NCBI GenBank assembly: GCA_027023265.1
Contig: JALVVV010000027.1
Location: 1-64,000, forward strand
Direction: 5' to 3'
Length of the DNA: 64,000 bases
Origin: DHVE2 group archaeon
Lineage (GTDB): Archaea > Thermoplasmatota > Thermoplasmata > Thermoplasmatales > Aciduliprofundaceae
Part shown: piece after piece, positions 1-64,000 of the stretch
How the letters are laid out: every line of letters begins with the position of its first letter
Numbering within the stretch: position 1 is the first letter of the stretch
Notes under the pieces: generated by a model
Database searches by the model: none
Seen by the model: only the letters and a program-made list of their open reading frames with translations
Told to the model about the DNA's origin: nothing
Translations under genes and position numbers: made by a program

Positions 1-123
1 GGATATGAGGTAATATCCAAGAGCCTTTCCCCCCGGGTATTTTTTCATGACTTCGTCAGGTATTTCTTCTATCTTTATTTTTTTATTACTCAGGTTTACT
101 CTAACGAGCTTTCCGGGGTGCAT
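1..123 (-). CDS. Aldehyde:ferredoxin oxidoreductase, N-terminal fragment running off the window
   Basis: Minus-strand translation from ATG at 123: MHPGKLVRVNLSNKKIKIEEIPDEVMKKYPGGKALGYYLIS, typical of the AOR N-terminus. Confidence 0.75.
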   Translation of the reverse strand, partial: MHPGKLVRVNLSNKKIKIEEIPDEVMKKYPGGKALGYYLIS

Positions 124-232
124 GGTTGTAGAGTTTATATGATGTATATTAATTTTTGGTAGTATTTGGAAGTGGTAAAATCATCAAGACGACAAAGAAA
201 AATAATATATATATTGTCTATTTTTCACAGCT

Positions 233-703
233 ATGTTTTCTCAATTACGTGACCTGTTAGTTTCTAAGTCCCTGTTTTTAGCAACAGCCGAATCATGCAC
301 TGGTGGATTGCTCGGAAGCCGTATAACTGATGTTCCCGGTGCGTCACGTTATTATGCAGGAGGGATAATTGCTTACAGTAACGAAGCCAAGATAAATATT
401 CTCGGCGTATCTCCTGAGACCATAAGGAATTACGGGGCAGTTAGCGAAGAATGTGCCAGAGAGATGGTGATGGGCGTGGTAAGAATTTTCAGAGCAGATG
501 CGGGAATTGCCATAACCGGAATTGCAGGCCCATCCGGAGGAACCCCTGAAAAACCCGTGGGAACAGTTTACCTTGCATATTATTTGAAGGGACATGTAAC
601 GGTAGAGCGAGTTTTTTTCACGGGCTCACGAATTGAGATAAAGGAAAAAATAGTGGAACACGCTCTTGAAAAATTCTTTGATATAGTGTCACCTTTATTT
701 TAA
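233..703 (+). CDS. CinA C-terminal domain protein (nicotinamide-nucleotide amidohydrolase, PncC-like)
   Basis: ATAESCTGGLLGSRITDVPGASRYYAGGIIAYSNEAK and GIAGPSGGTPEKPVGTVY motifs. Confidence 0.92.
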   Translation: MFSQLRDLLVSKSLFLATAESCTGGLLGSRITDVPGASRYYAGGIIAYSNEAKINILGVSPETIRNYGAVSEECAREMVMGVVRIFRADAGIAITGIAGPSGGTPEKPVGTVYLAYYLKGHVTVERVFFTGSRIEIKEKIVEHALEKFFDIVSPLF

Positions 704-796
704 ATTTTTATTGGACATTGTTTCATAAGTGGTGAATCATGGAGTTTTGAGAAATTTAAGAAAATAGTTTATACCTTGAAAATATGAGGGTTTTAC

Positions 797-2398
797 ATGA
801 AATTTATAATCGTTACAGGTGGCGTTATTTCTGGGTTAGGGAAGGGAATTACTACAAGTTCAATAGCGAAGATACTAAAAACGAGGGGATTGAAAGTTAC
901 CGCTATAAAGATAGACCCTTACCTTAACTATGATGCGGGTACCATGAACCCATACCAGCACGGTGAGGTTTTTGTTTTGGACGATGGTGGAGAGGTGGAC
1001 CTTGACCTTGGTAATTATGAAAGGTTTTTAGACACTAATTTAAGCTTCGACCACAACATTACCACCGGGAAGGTTTACAAAACGGTTATAGAACGGGAGA
1101 GAAAGGGCGAGTATCTGGGCAAGACTGTGCAAATAATTCCTCACATTACCGAGGAGATAAAGAGGAGGATAAAGAAGATAGCCGTGGAAACAGGAGTAGA
1201 CGTAACCATCATAGAGATAGGTGGAACGGTGGGCGATATTGAAAGTATGCCCTTTCTGGAGGCTGCCCGTCAGCTCTGGATCGAGGAGGGTTTTCGCAAT
1301 GTACTTTTTGTCCATACAACCCTTGTTCCCATAATGGACGTGGTGGGTGAGCAGAAAACAAAGCCCACGCAGCACAGCGTCAAAGAACTGCGCTCTCTGG
1401 GCATTCAGCCAGATATAATCATTGGCCGGGCAAAGGAAAAGCTTACCACAGAAACAAGAAGAAAAATCTCCCTGTTCTGCAATGTGCCCTACGAGGCTGT
1501 TATAAGTGCGCCGGATGCGCGTTCTATATACGAAGTTCCATTGATATTTGAAGAGCAGGGTTTAGGGGAGTACATTATGGGCAAGCTGCAGCTATGGGGC
1601 GAGAATCCGGACTGGAAATCCTGGAAGAAGTTTCTTAATAATCTCTACAACCCGAAAGATGAGGTGACAATTGCAATCGTGGGGAAATATGTGCATTTGA
1701 AGGATTCTTATATTAGCCATAGTGAGGCCTTCACCCATGCTGCGGCGAAACTCAAAACAAAAGTAAATCTCAGGTGGGTGGATAGTGAAGATATTGAGGA
1801 TAAAGGAATTGAAATGTTAGAGAATGTGCACGGAATTCTCATACCCGGTGGTTTTGGAGCTCGGGGCTCAGAGGGTAAAATCCTTGCTGCCAGGTACGCA
1901 AGGGAGCATAATATTCCCTTTTTGGGAGTTTGCTTCGGTTTCCAGCTTGCAGTTGTGGAATTTGCCAGAAATGTGTTAGGGTACGGTGACGCTAATAGCA
2001 CAGAACTGCAGCCCAGCACCTCGGCACCAGTTATAGACCTTCTCCCGGAACAGAGGGAAGTGGAGAACCTGGGTGGCACTATGAGATTGGGTGCTCAGAA
2101 GATAATTATTGAAAAAGATAGCATGGCTTACAAGATATATGGAAGAAAGGAGATAGAAGAGCGCCACAGACACAGATACGAGGTGAATCCTGCATATATT
2201 GAGGAATTTGAGAAGCACGGGCTGTATTTCAGCGGTAAAGATACAACTGGTAAAAGAATGGAGCTTTTCGAGTTAAAAGGCCATATCTTTTACATGGGCT
2301 CTCAATTCCACCCGGAGTTTAAATCGAGACCACTAAAACCATCGCCCCTGCATCTTGAGCTGGTAAAAAAGGCAAGAGAGTACAAAAAATCTCAGTGA
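797..2398 (+). CDS. pyrG: CTP synthase
   Basis: Full-length: [29 protein letters not shown]-terminus, glutaminase GVCFGFQ and HPEF motifs. Confidence 0.98.
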
Positions 2399-3357
2399 CT
2401 CTCCCTTTTCATGTATCCTGCAATAAACTCCCCCACGAACTTTCCCAGGTTGCGCACGTCGTGAAACTGAGAGGTCTCCGCATGGAGATACAGCATACAT
2501 GCCCTGGTGCAGTTGTGCATGATTTCCCTTGCTTTAACGGCTTTTTCTCCGGTGAGTATTGTCTCCAGGTCATCTTGAAGTAAATTACCTACCCGGTGCG
2601 CAAGCACGGCACAAGGGTATATTATGTCTCCGTTTGCATCAATTGTTACTGAAAATGAACGACACCGGTAATCTTTTACAAGTGCGTCTATAAATGCCCA
2701 GCTTGTTTCAATGGTGCTCCCATACTCCTGCTTCAAGTCAACAAGTAAATCATGAAGCTCTTTTTTGTCCGGAGACACGTTTTCCGCTCCTGGCAAGTAA
2801 ACAGCGCTCATTATCAGAATCCTTGCTCCTGCCTCGTGTGCCTTCTCCACACGCCAGCGGAGAGATGATATGTCATTCTTGGTAACTACAGTTTGTACGG
2901 TTATTTTCATCAGTTTGGTGTATTTTGGTAGCTCGTCGAACATGTATAGGTTGTTGTGTCCCTCGTCGATGGATATGTGCATAAAATCCAGGTACTTTGC
3001 AAATTCTTCAACGGGCATCTTGTGCAGGAGGGTGCCATTTGTTGTCATGAAAAGGTAAAATGACCGCTTGTGTGCGTATTTTATTATGTCAAGTATGTCT
3101 CTTCGCAATGTAGGCTCTCCCCCTTCCAGACTTAGGACAGTCACGGTGCTTTCCGCCAGTCTGTCTATTATTTTAAAGATGTCCTTTGTTGGCAAGTCTT
3201 TCATGCGCTGGCGCCAAACATCGCAGAATGGACATGTCAGGTTGCACCTGTGCGTTACTTTGAACGTTCCGTAAACTGGATGCTCAAAATCCGTGTAACT
3301 TTTGAAGAACCACTTAACTGCCCTTAAATTACGCGGAACTATCATTGTGGTTGGCAA
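2392..3357 (-). CDS. Radical SAM protein with extra C-terminal cysteines
   Basis: CNLTCPFC (CxxxCxxC), EGGEPTLR, later cysteines PCAVL and NCTRAC. Confidence 0.9.
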
Positions 3358-3486
3358 GTTCTCTTATTATTTAATTTTTGGTATTCCATGTAATGGTGAC
3401 GATTAATTCTACGCCGTTTATGTTGGACATGTTGGGCTATGCAAAAAATATAAATTGTGAAGTCCATTAACCTTGCGGTGATTTGG

Positions 3487-3723
3487 ATGAAGGTGTTTAG
3501 AGTTGAAGGTCTGTACTCTCCAAAGGGTAAGAATTGGTTTAAGTTCACAAAGGAAGTAGTTGCAGATGATGAAAAGCAGGCAGAGGAAAAGGCTTACTCA
3601 CTCATGGGGAGCAAGTACGGGATAAAGAGGCGACTTGTAAATATAAAAGCAATTAACGAAATAAGTGTAGAAGAAGCAAGGGACCCAATAGTTCAGTATC
3701 TCATGAGGGATACGAATGAATGA
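3487..3723 (+). CDS. rpl20a: 50S ribosomal protein LX (L20A/L18Ae)
   Basis: MKVFRVEGLYSPKGKNWFKFTKEV...KYGIKRRLVNI; internal ATG preferred over the 3457 start. Confidence 0.88.
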   Translation: MKVFRVEGLYSPKGKNWFKFTKEVVADDEKQAEEKAYSLMGSKYGIKRRLVNIKAINEISVEEARDPIVQYLMRDTNE

Positions 3724-4150
3724 GCAGGAGCTTGAGCAGGGAATAGCCACGCTCGAGACTTTAAAAGCCCACATTGAAAATCTACAAAAGCAGGTGGAAG
3801 CGCTTGAAATATCAATTCAGGAGCACGAGAGGGCAATAGAGACCATGGAAAGTTATCGAAATATGGATGGAGACGAGATTCTCATTCCCATAGGCGCTGG
3901 GGTTTTTATCAGCGCCAATGTGAATTCCAAAAAATCTATGATATCCATAGGAAATAATTACTTTACAGAGCTTTCTCCAGAAGGCATAGTTGAAAAGCTG
4001 AAAAGTAGAAAGGGAGATATGGAGAATTTAAAGTCAAAGCTCATTCAGGACCTTTACAAATTGCAGGAAAATTATGCGGTTTTAAGCGCAAAGGTTGAAG
4101 ATGGATACAAGAAATATTTAGAGGCGAAGGGCAATGTTCAAGCTCCTTAA
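3716..4150 (+). CDS. pfdA: Prefoldin alpha subunit
   Basis: Coiled-coil N and C ends around [13 protein letters not shown]; lies between LX and ftsY as in many archaea. Confidence 0.92.
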
Positions 4151-5063
4151 GGAGAAGATTAAGAACCTGCGAAAAAAAGCAAATGAGGACCTCGGTGAGG
4201 ATTTCGCCGCCTCTGGTATTGGTAAGAAACTGAAAGAGGAAAAAATAGATGATTTTCTGTGGGACCTTGAAATTTCGCTTATGGAAGCCGATGTTGCAGT
4301 TGATGTCATTGAAAAGCTTAAAGAGGATATAAAAAAGGAGCTGGTTGGTAAGAAGGTGAAGATTGGTGCTGATGTGGGTGCCATTGTTGAAAGCACTCTC
4401 AAAAAATCTCTCAAAAAGATACTGGATACGAAATTTGATTTTGATGAGTTTATTGCTAATTGCGAGAAACCCTGTGTTATTATGTTTCTTGGGGTGAACG
4501 GTACTGGAAAGACCACGGTTATAGCAAAGCTTGCAAAGTATCTTATGGATCGTGGCCGCTCGGTAGTTATTGCCGCTTCGGATACTTTTAGAGCGGGAGC
4601 CATAGAGCAAATTTCCGTACATGGTGAGAATTTAGGTGTTAAGGTTATAAAGCACCAGGCTGGCGGCGACCCGGCGGCAGTTGCCTACGATGCAATAGAG
4701 CATGCTAAGGCGAAGCACAGGGATGTTGTTCTTATAGACACTGCGGGCAGGATGCAAACAAATCGCAATCTTATGGACGAAATGAAAAAGATAAAACGCG
4801 TAGCAAAGCCCCACTTGACCGTTTTTGTGGGTGATTCCCTTGCTGGAAACGATGCCATCGAGCAGGCCAGGGCGTTTGATAGCGAAGTTGGCGTTGATGC
4901 CATAATACTCACCAAGATAGATGCTGATGCAAAAGGCGGTGCTGCTGTTAGTATTGCTTACGAAATCGGCAAGCCCATTCTGTTTTTGGGCACCGGGCAG
5001 GAGTACGATGATTTAATGAAATTTGATGTAGACTGGTTCATAAACCGCATATTTGGTGAGTAG
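4134..5063 (+). CDS. ftsY: Signal recognition particle receptor FtsY
   Basis: [52 protein letters not shown]. Confidence 0.97.
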
Positions 5064-5939
5064 ATGCCCCTTGTTAATTTAATAGGTAATACCCCTATGG
5101 TTTACGTAGACGGTGTTTATTTGAAGTTGGAGTATTTAAATCCTACAGGTAGCCATAAGGACAGGACCGCATATTACATGGTTCGTGATGCTGAAAAGAA
5201 TGGGTTGAAGAATGGGGATTTGGTTGTGGAATACACTTCTGGGAACACGGGGATATCCGTAGCGTGGGTTTCCCGGCTTCTGGGATATCGGGCTGTAATT
5301 CTTGTCCCCGAAGGAACAAGCGAGCAGAAGATGCGGCTAATACGCATGTACGGGGCTGAGTTGGAAATTGTCCACGAGGGTGAGGATGGCCACGGCATTG
5401 CGGAGGATATGGTTAAAGAAGAAGGTGGCGTTTATTTGCATCAAACGGAAAATATGGCCAATTTCAAGGCACATTACGAAACTACCGGGCCAGAAATAGC
5501 CAACGAAGCAAGGCACATATCTTGCTTTGTCATGGGTGCAGGTACAGGGGGTACTGTTTATGGTGCTGGAAAATACATGAAAGAGAGGTTAAACGCAAAG
5601 ATTTTTGCTATGGTACCTCGTGGCTCGTATGTTCAGGAGCTGCTCACTGGGAAAAAAGAAGAGGATGTGGCCATAATGGAAGGTTTCTCATATTTTTCTT
5701 TCAGTGAGCTTTTGCATCGCGCGTTGGATGAAGTGGTGGATTCCCTAATATATGTATCCTCTCAGGAGGCAATAGAGGGCATGAAGCAATTATGGGCCCG
5801 GGGAATTCCAGGGGGCCCAACTTCAGGGGCTAATTTTTACCATGCATTGAAGTTAAAAAAAGAAGGCTGCATCCCTGCAACAATCGTGGCCGATTCCATC
5901 ACAAGATATCCAAAAATTTTGGAAAAAGTTATTGATTAG
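5064..5939 (+). CDS. PLP-dependent cysteine synthase family protein
   Basis: [50 protein letters not shown]. Confidence 0.9.
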
Positions 5940-7312
5940 TCCATATCCGGCAGGTACTTGTCTAAGTGTTCCCTGTCCAGCTTTTTAAGATAGCTTCTCG
6001 GTATCATTGCAAACAGGTTCCATGCTATGCTGAGAGTATCTTCTATGCTTCTGTCTTCGTCTGCACCCTGAGTTATGAACCTTGCCTCGAACTCATCTGC
6101 GAATTTTAAGAGTATTCTGTCTATCTCTGTAAGTGCTTCTTCACCTACCACTGCAACCAAATCCCTTAGCCTTAAACCCTCTGCGTAGGCTGCGTAAAGC
6201 TGATTTGCCACTCCCGCGTGGTCTTCCCTGGTGTGTCCCTTTCCTATACCTTCCTTCATCAACCTTGACAGAGATGGTAGCGGGTTAATTGGAGGATATA
6301 TTCCTCTGCGATGCAGTTCTCTGCTTAAGACTATTTGTCCTTCTGTTATGTATCCTGTGAGGTCAGGTATGGGGTGTGTCATGTCATCATCGGGCATTGT
6401 CAGTATGGGTATCTGGGTTATGCTGCCCTTGTTGCCCCGAATCCTTCCCGCTCTTTCATAAATTGTGGCGAGGTCTGTGTACATGTATCCGGGGTATCCT
6501 CTCCTTCCGGGCACTTCTTCCCTGGCCGCTGAAATTTCTCTGAGAGCCTCGCAGTAGTTGGTCATGTCAGTTAGAATAACTAAAACGTGCATGCCTTTGT
6601 CAAATGCCAGATACTCTGCAACGGTCAGTCCCATTCTCGGGATAACAATTCTCTCTATAGCGGGGTCATTTGCCAAATTTATGAAAAGTACTGTCCTTTC
6701 CAGCGCACCTGTTCTCTCAAACTCCCTTCTGAAAAAGTTTGCCTCCTCTGCGGTGATGCCCATTGCCACAAATACCACTGCGAATTTTTCTCCCTCTCCG
6801 CGAACCTTTGCCTGTCTTGCTATTTGGGCTGCAATCTCGTTATGAGGCAATCCAGAACCTGAGAATATAGGTATCTTCTGCCCTCTCACCAGTGTGTTCA
6901 TGCCGTCTATAGTAGATATACCTGTCTGGATGAATTCGCGGGGGTACTCTCTTGCTGCAGGATTTATCGGGTATCCGTTTATGTCTCTCATTTCCTCTGG
7001 CACGATTTCGGGCCCTCCGTCTATTGGCTTTCCTGTGCCGTTGAATACCCTTCCAAGCATTTCCAGTGAAACACCTATTTTAAGCGTATCTCCTAAAAAC
7101 TTCACAGTGGTATCCCTTATATCCAACCCGCTTGTGCCTTCAAATACCTGTACAACAGCCATGTCTTCTCTGGCTTCAAGAACCTGCCCCAGCCTTTCCT
7201 CCCCGTCAGGGCCCCGTATCTTAACGACCTCTCCATATGCCACGTCTCTTGTTTTTTCTACTATTAACAATGGCCCCTTGATTTCCTTTATTGTGCGATA
7301 CTCAACTTCCAT
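5936..7312 (-). CDS. atpB: A-type ATP synthase subunit B
   Basis: 458 aa; [37 protein letters not shown]. Confidence 0.98.
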
Positions 7313-9070
7313 TTAGCTCACCTCTTTCATAAGGGCACTTATCTCATCTTCCAGAGCTTTCTCTATTTTATCAAATTCTTCCTTGTACTTTTCGTTTGGT
7401 ATTCTACCCATGTAAGCTATATCTCCTTTGACTTTCATCTTGCGTATCTCGTCTATACTCACTCCCTTTTCCACAGCTTCCGTGGCAAGATGGTGGAATT
7501 TCAAGATTATCCTGAGCATATGATACTGCTTGTCAGCAGGGCAGTAGGTGTCCACATCATGAAACGCGTTTTGCTGCAGGAAATCTTCCCTTAAGGAGCG
7601 CGCAGTCTCTAACAGTGCCTGCTCCCTTGCTGGCAGTGCATCGGGACCAACCAACTGCACTATCTCCTGCAACTCTGCTTCCCTTTGCAAAATTCCCATC
7701 GCTTCCCTTCTTAACTCGTACCAGTCTTTTGATACGTTCTCTTCCCACCACCCTCTTATGGAATTCAGATAAAGAGAATATGACCTCAACCAGTTTATTG
7801 ACGGGAAATGGCGCTTGTGAGCAAGATCAGCATCTAATGCCCAGAATACTTTTACTATTCTAAGTGTGTTTTGAGTTACCGGCTCACTAAAATCTCCTCC
7901 CGGGGGCGAAACAGCACCAACCACAGTGACAGAACCTGTTTTATCTTCTGTGCCGATTACCTTAACCTGCCCGGCGCGCTCGTAGAATTCTGCAAGCCTC
8001 GATGCAAGATATGCAGGATACCCTTCTTCACCTGGCATTTCTTCAAGTCTTCCTGAAATTTCTCTCAAAGCTTCTGCCCATCTTGAAGTGGAATCGGCCA
8101 TGAGTGCCACGTTGTACCCCATGTCTCTGAAATACTCCGCAATAGTAATTCCTGTGTATATGCTTGCTTCTCTTGCCGCCACCGGCATGTTTGACGTGTT
8201 TGCAATCAGTATTGTTCTATTCATTAACGGTTCCCCTGTTTTCGGGTCTTTTAATTTTGGAAAATCTTCCAAAACCTCTGTCATCTCATTACCTCTCTCA
8301 CCACAACCCACGTACACTATTATTTCCGCATCGCTCCACTTTGCCAGCTGATGCTGCGTAACGGTCTTTCCCGTACCGAAACCGCCAGGTATAGCCGCAG
8401 TTCCTCCTTTTGCAATGGGGAAGAAAGTATCCAGAACCCGCTGACCGGTTACCAGAGGCTCTCTGGGGTCTCCCTTTTCTTTAAACGGTCTTTGCTTACG
8501 CACGGGCCATCTCTGGTACATTTTTATTTCCTTGCCACTTATCTTTGCTATGATGTCTTTAATAGTGTAATCCCCCTCATCAACCAATTCTTCTATCTTG
8601 CCGGATATGTTTGGGGGTACCATTATCCTATGCTCCACTAATTTTGTCTCTTTTACAATTCCCAATACGTCTCCACCCTGGACAACATCTCCAACTTTTT
8701 TATTCGGGATAAAATGCCACTTTTTATCCATATTTAGCGGGGATACGTTTGCTCCCCTCTTTATGAAATCACCCATGCTTTCTTTTATGTCTGGAAGCGG
8801 TCTCTGTATCCCGTCATAAATCTGTCCTATTATTCCAGGCCCGAGTAACACGGATAGAGGAGCACCTGTTCTCTCTACCGGCTCCCCAGGTTTTATTCCA
8901 GAAGTCTCTTCGTAAACCTGAATGGTTGCGTGGTCTCCAGAGAGTGCTATAATTTCTCCTACCAGTCCCTCTTCACCCACGCGCACCACTTCGTACATCT
9001 CGCTACCTTTCATGCCATCGGCCACGACCACCGGTCCGGCAACACGAATTATCTTTCCCATTTCTTTCAC
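7313..9070 (-). CDS. atpA: A-type ATP synthase subunit A (catalytic)
   Basis: 585 aa; Walker [41 protein letters not shown]; no intein. Confidence 0.98.
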
Positions 9071-9387
9071 CTCTTGTTTAAATCAACACCAATTGCCCTT
9101 TTTATAATCTCACTCATCGGGTCTTCATATTCCTCATTATCCTTGTGATCAGGAAGCTCTAAAATTATGGGGTATATTCCTTTACTAAATTTCCACTCAT
9201 TTATGTAATTTCTTAGTTCTTTTGCAAATTTTCTCTGTATTAATACTATTGCAACGTCTTTCCTCTCCTTGATTTTTTCCAGTGCATTTTTCGCTTTTGA
9301 AGCGTCATTTGATTCGTACACCTCTTTTACTCCCGCGAGTTGAAATCCGGCTATGAAGTCAATGTCACCCACTGCCACTACTTTCAT
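9067..9387 (-). CDS. atpF: A-type ATP synthase subunit F
   Basis: [25 protein letters not shown]; position between C and A; start at 9387 preferred. Confidence 0.93.
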
Positions 9388-10472
9388 GATGCAACACCTA
9401 CCAGCAACTTCCATATCCTATCTTTATCCAAATTCTCCTGAAATCCCTTGATTATAGCTTTAAGATTTCTTGCTTCGTATTCCTTGGATATCAAAAACAT
9501 CATTGTTGGCCCTGACGATGTAGAGTACACCATGCCCAGTTCTATTGCTTTATTTAGCAGTATGCGGTCCAAAATCAACTCAGCTTCAAACGCATCCTTT
9601 GCATCTCTTATTTCAGCATATGAAGTACCTTCTAAATTACCTAACAGTTCTTCCATGCTTCTGCTCTCCCCCAATGTTTTGATTTTCCATGAATCTATTT
9701 CGTAACCTTCTTTTATAAGGTACTTTTCAACGTTGATTCCCATTAATTTTCCCCTTATCAAAACCTTAAGGTTGTACACGTCAATCACAATGCCCATGAT
9801 TTTGTTTATGGCTTCCATGCTATCCTCGTCAAGTTTGCTTTTCTCATCTATCAATTTTTCAAGTACTATGGCATCTATTGCTGTATCTACCGCGTGTAAG
9901 TTGTTCTTTTCGTTCCATACATCTATTACCTTGCTGAACGGTGTGGCATCAAGAGCAGATATGGAATCGTCTACGCTTGTGGCTTCTACCATGTGATTTA
10001 TCACTATATCGCTTATATGTTTGCAACTGTAAATCGTTTCATAAATTTTTTCCTTTGGAACGCTCGCAGCCTTGGCCCTCAAAATCCTTTTTATTACCTG
10101 TGCATCGTATTTTAGCATATAACTTTCTGCAAATTCCTGGGTGCCTTCTGGCAGCATGGCTATCACTTCGTTCATCATCTCAATCATCTTTTTCTCTATT
10201 TCAACGTCTGCATTCTCCAAGTTTTCAATGATATAACCTTCTTTTTTTATGTCGTTTATTACTTCCGCCACGGAACTCATTTCTAATATTTTCTCCATGT
10301 TTTCTATTTCAGTGTACTTTGAACCTATTGCAAATATGGTAGCGTTGGGCCCCATGAAAGAGGCAATGCTCAGAATCTTTCTCAGGTATCCCATGAACAC
10401 TACTACTGCTATCAGTATTGCAATGAACGCCGCCGAAATTCCTATTAACATCATGGTGTACGCGTCAAGCAT
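9384..10472 (-). CDS. atpC: A-type ATP synthase subunit C (d-like)
   Basis: 362 aa; V-ATPase d/C-like C-terminus EYEARNLKAIIKGF; operon position. Confidence 0.92.
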   Translation of the reverse strand: MLDAYTMMLIGISAAFIAILIAVVVFMGYLRKILSIASFMGPNATIFAIGSKYTEIENMEKILEMSSVAEVINDIKKEGYIIENLENADVEIEKKMIEMMNEVIAMLPEGTQEFAESYMLKYDAQVIKRILRAKAASVPKEKIYETIYSCKHISDIVINHMVEATSVDDSISALDATPFSKVIDVWNEKNNLHAVDTAIDAIVLEKLIDEKSKLDEDSMEAINKIMGIVIDVYNLKVLIRGKLMGINVEKYLIKEGYEIDSWKIKTLGESRSMEELLGNLEGTSYAEIRDAKDAFEAELILDRILLNKAIELGMVYSTSSGPTMMFLISKEYEARNLKAIIKGFQENLDKDRIWKLLVGVAS

Positions 10473-11058
10473 ACTCTCCCTCGAACAGTTTATTTAGCAT
10501 TATCTTTCTTATTTCGTTTATCTTTCTCTCTACAAGAGCATCTATGCTGTAATCCACGCTTTTAATCCCTTTTACGTCCTTTGCGATTATTCCCCCGTGT
10601 TTCACTTCTCCCATTTCTACGGTTGCTTTTGGTGCGAGGCTTTTAACGATGTTATCTACCTTTCCCTTATCTTCAGGGATGCACACAACCACAAACTCTT
10701 CTCCAAACACGGTTTTTGCATCCTTAACCATTGTTGCCAGGTACTCCAGGTATTTCTCGGAGCTTCTTGCTTCCCTTTTAACGTTCTCTATTACCTTGTT
10801 CATTATCTCTTCTCTTGCAGCCATCAATTCTCTTTTGCCTTCAAGGTTAGCATGCGAAATTATGAGACTCCTGATACTCTCCAAGTCCCTATCTCTTTCC
10901 CTTTCTATCTTTTCCTTTTCGTGTTCCCATCTTGTATGTTCATCTTTTTTTATCTTCTCAATTTTCTCGCTTGCTTCCTCTTCAAACATCTTGATTTTTT
11001 TCTCCACATCTTCGTTGATCTTCTCTATTATTCTCTCAATGGCATCCATTACAATCAT
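10465..11058 (-). CDS. atpE: A-type ATP synthase subunit E
   Basis: Long N-terminal coiled coil plus C-terminal GGIIAKDVKGIKSVDYSIDALVERK. Confidence 0.92.
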   Translation of the reverse strand: MIVMDAIERIIEKINEDVEKKIKMFEEEASEKIEKIKKDEHTRWEHEKEKIERERDRDLESIRSLIISHANLEGKRELMAAREEIMNKVIENVKREARSSEKYLEYLATMVKDAKTVFGEEFVVVCIPEDKGKVDNIVKSLAPKATVEMGEVKHGGIIAKDVKGIKSVDYSIDALVERKINEIRKIMLNKLFEGEYA

Positions 11059-12389
11059 CCTCCGAGTATGTGGAGAGCCATCATTATCAGAATAGCCATC
11101 AACAATCCGAATATGGCGTAAGTTTCGCTCATGACGGATAGCACGATGCTCTGGGTCCTCGTGCCCGGATTTTTAACGTATGCCGCAGCACCTGCACCGG
11201 CGGTTATACCCTGTCCAATACCGCTTATGCCTGCCAGACCAACTGCAAATCCTATTCCCAGCACACCTATGCCTATCAACATCACCTGGTACGCAGATTT
11301 CATTGGTATTGTTCCACTCATAAGACCTAAATTCATTATCACAAGTATTGCTGCTAAAAGTGCGTATATTGATTGTGTTTCAGGGAGAACGGCAAAAATC
11401 ATAGAACTTGCGAATGCTCTTGGATTCTGTGCAGTTGCTGCAGAGCCCGATGCCGCCGCTATACCCTGTCCTATTGCCGTTATCCCACTAAGACCCATTC
11501 CAAGGCCAACTCCTATTGCTGCCACACCCATCCCCATGGCGTATGTAGTTGGTGCGCCGTTCTTTATAATTATTGCCATTCCCTGCAGGAGAAGTATTGC
11601 AATAAGCAAGCCGTAAATAGCCTGAGTTTCAGGAAGCACGGTGAATACCACCGCTTTGCCCATTGTCCCCTGTTTCCTGGTCACTCCTATTCCCGTGCCT
11701 GCCACTATACCCTGTCCAATGGCACTCAATCCTGCAATTCCCACGGATAGTCCTGCCCCAAGTGCCATTAACCCTGCTCCAACAGGTATGTTTGATGATG
11801 GATTTAAGCCTCCCCCTGTGAGAGCGCCGGTGTACAATAATATAAGGATTCCTATGAGCAATCCATATATACCCTGAGTTTGCGGGAACGCCTGGAATAT
11901 GAATGCCGTTCTGAATCTATTTTTGTTTTCAGCTATGGCAGCTGCTCCGCTCGCTCCCGCAATACCAACACCTATGGCTGCACCCATGCCAGATGCGCCC
12001 ACCGCTATACCTGCGCCTATTAACGCGAGAGCCATCCCAAGCGGACCTTCATTTACCTTCACTTTTTGCGGGCCGTACACTACTTTAGAGCCTTCTTTCA
12101 CAGTTATTTCATATTCTCCAGATTCTTCAAAATTTACCCTTACAGGATTGCCCATGTACACGTTTTCCGTTCCATCTTTCTCGTTTTTTATTATCCATGT
12201 TACGTTTGTAGATGTAGCTCCTCCATTGTACTCGAATATGTAATCCGTACCCACAACTAATTTTGCTTTTTCAAGCGCGGTGGTTGTGTATCCATGTCCG
12301 TTCCAGCTCCCCTCCTTCACGTTGACCGCGCCAAATGCCGCTCCGCTCATTATGATCATCAACAGCAGGGCAAACAACAGTTTTTTCAT
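11055..12389 (-). CDS. atpK: A-type ATP synthase subunit K (proteolipid) with signal peptide, extracytoplasmic beta-rich domain and four c-type hairpins
   Basis: 444 aa; four copies of G-rich helix + P-x-[ET/QT]-x-x-I-[YF]-[GA]-LL; signal-peptide-like N-terminus. Confidence 0.95.
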   Translation of the reverse strand: MKKLLFALLLMIIMSGAAFGAVNVKEGSWNGHGYTTTALEKAKLVVGTDYIFEYNGGATSTNVTWIIKNEKDGTENVYMGNPVRVNFEESGEYEITVKEGSKVVYGPQKVKVNEGPLGMALALIGAGIAVGASGMGAAIGVGIAGASGAAAIAENKNRFRTAFIFQAFPQTQGIYGLLIGILILLYTGALTGGGLNPSSNIPVGAGLMALGAGLSVGIAGLSAIGQGIVAGTGIGVTRKQGTMGKAVVFTVLPETQAIYGLLIAILLLQGMAIIIKNGAPTTYAMGMGVAAIGVGLGMGLSGITAIGQGIAAASGSAATAQNPRAFASSMIFAVLPETQSIYALLAAILVIMNLGLMSGTIPMKSAYQVMLIGIGVLGIGFAVGLAGISGIGQGITAGAGAAAYVKNPGTRTQSIVLSVMSETYAIFGLLMAILIMMALHILGG

Positions 12390-14545
12390 TTTTTCACACC
12401 TCCAGCTTCTACAATTCTTGAATTTTTCCTTATCTCCTTAAACGGTTCAAATTTCACACCATCTCCTTCATAGAATTTTGAGAAGAATTCTACATACTGC
12501 AATCTCAGGGAGTGCACCAAAGACCCTAATGATTGCAGTAACGCGTTTCCTATATGGGCGAGCACCATGTAAACACCTATAAACAGCCAAAGTGCTGCCT
12601 GTATGTTAATCACACCTATGATTCCTAAAATTACTACAAACGCGGCTATGCCGGACATCCTTTTGTCCCTCTTTTTCCACACCATGGCCAAAAATGCGAA
12701 ACCTATGATTACCAGTGGCATGCAGCATACCATGCTCCCCGTTGCAAGCACCATGCTGCTCATAATTCCTGCGAACAGGTTAATCGTGAGTGCAATTCCC
12801 GATGTGCCCAGATCCAGTGCAAGCAAACGGGAATAGGAAAGCCAGTCTCCAACCATTCCCGTTATGTCAAAGAATGCCATTGCGTTTATTTCAGAATCTC
12901 TGTTTATCATGTGCCCCGGCACTCCGCTCAGGAACACAAGACCTATTGCTAAAAGCAGCCAGCCAACGTTCATCAGCATTGGCTCTACGTGCCACCAGTT
13001 AAACATAGCACCTATTAGTATTGCGCTTGCAGGTAATATTAAGAACCAGGATAGTTCTGAGGTTAAAAAGTCCCCATATTTTTTGTATTTTAAATGATGA
13101 TATGCTCCAAGTATCAGTCCAAGTGATATCTGGGCAATACCCACTATTAGTGCTATTGTTAGCACGTATACTGCGTTTGTCATAGGGTCCATTAAGGGTG
13201 TGTAATGAATGAATTGAGACATGGGATTGTGCGAGTCAAGTGGTCCAAAAATACCTCCCTGGATAATACCGAATATTATTGCAGATATACCTGATGCAAA
13301 CAGGATTTTTCCTAAAGTTCTGTTTGTCCAGTCGTATTTTCCTATCTTAAACCAAAGCAGGTATCCCAATACAGTTATTATGAATCCATAACCTGCGTCA
13401 CCGAGGGTGAGTCCAAAATATGCTACAAACAGGGGGGCTATTATCGCTGTTGGGTCTATGTACCCGTACTTTGGGGTGGAGTACATTTCCACAAATGCCT
13501 GGAAGGGCCATAATATTCTTGGATTGTTGAACATGACTGGAGTATCCTCCCCTTCAGCGTCTTTCCATTTGACGATAGCAAGGCCTTCAGATGCTTTATT
13601 TATATCTTCAATTGCCGCATCCAGCCTTTTTTTAGCTATGTATCCCCTTATCACTGTGGTATAATCTGTCTTTCCAAATCGGTTGTGATAGTCTTCTTTA
13701 ATTTTTTCGTTTTCCAAATCGTCGTAAAGTACTGCAAGGTGCCCGTAATGCTCATCTCTCATTTTCTTTATTTTTGCTTTGATTTTTTCTTTCTCTTCTT
13801 CAAGCTCCCGTATCTTTTCGTTTGCCTTTTGTATGGCTTCATTGGGTTTTCCTTCAAAACCCTCTAAATCAAATTCAGAAAAATTTGAAAATCGCAGGGC
13901 GGATTCCACATCTTTCTTGTCATGAAGGAGATATGCTATGACCACTATGTAAAGCAAGCTCTTTTTCTTACCTCTTGTGCTGTACCAAATAGCGATTTTT
14001 CCCTCACTTTTCAGCTTAAGCAAGTGCTCTATGTCCCGGGTTATTCCAGCGGAAACCTTTACGTATGTTCCCTCTCCCAAATATTTCAAGTTAAAATCAA
14101 GCCCAGTTAAAAGTCTCAATTCTTCTATGTGCTTTTTCACATTTTCTATTGAGGTATTAACTCTTTCCCACTCCCTTCCTAACTCAAGAATTTGTGATTC
14201 AAGAGCTTCAAGGGTTTCATCTGCATCCTTTATAATTTCATCTCTACGCCTCTCTGTGGCATCGTATTTTTCAGGTGCCGGAGGATTAAGAAGCCCCTTT
14301 ATGCCCCCATTGCTCTTCTCTTTTGCAATGTTGAGTATGCTCATTAACTTGGAAATTCTAAAGCTTCTATCCACTATACTCCCTACATCTCTGGAAGGTT
14401 TTGCCTGCTCAACATTCTCTATACCGTGCTGGACTATGTGCATGAATCCCTTTCTCTGCATTGCTCTGAGCACATCGTATTTTACTGCATCGTGAACTAA
14501 AATCTCGACCTCAGCCATCTTGGCCGGGAAAAGCATTTGATTCAC
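12386..14545 (-). CDS. atpI: A-type ATP synthase subunit I (a subunit)
   Basis: 719 aa; N-terminal coiled coil, YFGLTLGDAGYG, SYSRLLALDLGTSGIA, HSLRLQYVEFFSKFYEGDG. Confidence 0.97.
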   Translation of the reverse strand: MNQMLFPAKMAEVEILVHDAVKYDVLRAMQRKGFMHIVQHGIENVEQAKPSRDVGSIVDRSFRISKLMSILNIAKEKSNGGIKGLLNPPAPEKYDATERRRDEIIKDADETLEALESQILELGREWERVNTSIENVKKHIEELRLLTGLDFNLKYLGEGTYVKVSAGITRDIEHLLKLKSEGKIAIWYSTRGKKKSLLYIVVIAYLLHDKKDVESALRFSNFSEFDLEGFEGKPNEAIQKANEKIRELEEEKEKIKAKIKKMRDEHYGHLAVLYDDLENEKIKEDYHNRFGKTDYTTVIRGYIAKKRLDAAIEDINKASEGLAIVKWKDAEGEDTPVMFNNPRILWPFQAFVEMYSTPKYGYIDPTAIIAPLFVAYFGLTLGDAGYGFIITVLGYLLWFKIGKYDWTNRTLGKILFASGISAIIFGIIQGGIFGPLDSHNPMSQFIHYTPLMDPMTNAVYVLTIALIVGIAQISLGLILGAYHHLKYKKYGDFLTSELSWFLILPASAILIGAMFNWWHVEPMLMNVGWLLLAIGLVFLSGVPGHMINRDSEINAMAFFDITGMVGDWLSYSRLLALDLGTSGIALTINLFAGIMSSMVLATGSMVCCMPLVIIGFAFLAMVWKKRDKRMSGIAAFVVILGIIGVINIQAALWLFIGVYMVLAHIGNALLQSLGSLVHSLRLQYVEFFSKFYEGDGVKFEPFKEIRKNSRIVEAGGVKK

Positions 14546-14853
14546 CCTATAATATCGTTAACAATTTCACGAGAGACCTTCAAAATCTTTTCCTCGGGTA
14601 TGCTCCTTATCTTCTCTGCTTTTTCTTTGTATTCTTTTTTGATTTTCTCTGCCTCTATGGTTGCCTCTCTTTTTGCCTCTTCTTTCATTCTTCTGATCTC
14701 TTCAAGAAGGGCATTTTTCTCATTTTCTATCTCAATAGCTATTTCCTTCTTCGCTTTTTCCACTCGCTCTCTTGATTCTACCCTTGCCCTCTCTATTCTC
14801 TCTTTTGCTCTCTCTTCAGCATCGCGAATTTTTTTGATATCATCCTCTATCAT
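14542..14853 (-). CDS. ahaH: A-type ATP synthase subunit H
   Basis: 103 aa charged coiled coil, first gene of the operon, 4-nt overlap with atpI. Confidence 0.85.
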   Translation of the reverse strand: MIEDDIKKIRDAEERAKERIERARVESRERVEKAKKEIAIEIENEKNALLEEIRRMKEEAKREATIEAEKIKKEYKEKAEKIRSIPEEKILKVSREIVNDIIG

Positions 14854-15004
14854 TCATCGGCATATTGCTTTTCTATTTATAAAGTTTTGTTATTTGCAAA
14901 ATAATACATTGTGAGGCACAATACCACTTATTGTTTAATTTTGCTCGGATTTACCCAATATTTTTTGATGTTTTGAGGAAAGTTGTATAAAAAAGTTAAT
15001 TTAC

Positions 15005-16147
15005 TTGTATTGTCTGCTCTTAGCAGGTGAATGTATGGGCGAGGGTGAATGGCAATATGGAGTTGATTTTGAGGGTGTGGCCAAGAAGTTTAAGAGACGG
15101 ATGTTTTTTGCGATAACTCTCATAGTGGTCTCGATAATAATCTCTGCGCTCTTGCTCATGTCATTTTTTATGTCTTCTTCACCAGTGGTGGGAAAATGGC
15201 ATTTCACCGAGGAGAAGGAGATTTTGCACAGGGAGAATATCACTAATCCCTTAGACGAATATATGGTGTTCAACGCGAGCGGAACAGGATATACTTCTTA
15301 CAACGACCCGGTTGTGGGTACCGAAACTCACTCTTTTTCTTGGAAAGAGTTGAAGGACAGCAGGTTGGAAATCACATACTATGGGAATTCAAGCGTATAT
15401 TCATACATCGTGCAGGGAGATAAAATAATCTTAGAGTACATAGATTTGCAAGGGAACGAATTCATAAAGTACGGAGAGCGGGTTAAAACAATTCCTCCAC
15501 CTCAAGGTGGCATGTTGTTAGGCAGTTTGATATTCAATGAGGGGACTTCCAATTTATCCAAGGGCTGGATAAATATGACTTTGAATCTAACGCATCCGGA
15601 AAGCATGGTGCCTTCGTGCATCTCGCTGCTGGTGAACAATACCCCACTTCGCTATGTGAATAAAATCACGGGGGATAGGCAGTGGAGCTTTTTGGATTTG
15701 GATGACAACGGAAAGGTGAGCAATGGAGACATAATTGAAATCCATTACACGGGGGTCAAATCGGACGATACAATAATCCTAACTTGCAAGGACCACGAGG
15801 GTAATATCTATGGCGAGACTTCCAAAGGCGTTCTATATGGGAGTTTGATTTATGATGCGGACAGCTCGAACATCGCGGCGGGCTGGGTGAATTTGACTAT
15901 ATCCCTGACGAATCCAGATTATTTGAATCCTCCATACGTCCATATTACAATAGAGAATTTGGGAGAATTGCATTATGCAGAAGAAATAACAGAAGACGGG
16001 CAGTGGAGCTTTGTGGATTTGGACGGGACGGGGACCATAACCAGCGGGGATAAAATTGTGATTCACAGCACATCCACCATGGATGGGGACACGATAAAAC
16101 TAACGTACGATTTTTACCAAGCGTCCTTTGAAGTGACGGTTCCATAA
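15005..16147 (+). CDS. Membrane-anchored extracytoplasmic protein with two tandem modules carrying EF-hand-like loops
   Basis: N-terminal TM; duplicated modules each containing DLDxxGxxxxGD. Confidence 0.75.
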   Translation: MYCLLLAGECMGEGEWQYGVDFEGVAKKFKRRMFFAITLIVVSIIISALLLMSFFMSSSPVVGKWHFTEEKEILHRENITNPLDEYMVFNASGTGYTSYNDPVVGTETHSFSWKELKDSRLEITYYGNSSVYSYIVQGDKIILEYIDLQGNEFIKYGERVKTIPPPQGGMLLGSLIFNEGTSNLSKGWINMTLNLTHPESMVPSCISLLVNNTPLRYVNKITGDRQWSFLDLDDNGKVSNGDIIEIHYTGVKSDDTIILTCKDHEGNIYGETSKGVLYGSLIYDADSSNIAAGWVNLTISLTNPDYLNPPYVHITIENLGELHYAEEITEDGQWSFVDLDGTGTITSGDKIVIHSTSTMDGDTIKLTYDFYQASFEVTVP

Positions 16148-16214
16148 CTTTTACTCATTTTTGTCCAAAAAATATGATATATAAGTACCCTTATCCCTCG
16201 CAAGGTGATGAAAA

Positions 16215-17048
16215 ATGGGAGCACCTATAGATCCAAATCAGGCCAAGGCTATGGCAGAGAGAATAAAGCAATCGAAAGAAACTGAAAAGAGGATAGCTGA
16301 AAAGATGAAAAAAATAAAGCACAAGCTGATGGTGCTTAGTGGGAAGGGCGGAGTTGGAAAAACAACTGTGGCCGTGAATTTAGCTGCGACACTTGCGCTT
16401 AAAGGATATAAGGTTGGCCTTTTAGATGCAGATATTCATGGTCCAAACGTGCCCAAGATGTTGGGGGTGCAGGATGCAAAGCTAATGGTTAATGAGGAAC
16501 AAAAAATAGTTCCTGTTGAGCCAATACCCAATCTAAAAGTGATATCCATTCAAATGGCGCTTCCGCAGGATGACTTGCCTGTGGTGTGGCGCGGTCCTTT
16601 AAAGCACAAGGCCATTCAGCAGCTTTTGGATGATGTTGCATGGGGCGAGTTAGATTATCTCATAATAGATATGCCCCCGGGCACGGGAGACGAGTCTTTG
16701 AGCGTGTCCCAGTTAATTCCAGATTTGGATGGCATGCTAATAGTGGTGACACCACAGGAAGTAGCCATTCTTGACGGAACAAAGGCCATAAACTTTGCAA
16801 AGCAGATGAACAAAAAGGTGGTGGGCGTTATCGAAAACATGGCCGGTGAGATTTTTGGACACGGGGGTGGCAAGAAGGTTGCAGAGAAGTACAGCGTGCC
16901 GTTTTTGGGAAGCATACCCATGGATAGCAATATTGTTAAGTGCGGGGATACCGGTACTCCTTTTGTTCTTGAGTACAAGGACAGCGAGGCGGCAAAGGCT
17001 TTTGAAGAGGTAGTTACCAACCTTCAGAAAGTGCTTGAAGAGAGCTGA
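16215..17048 (+). CDS. Mrp/NBP35 family P-loop ATPase (Fe-S carrier)
   Basis: LSGKGGVGKTTVAVNLA, DADIHGPNVPKMLG, DMPPGTGDE. Confidence 0.96.
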   Translation: MGAPIDPNQAKAMAERIKQSKETEKRIAEKMKKIKHKLMVLSGKGGVGKTTVAVNLAATLALKGYKVGLLDADIHGPNVPKMLGVQDAKLMVNEEQKIVPVEPIPNLKVISIQMALPQDDLPVVWRGPLKHKAIQQLLDDVAWGELDYLIIDMPPGTGDESLSVSQLIPDLDGMLIVVTPQEVAILDGTKAINFAKQMNKKVVGVIENMAGEIFGHGGGKKVAEKYSVPFLGSIPMDSNIVKCGDTGTPFVLEYKDSEAAKAFEEVVTNLQKVLEES

Positions 17049-17751
17049 TTTTTCCCAGGGGAATTATCCCCACTTTTTCATCTATGCCTATTATTTTGAA
17101 ATCTCTTGGATTTCTCCTTAAAATAGGGGATATGTAATCGTTTTTGGTAATATCCGTTCCTGAGGCGTATATGCTCATTGCAGGAATAACCACAATATCT
17201 GATGAGTGTAGAAAGCATGGAATCTTTATTGTTGCCGCAATCTTATCTCTAATGCTAACGCTGGGGTGCTCGTGGCCAATAATTGTTACCCGTGTTTTGT
17301 CAATTTCCAAGTTATTGTGCCCATGGACGAATATGTATTTTCCAATTTCATGGCTATTTCCCATTGAAATACCTCTTTTTCTGAGTATGCCTGAAAGAAA
17401 GTTATCATGGTTCCCGCGCACAACTACGAGATTTGTTCTCTCCAGCAGGTAATCTAAGACATATTCAATTTCGTTCCATTCCTGTCTCATGTTCTTTGAA
17501 AACTCGTGCTTGAAATCGCCGTTGATGATTAATTTTTTCGGCTCGTAGCTTTCAAAAATTTTGTCTAATATGGACAGTATGTGCCTCTTTTGTATTTTCG
17601 GTAGAAAAATTCCCTTGGTGGCCATGACCTCTTCATACCCTAAATGCAAGTCTGCAATAACTCCTGTTTCGTATTCTTCTATATATAGCATCCCGTACTT
17701 GGTGAATGTTAAATCTCCTATCTGTAGCTCTTCCACAAATCCATTATGCAA
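17014..17751 (-). CDS. Metallophosphoesterase
   Basis: IADLHLGYEE, INGDFKHE, VVRGNHDNF, IIGHEHP. Confidence 0.92.
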   Translation of the reverse strand: MHNGFVEELQIGDLTFTKYGMLYIEEYETGVIADLHLGYEEVMATKGIFLPKIQKRHILSILDKIFESYEPKKLIINGDFKHEFSKNMRQEWNEIEYVLDYLLERTNLVVVRGNHDNFLSGILRKRGISMGNSHEIGKYIFVHGHNNLEIDKTRVTIIGHEHPSVSIRDKIAATIKIPCFLHSSDIVVIPAMSIYASGTDITKNDYISPILRRNPRDFKIIGIDEKVGIIPLGKISSLQALSEGW

Positions 17752-17766
17752 TTCTGGTTAATCAAT

Positions 17767-18837
17767 TTAAGGAATAATCTCCGTGGTGTTGTTGAATGGT
17801 GGATAGTAAAAATCATCTTTTTTATACATTCCTTCGTCTATTAGCTTTTCTATCTCTTTCTTTGCCCAATCCATCTCATTTACGAGGTGCCTAACTGTCC
17901 CACATATTTTGTAAAACCCGTCCATGCCCCACAATCTTTCTTTATTTGCAAAGAGGCATCTGCCACCGCAGATTGGATACAAATCGCAAGATAGACATGG
18001 CTCGTCTATGCCCACTGAATTTCTTAAATCTTCGGGATTCTTTTTTCTTATGTCTCCAAGCTCGTTCCATTCAAACTCTCCCCCGATGGGGCATGCGAGG
18101 ATTCTTCCATCTGTGGCGATAGCAAAGGAATCCCTTCCAGCACCGCAGGGCACTCCGTTTTCTGGCCAGAACATTCTCTTTATAACCCCCTGAAAGGGTA
18201 CTATTCCGGGTATTTGTCCCTTTTTAATTTCTTCAACCCACCACTTTGCAAGCTTGGTAATCCCTGGATTATATGAATTTTTAACCCATGCATCAAAATC
18301 AGTCCATGAATCGTCAGGGGCCCACACTACGTTTAGCTGCCAGTGCACGTGGTCGAAGGGCAAGGATAACAGATGCCTGACGTCCCTGTAAATATCACTT
18401 TTCTCGCTTACGGCCATTCTTGCTATTAAATCTCCACTATATCTTTTTCTTATCTTTTTTACTCTATCTATCACAATTTCGTATACTCCATTGCCCCTGT
18501 AATAGTTAGTTACTTCCCTGATTCCATCAATGGATACAAGTATGGAATCAATTCTGTTAAGGTATTCATCTGGTATTTTGTGGAGGAAGAACCCGTTTGT
18601 TTGAATAACAAATTTCTTTGCTTTTACGCTATCCATTATTTCTTTCATCTTGTCAATTCTCAAAAGTGGTTCTCCTCCGTAAAATGCAATTATTGCGTCT
18701 TTATCTTTTTCCACGAAATTTTTCAGGTCATCTATTTCATAACTGATTTCGTGAGGCATCACTTCAGCAGGTATGGTACCTCCACAGTACCTGCAATTCA
18801 GGTTGCACACTCCTGTGAGAAAAACTATGTAGAGCAT
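17767..18837 (-). CDS. Radical SAM/SPASM protein (AF0577-like putative peptide-modifying enzyme)
   Basis: GVCNLNCRYCGGTIPAEVMP, AFYGGEPLLR, C-terminal CLSCDLYPICGGRCLF. Confidence 0.88.
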   Translation of the reverse strand: MLYIVFLTGVCNLNCRYCGGTIPAEVMPHEISYEIDDLKNFVEKDKDAIIAFYGGEPLLRIDKMKEIMDSVKAKKFVIQTNGFFLHKIPDEYLNRIDSILVSIDGIREVTNYYRGNGVYEIVIDRVKKIRKRYSGDLIARMAVSEKSDIYRDVRHLLSLPFDHVHWQLNVVWAPDDSWTDFDAWVKNSYNPGITKLAKWWVEEIKKGQIPGIVPFQGVIKRMFWPENGVPCGAGRDSFAIATDGRILACPIGGEFEWNELGDIRKKNPEDLRNSVGIDEPCLSCDLYPICGGRCLFANKERLWGMDGFYKICGTVRHLVNEMDWAKKEIEKLIDEGMYKKDDFYYPPFNNTTEIIP

Positions 18838-18899
18838 ATTCCTTCATCCCTGCAAAGAAATAAAGTTTCTCATGTGTAAAAAAAGTAAGTGTTACTTGT

Positions 18900-19721
18900 T
18901 TAGCTTATGGCTGCGCTCTCTCTTATCTTTGAAAATCTTTCTTGAAGCCTTCTCAGTGCGTAATCTAAAGTATCCTTTGCGCTCAGACTTCCATCGGTCT
19001 CAAACTGAAATATGAACCAGTTGTTATCTTCCTTTATCACGGGATTGTCGAATGACAGGAGCTTTGCCATAGTTTTACATTTTCTATCATCGGTAAATGT
19101 TATCTTATCCTTGTCCTCGTAAATCACGTTTTCTGGACACGTATTCTTTACTTCTTCCCAGTAATCACTATCGTCTTTTTTAACGGTAATCTCTCTGTGG
19201 TACTTGTAGCTAACACCGCTTGTTACCTGCCATTTGGCATGCTCTCTCGCGGTGCCCATTATAGCTTCAGCTTCAAGTAATATTGCCTGGTTATCTTTTA
19301 ACTTTACTATGGGGATGAGCGAATCTACTGGCCTGAATTTCTGGTCTCCATGGGGAACAAGGTCCCCTGAATAAACAGTGGCTGGACCATGTTTGTTAAG
19401 GGTATATGTTACTGTACAAAGAGGACATCCTTCATCTGGTGGATGGTCACAATCCTCCCTGAACTTCATGTTTAAGTCAGTTGGAAGGGGAATCAGACCC
19501 AACCTGTGTGCTATTATTTCGTCAAACAGGGGGGTGGTGGAATCGTGAACATTGCCATTTTTGTCTCTTATCTGTCCGTGATGAAATATTACCTTGTGTA
19601 TGGCGAGCTTGGGTATGTCGTTTATAAGGGTCCTTCTAAGAGCGTTGGCCATAGAGGGTGTTATTCCCTTTATTTCAAACTTTATGTATTTTTCTTCCAT
19701 CTCCAGTATGTTGAGCTCCAT
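18900..19721 (-). CDS. rpoD: DNA-directed RNA polymerase subunit D
   Basis: [35 protein letters not shown]; Rpb3-like loop [18 protein letters not shown]. Confidence 0.97.
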
Positions 19722-20108
19722 TTAAATCCGCCTACCTCTCTTCCCACCCTTCTTTCTTGTTGTGTCGTGAGGTATAGGTGTCACATCTTCTATTCTCAGT
19801 ATTTTCATACCTGCTCTGGCAAGAGCTCTTATTGCCGCCTGAGAACCTGGACCCGGAGTGAGGGACTTGTTGCCACCAGGCGCTCTTACCTTTACGATGA
19901 TTTCCGTAATTTCCTTTTCTTTTAGCTGCTCAGCAATCATCTCTGCTGCGCGCATTGCAGCATAAGGAGATGATTCTTCTCTGTCTGATTTTACTACCAT
20001 TCCGCCAGATGCTTTTGCAAACGTCTCCGCTCCTGTTATGTCCGTTGCAGTAATTATCGTATCGTTATGTGAAGAATATATATGCACAACACTAACTTTT
20101 GAAGCCAT
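19722..20108 (-). CDS. rps11: 30S ribosomal protein S11
   Basis: [20 protein letters not shown]...[18 protein letters not shown]...[21 protein letters not shown]. Confidence 0.98.
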
Positions 20109-20680
20109 TACTCACCACTCTCCTCTTTTTCTTCATTAACTGGGCTTGCCTCTATAACCTGAGGCCTCATGGGGTGCATCTCATCTGATAGGGGTGACCT
20201 CTCATTGTACTCTATAAATTGCTCTTCATCTTTTCTCACCATGTACCCGGGTATTGTTATCTTCCTTCCGTTTATGGCTATGTGCCCGTGAACTATGAAC
20301 TGTCTTGCTTGTTTGGGTGTTCTTGCGAGTCCTTTCAGATAAACTATGGTTTGCAACCTTCTCTTAAGAATATCTTCTTCTGAAAGGGATAGCACTGCGT
20401 CAAGTGTGGCATTCTCCTCGTTAAGTATTCCCAAGTGAGCAAGTCTTCCAAATAGCTGTTTTTGTTGTTTTTCAGCCTGAGGATCTCCGTATCTTAACTT
20501 AGCTTGGAGATATCTTGCCTGGGACCTGAAGTTTCTAAGCATAGATTTTGCCTTCCAAATCTCCCTTTTATTCTTCAGGCCATATCTCTTCTTTAGCTCC
20601 CATTCCTCCTTAATCCTTTCGGATTCCCATGGGTGCTTTGGTGTCTCGTATGTTTTCCTGTTCTTTCTTGGGTCTCCCAT
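20108..20680 (-). CDS. rps4: 30S ribosomal protein S4
   Basis: S4 domain [35 protein letters not shown]. Confidence 0.97.
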
Positions 20681-20684
20681 ATCA

Positions 20685-21131
20685 TCACCTCTTATTCCTG
20701 CTCACACCCACCGCCAGTCCTCTGCGACCGTTGGAGCGCGTCCTCTGCCCCCTAACTGTCAATCCGCGCTCATGCCTTATGCCGCGATAGGCGCGCATTC
20801 TCTTGAGCCTGTTTATATCATCCTGTATCATGAGGTCTAAGTCCGTGGATAGCACATGCTTATCGTCACCAGTTATAAACTCTTTCCTGTGATTTCTCAT
20901 CCATACTGGCAAAATATCTTCCAGCTTTTCCTCTACCAAAACCCTTATCTTTTCTATATCTTCATCGCTAAGATTTCCTATCTTCTCCTTAGGGTCAAGC
21001 TGCCCGTACCTCACTATGCCCTCTGCCACTCTGTACCCTATACCTTTTATACTCTGCAACGCGTAGAGCACAGGGCGGTTTCCATCTATATCCGTATTTG
21101 CAATCCTGACAATGTACTTGAACTCGGCCAT
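20685..21131 (-). CDS. rps13: 30S ribosomal protein S13
   Basis: [42 protein letters not shown]; start [10 protein letters not shown] at 21131 preferred. Confidence 0.96.
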
Positions 21132-21172
21132 GGTTATCGCCTTAATCGCCCTAAAAACATTCCCATATATAT

Positions 21173-22597
21173 CTATTTTCCCCTGAACCAACCCATGCTT
21201 CTCCTAACTGCCTCCTTCCAAAGGTTGTACCTGCTTTTTCTCCATGCTTTGTCCTTCACAGGAGAAAACGCCTCAAATTCTCTGACTTTGGGGACATCTT
21301 TAACATCTATTTTATTGTTTCCAATAGCGCCAATAATCGCGGCCCCCCTTACTGTCATTTCTTTTATACGAGGAACTATTATTTTCTTTCCAATAATGTC
21401 TGCCTGGAATTGCATCAAAAATCTATTTTTGGTCATGCCTCCATCAGCGTGAATATTGCCAATCCTATTTATATCCATCATTTCAACTACATCTCTAACC
21501 ATGTATCCTATGGATTCCATCGCAGCCCTTGCTATGTGTTCCTTTTTGGTGTAGGGAGTTATTCCAATCAACATTCCCCGTGCGTCCGGATCCCAGTATG
21601 GTGAGCCCAGCCCAGAGAATGCTGGTACAAAGTAAAGCTCTGTTTCATCACCTATGTCCTCACTCCAGAGCCCGTTTTCTTTAAGCCACTCAACAACTGT
21701 TCCAGAGGATAATATGCTTCCTTCTTGAGCGAAGGTCCTTTTTTTTATGCTCCAAGCAACAGTGGTGAGCAATCCCTTATTTTTCAAAGGTTCTTCACCA
21801 GTATTTTCCAGCAAAAACGTACCAGTTCCATACGTAACTTTCATGTCTCCAGGGTTAACGCACCCGTGTGCAAGAAGTGCCGATTGCTGGTCCCCCAAAA
21901 CCCCTGTTATTTCAGAGTTTAATATGTCTATCTGGCCATAATCTCCTCCAGAATCTCTTATCTCTGGAAGCATGCTCTCGGGGATATTGAATATTTCCAG
22001 GAGCTCATCATCCCAAACTCCTTTGTTGATGTTGTAGAGCATTGTCCTGGACGCGTTTGTATGATCAGTGGCGTGTACTTTGCCATTGGTTAATTTCCAT
22101 ATGAGGTATGTGTCCACAGTTCCAAAAAGGAGCGCTCCTCTTTCTGCCATTTCTCTGGCGTTTTTCACATTTTTCAGAATCCAGCTTATCTTTGAAGCAG
22201 AAAAGTATGGGTCCACTTCCAATCCTGTTTTTTCCCTAATTTCTTTTTCGTATTCATCTTTTATTTCTCTTAGCATGTTAGCTGTTCTTCTGCACTGCCA
22301 CACTATTGCGTTGTAAATAGGCTTTCCTGTTTTTTTATTCCACACTATTGTAGTTTCTCTTTGATTTGCTATACCTACCCCATCTATCTTTTTTCCAGCC
22401 AACCAGTTTTTGAGATGGCTTATTAGTATGTAAACGGTGTCTATGATTTTTTCAGCATCCTGCTCGACCCACCCTTCCCGGGGATAGTATGTTTCCAGTC
22501 CCTTTTTCCACATTTTAATCATGTTAAAATCATCATCAAAAACCCCGACTTTTACGTTGGTTGTTCCCTCATCAATCCCCACGTACATTTTCATCAC
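21173..22597 (-). CDS. glpK: Glycerol kinase (FGGY family)
   Basis: IDEGTTNVKVGVFD, ANQRETTIVWNKKTGKPIYNAIVWQCRRT, HADGGMTKNRFLMQFQADI. Confidence 0.93.
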   Translation of the reverse strand: MMKMYVGIDEGTTNVKVGVFDDDFNMIKMWKKGLETYYPREGWVEQDAEKIIDTVYILISHLKNWLAGKKIDGVGIANQRETTIVWNKKTGKPIYNAIVWQCRRTANMLREIKDEYEKEIREKTGLEVDPYFSASKISWILKNVKNAREMAERGALLFGTVDTYLIWKLTNGKVHATDHTNASRTMLYNINKGVWDDELLEIFNIPESMLPEIRDSGGDYGQIDILNSEITGVLGDQQSALLAHGCVNPGDMKVTYGTGTFLLENTGEEPLKNKGLLTTVAWSIKKRTFAQEGSILSSGTVVEWLKENGLWSEDIGDETELYFVPAFSGLGSPYWDPDARGMLIGITPYTKKEHIARAAMESIGYMVRDVVEMMDINRIGNIHADGGMTKNRFLMQFQADIIGKKIIVPRIKEMTVRGAAIIGAIGNNKIDVKDVPKVREFEAFSPVKDKAWRKSRYNLWKEAVRRSMGWFRGK

Positions 22598-24042
22598 TTC
22601 TTTATGTGGATATCTACCTGCTGATATGGTATCTCTATGTTCATCTCCCTGAATTTATCCACAATTGATTCCCTTAAATTGCTCATCACCTTCCATTGGT
22701 TCTTCAAATTGTCAATCCACACGTATAACCTGAAATTTAAGCTTGAATCTCCAAACTCGGTGAATACTACATTTGGCTTGTAATCTCCTTCCTTGAGAAC
22801 GTCAGGGTTTTCCATGGCGACCTCGTATAATGCTTTTTTAACCTTTCTCACGTCACTGTTGTAGGAGACACCCACGTCAATTCTCACTTCCAGTCTATCA
22901 TCTGGACGGCTTAAATTTATTATTTTGTGATTTGCTATTATGTTGTTCGGTATGTATATTACCGTATTTGCAAAAATGTCGTAAAGTTTGGTGCTTCTCA
23001 ACCCAACATCCCTTACCCTGTACACGTTGCTGTCCCCCTCGAGCAACACGTAATCTCCGATTTCTATGGAGCGGTCCAAAAGTATGTGAATTCCTGAGAA
23101 GAAGTTTGCCATGGTGTCCTGAGCAGCAAAACCCAAAATGATACCCAAAACACCCATACTTGCCAATAGTACTGTAACATCAACGCCCAATTCCTGAAGA
23201 ATCATTATTCCAGATATACCAAGTATTGTGGCCACGCCCACTTTTTCTATTGCTGAGATTAGCGCTGCTTCCATTTTACCAAGTTTCTCTCTGTATCTGA
23301 ATGCATAGTGAATAATCAGGTCTCTAAATATTCTGTATATTATCCAAGTTATTATTAAAATAGTGATTATGCTATATGCCGTGTATAAAAAACCAAACAC
23401 ATCGTTTGATAGTGGAAACAGTAAAACAGAGGTGTAAACTCCGTATGTGATAATCCATATTACCGCTGGACCATGGACTATTCTGAGCAGGATGTCGTCT
23501 ATTTTCGTCTTTGTTGCCTTAACCGCTCTTTTCATTATATATAATATTATAAATGTTGCCACACCCGCGACAATCCAGAAAATCAATGCGTTAAGAAAGC
23601 TTCCCCAGTACCCCCACTCTTCTGGAAAAGGTATCCCAAAATACGCCCCTTCATATACATTCATCTTGAAATTTATTGCTACTTCAATGGTCTTCGATTC
23701 CACAATTCCTGTATTGTTGTAAAGCTCTACTTTCAGGTCTATATACCATTTGTGCTTCATGGATACCCTTGGCGCCGTAAAAGTAGCCTTTACATGAGCG
23801 GCACTTCCCGGCTCAATGATTCCACTTTGTGGCTCAACATCTATTTTCCAGTCATCAACATGGGGGGATTCCACAAAATAAAAAAGCGTCTCGTTTTTAT
23901 CGTTAAATATTCCGAAATATATGTTAAAACTACCTCCCCCTGTAACGCTCTTCTCAAAATTATCTGGTGAAATCTGCGCACTTGCAAGTGGCAGTGATAG
24001 TGTGAGTATTATAATCACAATGAGTGCAGGGGTGCTTTTCAT
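22594..24042 (-). CDS. MscS-family mechanosensitive channel with N-terminal secreted Ig-like domain
   Basis: MscS core GILGIILGFAAQDTMANFFSGIHILLDRSIEIGDYV; about 110-aa beta-rich extracytoplasmic N-terminus after a signal peptide. Confidence 0.93.
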   Translation of the reverse strand: MKSTPALIVIIILTLSLPLASAQISPDNFEKSVTGGGSFNIYFGIFNDKNETLFYFVESPHVDDWKIDVEPQSGIIEPGSAAHVKATFTAPRVSMKHKWYIDLKVELYNNTGIVESKTIEVAINFKMNVYEGAYFGIPFPEEWGYWGSFLNALIFWIVAGVATFIILYIMKRAVKATKTKIDDILLRIVHGPAVIWIITYGVYTSVLLFPLSNDVFGFLYTAYSIITILIITWIIYRIFRDLIIHYAFRYREKLGKMEAALISAIEKVGVATILGISGIMILQELGVDVTVLLASMGVLGIILGFAAQDTMANFFSGIHILLDRSIEIGDYVLLEGDSNVYRVRDVGLRSTKLYDIFANTVIYIPNNIIANHKIINLSRPDDRLEVRIDVGVSYNSDVRKVKKALYEVAMENPDVLKEGDYKPNVVFTEFGDSSLNFRLYVWIDNLKNQWKVMSNLRESIVDKFREMNIEIPYQQVDIHIKK

Positions 24043-24078
24043 CTCGGAAAAGATAAAGAAAAAAAGTATAAAAAACTA

Positions 24079-26130
24079 TCACAGCAGGAAGAAAGATGCA
24101 AATATCAGGGAGACAATGCTCATCAATTTTATCAATATGTTTAGAGATGGGCCAGCTGTATCTTTCAATGGATCACCCACCGTGTCGCCAACAACTGCCG
24201 CCTTGTGTGCGTCGCTTCCCTTTCCTCCAAATTCTCCCTTTTCTATGTATTTCTTTGCGTTATCCCAGGCACCCCCTGCATTGGCCATATAAATGGCAAG
24301 CAGGAATCCAGATGCTATGGAGCCCCCTAACAGACCGCCAACAGCCTTTGCACCAAGGCCTGGTGTAACTCCCACGATGATGGGTATTATGATGGCGAGT
24401 ATGGTGGGTAGCATCATCTTCTTAATAGCTGCGTCTGTGGATATCGTTATGCATCTGTTGTAGTCTGGCTTGGCTTTTCCTTCAAGTATGCCTTTAATCT
24501 CTTTAAACTGTCTTCTTACTTCGTTGACCATATCTTCTGCTGCAATGCCCACTGCTTTAAGAGCGAGAGCCGAGAACAGGAATGGCATAAGCGCTCCTAT
24601 GAATATACCCACCGTAACTGCTGGATCGGATATTTCCATGGTTATGTTTCCAACTGAGTGGGTGTAGGTGGCAAATAGTGCTAATGCAGTAAGAGCTGCA
24701 GAGCCAATTGCAAATCCCTTACCTATTGCGGCGGTTGTGTTTCCAATAGAATCCAAATTTTCTGCTCGTTCTCTCACTTCTTTTCCAAGGTGAGCCATTT
24801 CGGCTATGCCCGCAGCGTTGTCTGCAACTGGACCGTACGTATCCATACTCAGTGTCATTCCTAAGGTACTGAGCATACCCACAGCCGCGATGGCGAGTCC
24901 GTATATGTCTGCTAAATAGTATGATATTAGAATTGCTGCGCTTACAGTTATTATGGGTATCACCGTGCTGAGCATTCCAACTGCCATACCTGTAATCAGG
25001 TTAGTTGCGGCTCCTGTGTTGCTTGCCCTTGCAATTTCTTGTGTTGGCTTGTATTTGTCAGAGGTGTAGTACTCAGTTGAAAATCCTATTACTATACCTG
25101 CACCCAAACCTGAAAGAAGAGCAGCGAACACGTAATACCACGGTACGGTCTTGTGTTGTGCAACCTGTATACCGTTTGTTCCGAGGAAATAGAGTGCAGT
25201 TCCTGCAAGTATGGTCATAATAACTGCACTGGTGATTACACCCGTGTTCATGGCCTTGGATGGGTCCTGGTTTCTGAGTGCAATAACCGCTGCAATTCCT
25301 ATCACAGAGGCAATTATGCCTATTCCTGCTATGAGCAATGGGAGTATTACAATGTCGCCCATAACCGAGGAAAACATAACCCCTATGGCAATTGTTGATA
25401 TTATCGAGTCCACATAACTTTCGAACAGGTCTGCGCCCATTCCGGCGGTGTCCCCTACATTATCTCCTACGTTATCTGCGATAACCGCAGGATTTCTGGG
25501 GTCATCTTCAGGTATGCCAGCCTCTATTTTACCCACAAGGTCAGCGCCCACATCGGCAGCTTTGGTGTATATCCCACCTCCAACTCTTGCGAACAGTGCT
25601 ATTGAGCTTGCGCCAAAACCAAAGCCGAAAAGTATGTTTGAGAGGTTTTCTGGGCTCACAAAGCTTCTGAAACTCAGGTATATTGCACTCACGCCTATTA
25701 CTCCAAGTCCTACCACTGTTAGCCCCATCACGGCACCTGACGAAAAAGCTACTTTCAGGCCAGCATGGGTATCATCTTCCACAGCCTTTGCTGTTCTAAC
25801 GTTTGCCAGCGTGGCTATGCGCATTCCCACATTGCCAGCCAGCGCTGAAAATATTGCTCCAACTACAAATGCTATCCAAGTGTATTCGCTGATTCCTGAG
25901 CTGAACATGCTTCCTATATACAGCAATATCGATACCACCACTATGTATATTGAAAGGTATTTGTACTCCCTGTTTAGAAACGCCATTGCTCCATGCCTTA
26001 TATATCCTGCAATCTCTGTCATCGCTCCTTCTCCCGCATCCTTCTTTTTAACATAAATGGCAAACGCCGCAGCAATGGACAGGGAGAGCAGTCCCACAAT
26101 TAACGCTACGTACTCCAACATCATTATCAC
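24079..26130 (-). CDS. hppA: Membrane-bound ion-pumping pyrophosphatase, K+-dependent type by signature
   Basis: 683 aa; IADNVGDNVGDTAGMGADLFESY, GNTTAAIGKGFAIGSAAL, GDTVGDPLKDTAGPSLNILIK. Confidence 0.97.
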   Translation of the reverse strand: MIMMLEYVALIVGLLSLSIAAAFAIYVKKKDAGEGAMTEIAGYIRHGAMAFLNREYKYLSIYIVVVSILLYIGSMFSSGISEYTWIAFVVGAIFSALAGNVGMRIATLANVRTAKAVEDDTHAGLKVAFSSGAVMGLTVVGLGVIGVSAIYLSFRSFVSPENLSNILFGFGFGASSIALFARVGGGIYTKAADVGADLVGKIEAGIPEDDPRNPAVIADNVGDNVGDTAGMGADLFESYVDSIISTIAIGVMFSSVMGDIVILPLLIAGIGIIASVIGIAAVIALRNQDPSKAMNTGVITSAVIMTILAGTALYFLGTNGIQVAQHKTVPWYYVFAALLSGLGAGIVIGFSTEYYTSDKYKPTQEIARASNTGAATNLITGMAVGMLSTVIPIITVSAAILISYYLADIYGLAIAAVGMLSTLGMTLSMDTYGPVADNAAGIAEMAHLGKEVRERAENLDSIGNTTAAIGKGFAIGSAALTALALFATYTHSVGNITMEISDPAVTVGIFIGALMPFLFSALALKAVGIAAEDMVNEVRRQFKEIKGILEGKAKPDYNRCITISTDAAIKKMMLPTILAIIIPIIVGVTPGLGAKAVGGLLGGSIASGFLLAIYMANAGGAWDNAKKYIEKGEFGGKGSDAHKAAVVGDTVGDPLKDTAGPSLNILIKLMSIVSLIFASFFLL

Positions 26131-26165
26131 CCTTCCGTGTGGAATATGTATTCTAAATATAAAAT

Positions 26166-27647
26166 TTACTGGTTTTTCCCTCTAATTTTAACTGCCTTCC
26201 CCTTTTCTTCATTAATCATATCGTGGTAGTTCATCCTTGCTATGCCCCATCCTCTTAAATCTTTATCATGAATCACGGAAACTTCGTCACCTTCTCTTAT
26301 GTCTCTCGTGGCGTTTAAAATTCCGGCAGCAAATACATCTCCTTCTGGATAGAAATCATCTATTTCCACGGAGTATTTCCCATTTTTCGCGAGTATTTCA
26401 GCGCTTTGTTTTGCAAGAGTGAGCATTCCCCTATTCATATCGTAACCAAAAAATCTCTCTCCTTCTATTCTTATGTCTATTCTCGGGTATCTGCCCTGTA
26501 TCTTTGCATTTGAAAAATTGAAGGTGTGGTTGAACTGAAACATTGCAAGGGATTCTAAATTATTTCTTAGCATTTTTCCTTTTGATACCCTGTAATCAAG
26601 TTCTTTCGTTGCCCTTGCAAGTTCTTCCAAGTCCCCGTTCCAGATGGTTATTGCCCCTTGTTCTCGGAGTATGTCCTCTAAGAAATCCATGCTTTTTGGC
26701 AGGAAGGATATTATTCTCTCATAAGGGTACTTCTCGAGCAACCACTGCAAAATATCTCGTATCATTTTCTTCTCTTCCTCGTACCATTTTCCAATTACGG
26801 GTATATCGTAATTTTTGGCAGGATAGAATGATTCAAGCTCTCTTGGTACCAAGCCCAGTGGTGAAGTGAGTATTACTTCGTGCATGGTCGATTTAATGTA
26901 CTTTCTCATTAGTCTGTGACTTTTTGATAGAGAATACGGTTTTCTTGCAGAGCAGGGAAGCAATAGCAGGTATTTTCCGTATTTTGGACGAATATACCTC
27001 TCTTTAAGCCGCCCGAGCCACCTCCTTACATCTGGCCGGTTTAGTGAATTTGCGCTCACTGCGTTGAGTTTTTCCTTGTGTATTGGGTAGAACACCTCTA
27101 ATTTTTCAAAGTACCTGTAATCTGTGTACCTGAGTATTTCCTGGCTCTTATTATATGGTATTCCTTCTACAAATTCCCGTAGCATCTCATCATCGAAGGC
27201 CGCCTTCGTCAGCTCAAATATATGATTTGTGGTAGTTATTTGCCTGTTGGATTCTCCCCAGGGTGCATAACTCTGCAGTCTTTCCATGCAGTCATCAAAT
27301 ATATCGTATCCAAGATAGAACAGCACGGGAATTAGGTTTGGAGGCACTCCGGGAATGTAAAATAACGTTCCGTAACCGTACTTTTCCCTTATTTTAAATG
27401 TATAGTCCACAAATTCCCTTGTGTTCCTTAGTAGTGTGTTCCCGTTTGGAACAAGATATATATTTTCTGCAATTTTTATCTCCTTTTGAAAGAGGCTTGC
27501 TGGGTAATTTATCCCCTTTTTTATCGTGTATTCCATCATTCTAAATTCTTTGTCATCTATCTCTATATCCTGCCCGCATCTTAAAAGAAGGGGTGTATCA
27601 AATTTGCCTCTCGTTTTTTTTGCCAATGCAAATCTCTTAATCAGCAT
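26166..27647 (-). CDS. arcS: Archaeosine synthase ArcS (TGT-like with PUA domain)
   Basis: PCSARKPYSLSKSH matches PC-X3-KPY-X2-S-X2-H; C-terminal PUA-like domain; true start MLIKRFALAKK at 27647 because the longer ORF overlaps the upstream gene. Confidence 0.88.
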   Translation of the reverse strand: MLIKRFALAKKTRGKFDTPLLLRCGQDIEIDDKEFRMMEYTIKKGINYPASLFQKEIKIAENIYLVPNGNTLLRNTREFVDYTFKIREKYGYGTLFYIPGVPPNLIPVLFYLGYDIFDDCMERLQSYAPWGESNRQITTTNHIFELTKAAFDDEMLREFVEGIPYNKSQEILRYTDYRYFEKLEVFYPIHKEKLNAVSANSLNRPDVRRWLGRLKERYIRPKYGKYLLLLPCSARKPYSLSKSHRLMRKYIKSTMHEVILTSPLGLVPRELESFYPAKNYDIPVIGKWYEEEKKMIRDILQWLLEKYPYERIISFLPKSMDFLEDILREQGAITIWNGDLEELARATKELDYRVSKGKMLRNNLESLAMFQFNHTFNFSNAKIQGRYPRIDIRIEGERFFGYDMNRGMLTLAKQSAEILAKNGKYSVEIDDFYPEGDVFAAGILNATRDIREGDEVSVIHDKDLRGWGIARMNYHDMINEEKGKAVKIRGKNQ

Positions 27648-27648
27648 A

Positions 27649-30600
27649 TTAATCAAACTTGAACTCCTGTCCACATACCTTACATTTTCCAATTCTCTTT
27701 GCGCATGGTAGGTGGTATGTAGCTCCGCAGTTGTCACACACGACCATATCCATCCCAGGGAGTATTGTTCCCCGGCACAAAGCGCACTTTTCCTTCTTTG
27801 TGGCTTTCTCAATGTGGTACCCTTTTTTCTCCTCTTCTTGTTCTTCCACCTCAAATTCTCTCGTAAGGTTGTATTCCTTCCCGTCAAATCTGTAATAAGT
27901 TAGAAATACGTTTATTTTATTGCCGTGTCCCTCTTTTAGATATACTTCCTGCTCGTCCATGGCTCCTCGCTCAATTTTAAGAATTTCTATGGGGTTGTCC
28001 GAGTAATATGCCCCTCTCACCATAACTTTTATGTTTTGCGCATCTGCCGTGCCTTTATTTCTCAAGCTTATTTTACCTACGTACCTGTCTCCGCTTTTAT
28101 CTTCAATTTCGATATCCACATCAATATCTGGCTCCAAAGCGTCAATCATGCTGTTAATTTTTGATTTCAAGTCCTCCAGCTCTAACTTGGCACCGCTCAT
28201 ATCTTTTGGTGCTTTTTCCTCTATTTCCTTAAGTTTTGAAATTAAATCACCCACTTTTAGCCCAAGAGATAGGGCAAATCTTAGCCTGTCTTTTGTTTCT
28301 TCTACCATTTTTCCAAATTCGTCCATGAATACGCGGTACTTTGCAACGAAGTCGTTTGCCTCTTTGTATATCCGTATTGCTTCTTCATAATTACCAACAG
28401 AGCGCATTTTTTCAATTCTTTTGGCGTAATCATCGGCAACCTCCTCGCTAAATTCACCTATTCTCTTGCTTATTTTGTCCCTCAGGCTCTTTACGTACTC
28501 GTCAAGGTACCTGTTAAAGCTCTCATCAACTTCCTGAAGCATCTTGTATATCTCTTCGTAATCTTTCTCCTCCATCATGGAAAGTATATCGTAGAGCTTT
28601 GAGTGGAACTCGTCTATGCTTACCCCGTATTTCTCGTATTTATCCAGTTTGTTTTTGAGAATTTCTATTTTCTTCTTAATGAGATTTGGCATCTGCTCAT
28701 CCATCTTGCTTTTTATGGTTGCAGCGTAGTCAAAGAACTTTGCATAATTGGATGCTTTCAATTTCCTCAATTCTATCTCCGCTTTTTCAAAATCTATGCC
28801 GAGATCTATGTTCATCTCCCTGAACAAACGCATTTTCTCCCTGAAATCCTTGAGAACGTTCTCGCTAACTTCTGCAAGTCTCCTGTCTATTGCCTTTTTC
28901 AACTCGCTTAACTTGACCTTAATCTTGTCGTAATCTCCCTCCTCGAATAGCTTTTCCATCTCACGCATATCGTCTTTGAATTCATCCTGAAGTCCAATTC
29001 TTACAACCAGCGTGGTCATTTTAGAGTATGCGCTCTTGTACTTGTTTACCGCATCAATCATGAGAAGTTTCGCTTCCTTGTAACACTTATCCACCAGTTT
29101 GAGTGATTCCGTGTAATTCATCTTTTTGAACTCTTCTTTTGCCTGGTTAAAAATAGCAAGTACCTCGGTCACGTCCATCCCTAAGCGATGTGCCTTCATG
29201 ACCATTTCTCTGATCTGCGTGTTCTTGTCTTTAATGTAGGCAATCATCCTTTCAATCTCCGAAATTCTGTCGCTAACGCGCATGGACCTCTCTATTGATT
29301 TTTCATAAAGCCCTTTCAAAAATAGCTTTTTAGAGTACTCGTAATCCGTGATGATGTCTTTTGGCAGTATTTTCTTCATAGCCGCGATTTTTACTTCCAG
29401 TCTCTTAAGTATGCCGTAAGCTGTGTTTTTCTGTATCTCGTACTTTTCTATCTCGCCCAAGGCGCTCATGGCTCTATTTAGCGCTTCCACGTATTCCTTC
29501 TCTTTCAAGCTTGATTTGGCCTTGTTGAGCATGTTTTCAGGGGCAGTCACATCTTCTCCGCGCCTGCGCATCCTGTCCAGCTCTTTTCCAACTTTTACTA
29601 TTATTGCATTTACTTTTTTGTGCAGCGCTTTTTCTATCTCATTAATTATTTTATTTGCCCGCTCCTCTGCCTCCCTTATGTTTGTCATCGATGATAACTC
29701 GTCCAGCTCTTTTTTGTAACCGGACACGTCTATTCCGAGGGATATTCCCATGTCTATGTATTTTTTGATTTTTGCAATGATAACTGTCATCTTTTCGTTT
29801 CTCTCGTACACTGATGCTATCTGCGTCTCAAGTTTTTTAAGTATGTAGAGGGCGTCCAAGTACCGTCTCTTTATGAAGAGGTCCTTTGCATTTTCCAAGT
29901 CTGCAAGGTTTATGTTCAGGTCGTATCCCTTCCCCTTTGCGTCGTATATATCCGTTTCAATTTTGCCAATGTAATCCGTGAGTATAGTTTCAACATGCTC
30001 TCTGAGCTCTGAAAGTATCTTTTCGCCTATCTCATAAAGGCCATCGTATTTCATATCTTCGTACTTAACGTAAAACTCGCGTGATTTTCTCTTGAACTCC
30101 CCTCCGAGTCCAAGCTCTCTCATAACCTTTCCTATCTCGTCCAGTTCCTTTCTGATATACTCTATTTTTGCCTTGTTTTCCATTGCGTTGGCTTTTTTGA
30201 TGCAGCTTATTGACAATTTCTCAGCATCTTCAAATTCATTCGCCTCAAACTTTCTTTTTGCCTCAACTAATGTTTTTGCCACTCCGGATACATCGGCACC
30301 CATATCCTTTAGCTTGGCCACCAGTTTTGCTGCATTTACCAACTGAGAGTACGCTTTCTCGGCTTTATCTCTCAGTTCTTTTGATAGTTCTTTAGCCTCG
30401 GAGGCGTATTTTATTGCATTTTTGTAGTCTTCTTTTTCTATGCTCTCTTTTGCCTTTTTAAGCAATCCCATTATGCGCTGTTTTCCTATATCCACACCTA
30501 TCCTCTTCGCAGCTGCAGCCACGATTTTTGCTGAATCAAAAGTATCTTTTGCAACCAAGCTTTCCAACTCTTTAAGTGCCTCCTTTCCCCTCTTTATAAA

Positions 30601-32436
30601 ATCTTCAGCTTTAACTATGTCTTTCTTTTTAAGGGCTACTTCTGCTCTCTCTATATATCCCAACACTTCTGTTACGTTACCGCCATTGTTCTGCAAAAAC
30701 TCAGCCTCGTCTTTCATCCTCTTGATTTCTGCTTTGAATTTCATACCCTCTATTTCAAAAGTTATGTCCCTTATTTTTGCAATATCTTTGAGTGCATTAT
30801 CAATATCCCCTTCAGAGAGCATTCTCCGTGCACTTGCTATTGTTCTATCAATCCTTTCATCTTTATAATTCTTTGTTTTATCTTCAATTTCTTTAAGGTA
30901 GTCTTCGGTTCTCTTGTAGATATCCTCTTCTATTTTTCTTAGGGATATTATTGCATCTTTGTAAGCCTCGTCCCCTATTTGAGTTTTAACATCGTTTAGT
31001 GCGAGCTTAACGTCATCTAATACAATGCCCTCGGACTCTGCATTTTCAATCATATTTTTTATGTCCCCGTAAAGAGATTGTGCAATATCACGCAAGCTGA
31101 GCTTTATGTTGGTTTTCAACTCGTTAAGCAATTTCTCTGCGTTTTCTGCATTTCTCTCGAGCTCCTCCTCTATGTTTTTAACGGACTCGTCCACACCCTC
31201 CAATATTATGTTTTCCATCTCCAAATCTTTTATTTCTTCCTTAATTCTTTCTATCTCTTTGTGAAGCTGGTTGTAAAGGTCAAGCTTTCTTTTCACAAGA
31301 TCAACAGTTTCTATGACTATATCGTATGCTCTCTTGTGTTTTCCAATCTTTAAAAAGTTCCTCGCACTATCTATCTTTTTCAGGAAAGGCGTTATGTCTA
31401 TTCCCCTTTCTTTAGCCTCAAGGAAGATTTCCCTTGCTTTTTTAATTTCATCCATTACTTTCTGGAATTTCTGTGTTTCTGCGATGCCCGTGGATTTCCT
31501 TATGAGATTAACAGCTTCTTCAATATCTCCCTCTTCGTATTTCTTCTTTGATTCTTCTAAATACTGCATGGGCTCCTCTATATCGATGCCCATCCCCTTG
31601 CCCTCTTCGGCAATCCTTTTGGCAATGTCAAGTAGCTTTTTGTAGAAGAAATCAAACGATTTCTTTGCATTTTCGAGGTAATCCATAGATGTTCTCAGAG
31701 CTCCTGTGTAATTGTTTCCCTCCAACAGTTCTTTTATTTTTGTTTCTGCGCTTTTATCTACAGGCAGGTTGAAGTGGGCGGATGCTGCAATATCTATTAT
31801 CTTTTGTGTCTTTTCAACATGCTCGTTGACCTTTTTCTTTATTTCATTCGTTGCTTTTTCTTTAAGTTCTAGTAGACTGTTAAGTGTTTCTGAGTCCGTT
31901 TTATCTCCAATTTTTTTTGCCTCCTCGGCTACCCATTCAAAGCCCTCTATTTTTCCTATAGCCTCAGTTAGCTCTCTATAAATGTGACCCACGCTCTCCT
32001 CCACAACCTCGCTAATCATTTCCCTAACCGACTTTAGGATTTCAAAGCTTTTTTCAGGCTCGTTTGCAATTTTATCTGCCCCTTCTCTTAATTTTGCCCT
32101 GATCTTAGCCGCTGTTTCTTCGCTTACATTGTTTAGTAAAGCTTCTATTTCCCTGCTTTCTTCGTCGTACAGTTCCTTTACCTTATTTGCCATCTCCTCA
32201 AGCAACGGCTCCAGGATTTCCAGAGCCGCATCCATGTCTTTCATTTCGTAGTATTTCTTTGCCTCATCGTATTTTTTGTGAAGCTCCTCCGCGTTTTCCA
32301 GATCTTTTAAAATTGAAAAATAATCGTTTATAGTGGCCATTAATTTATCGCATTTTTCCTTTTTTTCCTGAAGGGCACGCGCCTTTTTCTCTAACTCTTT
32401 CTCTAATTTTAGCCGGCTAAGGTATGGAGATGGCAA
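27649..32436 (-). CDS. 1595-aa helical-repeat protein (about 22 x about 62 aa) with C-terminal beta domain and RING/PHD-like zinc finger
   Basis: Recurrent [LIR]G-x-D/xVxx...LxxAKxxF...dYxxA pattern; C-x2-C-x12-C-x2-C-x4-H-x2-C-x6-C-x2-C at the C-terminus. Confidence 0.85.
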   Translation of the reverse strand: MPSPYLSRLKLEKELEKKARALQEKKEKCDKLMATINDYFSILKDLENAEELHKKYDEAKKYYEMKDMDAALEILEPLLEEMANKVKELYDEESREIEALLNNVSEETAAKIRAKLREGADKIANEPEKSFEILKSVREMISEVVEESVGHIYRELTEAIGKIEGFEWVAEEAKKIGDKTDSETLNSLLELKEKATNEIKKKVNEHVEKTQKIIDIAASAHFNLPVDKSAETKIKELLEGNNYTGALRTSMDYLENAKKSFDFFYKKLLDIAKRIAEEGKGMGIDIEEPMQYLEESKKKYEEGDIEEAVNLIRKSTGIAETQKFQKVMDEIKKAREIFLEAKERGIDITPFLKKIDSARNFLKIGKHKRAYDIVIETVDLVKRKLDLYNQLHKEIERIKEEIKDLEMENIILEGVDESVKNIEEELERNAENAEKLLNELKTNIKLSLRDIAQSLYGDIKNMIENAESEGIVLDDVKLALNDVKTQIGDEAYKDAIISLRKIEEDIYKRTEDYLKEIEDKTKNYKDERIDRTIASARRMLSEGDIDNALKDIAKIRDITFEIEGMKFKAEIKRMKDEAEFLQNNGGNVTEVLGYIERAEVALKKKDIVKAEDFIKRGKEALKELESLVAKDTFDSAKIVAAAAKRIGVDIGKQRIMGLLKKAKESIEKEDYKNAIKYASEAKELSKELRDKAEKAYSQLVNAAKLVAKLKDMGADVSGVAKTLVEAKRKFEANEFEDAEKLSISCIKKANAMENKAKIEYIRKELDEIGKVMRELGLGGEFKRKSREFYVKYEDMKYDGLYEIGEKILSELREHVETILTDYIGKIETDIYDAKGKGYDLNINLADLENAKDLFIKRRYLDALYILKKLETQIASVYERNEKMTVIIAKIKKYIDMGISLGIDVSGYKKELDELSSMTNIREAEERANKIINEIEKALHKKVNAIIVKVGKELDRMRRRGEDVTAPENMLNKAKSSLKEKEYVEALNRAMSALGEIEKYEIQKNTAYGILKRLEVKIAAMKKILPKDIITDYEYSKKLFLKGLYEKSIERSMRVSDRISEIERMIAYIKDKNTQIREMVMKAHRLGMDVTEVLAIFNQAKEEFKKMNYTESLKLVDKCYKEAKLLMIDAVNKYKSAYSKMTTLVVRIGLQDEFKDDMREMEKLFEEGDYDKIKVKLSELKKAIDRRLAEVSENVLKDFREKMRLFREMNIDLGIDFEKAEIELRKLKASNYAKFFDYAATIKSKMDEQMPNLIKKKIEILKNKLDKYEKYGVSIDEFHSKLYDILSMMEEKDYEEIYKMLQEVDESFNRYLDEYVKSLRDKISKRIGEFSEEVADDYAKRIEKMRSVGNYEEAIRIYKEANDFVAKYRVFMDEFGKMVEETKDRLRFALSLGLKVGDLISKLKEIEEKAPKDMSGAKLELEDLKSKINSMIDALEPDIDVDIEIEDKSGDRYVGKISLRNKGTADAQNIKVMVRGAYYSDNPIEILKIERGAMDEQEVYLKEGHGNKINVFLTYYRFDGKEYNLTREFEVEEQEEEKKGYHIEKATKKEKCALCRGTILPGMDMVVCDNCGATYHLPCAKRIGKCKVCGQEFKFD

Positions 32437-32484
32437 TTTTAAAACCTCCCTTTGCGTAATGGCATTTATAATTTAATATTTACT

Positions 32485-33531
32485 TTATTTCACTTCGAAG
32501 TCCTCTTCGAATATATTTTCTATGCTTATTTCTTTTAATTTTTCCTCTTCAATGAAGGGCACTTTTATCCCTGTGAGAACAACTAATATGCGCATCTTTC
32601 CCGTGTATTCTGGATCAACTCTTGCGCCCATCGATATCTTCGAATTTTCCCTGAGAAACGAGGATATAGTATCCACAGTTGAATATATCATGCTCAATGT
32701 TGCATCCTCTCCCACTGTCATGTGAATGAGAGCACCGTTGGCCGTGCTGTAATCCACGTTCATCAGGGGATTGTTTAGAGCATCCACAACTATCTTTCTT
32801 ATGTCCCCTATGTCTCCCTCGCTCAGAAGAATTGTTGAGAGTCTGCCGCTGTTCATTATGTACCTTAAATCGGAGATATCTATGTTAATCAGGGATGGCT
32901 TGGTTATTATGTCCACAAAGGACATTATGGAGTAACTAATGAGCTGGTCCATCACCATAAAAGCCTCGTTTAAAGGCCTGTTTGGCACAATGTCTATGAG
33001 TTTTTCGTTTTCTAAAACTATCACCGTGTTGGATTTCTCTATGATCTTTTTGAGGCCTTCTTTTGCCTTCAGCACGTGAACTTTCTCTATCTTGAATGGG
33101 AGGGTTACTATGGATATGACCATAGCTCCGTTTTTTCTCAATATATCAGCTATCACAGGGGTGGCACCCGTACCCGTTCCACCTCCTAAACCTGCGGTTA
33201 AAAACGCAATGTCCACATCTTTCAGTATCTCTGATATCTTATCTCTTGCCATGAGTGCGCTCTGCTCCCCGTCTTCTACTCTACCTCCCACGCCTTTTCC
33301 CTCTTTTGATTTTAGCAGTATTTTTGTGTCAGCATCAATCATTCTTAGATGAGGATAATCTGTATTGATTGCTATGGTTGGCACGTCTATTCCGAGTTTC
33401 TTCATTCTCCACACCGCATTGCAGCCTGCTCCCCCCACGCCCACAACCACTATTTTTGGGCCTTCGCTATGTGCGTGAAGGTCGTATTCGGTGTACTCCG
33501 ATACTCTCCTCAGTATTGATGAAAGGGTCAT
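32485..33531 (-). CDS. ftsZ: Cell division GTPase FtsZ
   Basis: VVGVGGAGCNAVWRM, TAGLGGGTGTGATPVIA, T7 loop INIDISDLRYIM. Confidence 0.96.
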   Translation of the reverse strand: MTLSSILRRVSEYTEYDLHAHSEGPKIVVVGVGGAGCNAVWRMKKLGIDVPTIAINTDYPHLRMIDADTKILLKSKEGKGVGGRVEDGEQSALMARDKISEILKDVDIAFLTAGLGGGTGTGATPVIADILRKNGAMVISIVTLPFKIEKVHVLKAKEGLKKIIEKSNTVIVLENEKLIDIVPNRPLNEAFMVMDQLISYSIMSFVDIITKPSLINIDISDLRYIMNSGRLSTILLSEGDIGDIRKIVVDALNNPLMNVDYSTANGALIHMTVGEDATLSMIYSTVDTISSFLRENSKISMGARVDPEYTGKMRILVVLTGIKVPFIEEEKLKEISIENIFEEDFEVK

Positions 33532-33896
33532 TTTTCAACCTCCCTCTCCTTTTGTATATCTTTCATGGCCTTTTTTATTTCCGATTCAGCTTCTTTGGAA
33601 ATCATGTGCCTCACGTACTCCTTTACCGCAAGCCTTATTGCGTCATCAAGGTCAACTGCCTCCACCTCTCCCCTATCTACCAATTCAAGAAGAAGTGCCA
33701 CGGTTTTTTTGGGCAAATTCACGTTAACTCGCTCAATGTTTTGCGGTGCGAACTTGCTGGCTAAAAAGTCCTCTATGGCCCTTCTAACCACTTCAGATAT
33801 GTTCTTGAATTCACCTTCATCCACTAACTTCTGGAGCTTCTCCGTGGCATCCTTCGAAAGGCGAATTGTTATTCTCGCCGAATCTGACATTTTCAA
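33528..33896 (-). CDS. Tandem ribbon-helix-helix protein, CdrS-like
   Basis: Two RHH-like units: ARITIRLSKDATEKLQKLVDEGEFKNISEVVRRAIEDFL and ERVNVNLPKKTVALLLELVDRGEVEAVDLDDAIRLAVKEYV; 4-nt overlap with ftsZ. Confidence 0.85.
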   Translation of the reverse strand: MKMSDSARITIRLSKDATEKLQKLVDEGEFKNISEVVRRAIEDFLASKFAPQNIERVNVNLPKKTVALLLELVDRGEVEAVDLDDAIRLAVKEYVRHMISKEAESEIKKAMKDIQKEREVEK

Positions 33897-34011
33897 TCAC
33901 ATCCAACTTTTTTGTCTGACACTATGTATGAGGAAAATCCTATATATACTTTTGCCACGATTTCTTTTTTCAATGTATTTAAAAAATTGTAATTTTGTGA
34001 GTTTTCGAGGC

Positions 34012-34296
34012 TCACGGGGCTGCGAGAAGCTGTTCTCCTTCTGGCATCAGCACTCCATAGTGCCGGAACGGAAGCACATTTACATCTAACTCTATAACCT
34101 TTGCGTTTTTTGCACCTATGCTCTTTACCTCTTCCTCCACAACTTCCCTTGGTACGCTGGCTTCAAGCCATGCGAGGCTGTACCCCGGATACTTCTCTTT
34201 TATTTTTGTTTCTATGACTTCCATAATGTCCATTATTGGCCTTTCCAGGTATTCTCTCCCCACTTTAACCTCTATTTTGTCAGACATTTTTAGCAC
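34012..34296 (-). CDS. Hypothetical small protein (94 aa)
   Basis: Open frame with coherent composition; internal start MSDKIEV possible. Confidence 0.6.
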   Translation of the reverse strand: MLKMSDKIEVKVGREYLERPIMDIMEVIETKIKEKYPGYSLAWLEASVPREVVEEEVKSIGAKNAKVIELDVNVLPFRHYGVLMPEGEQLLAAP

Positions 34297-34579
34297 CTAT
34301 GTATGACATGGTTGTGGGGGTATATAATGTTTTCTAATATGCTCTGAAAAGGTGTATTTAGGATGAAGGACATTATGGGTACAACGCCAGAGGCAGAGAT
34401 GCGGGCGGCGATTTTGCAAATGATGTGACAGTGTACTGTGCAAGTTGTGTTCAGTAATAATATACCCTACGCCCTTTAATACAGTATCTATGTGATGGGG
34501 TAATGTGGTATCTGGCAGTTAAGCAGTACCTCTCCGTTTAAATGTGAAAGTTTTTTATCCACAACCACAATAATCCCAT

Positions 34580-35890
34580 ATGGCTTTTCTGAATCCTTGG
34601 GCATCGCAGCAGTTTAAAGACTACGCCAGGCTTAGAGACGAGTTTGGTATCCGGGAATTTAATTTTGATTTGCCCGACGCTCCTCTTCTTTTCCGCAGGG
34701 GTATAATAATCGGGCATCGTGATTTCGAGCTTATTTTCGACAGGATAATCCGCGGTGAGAAATTTGCGGTTTTAACCGGACTTATGCCTTCTGGGCGAAT
34801 GCATTTTGGGCACAAGATGACCATTGAGCAGGTAGTTTACTACCAAAATCACGGTGGAGATGTTCACATTGCAGTTGCGGATATAGAAGCTTACGCGTCT
34901 CGCGGTATCAGCCTTGAAAAAGCGAGGAAAATAGCTTTGGAAGAGTACGTGCCGTCCTACATTGCTCTCGGCATCTCTCCAGATAGGGCTGAAGTGTATT
35001 TTCAATCAAGGAGAAAGGAGGTAAAGGACCTTGCATGGAAGCTTGGCAAGAAGATAAATCTCAACGAGTTCATGAAAATTTACGGGTTTGGCAATGAGGC
35101 GAATATGAGCCACGTGTTCTCACCTCTAATACAGGTTGGGGACATACTCCACGTTCAGTTAGATAAGTTTGGCGGTGCTCGTCCAACCGTGGTGCCCGTG
35201 GGCGTGGACCAGGACCCTCATTTGAGATTAACCCGTGACCTTGTTGACCGGTGGAGAATGTTTAGCATTGTACCTCAGGAGGGTAAAGTTGGAGTGTTTT
35301 ACAAGGGTGAAGATGCCGCCCGTGTGCTTGGCAAGTTAAAAGGGCGCGTGGAAGCGCTTGGGGCCAAGGTGGAATTGAATGTGCCTTACAGGGCACTTTA
35401 CGCCACGATGGATGGTGATTTGTACGGCAATATTAGGAAGATAAATGATATGGTTATCGAGTACGAGCGTGAGTTCAACTCTTTTGCCTTTTATGAGCCA
35501 ACGGCCACATACCATCGTTTGCTTACCGGGCTAACGGGGGGCAAGATGTCCTCTTCGATACCAGATAGTGCCGTTTTTCTCACAGATTCTCCTGAAGAAG
35601 TTAGGAGAAAGCTCATGAGGGCAAAAACGGGAGGCGGTGCCACACTGGAAGAGCATCGTAAGAACGGTGGCAATCCTGAGTCCTGTGCCGTTTACGAGTT
35701 TCTGGCGTATCACCTGATCAGCGATGACAGGTATCTCCAGGAGATTTACGATTCCTGCCGCTCCGGTAGCCGTATATGCGGCAAATGCAAGAAAGAGGCT
35801 GCCAACCTTGTTGCCGAGTGGATGGCCGATTTTCAAGAGAAACGGGAGCAGGCAAAGGAGCTTGTGGGAGAAATAGTTAAAGAAGATTAG
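34580..35890 (+). CDS. trpS: Tryptophanyl-tRNA synthetase
   Basis: GLMPSGRMHFGHKM, QVGDILHVQLDKFGGARPTVVPVGVDQDPHLRLTRD, GGKMSSSIPDSAVFL. Confidence 0.96.
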   Translation: MAFLNPWASQQFKDYARLRDEFGIREFNFDLPDAPLLFRRGIIIGHRDFELIFDRIIRGEKFAVLTGLMPSGRMHFGHKMTIEQVVYYQNHGGDVHIAVADIEAYASRGISLEKARKIALEEYVPSYIALGISPDRAEVYFQSRRKEVKDLAWKLGKKINLNEFMKIYGFGNEANMSHVFSPLIQVGDILHVQLDKFGGARPTVVPVGVDQDPHLRLTRDLVDRWRMFSIVPQEGKVGVFYKGEDAARVLGKLKGRVEALGAKVELNVPYRALYATMDGDLYGNIRKINDMVIEYEREFNSFAFYEPTATYHRLLTGLTGGKMSSSIPDSAVFLTDSPEEVRRKLMRAKTGGGATLEEHRKNGGNPESCAVYEFLAYHLISDDRYLQEIYDSCRSGSRICGKCKKEAANLVAEWMADFQEKREQAKELVGEIVKED

Positions 35891-35895
35891 TTCCG

Positions 35896-35909
35896 AACTT
35901 TCGGAGTTA
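35896..35909 (+). promoter_or_regulatory. Putative operator AACTTTCGGAGTTA next to the TATA box TATAAATATA of the 35943 gene
   Basis: Exact 14-nt match to the reverse complement of 42229..42242; contains AACT-N5-AGTT, and CCGAA-CT-TTCGG overlaps it. Confidence 0.6.
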
Positions 35910-35942
35910 TAAATATATACTACCTTCCCTAATTTTTCAACC

Positions 35943-37049
35943 ATGAACGAAGCTGTACTGCCTGTTGGATATTTAAACACGCACATGCTATGCAGATGGC
36001 GTTTTCTGCTGGGTGATAATGTGGATTCAGAAAAGGGATCGAATGATGTTCTGAATGAGGTACTGAAAACAGATTTGTCATCAACTTGGATTTTGACAGG
36101 TATTAGAAGTGGCCTTTACGTCCTTTCCGAGGTTGAAATTTCTGATGCAGATTCAAAAACTCAAGCTTTGCATTTGCACGTTGATGGGCGCGAATACTAC
36201 GAAGATGGGGAATGGCCGTCGCTGCAGGGATTGGGGGTCCTCTCTGAATGGGGTGTGCATGCCGCTCTGGCAGCAATCGTGGCAGGGGGCATAGAAGATG
36301 CCAGACGTGGCCGGTGCTGTGGAAATGAATATGCAGAGTATATAAACAGCAGAATTAAGGACAGTTACGAAATTTACGTGAATGGTGTTCCTTATCCTCT
36401 GTTTGAGTCTGCGGTGTTATTGCTTACTATAATCACCTCTGTTAGGTGTGTGTTAGAAGAAAGAAATGAGTATTTTTTCGATACAGATTACAGGGGTATG
36501 TGCAACACATGCCCATTTGCAGCTCACTGTGATGTGCCTTTAACTGGCGGTTCTATAATGGAATCTAACAAATACGCTCTTAAAACAGGGTCTTCTTTTG
36601 CGATGTACTTGGATGGCTTGCATGGTTATGGGTGGTACATGCTGTACCGTGCCGCTGTGCGATATTTGGGATACAGAACTAAAAGCTTGAAAAGGGCAAT
36701 TCGCTCGGCAATGGTCGAAGTTTATGGAAAAGATTATCGAGACATCGAGTTTAACAGCAATGATTTAAAACCGTATTTTGAAGAGGACAAAAAACTTAAC
36801 ATGGTAGAGGTAGACCAATTGGCATTCGATGCGCGAGAAATTCTGGAGAATGGCGAGTATCTGGTCAGTTACGAGCATTTTATGACCTCTCCTATGACAA
36901 AAGAACTCGTGAAGCGCGGATATTTCAGAGTTACTGCCTTGGAAGAAGGTGAAGTGGAAGAATTGGATAATGATAAAGATAACCGGTATTTTGTTTTGGT
37001 TCCCGGAAAATCTTTTCTTAAAAGGGTGTGGGGTGATGCAATTGATTGA
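35943..37049 (+). CDS. Uncharacterised protein with Cas4-like Fe-S cysteine pattern
   Basis: N-terminal LNTHMLCRWRFLL and C-x2-C-x5-C (CNTCPFAAHC); separate C-terminal domain. Confidence 0.8.
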   Translation: MNEAVLPVGYLNTHMLCRWRFLLGDNVDSEKGSNDVLNEVLKTDLSSTWILTGIRSGLYVLSEVEISDADSKTQALHLHVDGREYYEDGEWPSLQGLGVLSEWGVHAALAAIVAGGIEDARRGRCCGNEYAEYINSRIKDSYEIYVNGVPYPLFESAVLLLTIITSVRCVLEERNEYFFDTDYRGMCNTCPFAAHCDVPLTGGSIMESNKYALKTGSSFAMYLDGLHGYGWYMLYRAAVRYLGYRTKSLKRAIRSAMVEVYGKDYRDIEFNSNDLKPYFEEDKKLNMVEVDQLAFDAREILENGEYLVSYEHFMTSPMTKELVKRGYFRVTALEEGEVEELDNDKDNRYFVLVPGKSFLKRVWGDAID

Positions 37050-37608
37050 AGATGATGAGCTGCCTGAGATAGATATAGATGATGACGGTGATTTCTACGT
37101 GGAAGACGAGGATGAAGGAGAAAGTAAAGAAAATTGCTATCTTATTTTCTATCCTTTGTTCATATTGCACAATTTTCCTCCTGTATTTAACCCACTTGGT
37201 GACTCTGGTGATTTCCTTTACGGCGAGCTGGTTTTGAGCACACCGTACACGTTTTTTGGTATTTGTATGGACGCACAAAATAAAGGATACCGGACACTTT
37301 ACGAGATAACAAAAAACATGGACGTTTTCAAGCGAAAGTACATTTTGGAGGTTTTAAGATGCATATTGTATGGAGAAGAATGTACCCGTGCAGATGTATG
37401 CGCTCGTCTTACGTTGTCTCTAAACATAAAGATAGCAAGGGAAATGTGCAGGGACGCATTTGAAAACGATTTTTTGGAGGAATATATGGAAGAGGTGAAA
37501 GGCTACCTTATCCCCGGTAAAAAGTTTTTGAGAATGCTTTTTGAAAATGATGGAGAGCTTTTATATATGGGGTGGAAGCTGTACCTTGAAAGTAAAGGGA
37601 GGACTTAG
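37036..37608 (+). CDS. Uncharacterised protein with hyperacidic N-terminus
   Basis: MQLIEDDELPEIDIDDDGDFYVEDEDEGES; 14-nt overlap with upstream gene; ends GYLIPGKKFLRMLF, similar to VLVPGKSFLKRVW of the upstream protein. Confidence 0.75.
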   Translation: MQLIEDDELPEIDIDDDGDFYVEDEDEGESKENCYLIFYPLFILHNFPPVFNPLGDSGDFLYGELVLSTPYTFFGICMDAQNKGYRTLYEITKNMDVFKRKYILEVLRCILYGEECTRADVCARLTLSLNIKIAREMCRDAFENDFLEEYMEEVKGYLIPGKKFLRMLFENDGELLYMGWKLYLESKGRT

Positions 37609-37666
37609 AGAATGCACTGTTGTGAAAATCGGAAAATTGTTTAGAGGAAGAAGCAGGTATGTAGAG

Positions 37667-38419
37667 TTACAGGGAGTTTAGCAGGGCCAGAAGAGTTCTT
37701 CCTCTCTTTGTTAGCATTACCGTTCCATTCTCCATTTTTATCAGTTCTCTCTTTTTAAAGCTGTTTATAATCTTTTCCGCGTCAATATCATCGGCTCCAT
37801 TTTTCATTATTATTTTTTTAGCATTTTCATAGTTTATTGGTTTTGCAAACGCGATGAGATGCTTCTCGTATTCCACGTCTTTCACGTGAGCTTTTATGTT
37901 TATTACAGGCAGGTCAGATATCTTTCTCTCCGCGTGATACGGATAAAGAAATATAGTCTTGCACGCTCTTTCTCCAGCTTCCTTTATTATGTTTAGCAGA
38001 CCCACGTATATTGCGAGGGAGCCTATTTTGTGCCCGCCGCTAAGGTTCGCGTATATCCGGACAGTTCCTCTTGATTTTGCGTACTTTTCCAGTTCGTTTT
38101 TCACCTGCTTTTTCGTATCTTCAAAAGAGGTCAGATCAGCTTTTATCATTTTCACCTTGGTTCCTGAATCTTTGAGGAAGTCCATGGGTGCAGTGACCAT
38201 TTTTTTAAAAGCTTCTCTCTCATCATCTTCTAAATTTTCCAACTTCTGTTGAATATTATCTACATCGGTGAAAACATATACTACGTTAACCTCTCCGGCA
38301 TGCTTGAGCCCAAGCCCGAATTTATGCGCTTCCTCTTTGTTGAGCAACTTTCTGTACTCGCTATCATATTCGTATATGGTCAAACTCGTTACGTGTATAT
38401 TTGTTTCTTCTTTACTCAT
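37667..38419 (-). CDS. CARF-like domain protein with C-terminal wHTH
   Basis: IYANLSGGHKIGSLAIYVGLL CARF-type motif; C-terminal winged-helix-like segment. Confidence 0.78.
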   Translation of the reverse strand: MSKEETNIHVTSLTIYEYDSEYRKLLNKEEAHKFGLGLKHAGEVNVVYVFTDVDNIQQKLENLEDDEREAFKKMVTAPMDFLKDSGTKVKMIKADLTSFEDTKKQVKNELEKYAKSRGTVRIYANLSGGHKIGSLAIYVGLLNIIKEAGERACKTIFLYPYHAERKISDLPVINIKAHVKDVEYEKHLIAFAKPINYENAKKIIMKNGADDIDAEKIINSFKKRELIKMENGTVMLTKRGRTLLALLNSL

Positions 38420-39089
38420 TTTCTTCGCCCTCCAAAAAGAACCATGCTCCAGACTTCAGGGAGTAGTACCCTCTATTTTTTTCCTTTCTCTCAAATATCA
38501 GGTTCCTGCATACAAGCTTGCTCTTTGCCTCGCTAAATCCAGATGGGGATATCTTTCTTCCAGTAATCCTTTCTATCTCTTCTTTTATGGTTTCTGCAGG
38601 TAGTTCATCATTTTGATTTTTTAGCACTTCAAGTATGAGCTTCATCACGTTTTTATTCTTTTTTTTGTTTTTTTTAAGTCCCATGTCCATTTCATCTATT
38701 GCCAGAGCTATTCTCTTGATATCGTATTTTCCTTCTTTGGTCACCACGTATATCACGGGAATTTCTCCGTTTGTTCTGTCTCCGTAAGTTGCAAGTAGTG
38801 CCAGTGCAAAGGACATAATCTTGGTGCCTCCAGTTATATTTGCCACTCCATCCTCAGTTAGTTCCGGCCTGATTTTTTCTATACAGTCTTCCAGAGAGAA
38901 AGGGTCGACTTCAATGAATTTTGGGGGAATTGGTGACTCTTTTCTAATTTTTTCCATGGCCTCTTCCACACTCTCTTCTGCGTCTTTATCACCTATCCCG
39001 TAGAATATTACCACTTCATCCGGTTTGAGTTTCTTTATTGGATACAAAACCACATTTGCGCTCCACCCCATTGTAGACAGAAGTCTCAC
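38412..39089 (-). CDS. CARF-wHTH protein (Csa3-like)
   Basis: STMGWSANVVLYPIKKLKPDEVVIFYG and VANITGGTKIMSFALALLATY; C-terminal wHTH-like segment. Confidence 0.85.
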   Translation of the reverse strand: MRLLSTMGWSANVVLYPIKKLKPDEVVIFYGIGDKDAEESVEEAMEKIRKESPIPPKFIEVDPFSLEDCIEKIRPELTEDGVANITGGTKIMSFALALLATYGDRTNGEIPVIYVVTKEGKYDIKRIALAIDEMDMGLKKNKKKNKNVMKLILEVLKNQNDELPAETIKEEIERITGRKISPSGFSEAKSKLVCRNLIFERKEKNRGYYSLKSGAWFFLEGEENE

Positions 39090-39098
39090 GGTATCACC

Positions 39099-39677
39099 TC
39101 ATATTTTAACGGGTACCTTAAACTTTCCGAGGTTTATATCTTTTGTGCCGTGTTTCATGCGCAGGTAAATGAAATATATGCTGAAAAGGTGGTCCAGGTA
39201 CTTTTGAGCGACTATTCTCTGAGTTCCGCGGGGCGTGGGTCTTATAAATAGCATGCTTTTTGACAATCCCGATATGCTTCCTGCTGAAAGTGTCTCCATG
39301 ACGGTTTCGTCTCTTGGAGGAATTGGGAAAAACACATCGGAGAATACATTCAGGTCGTAGCCGGCGGTGTACACATGCTTTCCACGGACTTTATCTGCAA
39401 TCTCTTTAACCCATTTTTTTGATGTAGCCCCACTCATAAAGTATGATTTAGTCCCCTCGCTTGTTATCAGGGATATTACGTAATTGTCTTCTTCTGTATT
39501 GCTTCTAAATGCAACCATGGCCATTACTACATCGTTTGCGTCTGTTGTGGGGAATTTCCACGAAATAGTTCTGTCACTTGGGGAAGTCACGCTTTCAGTG
39601 GCAGCATCCACGGTTATTCCCTTTTCAGCACCTATCTCTTCCTCCAACTCACCTGCCAATTCTTTAATGTTTTTCAC
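39099..39677 (-). CDS. Conserved-looking protein of unknown function in the CARF/MoxR/VWA operon
   Basis: 192 aa ORF, 4-nt overlap with the VWA gene. Confidence 0.75.
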   Translation of the reverse strand: MKNIKELAGELEEEIGAEKGITVDAATESVTSPSDRTISWKFPTTDANDVVMAMVAFRSNTEEDNYVISLITSEGTKSYFMSGATSKKWVKEIADKVRGKHVYTAGYDLNVFSDVFFPIPPRDETVMETLSAGSISGLSKSMLFIRPTPRGTQRIVAQKYLDHLFSIYFIYLRMKHGTKDINLGKFKVPVKI

Positions 39678-41098
39678 AAAATCACCTCCTCTTTACTTTT
39701 AACAATCAAATCTTCTGGGGAAATCACGTAGTATCTGTCCAAATTGCAAATCCATTCTGCAAAGCTCTTGCCGTTTTCTTTTATTATAAACACAACCTTG
39801 TTAACCGTTTTAAGCTCTTCCATCACGCTATCTTTATCAGATATGTACGAATCGGTGAATATGTATATTTTATCAAAATCTAATGTAAGTGCTTTGTTTA
39901 ATGCGGGTTCAAGTCTCGTTCCTCCTCCGGGTATGATTCTAATTAACAGCTCCTCTATTTCTTCGTATTTATCTGTGGGATATATTACGTATCTCTCCAT
40001 GATATCTCCTGAAAAAGGAATGAACCCTATTTTCACGCCCGTATTTTTCAATTTTTTTAGTATGTTGAGTATTGCAATTTGCGCGGCAGTGAATTTTTTT
40101 CCTAACATGGAGCCACTACAATCCAAAATAATACCTAAGGCGTTAATTCCATAATTACCTCTTTTTGCAATCTCTTTTGATATAGCAGTCAGGTCCGGAA
40201 TTATTATGCCGTTGCTTTCTATGCTTTTTAAGCTTTGCAGTTTTCTGGGGTCATCTTCGGTGCTCCATATCCCATTCTCGTATCCGTGGTTCCTTCCAAG
40301 CTCGTGCCTGTCTATTTCCACTTTTATGTTCATTAGAACATCTGCTATGTACCTCGGGTTCGAGCTAACTTCAAATACGTTGGCGGTACCGGGGATTCTG
40401 CCTGTGCCATTGATTTCGTCTACTTCTTTAAGGATAACTGGATCGAATCCATTTCTTTCCAGCTCTCTGATTACCCGAGCCTCGTTAACGCTGTTGATTC
40501 TGATTACGCTAATCCCGTGTGGCACTTTTTTGAATTTTGAGGGAAAGAATCTTTTTAATATCTCATACGCCTTGTAAACCCTCGTGTAAAAATCAATATC
40601 TCCGTTAAACAGCACGCCGTGCAGTTTTTGCCCCATGGGATAGTCTTTCATTTTAGTGTTCAATCCTAGGATTTTAGCATGGGTGGCGTAAACGGATGCC
40701 ATCAGTTGCAGAACAGGAACCTTGGTAGATGCAAGGTATTTCTCAAGAAATTCAAGGTACTCCTTTCCGTGAATTGTGATTAGCGTTGTATCCACCAAGA
40801 GATCAGATACTATGTTTACCACGTCCATTGGCTCAGGTAACCCCATGCTTTTTGCCATGTAGAGCATGGTTTCTCCGATGAGCGGGTCTTTTGGGTTTAT
40901 GAAAAGGTGCCCGTACTCGTGTCTTAGCATGTTTTTCATCGTGCTCTCTTTTTTTTCTTTTTTTGCCATTTCTACCGGTATATTTACCGTGTTCCAGTTA
41001 AAATTTGGTGCTGTGTCCTCTGTGAATCTGAGAGGAAGCACGCTGCCATATTCCTTCCCCACCTCATCGTTTATTCTCAGAATGTCGCTGTCATTCAT
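39674..41098 (-). CDS. VWA-domain protein with N-terminal metallopeptidase-like HEYGH motif (DUF2201-like architecture)
   Basis: LRHEYGHLFINP; MIDAS ILDCSGSM, PGGGTRL, IFTDSYISD. Confidence 0.85.
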   Translation of the reverse strand: MNDSDILRINDEVGKEYGSVLPLRFTEDTAPNFNWNTVNIPVEMAKKEKKESTMKNMLRHEYGHLFINPKDPLIGETMLYMAKSMGLPEPMDVVNIVSDLLVDTTLITIHGKEYLEFLEKYLASTKVPVLQLMASVYATHAKILGLNTKMKDYPMGQKLHGVLFNGDIDFYTRVYKAYEILKRFFPSKFKKVPHGISVIRINSVNEARVIRELERNGFDPVILKEVDEINGTGRIPGTANVFEVSSNPRYIADVLMNIKVEIDRHELGRNHGYENGIWSTEDDPRKLQSLKSIESNGIIIPDLTAISKEIAKRGNYGINALGIILDCSGSMLGKKFTAAQIAILNILKKLKNTGVKIGFIPFSGDIMERYVIYPTDKYEEIEELLIRIIPGGGTRLEPALNKALTLDFDKIYIFTDSYISDKDSVMEELKTVNKVVFIIKENGKSFAEWICNLDRYYVISPEDLIVKSKEEVIL

Positions 41099-42197
41099 CT
41101 AACTCACCTATAAAACTCAGCGTGCGCTCATCTTTTCTGGCAGATTCTTTATCACCGCGCAGAGCCGGGAGCCAGACCGTTTTTAATCTTATCTTTGCGT
41201 TTTTCAGTGTTTCGTTTACCCATTCCTCTTTTGAAGAATAGAGTGCCCTGAGCCTTTCGTGAGTTTGAATCCTGTGCTGCAACACGTACTTTGCAGCAAA
41301 AAACACGTCATCGGAGCTCACTTCATTTCTTCCATCGTAGTACGCCTTGGCCTTGGCAACTCTCAACGCGTCTTTCCACCACCTGTGCCCGAGGGGCTCT
41401 TTGAGCATTGCGCATGGCTCGGTGCGGTACCTGCAGGATTCGCAAGTGTGCGCTATATACCTGTAATCCATAACTGCCTTGTCCCCGTATATGCAGTTTG
41501 TCATGTACCCGTGAATCAGCGTTAGCAGGAGATGCTGTTTCTCTGGCACGGCCACGGAATTCACTTCATTCCATATCATGCTCATCTCTCTGGGCGTCAT
41601 CACCTTCTTCACTTTGTTGAGTTCTACTGGTTTGCTCATCATCTCCAACATTTTATTCCCTGGAACAGTTCTCATGTTCACGCTTGCGGTTATTCTGTCC
41701 ATGAGAGCAGCAGGCACTTCCACCGAGCCGGAATCAAATGGATTTGCATCTAAAATAGCCACGTAATCCTTCGTTTTGAATTTTGTATCTCTAATTGTAA
41801 CAAATCCCTCTTCAAACAGCCCTAAAAATGTGTTGTATATTCTATGATTTCCCCTCTGAAACTCGTTTACAAATTTGAACGGAGCAGTTACAATATCTCG
41901 TGGTGCTATTTTTTCCTCGCCTTTTATGAGCCTGGCAACGTCTATTTTAAAAAACACGTCATTTACGCTGAGTTCGTTCATAAGCTGCACTACCGGCATG
42001 TTTTCCTCGCTGTACCCGAAAAACACCCTTCCTGTGAGGTACGCGTACAGGGATTTTCCGAACCCGTATGGCCCTAAGAGCAGAAATTTGCCGTTTCTAA
42101 CCAGCGGTGCGATTTTGAGAAGCTCACCGTTATCGTCGAAGGTGTACCATCTTTCAATCTCCTCAATGCCTTTTTTGTACTTGTTTAAGAGGTTCAT
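41091..42197 (-). CDS. MoxR-like AAA+ ATPase
   Basis: Walker A GPYGFGKS, sensor-region DYVAILDANPFDSG, CESCRYRTEPC insert; 8-nt overlap with the VWA gene. Confidence 0.85.
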   Translation of the reverse strand: MNLLNKYKKGIEEIERWYTFDDNGELLKIAPLVRNGKFLLLGPYGFGKSLYAYLTGRVFFGYSEENMPVVQLMNELSVNDVFFKIDVARLIKGEEKIAPRDIVTAPFKFVNEFQRGNHRIYNTFLGLFEEGFVTIRDTKFKTKDYVAILDANPFDSGSVEVPAALMDRITASVNMRTVPGNKMLEMMSKPVELNKVKKVMTPREMSMIWNEVNSVAVPEKQHLLLTLIHGYMTNCIYGDKAVMDYRYIAHTCESCRYRTEPCAMLKEPLGHRWWKDALRVAKAKAYYDGRNEVSSDDVFFAAKYVLQHRIQTHERLRALYSSKEEWVNETLKNAKIRLKTVWLPALRGDKESARKDERTLSFIGELDE

Positions 42198-42228
42198 GTA
42201 TTCTAATACAACTGGTTTAAGGTGTAAT

Positions 42229-42242
42229 TAACTCCGAAAGTT
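42229..42242 (-). promoter_or_regulatory. Putative operator AACTTTCGGAGTTA downstream of a TATTTAAAT box, upstream of the MoxR-VWA-CARF operon
   Basis: Exact 14-nt match to 35896..35909 on the opposite strand. Confidence 0.6.
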
Positions 42243-42261
42243 TTGCTTTTGATTTAAATAC

Positions 42262-42378
42262 TCAGAGGTTCTTGAGCCTTTGCCAAATCTTTTTTGCGCG
42301 CTCGTCAAGTATCTCGTTGAGAAGAGTGTCGAACAGCTCTTCCTCCGTAGGCACTTTCTTTTTTTTCTTCAGGATCAT
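42262..42378 (-). CDS. Possible 38-aa small protein translationally coupled to the cupin gene
   Basis: ATGA overlap with the cupin stop; MILKKKKKVPTEEELFDTLLNEILDERAKKIWQRLKNL. Confidence 0.5.
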   Translation of the reverse strand: MILKKKKKVPTEEELFDTLLNEILDERAKKIWQRLKNL

Positions 42379-42722
42379 TGGACACCCTTCATGGGTATTA
42401 TGCATAAAAATTTCATTTTGCCGCTCCCTGTATTCTCGTACCAGTGCGGCACGTCTGGGGGTATGTACAGAAAACTTCCTGCTCTTACCTGTACCTCTTC
42501 TTCACCCGCACCTATTTTCCCTTCACCTTCTAAAACGAATATCTCGTGCTCCCATGGGTGCTGGTGTTTTGCAATCTTTCCGCCCTGCTCCATGGTGAAC
42601 AGGCGCATTGCGTAGTTCTCGGCACCCTGCTCCTTTGAGATGAGCCACTGTATAAATGTTCCCGTGGTACCTTCCATTTTAACCTCTTCTTTTTTAACAT
42701 TGTCCACGTGCCCTGCAAACAT
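42375..42722 (-). CDS. Cupin domain protein
   Basis: HQHPWEHEIFVLEGEGKIGAGEEEVQVRAGSFLYIPPDVPHWYENTG. Confidence 0.92.
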   Translation of the reverse strand: MFAGHVDNVKKEEVKMEGTTGTFIQWLISKEQGAENYAMRLFTMEQGGKIAKHQHPWEHEIFVLEGEGKIGAGEEEVQVRAGSFLYIPPDVPHWYENTGSGKMKFLCIIPMKGVQ

Positions 42723-42772
42723 AACATCACCTGTTCATGCTAAAAGAAAAGGGTATAAAAATTTGGTGGTGT

Positions 42773-44956
42773 TCAAAAATGCCTTTTAATCGCTATGGCT
42801 GCAATCATGAATAGTATAACTATCCATATTGCAGAAAGCTCCGGGATATCTGAGCCGGGAGTTACCTGTATCTCGTTGCTTGGGGTGCTTTCCTCATTCA
42901 CACCCACTGCTGTTACGTAGTACATGTATGTTTGCCCTGACACCACGCTCGTATCATTGAACCACAGCCTCGTAGCGTTCACCTCTGCAATTTCATTTCC
43001 GTTTCTGTATATCCTGTATCCTGTTATTTCAGAAACCCCGTATTTCGGAGGCTGCCATGTGATGTTTACATAATTAGAACCTGCTTTTGCTCTCAGATAA
43101 AGAGGGTGCGTTAAGACGTTATCTGTGGAAGCGTTTTTCAAAGGATAGTAATCTTTTCCTTTTGCGCTGCCCCCCACGTGGTATGGCCAGTCCACGATGC
43201 TATCGTTATTACGGTCGTTGGTGTTGTTGTTATTTGCCCAGTCGTACCAGTAATTACCTATGCCGTACGTGCTGTTCCACAAGTTTCCGTAGCCATCGTC
43301 CCATGCCTGTATCCTTGAGTCGTTGTAGGTTCCATTTGACCGGTTATTGTAGTAAAAATAGTTCAGGTAAATTTGATTCCCACTTCCACTTTCTATTACA
43401 ACCCCGTACATATTGCATTCTTCTATGATGTTTCCTTCCAGTATGTTGTTATTGGCATAGTTTATAACTGTACCATTGCCGCAGTTATCTATGGTGTTAT
43501 TTATGATGGTGTTTTCCGTGGATGATTCTATGTATATCCCGGATTCATTCGCATATTTTATCGTGTTGACTCGTATGTTATTTGAAGAGGAGTGCCATTG
43601 AATGCCAATCCCGTATTCGATGAGGTATATTTTATTGTTAATGATGGAATTATTTTCGGAGTATCCATATGCCTTTATACCGTATTGCGCAAATGATATG
43701 CTGTTGTTCAAAATCACGTTTCTCTGCGATTCATCTATCTTTATGCCGTAATTTGAGGTGTTGTTAATTTGAGAATTTTCAACTAAATTATTTTCCGTGT
43801 TTTTCAGGTATATGCCTCCTGCTGAGCAATTCGCTATGCTGTTGTTTGCAATTTCGTTTTCTCTGCCTCCGCTTACTATGATTCCCTCTTGGTTTCTCAT
43901 TACGGTGTTATTTGCAATTATATTTTCAGAGGCACCGTATATCCATATTCCAGAGGAGTCGTTTATAAGCCTGTTCCCTGTTACCGTGTTGTTGTTTGAT
44001 TCGTTGAGATATATTCCCGAGAACGTGCAGTTTTGTATGGAGTTTCCAGAAATCAGGTCTGAATTTGAAAATATGGTGTAAATGGCGCCTGAATCTCCAT
44101 TGAACGTGTTGTTTATTATTTTGGAGTTATTCAGGTTAAATGTAAGTATGCCGTAGCTCATATTTGAAAATTTACTGTTTTTGACTGTTATGTTTGAAGA
44201 ATATCCCGCAATTATTCCCACAGTGATTCCGCTCATGTTTACGGATGATACTGTCAGGCTGGTGACGTTTCCCAATATCAGTTCTCCGTAGGTGTTTGGT
44301 ATTTCACTACCTATATTTACATTTTTAATATAATAGATGCTGTTGCCATTTAAAGTGTTGTTTACCGGTATATTTTGGGTGGTAAACGTCTTTTTATCTC
44401 CCCACAGTGCAAGGCTGTTGTTCTGCAATACTGTTCCGTAAATGCTGTTGTTGTACGAGTACGACACGAGAACTCCATAATTTCCGTTGTCTTTTACGGA
44501 GTTGTCTATTAGCGTGTTATTTCTTCCCATGTCTATCCATATCCCATACGCGCTGTTATGCTCCGAAGTCACGTTTTTTACAGTTCCATTTTCTACATTG
44601 TACAGCATTATTCCCGAGCCACCGCTGTAAGGCCAGGACATAAACGATGCGTTGGATACGGAGCAGTTTTCTATCACGAAATGCAGTGTGGTGTTGCCTA
44701 TAAAAATTCCGTACCCGTACCCTGCGGCGTTAATTGTATACCCAGATATTATGTATGGATTTTCGGCGCTCCCGTTACCTGCCCATCCTTGGTCTTCAGC
44801 AATTCTTACCATCTCCGAGTTATCATTTATTTTTATTGGTTGTTGTGTGGTTTTGAAATTATCATCTCCGGCAGCAAGAGCAGTAAATGAGCTGTTTATT
44901 AGCACTCCCAAAATCAATGCTCCTATAACGAGCACCTTTATTTTCCCCTTTGCCAT
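42773..44956 (-). CDS. Secreted right-handed beta-helix (NosD-like) protein with Fn3 domain and C-terminal TM
   Basis: Many N-x-[IV]-x-x-N-x-[IV] parallel beta-helix repeats; Fn3 region; C-terminal TM; start MAKGKIKVLVIGALILG preferred. Confidence 0.88.
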   Translation of the reverse strand: MAKGKIKVLVIGALILGVLINSSFTALAAGDDNFKTTQQPIKINDNSEMVRIAEDQGWAGNGSAENPYIISGYTINAAGYGYGIFIGNTTLHFVIENCSVSNASFMSWPYSGGSGIMLYNVENGTVKNVTSEHNSAYGIWIDMGRNNTLIDNSVKDNGNYGVLVSYSYNNSIYGTVLQNNSLALWGDKKTFTTQNIPVNNTLNGNSIYYIKNVNIGSEIPNTYGELILGNVTSLTVSSVNMSGITVGIIAGYSSNITVKNSKFSNMSYGILTFNLNNSKIINNTFNGDSGAIYTIFSNSDLISGNSIQNCTFSGIYLNESNNNTVTGNRLINDSSGIWIYGASENIIANNTVMRNQEGIIVSGGRENEIANNSIANCSAGGIYLKNTENNLVENSQINNTSNYGIKIDESQRNVILNNSISFAQYGIKAYGYSENNSIINNKIYLIEYGIGIQWHSSSNNIRVNTIKYANESGIYIESSTENTIINNTIDNCGNGTVINYANNNILEGNIIEECNMYGVVIESGSGNQIYLNYFYYNNRSNGTYNDSRIQAWDDGYGNLWNSTYGIGNYWYDWANNNNTNDRNNDSIVDWPYHVGGSAKGKDYYPLKNASTDNVLTHPLYLRAKAGSNYVNITWQPPKYGVSEITGYRIYRNGNEIAEVNATRLWFNDTSVVSGQTYMYYVTAVGVNEESTPSNEIQVTPGSDIPELSAIWIVILFMIAAIAIKRHF

Positions 44957-45047
44957 GCTTTTTCCATATCTTTCACTGGTTAATATTTTTTGCCATGGGA
45001 ATTGCGTTACGTATATCGTTATATACCCGTGGGCTTTTATTGTCTCA

Positions 45048-46382
45048 ATGCCCCTCCGCGCCCTGACCATCCTTGTTATCCTGCTTGTAATTTCCTCGCT
45101 TTTAGTTTCGGTGAATGCTTCTGTGGAGGTGAAATCTTACGTGGAATACTCGGAAATATGGGACAATAGCCATGGGGGGAGAATATACTGGTTCATAGAG
45201 GGAAGAGAGGCTCAAATTCTTAAGAAAGCACTTGCTAAAAATTACGATTTTGATCATGATGGAATCATGGAAATGGACGAGGTTGTTAGTTACTTTCACG
45301 TTCTGCTTTCTCTTCTGAATAACCAGCACGTTGGCACTGTTATCGTATCCACTGCCGCGCCGTTGCATGGCTGGAAAAACGGAGGTGTTGATTACCGCGA
45401 TGTTCAGGGATTGCCCGGTTCTTTGAAGACTAACTTCTCCATAAACATATCCGTAAAATTTTCAGGAAAAGCAGTCTCAGGTGGGAATACAAATGGCTAT
45501 AATCTCTCTCTAATACCTTTTGCAGCTGCTACCCGTAGCAGTATTGCAAACTGTTCCGTTCATCTGAACGCTCGTGAGGAGCACACCGAAATAGGTGCTA
45601 CCTTTTGCGGATATGGTGTAGAATCCGCGCAGGTGGTCATGCGATTGGGATTTGGTTCTTTTTACTACCGTTCTGGGACTGCAAAAAATTGTCCTGTTAC
45701 AAAGCAGAGCAACTCAATTTTGGATAGTCCTTTGTTTCTCTTGGTATCCTTGCTCGTGGTTGTTAAAATTGGAGATTACTTTGTTAGCAAAAGCTTGTAT
45801 AAATCTTCCGAAAAATGTTTCTCTCGAACTAATCAACGTAAAATTAGAAAAGCGGGGCTATCTTTAAAAATTATTTTTGCAGTGCTGTATATTTTTCCCA
45901 AGTTTTACTTTTTCCACATTAGTTCTTTTCTTTTCCTCATAATGGTGGTTGTATATCCTTTTTTGGTGTTTTTAACTTTAAAATATTTTATGAATGGTTC
46001 ATGCAGAGGACCCCACTACGATGGGAGAATCCTGGGTGTATTAATACTGGATAGAAACGGTTCCTTGATTTTTAGCAAAAGCTGTTCTTCTTACGACAAT
46101 TGGGAATTAGATGATGTGTTTTCTCACATCTCTTCTATTAGGGGAAGTGCTGGCGTAGATTATGACGTTATTCTCGAGACAGGTGATAAAAAATTTGTTG
46201 CAAGATATGCTAAAGATATTACTGTGATACTTATTTTGGAAGGGGAATTGAGACAACACGTAACTGAAAAAATTGAAAATCTTCTTGAGAAAATCGTAGA
46301 TGAATGCGAAAAGCAACCCATGTTAAAGGGAGATTATTACTCTTCTTGCTTGGAGAATTTGTTGGAAAGCATATGCGAGTGA
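45048..46382 (+). CDS. Secreted/membrane protein with signal peptide, extracellular domain, TMs and cytoplasmic C-terminal domain
   Basis: MPLRALTILVILLVISSLLVSVNA signal peptide at the in-frame ATG 45048; hydrophobic segments mid-protein. Confidence 0.7.
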   Translation: MPLRALTILVILLVISSLLVSVNASVEVKSYVEYSEIWDNSHGGRIYWFIEGREAQILKKALAKNYDFDHDGIMEMDEVVSYFHVLLSLLNNQHVGTVIVSTAAPLHGWKNGGVDYRDVQGLPGSLKTNFSINISVKFSGKAVSGGNTNGYNLSLIPFAAATRSSIANCSVHLNAREEHTEIGATFCGYGVESAQVVMRLGFGSFYYRSGTAKNCPVTKQSNSILDSPLFLLVSLLVVVKIGDYFVSKSLYKSSEKCFSRTNQRKIRKAGLSLKIIFAVLYIFPKFYFFHISSFLFLIMVVVYPFLVFLTLKYFMNGSCRGPHYDGRILGVLILDRNGSLIFSKSCSSYDNWELDDVFSHISSIRGSAGVDYDVILETGDKKFVARYAKDITVILILEGELRQHVTEKIENLLEKIVDECEKQPMLKGDYYSSCLENLLESICE

Positions 46383-46449
46383 GTTGTATGATGAAAAACA
46401 AAACACAAAATTTTAATACTATATGTTCAATTAGCCCGTAGGGATAGCT

Positions 46450-47646
46450 ATGTGGTTTCCATTTGCATTCTGGATATCTTTATCGGCTGCAGTGATTAAC
46501 GTGGTGCTGCTGGCGATGATCATTAAGGCGAATATCAGAAAACCGGGAAATCTGGCAGCTTTCTCAATGTTTACAGCCACGCTTATATGGAGTGTAGGGG
46601 AATTGATTGAACGTGTTGCGGGGCCTCCCCCCGATAGCAGTTTGCCGTACTACGGGCATCTGGCGCTTACCATGGGCCCTCATGACGCAAATCTTGCTTA
46701 TATCGGTGCGATAATTCTTTGTTTCGGCATATTTCTAATGCCTGCTAGTATAGTGCACTTTTCTCTGGACTATCCTTTCAGGTTCCGCTTTAAAGATGTG
46801 TACCGCAGGATAATTCTTTATTTCATGTACGGTCTCTCTTTCATAGGAATGGTTCTGAATATCCTAAACGATCGTCTCGGATACATAACGGTTGCTTACA
46901 TGAAACCCTACGATGCCTTCGGAGTCATGCTCTGGGGTCTTGAATCTGGACCGGTACACGCGTTTTTCAGTTTACTCTTGGTAATATCTGCTTTGGTCAT
47001 GGTTACAGCGTTATTGCTCAAATTGAAAAAGGTGGATATGGAAATAGTGAAAAACCAGATTGTCATCACTCTCTTGGGATTCTTGGTAACTATAGTTCTG
47101 CTGGTGGTTACCGGTTTGATACCTATAGTTCTTGAAAGAACAGACTCCTATCCTCTGACTACCCTTGCATTCTCAATATTCGGAATAACCGTTCTCTACA
47201 CAGTGGTGAAGTACAGGTTGTTCCTCGTAGTTCCTACAGTTGAAGAGAAAGTGGAAAACGTTGAACTTCCTGAGGAGGGCATTCATGAGATGCCAAAGGA
47301 GGAAGCTTACAAAAAGTTCGTGTCCCTTGCAAAGTCTGCCCATACATGTCTGGCATTTATCCCCGAGGATCCAGAAGAATTTAAGAACAGGGTGGGCTTG
47401 AAGAACACACCTGTATTTCAGTTCACGAGGAACCTTGGTAAAGACAGGCTGAATCCTGAGCTTGCAGAGCACAGGGACATGCTGGTTTTCATAATAACCT
47501 CCATGGTGGAGCAGGTGTACAAGCCGGTGATTCTCATAGATTTATCTGCCACTTGGATTGGAGAGCGTGTCAAGGAGAAAATCATAGACAAAATAAATGA
47601 CCTTCTAAAGCAGGACTATGGTGGGGTTTATTTCATAGTGAAATAA
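46450..47646 (+). CDS. Membrane protein with histidine-kinase-like 7TM N-terminus and DUF835-like C-terminal domain
   Basis: Seven hydrophobic segments; C-terminal HTCLAFIPEDPEEF...MVEQVYKPVILIDL. Confidence 0.7.
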   Translation: MWFPFAFWISLSAAVINVVLLAMIIKANIRKPGNLAAFSMFTATLIWSVGELIERVAGPPPDSSLPYYGHLALTMGPHDANLAYIGAIILCFGIFLMPASIVHFSLDYPFRFRFKDVYRRIILYFMYGLSFIGMVLNILNDRLGYITVAYMKPYDAFGVMLWGLESGPVHAFFSLLLVISALVMVTALLLKLKKVDMEIVKNQIVITLLGFLVTIVLLVVTGLIPIVLERTDSYPLTTLAFSIFGITVLYTVVKYRLFLVVPTVEEKVENVELPEEGIHEMPKEEAYKKFVSLAKSAHTCLAFIPEDPEEFKNRVGLKNTPVFQFTRNLGKDRLNPELAEHRDMLVFIITSMVEQVYKPVILIDLSATWIGERVKEKIIDKINDLLKQDYGGVYFIVK

Positions 47647-47936
47647 CTCCATTTGCTTTTTATATTATTTCTCGTGTTTTTCTAAAAATTTTCGCAGTTT
47701 CTTTTTTAGTCTGTGGATGCTTTTTAATTAGATTATTAGGGGCTGTGGTGTGTGGTGTTTGTGAGATTTTAAGATGTATGAATATTGGGCTGATAACCAG
47801 AGGTTATGAAGGGGACAACTGGCGATAAAATACCTTATTACGAGTAAGTAAGATGCTGAAAGATGAGATAAACGGGACAGATGGATGAATAGAATTGCAA
47901 AGAATTTTTACGTGAAAGCAAGCATAATAAGGGGAA

Positions 47937-48146
47937 ATGAGCCGCGCAGGATGTTATACGTCAGGAGAACATAAGCCAGGTGTACGAGTGAGAGAAGAGG
48001 AAATGAATTGGACGGGACTTTAGACATAAGGAGAAAGTAAGCCAGCATCCACGACTGAGGGAAGCGAAGGAGTGGACCGGGCGGGATTTGAACCCGCGAC
48101 CTCCACATTGCGAATGTGGCGATCTTCCGGTCTGATCTACCGGCCC
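47937..48146 (-). repeat. 210-bp direct repeat, copy 1 (tRNA-Ala plus 3' flank)
   Basis: Gap-free match at offset 894 to 48831..49040. Confidence 0.88.
48073..48146 (-). tRNA. tRNA-Ala (anticodon CGC)
   Basis: GGGCCGG/CCGGTCC acceptor with G3:U70, anticodon arm CCACA-TTCGCAA-TGTGG, T-arm GCGGGTTCAAATCCCGC; 74 nt, no intron. Confidence 0.95.
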
Positions 48147-48243
48147 TTGCCGATGGATATATTCATGGGTTATAAAAATCTTTTCCAGCGACTTGCCCAT
48201 TTTTGACCGACAATTAAAAATACCTATGTGCGATATTTTGGGT

Positions 48244-48708
48244 ATGGACAAACGCGTGGTCGCCTATGCAGTTGGGGTTTTGCTGATTCTTACCGCCGCT
48301 CTTGTTTTCGTCAATATGATTAATCATGCATCAAGTTACAGTGCATCTTTTTCACTGGAACCTCACGAGAATTATAATAAAACGGTGAGTTTTGTGGCTG
48401 GGAAGACGTATATTGTATCATTGCATTCTACAAAAAATGTTAATTTATCTGTTGTGCGCTCACATCATGTTTTGGTTCATGTAACAAACAATACCGTGAG
48501 ATTGACTTTGAAAATAAATGAAACGGGAAATTATGTGGTATCGGTGACTAATTTTCAGAATTCCAGTGCTTCTGTATCGCTCTCTGTAATTAGTAAAAAT
48601 GAGATGGCTTCCATGGGCAGGGCGCAGTATTATTCTATGATTATGTGTATCTCCGGGCTGGTAATTGTGCTCCTGGGTATTATTTTGAATATAAGAGTGC
48701 ATCGTTAA
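48244..48708 (+). CDS. Hypothetical membrane protein with two TM segments around an extracytoplasmic beta domain
   Basis: MDKRVVAYAVGVLLILTAALVFV N-terminal TM; MIMCISGLVIVLLGIIL C-terminal TM. Confidence 0.7.
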   Translation: MDKRVVAYAVGVLLILTAALVFVNMINHASSYSASFSLEPHENYNKTVSFVAGKTYIVSLHSTKNVNLSVVRSHHVLVHVTNNTVRLTLKINETGNYVVSVTNFQNSSASVSLSVISKNEMASMGRAQYYSMIMCISGLVIVLLGIILNIRVHR

Positions 48709-48830
48709 TACCGTGAAAATTGCCTATGACTTTTTGGGATATGCTGATTTGAGGAAGTATGCAATTGTATGAGCCAACATCCTTCTGTGGAATCCACGCG
48801 TAAATAGGAATATACTCAAAATTGCGAACA

Positions 48831-49040
48831 ATGGTCCGTGCAGGATGTCATACGTCAGGAGAACATAAGCCAGGTGTATGTGTGAGAGAAGAGGAAATGA
48901 ATCGGACGGGACTTTAGACATAAGGAGAAAGTAAGCCAGCATCCACGACTGAGGGAAGCGAAGGAGTGGACCGGGCGGGATTTGAACCCGCGACCTCCAC
49001 GTTGCAAGCGTGGCGATCTTCCGAGCTGATCTACCGGCCC
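48831..49040 (-). repeat. 210-bp direct repeat, copy 2 (tRNA-Ala plus 3' flank)
   Basis: Gap-free match to 47937..48146. Confidence 0.88.
48967..49040 (-). tRNA. tRNA-Ala (anticodon TGC)
   Basis: Acceptor with G3:U70; anticodon arm CCACG-CTTGCAA-CGTGG; 74 nt, no intron. Confidence 0.95.
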
Positions 49041-49078
49041 TTAGTTGCGGGATGGAAAAAAAGTATAAAAACTTTGGT

Positions 49079-49462
49079 TTATTCTACCAAATCCACCGCT
49101 TTTCTCATCATTTCGTCTGTCTTTTTAATGTACTCTACTATTTCCTTCCCAGCCGCTTTGAGTTTCTCGGAGGGGATGTCCACGCCCACGTATGTCTCGT
49201 TATCTTTAACGTACACTACTCCGTGACATGGTGCCAGAGTGCCGATGTCGTAGTCCATCTGCATCATGTCGTACATGTATTTGGCGTGGCATATTAGAAG
49301 GACTTTATAAGGTGGTATTTCTATACCAATTCCTTTTTTAATCTTCTCACTGGGCATGACCTCTCCTACGACTTTTAATCCTGCTTCTTCTATGGCCTTT
49401 CTGAACTTCTTTTCCGCCTCTTCAAAGCTCAAATTTTTCTTTACTACATACTTGTATGTCAT
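49079..49462 (-). CDS. DUF302 family protein
   Basis: KKNLSFEEAEKKFRKAIEEAGLKVVGEV...VLLICHAKYMYDMMQMDYDIGTLAPCHGVVY. Confidence 0.82.
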   Translation of the reverse strand: MTYKYVVKKNLSFEEAEKKFRKAIEEAGLKVVGEVMPSEKIKKGIGIEIPPYKVLLICHAKYMYDMMQMDYDIGTLAPCHGVVYVKDNETYVGVDIPSEKLKAAGKEIVEYIKKTDEMMRKAVDLVE

Positions 49463-49515
49463 AAATGGGGAATGTGTGCTGAGTATAATAACATTTGGTA
49501 AAAAAATAAGGGGTT

Positions 49516-49872
49516 TCACTCCTGTTCCTGCTCAGGAGATTCTCCCATGGCATTTGCTATTTCTTGATTTGCTTCATCAACTAAGTTTCTAAAATTTTCC
49601 TCAGCTTTGGTGTATTTCTGCATGGATTTTTTTTCCATTATTTTTCCCTCTAAATCATTTAGCTGCTTGATGTCTTCATCTACGCTTTGCCCCGTCATCT
49701 GCTTAATCTGTATTTCGTTTCTCTTTGCATCGTAATTTTTCAGCATTTCCTGTGTTTCCACATCCTCATCCAACTGCTTCTGCGCTTCCAATAACTCCCT
49801 GTATTCCTCGCTGTTTTTGAGTGACTCTCCAAGTTCCCTTGCCTTTTTTATAACATCTTCTCTATTGCTCAT
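49516..49872 (-). CDS. YlbF/YmcA-like family protein
   Basis: 118 aa helical; ARELGESLKNSEEYRELLEAQKQLDEDVETQEMLKNYDAKRNEIQ. Confidence 0.78.
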   Translation of the reverse strand: MSNREDVIKKARELGESLKNSEEYRELLEAQKQLDEDVETQEMLKNYDAKRNEIQIKQMTGQSVDEDIKQLNDLEGKIMEKKSMQKYTKAEENFRNLVDEANQEIANAMGESPEQEQE

Positions 49873-49919
49873 GCTATGCCAAAGGCAACATATTTAATAA
49901 ACCTTCCCAATATCCTATT

Positions 49920-50630
49920 ATGATTGTCCTAGGACATAAGGGTTATAGCGCCAAGTATCCTGAGAACACCGTTCTCTCTTTCAGAAAAGCTATTGAATAT
50001 GGGGCAGACGGAGTGGAGCTTGATGTTTGGCTAACTTCAGATGGAAGGGTTGTTCTTAATCATGACCCGACAATAAAGGAAAATTTCGGGGTAGATGTGG
50101 ATATCAAAGGCAGCACTTTGGAAGAATTGAGAAATTATGAATTCAGGGGAGAGCGCATTGCAACCCTGGATGAAGTTTATGAAGCATTACCCGATAATGC
50201 CGTAATTAACGTTGAGATTAAGGATGTTGATGCTTCTGTGCCGGCCATTGACATTGTTAAAAAATACAACGCACTGGATAGAACTTTGTTCTCGTCTTTC
50301 AAGATTGATGCTTTGAAATTAGTTCGGGAGACATGTGAGGAAGCGAAAATAGGGCTTTTAATAGACAGACCATACAAGGTGCATGAGTTCGTTAAGTTGA
50401 TACGTGATTTGAAATTGGATTACGTGAATCCTCCAATAGAGGGAGCCAAGATAATGCGCAAATCCACATTCAAATTTTATCTGAGGGCAATCAGAGCAAT
50501 GGGCCCCCGCTTGATAATGTGGACCGTTAATGACTATGAGGAATTTAAACCATACATGGAGTTCTGCCATGGTGTTATCACTGATGAGGTTGAGAAAATG
50601 GTGAAACTTGTGCGTGGTGGTCAGGAATGA
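49920..50630 (+). CDS. Glycerophosphodiester phosphodiesterase
   Basis: GHKGYSAKYPENTVLSFRKAIEYGADGVELDVWLTSDGRVVLNHD. Confidence 0.95.
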   Translation: MIVLGHKGYSAKYPENTVLSFRKAIEYGADGVELDVWLTSDGRVVLNHDPTIKENFGVDVDIKGSTLEELRNYEFRGERIATLDEVYEALPDNAVINVEIKDVDASVPAIDIVKKYNALDRTLFSSFKIDALKLVRETCEEAKIGLLIDRPYKVHEFVKLIRDLKLDYVNPPIEGAKIMRKSTFKFYLRAIRAMGPRLIMWTVNDYEEFKPYMEFCHGVITDEVEKMVKLVRGGQE

Positions 50631-51760
50631 GGGATGAAGAGCTTAGGAATGAAGTTATTGGTTTGAGAAGAAAGATACACATGTACCCTGAGCTGGGATT
50701 TAGGGAGTACCGCACATCTCAACTTGTGGAAGATTATCTTCATGACATTGGTATAAAAACATGGAGAATTGGAAAAACGGGAGTTGTGGGGGAAATAGAT
50801 AACGGAGGACATAAGAGGGTTGCTCTTAGAGCAGATATGGATGCGTTGCCCATACAGGAGGAAAACGATGTCCCTTATAAATCTCAGATTCCTGGTGTTA
50901 TGCATGCTTGCGGTCACGATGCCCACACTGCCATGCTTCTTGTAGCTGCACGCGTGCTTTCTTCTGTGGATTTTGAGGGGAAGTTACGTTTTATATTTTA
51001 ACCAGCCGAGGAAGGTCTTAATGGCGCCTTAACAATGGTTGAGGGTGGTGCAATAGACGGGGTGGACAGCATCTTGGGTGTGCATGTTTGGGCAGGTTTG
51101 CCCACGGGTACCATTGCCATAGAGGCAGGTCCGGTAATGGCCTCTGTGGATAGATTCAAGGTAAGCGTTATTGGTCGTGGAGGGCACGGCGCCTCGCCTC
51201 ATGAAACAAATGACCCGGTTGTATGTGCATCTTCTATAATTGTTGCTCTGCAAACTATAGTGTCCAGGAATGTTGACCCTTTGAAAAGCGCGGTGGTAAC
51301 AGTTGGAAAAATACAGGGTGGAACTGCGTTTAATATAATACCCGAAACGGTGGAGTTTGAGGGTACGGTTAGATCTTTTGAAGATGAAACGCATTCACTT
51401 GTGCAAAGAAGAATAGAAGAAATAACAAAATCTGTTGCCATGGCTCACGGCTGCAGTGCCAAGATAGATTACAAAATAATAAATCATGCTACTGTCAACG
51501 ATGGGGACCTTGCATCCATGGGTGTTCGTGTTGCAAGCAAGATTGCCAGAGTGGTAGGAGAGGAGAAAAATATGGGTGGCGAGGATTTCTCAGAATACGC
51601 ATCCCGGATACCCGGTTTGTTTGCGTTTTTGGGTGTTCGAAACGAATCCAAAGGAATTGTGTATCCCCATCACAGCCCAAAGTTTGACTTGGATGAAGAA
51701 GCCCTCCCTCTGGGTGTTGAGTTCGAGGTGCGCATGGCTATGGAAATGTTGAAAAATTAG
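50627..51760 (+). pseudogene. M20-family amidohydrolase/peptidase interrupted by one in-frame TAA
   Basis: ORFs 50627..51001 and 51035..51760 share a frame; LRFIF-TAA-PAEEGLNGA, where the family motif is F-Q-PAEEG. Confidence 0.88.
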
Positions 51761-52788
51761 AGTATGTCCTTGACTATTGCCCTGTAATCGTGGTTTTTGA
51801 ACTTTATGCTTTCCTGCAAAGATAGAAACTGTATTTTTGGCTCTTCTTCTAAAACACCCGTTCTCTCTCCAAAATTTTCGAAGAATGAAATGATATCTCT
51901 GCTTTCTTTCAGCGACTTGAAAGGAGCAATTGCAATTCCCTCCAGTGAGTCGTATGCTAAGAATACTATGCTTGAAAGGTCAATATCCATATTCACATCT
52001 TTTATTTTTTCAACTTCTTCTATCTTTTTAGGATTTGCGTGCCAATGTGCAAAAACCAAGACTTCGTATCCAAGATTAATTAGATTGGGAATATATCTCT
52101 TGATCACCCATCCTTCTTTGTAAAGTTTTTTTCTTATTTTTGAGGTGGTTTGAACAGTTGCTTTAATTCTTCCTGCCAGTTCTTGCATACTTATCCCCGG
52201 GTTATTCACGATTTCATACATCGCCAATTTCTCCCTTTTGGTGAGCTCTTTATCTGGTTTTTTCATCTCTTTTGATAGCACGAACCCTTTTTCTTCTGCA
52301 ACATCTTTACATACAATACCCGAGTAATCAAACAGGATTGGTATATTTGACATGGAGAGGGGAAGCATGACTAACGCTATCTGGTTCTCGTTTAGTGCAT
52401 CTCTTATCCTGATGACCCCCTCTATCTTTGCAAGAGTTTCTTTTATTTCGGTGTAATTTTTTGCAACTCCGAGGACAAATCCACGGTACGATTCGGCAAT
52501 ACCGTAGAATATCTTTGAATCTTTTCTCAGTATGTTTGATTTTTTAATTTTTTGTAGCTCTTGCAGTTTTTTCTTTGTTAAGCTTCCGTATCCTGCTACC
52601 AAAATCTCGTAATTCAGGAGTCTTATATTTGGTATGTTTATTTCCTTAATCAATCCTTCTTTTTTGAATTTTCCAACCGTTTTGTACACTGCCCAGTAAT
52701 TCATATTCAATTTCTCGGAAATCTCCTTGAGTGTTTTATTGGGATATTTCGTAATTCCGCAAAGCACTTTCATTTCAGCATTTCTCAT
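51757..52788 (-). CDS. Transcriptional regulator with two wHTH + sensor modules
   Basis: Two HTH segments, each followed by a similar PN-I-x-LxYE[IV]LV segment. Confidence 0.78.
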   Translation of the reverse strand: MRNAEMKVLCGITKYPNKTLKEISEKLNMNYWAVYKTVGKFKKEGLIKEINIPNIRLLNYEILVAGYGSLTKKKLQELQKIKKSNILRKDSKIFYGIAESYRGFVLGVAKNYTEIKETLAKIEGVIRIRDALNENQIALVMLPLSMSNIPILFDYSGIVCKDVAEEKGFVLSKEMKKPDKELTKREKLAMYEIVNNPGISMQELAGRIKATVQTTSKIRKKLYKEGWVIKRYIPNLINLGYEVLVFAHWHANPKKIEEVEKIKDVNMDIDLSSIVFLAYDSLEGIAIAPFKSLKESRDIISFFENFGERTGVLEEEPKIQFLSLQESIKFKNHDYRAIVKDIL

Positions 52789-52934
52789 CTAACCGGGTTT
52801 ATTGCAGGCTTGTATTTAAAATTTTCCAAAATTTCTGCTATTATCAATTTTAATTTTAATTTTTTGAAATTTTTAAGTCTCTTTCAACAAAAATTTAAAT
52901 AATTTTTTCTTTTTAACCATCCTCGGTGATATGA

Positions 52935-55900
52935 ATGAACATGAGGTCATTAGGTGAATTCGTTAGCAAAAAGCCAGTAACAACATTGATTGTGATGATA
53001 CTACTAACATCTATATTTGGATTTTATGCTTCTCAAATGGAGATGAGCGCTGATTTAAGCACTTTCCTTCCAGACGATAGTATCGCAAAGGCTCAGAAAA
53101 AGATATCCGAGGAGTTCGGAGACACTGACATAGTTGAGGTTATCTTAATCTCTAACAATACAGTTAGCAAGAGCAGTCTCATGGATATGCTAAAAATAGA
53201 AAAAGCTCTTGAGAGCAACGAGAGCGTGTTAAAATCACTTAAAACTCCCGAGAATCCCGGAAGCAGCATAATGAGTCCGGCAGATGTTATAATAACGGGG
53301 AGAAATACCCTTGATTTTGAGGGTAAACTTATTCACGTGCTTGAAAATATGAGTGGTAATCTGTCTGAGGTTAATTTTTCCGCTTTTAATACTCCACTAT
53401 CTATTATGAATTCCGTAATGGATGATTACAGGGATATATATTACAATGCTACCATGATCAGAGATGATGCGAAGGATGTTGTGCTTTTGATGTTCTCTGT
53501 GCCCACCCAGAATAGCGGGAATATTAGTGAGTTTGTTCCCTTACTGGAAAACGTAACTGCTGCTCTTTTAAGCGGTGAGAATTTCCAGGTTAAGTCCATG
53601 TTCCTCACCCTTTTAACTCCGCCTATAATTGAGAAAAATGAAACTTCAGGGGGTCTGAATAATCCATTGCTGCATTTCTTTAATGAAGATATGAATTCAT
53701 CCATGCCACTATCTGAGAAAGAGGTTAGCGTTCGTTATTTCATAAAAGCTGGAAACTTTTCTAAGTTGTCCATGAATTACACCAATGTGTCCCTTGCCCA
53801 GGGTATTGAAGGAGATGATGGTTTGTTAAATGCACTTGATTACGTGAATTATTCGTTGTCTGCAGGTGACAACAGCACGGCAATGGCAATTCTCAACAAT
53901 ACAATTGAAAATATGAGTTATGAAATAAAGGGTATGTCCATGGTGGCGCCCTTGTATGAATCGTATAACAGTTCCTTATCCAGTTTTCTTTACGGGTTGA
54001 ACACGGGCAATTTGTCCCCGAAGGATATTGTGAGCGTTCGCGAAAACACTTCTGCCATTTTAGGGGTTCTCAATGGGGAGCAGAAGAAGATGATTGAGAT
54101 ATTCAATGATACCTTAAATGAATGGCAATATCACTCTCATATATACTACGATGTAGCTTATGAAGCAAATGCCACGCAATACATGTGTAATGGATTTTTG
54201 CAATCATACGAGTCCGAAGTTCAGCTAAATAACTCTCTTGCAGACGTTAAGATGATGATAAATCATGATAGTCTGAAAAACACTACCTATGTATTGTCTA
54301 AAATTATTGATTCTGTCCGTAATAATAAAAATTATATGATTATCGAAAAGCAGCAAGTGGAAGGTATGTTGAGCACAATGAGTTCTCCGTACTTTAAGTG
54401 GTTTAACTCTGTTCTCTCGAATATGGATTATCTTCTTCTTCATTCTAATGTGGCACTAAATACAGTAAATGTTTACAATTATATTATGGGGATGATGAAT
54501 ACTGCTTCCGCACCAACAGGTGATAGCAATTTTAAGGCTTTTTATGCGTTGAAAGATGCGTTCGAATCTCCTGTATCGGATACCTACAAGTACAAAATAC
54601 AGAGTATGTATATAAATGAGATTGCTCTGGCATCTCATTTATCCGGTTTTAACATGAATATTAGCTTTGAGAGGCCTCATCTATCAACACCTGATTTTAA
54701 TATGAGTGTTGATAAGAAAATGCAAATCTTACAAAATATGAGCGAGGAGGATATAACAGAAACAATACATAATATCGAAAACTACAATTCAACCGTTCTT
54801 ACAAAAACAGTTAACACCACTCTGGATGCGGTGAATAGTGCTGCTAAATCCATAAAAGATATCAAGGAAAATTTGGATAAAATTCTTAAAAATATGAAAT
54901 TTATTTATGCAACAACAGGTGAAGATTCCGTTTTGAACTCAATGGGTATGTACTCAAACATAAGTGCTTCTCTTGAGAACGCCAGTGTTGGTCTGAAAAC
55001 ATTTACAGAGCGTGTGTCCTATTTCGGTGGTTTCTCATATATGATGAGCAAGATGTCCAGTCAGTTTAAAAACATGTTTTCCAGCGATTTTAATGGGAAA
55101 CATGCCAGCGCAGCTTTAATGCTCGTCACTTTAAACGATAATAAATTATCTGGAGAAAGCTCCAGCGAGCACTCTAAGCGGATGGAGATTGCTGAGGAAA
55201 CGGTGGAAAATGTGGCAAACGGAGTTAAGATACATGGTAAGGTCAGGGTTATGGGGTCATACCTGATTTCCCAAGCTACAGAGAAAACTTCCGATGAGAC
55301 CATAAATGTACTTCTTCCTGTTTCTTTTGCTCTCGTAATAATTATACTTTTGATAACTTTCAGGAACGTGCTGGATACCCTTCTTGGTATAATCGGGCTT
55401 GGTATGGCAATTTTATGGGCTTACGGTTTCGGAGTAATTATGAATTACAATTTCAATCAAATAAGCACCATGGTGGCAGTTCTGCTGGTTGGACTTGGTA
55501 TTGATTATGCCATTCATACAATTTTAAGGTATAGGGAAGAACTGAGAAAGGGTAAGAAAGTCAGGATTGCTATGAGGGATATGATAACAAACCTTGGTAT
55601 GGGGCTCATTCTTGCCACGGTGACAACTATCGTGTCCTTCCTTTCTAATATCTCTTCTGCGATTCCATCTATAAAAGATTTCGGGGTGATGAATGCAGTA
55701 GGCATATTTGGTGCATTTTTAATATTCACCACTTTTGTTCCGGCAGTGAAGATACTGGTTGATGAAAGAAGAGAGAAAAAAGGAAAATTGAAAATAGGTA
55801 GAGACAGGGAAAGGGAAGGTTCCGGAGTAGTCATACTGAACAGGTTCATGGCAATTGGTGCGGTGGGTGCGGAAAAGCACAGATACACCGTAATCCTTGT

Positions 55901-57227
55901 TATTGTGCTGATAACCGGTTTATCTGTTTATGCGGGAATGAATGTGGGCACATCGTTTGATTTGAAAGATTTTCTCCCCAGTAATTTGGAGATAACGGAT
56001 ACTATTCAGTACATGATGGAACACTTTAACACCTCAGGAATGAGCGACAACTACATTCTTGTGGAAGGGAATTTGACTTCTCCAAGTACTCTCACAGCAG
56101 TTGACCAGACGGTTCATAATTTAAAGGGTGACGATTATGTGAATTACGCACAGACAAAGAGCATAACTACCGAGATACGCGAATGGACTGAAAAGAACTC
56201 TACGTTTGCTAAGATGGTCAGTGATAACGACACAAATGGAGACGGGTTACCTGATAAAAACATCACTGCCGTGTATAACTGGCTTTACCAGCACGGGGAT
56301 GGCAAGTCGATACTGCACAAAAGCGATGGCAGGTACGACTCCATGATAATAATAATTAGCAGCTCTGCAAGCTCAAACTCTGAAAATAAGGTGTTTGTTA
56401 GTGAAGTGCACGCGGCAATGAAACCTCTAAAAGAGGCAGGTTTGAAAGCCACTCTTACTGGCACAAACGTTCTTACTTTCCATATACTTGATATGCTCAC
56501 TGGGAGCCAGTGGCGGTCGATGTTCATAACCATTGTTACTACTCTTATTGTCCTGACCATTGTGTTCTACTACGAATCCAAGAGCTATGTGCTTGGTGTA
56601 ATTGCCTCTCTACCGGTGGTCATCGCTTTGGGCTGGCTTCTTGGCACGATGTATCTGCTAAATATGAGCTTTAACGTGGTAACTGTTTTGACAACGTCTT
56701 TAACGATCGGGCTTGGAATTACCTATGCGATTCACATAACCCACAGATTTCTGGAGGATCTACGCACAGAAGGCACCGTGGAAGATGCCATGAGAAAGAC
56801 CGTTCTCAACACCGGAAGCTCTATATTCGGTGCAGCTACCACTACCATGGCAGGATTTGGAACTTTGATGCTATCGTCCATGCCCCCAATAAGCCAGTTT
56901 GGAGAGGTATCCGCATTGTCCATTCTGTACAGCTTTGTTCTTTCGGTGTTCATACTGCCCAGTTTCCTATATGTTTGGGCAGAGTATCGTCAGAGAAAGA
57001 TAATTAACAAGGAGAACGATGGAAAATACAGGCAATTAGGTGTTGGCCTGATTTTCGCGGGGATAGGCGTATATTTATTTGCTTTCTATCTCCAGTGGGT
57101 AGGCTTTAAGCTACCCCCGGGAATCTTGACCTCTCCTGCGTTTATATTCGGTGCTTTGGCAGCTCTCGGTACGATGGTCATAATAATGGGATTTGAAATT
57201 TATTACCGTGCAAATGGTAAGCTATAA
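52935..57227 (+). CDS. RND/MMPL-superfamily exporter (1430 aa)
   Basis: Two TM bundles with [22 protein letters not shown] and [21 protein letters not shown]; large extracytoplasmic loops. Confidence 0.93.
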
Positions 57228-57276
57228 ATACGCAAATCCTATTCACACCTACCAAACAAAAAGGAGGCGATTAAAA

Positions 57277-57549
57277 ATGGCAGAGGAAAACGTTGTGTTC
57301 GTAGGAAAGAAACCGACCATGAACTATGTGCTTGCAGTGGTGACCCAGTTCAACAGCGGTGCTGACCTCGTTATTCTCAAAGCGAGGGGCAGAGCCATAA
57401 GCAAGGCTGTTGATGTTGCAGAGATTGTGCGCAATCGCTTTGTGCCTACCCTGAAGTACGGAAACGTAAATATCGGAACCGAATCTCTTCAGGGCGAGAA
57501 AGGAGAGACAAACGTCTCCTCTATTGAAATCGAGCTCAGGAAGGAGTAA
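57277..57549 (+). CDS. albA: DNA/RNA-binding protein Alba
   Basis: [21 protein letters not shown]...[31 protein letters not shown] upstream of ATG 57277. Confidence 0.96.
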
Positions 57550-60500
57550 ATTTCCTTCTCCTTTTTATTAGCAAGATTATTACTATTGGAACCATAACTA
57601 TTATTATTTCATGCAGTTCTGGTACTGTGTGTATTGTGTCATATGCGCTGCCTCTTACTGATTGAGATAGGAAAGAATATGCAACTACAGTTGTATTTTC
57701 TGTTCCGTTGAAGTTTGCTGGTACTGTTATGGCTACCGTTACGTTCACGCTTTTGCCGGGAAGAATCACTCCTGTGTCAGGGTTTCCGTCTCCATCAGTA
57801 TCGTATTTGGGATTGACATAGTCCCATACTCCATCTCCGTTGTCGTCCTCCGCAGCCAGTGTTCCGTTTATATACAATTTTACGTCAAAGCCCCTGTCTG
57901 ATTTAACTGTTATCTCAAAGATGTTTGCGCCCAATCCAGTGTTGGTTATAGTGTGATTAAATGTTATTGTTTTAGTTTCATTACTTTTCTCAATAGAAGT
58001 ATTGTGATTCGGAGACACTGTAACGTTCCACGGTATGAAGAAATGAGTTGTGGCGTTTACCCATATCACAGGGTCATCGTGAGCGGAAACTCTTACCTGC
58101 CAGTATCCTGAGATGGAATCGTTAGAGAGTGTGTAATAATATGAGTAAATCTTTGTGCCCGCTCCTTCTGATGCTACATTCATAGCGGCATCATTTAACA
58201 CGCCTTTGTTTAGGGGGTTTGTAATATTTACGTATGCAGAACCGATATCTTCATCACCGAAAGGAGAGGTGATTCTTGCTACTATTTTTACCCGTTCACC
58301 TGCTTCGAAAATATTTGTTTCAGAAGAATAGTTGTATAACTCTATGTCTCTTATTTTTATGAAGTCCGAAGTTGGAATTGTGATGTTAGAGGGTACATCT
58401 GGAGAATCATAGTAAACAGTAGCGCTGGTTCCGTATCCGCTCACTGTGAATTTCAAGGTTATATTGGAACCCTTTGGTATGGTGGTTATTTTTGGAGAAA
58501 TAGTAAAAGTGTATAACTTCTCTGAGCTGTCTCCCGTGAGTATCTTGTCATCTCCTATTAATTGAGTTCCCGCATAAAGCTGAACTTTTAATAGCGTATC
58601 GCTCCAGAAGCTCTGTGTGGCCTTAACGTAAAGGTTTACTGTTATGTATCCTGTAAGATTCACATCGTAATATACCTCTCCAAATGTCCATTCCTTGCTA
58701 TTCCCGGAATTAATTTTTGATGAATTTTCACTTGTTCCGTGTTTAAGAGCCAGCAGGTTTGTGCCGTGCAAGTACAAGACTTTCTCTATGGAACGCACGG
58801 GCACATTTGTTCTCAACCTAACTGTACTGTTCACAGAACTATTTGAAATGCTCTGTGTGGTGAGAATAAGAAGATCGCTTTCACCCCAGGTACCTATGGG
58901 TACTTTTTTGATAACCGTGATTTCCAAACTTTCTCCTGATGAAAGGTTAATCGCTACTTTATTGTCTTTATCCCAGGTACTATTAATCCAGTCCCAGTTT
59001 CCATCTCCATCTTTATCCTCTGCAACAAGAGAGCCATTAATAAGCATGTAAAATGGGAATCTACCAGTGGATTCTGATGGCAAAATAAAATATGAGTCGT
59101 TTACATTACCTATATTGTATACTGTAATATTAAATGTCACGTTGGTTCCGGGATTTCCGTATTCGGTAGTATCAGGATATATTACAACACCTCTCTCCGT
59201 TCTGACAAAGAATTGATAGGTGTCTTCACACAATACATCGTTAGTTCCTATCCCTGTAATCGTTACTATGTATTCTCCACCGGTAGATGGTGCGTTTAGT
59301 GAATAAGAAAATATTGTGTAGTTGCCGCCAATCGCTTCAACACTCATGTTCCCATTGCTAACAATAACGTTTCCTTTTTCGTCAGTTATATTTATTTTAG
59401 CACCTAATATATCTTTATATCCAAAAGGATCTGATATTTTTGTCTTAATTGTCATATTTTCTCCTGAATTGAATGTATTTGTTTCTCCTGATTTATTGTA
59501 TGATTTAATCCAGTTAACGTGAATATATGTATCTGTGGGAATATCCACTAAGGAGTTGTACTCCGTGGAATTGAAATAAATGTCTATTGTTGGGTCATCT
59601 ATCCATGAGCCCCCCTCTGCAACGGTCAGAAGTACGAGTGTTTCACCCTTATCAAGCTGCGTAGTGTTTCTTATTGTGAAATTGTACCACCCAGCATCTT
59701 CAATGTCTGGATTGTTATCGTATCCAATGAGTGTTGCTGAATTCTCACTAAAATTGTATTTGTATAGAGATACATTTAACCCGGGGATGTAAAGTCCAAG
59801 ATCCTGGTGGGGTACCAAGTAAAGGGACACAACAGGGTAGTCTGAAATATCAAATTTTTCGTAGAGCGGCGGGTTAATGTACCAATACGCATAATTATTG
59901 TTATTGCTTTGCGGGTCTAGGTTTATTTTGTATGCAGTGGTGCCTGAGAATGTATCCATCTCCAAATCATTTGCCGTTTTATTATAGTGCAGATACAGTT
60001 TTTCATGTACGTATTCGCTCTTCGTATTTACTGTTCTCATGGGCGTATCGCTTACATCTCTGTCCGAATCCCAGTCTGACATGATTATTATGGAAGTTGC
60101 CGTGCTTATATGCAATTCTGAGTTTATTTCAATGGAGTGATATCCCTTGTAGTACTCCACACCTTTTACATATGACCAGTTGTGATGGTTGTATTTGTAT
60201 AAACTTGCATTTTTAACCACTCCGTCTATTCCGTACATCTCTATCATATAATCTGCTCCGAGAGGGTACTGTGGTAAAGAAAAACCTGTGGATTTGTTAT
60301 TGTCGGAGTTTATGTATATTCTCAGAGTGTCATATCCATATATAGCATGGTGAGGGACCGGCCCTATGTACACGCTAACGTGCCTTCCTGCATATGGTTT
60401 TGGGAACCAAGAGGGTATGGTGGTATTGAGCCACATGTCCGGGCCGTAAGGGTAATCGGGAATTCCATCGCCGTCCACGTCTGGCAGTTTCTTCCCATCT

Positions 60501-62458
60501 ACTACAACATAACTTTCGTTGTCAGGTATGCCATCGTTGTTGAAATCGTGGGGATACGGGTCGAATTTATCTGGCACCGTGTCCCTGTCTGAATCTGGCA
60601 GTGTTGGAAAATGTTTTACAGGACAGTTTGTTCCTCCAAAAAGCTCTCCACTAACTTTCATGTAGTATTCCAAACTGTGTCCGTTGAACGAGGATGCATA
60701 TTTTAAGATATCTAAGTTAAAGTCACCTGTTTCAGGATTCCCAGCGCTGCCAACCACATCTCCCGGGCGGTCTTTTTTTGCTAAGTATCTCCAATCTAAG
60801 AATGAGCCATCTACGTTTACTTCCTGAGGGATTGTGTGAATATACGAGCCCCCATCTATGAAGTTGTAAATGACATATGTTTGATTTGTTTCAATTTTAC
60901 TAATATTTGCCACCACTGTTCTTCCAGTTAGCTCTTTTTCTGAGCAGTTAATGGTTAAAAAAATCAAAGCTCTGCCATGCAATTTTAGATTTATTTTTGA
61001 AAATGTTACGTACCTTGCATCTTTAACTATATATTTATCCGATATTTCCTTGTCTGTACTTTTGTTGAAAATTCCATCTCCGTTATCGATGTAAATGGAT
61101 ATCTTTTTAAATTGAATGGGTAATGATGTGCCATTGAACAGGAATGTTATGTTTTTTATGTAGGCATCATGTGAGTATATTTCCATTTTCAAAACAGGTG
61201 CTGTTGTGTTGAACGGTATGACTTCCTGATAATCATTTTCCACTATGTATGCGGTCATTTTTCCGTATTGAGGTATTTTAATTTCATCCTGCTCTCCGGC
61301 GTAGTTAGTAGATATCACCACGCTTCTAAATTCTCCAAATTGGTGAGGGATAAAACCTTCCATCTTGTTTTTTGACATGAAAACTGCAACACTGTCAATG
61401 GGTATGAACTGTGAGTAATCATTCTGATTTGTTGAGTTGTAAAAGTAAAGTTCCTTGCCTTTTACAGTTTTATTCCATCCATATATTTCAACCATGAAAT
61501 CTGCGCCAATTCCTTCAATGGCGTACCCTGTCTTTGAGTTCATATCCGAATCAATAAATATGTATATTCCACTTGCATTTTCAAAGAGATCTGTTTTGGA
61601 TTCTATGAAAAAATAGAGTCCATCGTTAGCTTTGTGGAATTTTACCATGGTGATGTTTATGTCCTGGGGCGCTGACCTTACGCTGTAATATGGTAGTACG
61701 GAATTCCACTCGTTAAAGTTTCCATCAACAGCAAATACCGCTCCTTTTTCAAAAATGACAGTGCCTATGAATGGAGCGTATATTATTATGCCAATAATGG
61801 CAATGGTCACAAAGAATCTTACAATAGGAGGAGCCTTCTTTTTTCTTCCACCTTTGAAACTTCCCGAACCGTTAACTAACCCGCTACCATTTATTATTCC
61901 GTTTTTGAATCCATTGCTCAGCCCATTACTTAACCCGTTAACGTTCGAATTCTTTTTACCGTTCAGAAATCCAAGCCCGTTTACGAGTCCAAAACCATCT
62001 CCTTTTGTGGTTAATTTATAAGATAGGCCATGGAGTTTTTCTTCCAGAGATGAAGGAGGTATTTCGCCTTTCTCGTCGTACAATTCCTTTGCTTTTTTGT
62101 ACGCATTATTTGCCTCTTCATGCCTATCCATCTTTTCTAAAAGTTCCCCTTTTATCTGCCATATTACCGGAGAATTGGGATATATACGGGATAGCTTATT
62201 GTATTCTTCATAAGCTTTTTCCAAGTTTTCCTCTGACAAAACCTTGCCCCACCTTTTTAAAAAATCTCTGGCAACTCCATTCTTTTTAGAAGACAGAAAA
62301 TTCTTAAGCTTCTTAACATCGTTTATGCTCAATCCAGAAATACCGGCTACTTCAAAATCACTGGAAGAGAGTATGGACTCTTTGTCTTTATAATACTCAT
62401 ATATTTTTTCCACCTTTTCCGGAGGTAGCCCATACTCATCAAGTTCTTTTTTAAGCAC
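57536..62458 (-). CDS. Large TM surface protein: cytoplasmic HhH/TPR-like N-terminus, Asn-Gly-rich linker, TM, duplicated extracellular beta modules, Ca-binding-like repeats, C-terminal TM
   Basis: 1640 aa; [43 protein letters not shown] before [29 protein letters not shown]-terminal TM followed by KRRRK. Confidence 0.88.
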
Positions 62459-62536
62459 AAGGTATGCACCTCATCTTAGGTATTTAAAACATATACAAAA
62501 AAATGGGAAAAACATTCAGAAAAAAGGGAACAAAAA

Positions 62537-62743
62537 TCACATCTTAAGGTCCTTAAGCTCAAGTTTCTTGACGATCATGTCTCCGTTTTCGTTTTTTAGG
62601 AAAACTATGTAGTCTCCTCCGTTAACTCCGAGCTCCTTTGCAATTCTCTTTTTAAGGGTAATTCTGTACTGTCCGTTCTTTGTTTCGGAGACTTTCACCA
62701 CTTCCCACAGGCTGTAATCTTTCTTTTCTTTTTTCTCTGCCAT
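62537..62743 (-). CDS. AbrB/SpoVT-like DNA-binding domain protein
   Basis: VVKVSETKNGQYRITLKKRIAKELGVNGGDYIVFL. Confidence 0.8.
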   Translation of the reverse strand: MAEKKEKKDYSLWEVVKVSETKNGQYRITLKKRIAKELGVNGGDYIVFLKNENGDMIVKKLELKDLKM

Positions 62744-62835
62744 ATTATTTCTACATATTCATAGGTATATAACCTTTATGCATATTTGCTTAAAAATCAC
62801 GCAAAAGATTTAAAATGAGTGGATAATGCCCATAT

Positions 62836-63417
62836 ATGTATATGGTATGTCCAAATTGCGGAGAGGAATCTGAGCATGAAATACTGTCATTCAAAGATAC
62901 GAAGGGTGGTAAGGAGTATGTTTTGAGATGTAAAAATTGTGGGTACACATATTCCCGGATAGTTAAGGATAGCAAGATGATAGATTTGAAGGTGATATTT
63001 AGCGAGCAGGGAGAATCCTCTATTAAGAAGTATTCAACGTTTGAGGATGATATTTTATCTGTGGGTGAGGAGATAAGGATAGAGGGAATAAATTCTCTTG
63101 TAACTGCAATAGATTCTTCTGGACGCAGAGTTCAGAAAGCAGTTGCTAAAGATATAGATACTTTGTGGGTCAAGCGGTTTGATACTGTTATTGTCAAGAT
63201 ATCAATCAATCGTGGTGAAAGGACAATATCTGGAGAAGTTGTTGCGGCCCCTGATGAGGAGTTCTATATCGGAGATATAGTGGAGGTTAACGGGATACAT
63301 GGTGTTGTTCACAAAATAAAAACTACTGAGCGGTTTGTACACAGGGGAGGGGCATTGGCCAGAGAGATTGTCCGTGTTTATGCCAAGGAAATCAGGGAAG
63401 GAAGGCGAAAATATTAA
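62836..63417 (+). CDS. HVO_0476-like zinc finger protein
   Basis: CPNCGEESEHEILSFKDTKGGKEYVLRCKNCGYTYS; KAVAKDIDTLWVKRFDTVIVKISINRG. Confidence 0.85.
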   Translation: MYMVCPNCGEESEHEILSFKDTKGGKEYVLRCKNCGYTYSRIVKDSKMIDLKVIFSEQGESSIKKYSTFEDDILSVGEEIRIEGINSLVTAIDSSGRRVQKAVAKDIDTLWVKRFDTVIVKISINRGERTISGEVVAAPDEEFYIGDIVEVNGIHGVVHKIKTTERFVHRGGALAREIVRVYAKEIREGRRKY

Positions 63418-63442
63418 ATAATCATAATCTTTTTAATTGGGT

Positions 63443-63880
63443 ATGGAAGGAAGCAATTTACCCCCGCCAGTTTCTCCACAGCCGAGCATAGGAGAGTCGG
63501 GCAAGCTGAGAAGTGCCCTTGACCTGTTAAACATCGCAAAAATACTTGCCCTGATAGTAGGAATATTCAGTTTCTTGGGTGCAGCATGGAGTGGCGTATC
63601 CATTGCGTATGGTGACTATTCTGCAATTTTTTGGGTAGGCTACTACGTGATATCTGGCATAATAAATCTTCTTTTGTACTCCCGAATCCCTGAGTACGAG
63701 AATTTGGTGAGGTCCAGGAGATATTCTGAGGCGAAGGATGATATGATGACATGGTCCGTGCTTGGAGTGGTATTCGGTTTTCTTGCGGGTTTGATACTGC
63801 TGATTGTCATATTTATGTACATTGAGGAACTGGAGAGGGGGACACCTGCGTACCAGCCACCTCAACCGCCACCGTACTGA
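63443..63880 (+). CDS. Small membrane protein with Pro-rich termini
   Basis: Hydrophobic segments; C-terminus YQPPQPPPY. Confidence 0.65.
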   Translation: MEGSNLPPPVSPQPSIGESGKLRSALDLLNIAKILALIVGIFSFLGAAWSGVSIAYGDYSAIFWVGYYVISGIINLLLYSRIPEYENLVRSRRYSEAKDDMMTWSVLGVVFGFLAGLILLIVIFMYIEELERGTPAYQPPQPPPY

Positions 63881-63919
63881 TGAAAATGTTTTTATCCGTT
63901 ATCCTTTTATTTGATTACC

Positions 63920-64000
63920 ATGCTCCGAAAGGCGTTTGAAAACGTGGTTCCGTATCTCGCGAATATCGGTGCAGTTCGTGAGTTTGTGGATGATAATGAG
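63920..64000 (+). CDS. Start of an unidentified CDS truncated by the window end
   Basis: ATG at 63920: MLRKAFENVVPYLANIGAVREFVDDNE, open to the end. Confidence 0.5.
   Translation, partial: MLRKAFENVVPYLANIGAVREFVDDNE

Follow-up and report, generated by a model that had tools for sequence, protein, structure and literature searches.

A CARF regulator pair shares a promoter element with a MoxR-VWA gene module and a type I-B cas operon in DHVE2 group archaea

CARF proteins are usually explained by the cyclic oligoadenylates of type III CRISPR systems. In the DHVE2 group of deep-sea, heat-loving archaea, a conserved pair of CARF genes persists in a family in which 16 of 18 genomes give no match to Cas10, and at the locus described here the pair is joined to genes for a MoxR-type AAA+ ATPase and a VWA protein. 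This raises the questions of what CARF regulators sense without Cas10, and whether archaea attach AAA+ remodelling modules to CRISPR immunity. The window, i.e., the whole 64-kb stretch of DNA that was analysed (contig C27:1-64000), belongs to a host genome of 1.64 Mb that is 99.5% complete and whose GTDB relatives bear the title DHVE2 group archaea. The comparison set consisted of 18 family genomes, of which G011 (1,486,778 bases) and G013 are complete. The seven ORFs of the original prediction were all present where it had placed them, and the locus contains the following features:

35896..35909, plus strand: shared promoter element AACTTTCGGAGTTA (exact match), immediately 5' of a TATA-like run and of gene A
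35943..37049, plus strand: gene A, 368 aa, four-cysteine protein with Cas4-like spacing and a likely C-terminal winged helix (invariant cysteines; homology to G011)
37036..37608, plus strand: gene B, small acidic protein (adjoins A in four other genomes; C-terminal likeness to B' of G011)
37667..38419, minus strand: gene C, CARF-like winged-helix protein with invariant N-x-S-x-GHK, in the window NLSGGHKIG (PADLOC CARF models; invariant residues)
38412..39089, minus strand: gene D, CARF winged-helix protein with invariant NITGGTK, in the window NITGGTKIM (Pfam CARF_Card1; PADLOC; PDB matches)
39099..39677, minus strand: gene E, 192 aa, third gene of the core operon (syntenic homologues)
39674..41098, minus strand: gene F, N-terminal HExxH domain (predicted zincin-like) and C-terminal VWA domain with intact MIDAS (Pfam VWA_2; alignment; AF2)
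41091..42197, minus strand: gene G, MoxR-type AAA+ ATPase (Pfam AAA_5 and lid; PDB 2r44; alignment)
42229..42242, minus strand: shared promoter element AACTTTCGGAGTTA 5' of the G-F-E-D-C operon (exact match; kept in the genomes of relatives)

The minus-strand genes are transcribed in the order G-F-E-D-C, with neighbours that overlap by 4-8 nt or are separated by a 9-nt gap, and the plus-strand pair A-B is convergent with this operon. The mechanical ORF of gene B begins at 36949 (36949-37608), and the ATG at 37036 is the likelier start. Chance ORFs can be excluded, because the seven-gene set is conserved across species. Elsewhere in the window, a gene for a 1595-aa coiled-coil-rich protein with a C-terminal cysteine-rich zinc-ribbon or RING-like domain (27649-32436) adjoins an FtsZ-like gene. 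Two long ORFs on opposite strands, 42773-45070 (minus) and 44652-46382 (plus), overlap at 44652-45070, and the true start of the latter is probably further downstream.

The two regulators, D and C, combine an N-terminal CARF domain with a C-terminal winged helix, which is the architecture of Csa3, less clearly recognizable in C. For D, the predicted CARF-wHTH identity is borne out by Pfam CARF_Card1 above cut-off, by a full-length match to the PADLOC CARF3 model PDLC01872 (E 2.8e-45), and by PDB matches of its profile to Can2 and a ring nuclease. The CARF-like identity of C stands less firmly: PADLOC CARF models were matched down to E 4.6e-8, weaker than for D, and Pfam CARF remained below cut-off. 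Regulation of archaeal cas operons is the known role of the CARF-wHTH proteins Csa3a and Csa3b (PMC8844856, PMC7480081), which D and C resemble in joining CARF and winged helix in CRISPR-bearing archaea. However, the window proteins score below the Csa3 cut-offs, i.e., 25.6 bits against 60.2 for TIGR01884 and 17.3-19.2 against 27 for Csa3_N, which is passed by D of G011 at 34.2. Unlike Csa3, moreover, D and C are always two dissimilar adjacent proteins, mostly without Cas10 and linked to a MoxR-VWA module. Two other genomes of the Thermoplasmatota also have a tandem CARF-wHTH pair, which there converges on a gene of the histone-deacetylase family (L131:8377-10720, L134:7843-10206). G010 and G007 each have an additional short (140 aa) CARF-like ORF (L161:6055-7508, L162:181-603), which in G010 adjoins a PIN-domain gene.

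In the original prediction, a nucleotide signal sensed by these CARF proteins controls the VWA/metallopeptidase effector; in a type III-style reading of it, cyclic oligoadenylate made by Cas10 would bind them and activate a MoxR-VWA/metallopeptidase effector. Such an ancillary system would agree with the membership of D and C in the CARF family and with the situation in G011, where the distance between a Cas10 gene and the CARF pair with the module is about 11 kb, but the distribution of Cas10 speaks against it. No cas genes were seen within the 64-kb window; the host has two type I-B CRISPR-Cas loci elsewhere, and its 99.5% complete genome yielded no Cas10 with PF22335, a model that a divergent Cas10 could escape. 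A check of the family for co-occurrence of the CARF genes with Cas10 gave matches to PF22335 in two of the 18 genomes (G002 and G011) versus 16 for D. Genomes without Cas10, the complete G013 among them, thus keep the CARF pair, and a type III cyclic oligoadenylate of the cell's own making is unlikely to be the ligand in the host, for which Cas10-derived type III signalling was rejected, and a type III-style ancillary is the least probable of the explanations weighed here, with small odds in its favour. In G002 and G011, Cas10 belongs to type III loci (L160, L137) that have their own CARF-like ancillary genes and are distinct from D-C.

A link to CRISPR of another kind is provided by the promoters. 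Within the window, the 14-bp element AACTTTCGGAGTTA has two exact copies, one 5' of A and the other 5' of G. Related elements are found in other species at the promoters of G and A, and in four genomes, namely G011 and three that lack G-F-E, at that of D. Its degenerate form, AAYKTTCGGAGTKA, has three exact matches in the whole host genome, and the third marks the promoter of cas6-cas8b-cas7-cas5-cas3-cas4-cas1, an operon at one of the two type I-B loci; this form was picked after the cas6 site was known and is thus not independent evidence. With a matrix trained on the G and A promoters only, about 178 kb of the host genome was scanned (356,132 positions, 156 promoters). The cas6 operon promoter ranked third of all positions, behind the two training sites themselves, and third of the 156 promoters, and the site is as far from the start codon as the training sites are. 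The same cas6 promoter site is present in G002, and in G013 a D-promoter matrix placed its own D promoter first and the promoter of cas4-cas1-cas2 second. As with Csa3, the element at the cas promoters is located immediately 5' of a TATA-like run. The shared element ties both cluster operons together and to the type I-B cas operon. The regulon is at most small, because the genome-wide count of the element with one mismatch was no higher than that of a reversed-pattern control, and because neither the second type I-B operon nor several further cas promoters have it. In G011, the promoters of cas10, the beta-lactamase gene and the homologue of A (A') gave weak element-like matches only. The element could also belong to a factor other than D and C.

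The order G-F-E-D-C is kept in G001, G002, G003, G006, and G007, and is split over two contigs in G005, so that, with the host, seven genomes of one genus share it; in G006, gene D (L015:1835-3271) is split by a frameshift or an assembly error. Wherever data exist, A-B is convergent with C, except in G007, where A-B is on another contig and adjoins the gene for tryptophanyl-tRNA synthetase, a gene that lies apart from the CARF pair in other genera. In G011, A'-B'-G-F-E forms a single overlapping operon divergent from D-C, and in G008, G-F-E is found on a short contig and a fragment of D on another. The CARF genes are thus syntenic with MoxR and VWA in other genomes, as the original prediction required, and a functional unit is indicated because the linkage is kept through rearrangement. 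D is present in 16 of the 18 family genomes and F in nine, five genomes (G013, G009, G015, G016, and G012) have D-C without G-F-E, and the D+C tree calls for two to three gains or losses of the module. The CARF pair is therefore the resident part and the MoxR/VWA/E module the accessory part.

At the CARF locus, G015 is a near twin of G011, and the A'-B'-G-F-E side of G011 has no counterpart in it. The distance from C to the beta-lactamase gene is about 50 bp in G015 versus 4.4 kb in G011, where Mre11-like and Rad50-like genes are found 3' of D-C (L021:1510-5270), a difference that represents an insertion or deletion. In the module-free genomes, a beta-lactamase-fold gene (Lactamase_B_2 and RMMBL) is convergent with C, one gene further away in G009; such genes near the CARF pair are located at L126:6885-8549, L127:12560-14128, L156:10754-12316, L157:3622-5130, and L158:400-1902. 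In another family, a distantly related gene (L130:2883-4274) and a CARF gene overlap.

A pair that is near-universal in the family and that, without G/F/E, adjoins metabolic and beta-lactamase-fold genes might be an old general regulator without any tie to immunity, and G-F-E a lineage-specific stress chaperone under it. IMG/VR yielded no copy of F, G or D, and plasmids yielded none of F, which suits such a housekeeping role; the patchiness of the module and the element at cas operons in two genera do not, and the role is considered unlikely. Two further possibilities were rejected: a viral or plasmid mobile origin on the same IMG/VR and plasmid results, and a wide distribution of G-F-E, as one scan of GTDB with F was confined to MAGs of the DHVE2 family, with matches outside the family (at phylum level) that span the VWA domain alone, or the AAA core or lid.

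The machine encoded by the accessory module was predicted to consist of a MoxR-like ATPase and a VWA protein with an HEYGH motif, and both parts were recovered. G matched Pfam AAA_5 and AAA_lid_2 above cut-off and PDB 2r44 (E 7.8e-17); its alignment revealed a Walker B motif in which NE replaces DE, and four invariant cysteines (C235, C252, C255, and C262). F matched Pfam VWA_2 above cut-off and VWA structures at the fold level (E 5e-6), its AF2 model (pLDDT 71) has a confident VWA fold, and the Pfam DUF2201 VWA model remained below cut-off (16.8 vs 26.4). In eight homologues, HE[YF]GH, the downstream residues N95, D99, and D103, and the MIDAS residues are invariant. The HExxH half matched no Pfam peptidase family in any of eight members, and the designation of F as a metallopeptidase therefore stays a motif-level prediction. 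For E, no family was matched in domain or PADLOC searches, and these gave no domain for B either.

With a MoxR AAA+ gene beside a VWA gene and with P-loop and MIDAS intact, G and F are a MoxR-VWA gene pair. Such pairs remodel or mature their clients, and metal insertion is known among them (PMC9976466, PMC13036017). NorQD, RavA-ViaA, CbbQO, and CoxDE likewise consist of overlapping genes for a MoxR ATPase and a VWA/MIDAS partner, but here the VWA partner has an N-terminal HExxH domain, the MoxR protein has a cysteine insert and the NE Walker B, and CARF regulators are inside the operon. A conserved cassette with MoxR and VWA is also found in the MoxR-vWA ternary conflict systems (Kaur et al. 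2020, PMC7159879); the present locus differs in that CARF regulators take the place of a VMAP-type third component. No VMAP match was obtained among the searched proteins, and G scored 24.7 bits against the bpMoxR model, below its cut-off of 27. Among CoCoNuT type IV restriction systems, some type III-A forms encode an ATPase together with VWA and CARF proteins (PMC11090510), whereas the locus described here is without McrB/McrC, coiled-coil nuclease, and TerY-P triad; Pfam and PADLOC searches of the seven proteins gave no match to the McrB GTPase or the McrC nuclease. What is new is thus the combination of parts: in the literature searched, no paper except those on CoCoNuTs joins CARF, MoxR, and VWA, the 2020 CARF census (PMC7498327) being outside this coverage, and MoxR, VWA, and Aciduliprofundum are all absent from the 2014 paper on CARF.

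The plus-strand pair A-B may supply a client for this machine. A had been described as a Cas4-like Fe-S protein, of which the four-cysteine spacing stands: C17 and C187xxC190PFxxxC196 are invariant in five genomes, and the spacing C...CxxCxFxxxC is that of the Cas4 family, a likeness of spacing alone with a cluster that is only predicted. In contrast to Cas4, A has no evident PD-(D/E)XK residues, and neither Pfam nor the Cas4 family matched the window protein, whose low-confidence AF2 model (pLDDT 66) has no PDB match; Cas4-like therefore denotes a resemblance of motif. Its homologue A' (hhalign probability 95.7%), the first gene of the G011 operon, matched Cas4 in PADLOC at E 0.02. The C-terminus of B resembles that of B', and a direct comparison of the profiles of A and B found no relationship.

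Because the cysteine proteins A and B are co-transcribed, cofactor maturation has to be taken as a serious rival. Like NorQD or CoxDE, G, F, and E would act on the co-regulated A/B by loading or maturing a metal or Fe-S site in them, and the CARF pair would be a regulator of stress or nucleotide state whose control of CRISPR is incidental. The four invariant cysteines in each of A and G, the single overlapping operon A'-B'-G-F-E of G011, and the metal insertion by known MoxR-VWA pairs all fit, but the conserved cysteine cluster of B' is absent from B in the genus of the host and the element at cas promoters is left unexplained, so that this account, too, is judged rather unlikely.

The preferred reading, to which a probability of about 0.45 is given, is that a Csa3-like two-protein CARF regulator may co-control type I-B CRISPR and a MoxR-VWA remodelling or maturation machine. 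It is favoured because Csa3 regulates cas operons and MoxR-VWA pairs remodel or mature clients. The seven genes would be one regulon, with an accessory module of G, F, E, A, and B under the resident D-C. D and C, probably as a pair, would bind the AACTTTCGGAGTTA-type element, may respond to a nucleotide ligand, and would regulate the operon that encodes them along with A-B and the type I-B CRISPR-Cas operon. Upon activation, the products of G and F would assemble into a remodelling complex, in which VWA/MIDAS may grip a client and then mature a metal or Fe-S site, or disassemble or cleave the client; the likeliest clients would be A/B, or an invader or CRISPR complex. Of the CARF-controlled MoxR/VWA island originally proposed, the conserved island and its CARF linkage stand, with added support from the shared promoter element, but direct control of the effector by the CARF proteins is less likely than transcriptional control because these proteins carry winged helices. 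Gene content, operon structure, conservation, and the shared promoter element are read from the genome sequences themselves, and the binding of the element by D and C, the ligand, the client, and a defence role are inferred. The system seems to be a hitherto undescribed accessory of CRISPR immunity that does without the usual type III signal maker.

More tentatively, a Cas10-independent two-subunit CARF regulator might govern an exchangeable effector module in concert with type I-B CRISPR-Cas, as a CRISPR-linked defence regulon. The exchangeable module would be MoxR-VWA-E with the cysteine proteins A/B, and in G011 also the Mre11-Rad50-like pair, and the regulator would sense a nucleotide signal from a source other than Cas10. 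Lastly, a second Cas1 of G011 (L214:5359-11385) adjoins a large gene of polymerase size, which fits a casposon, an element that is reportedly present in A. boonei.
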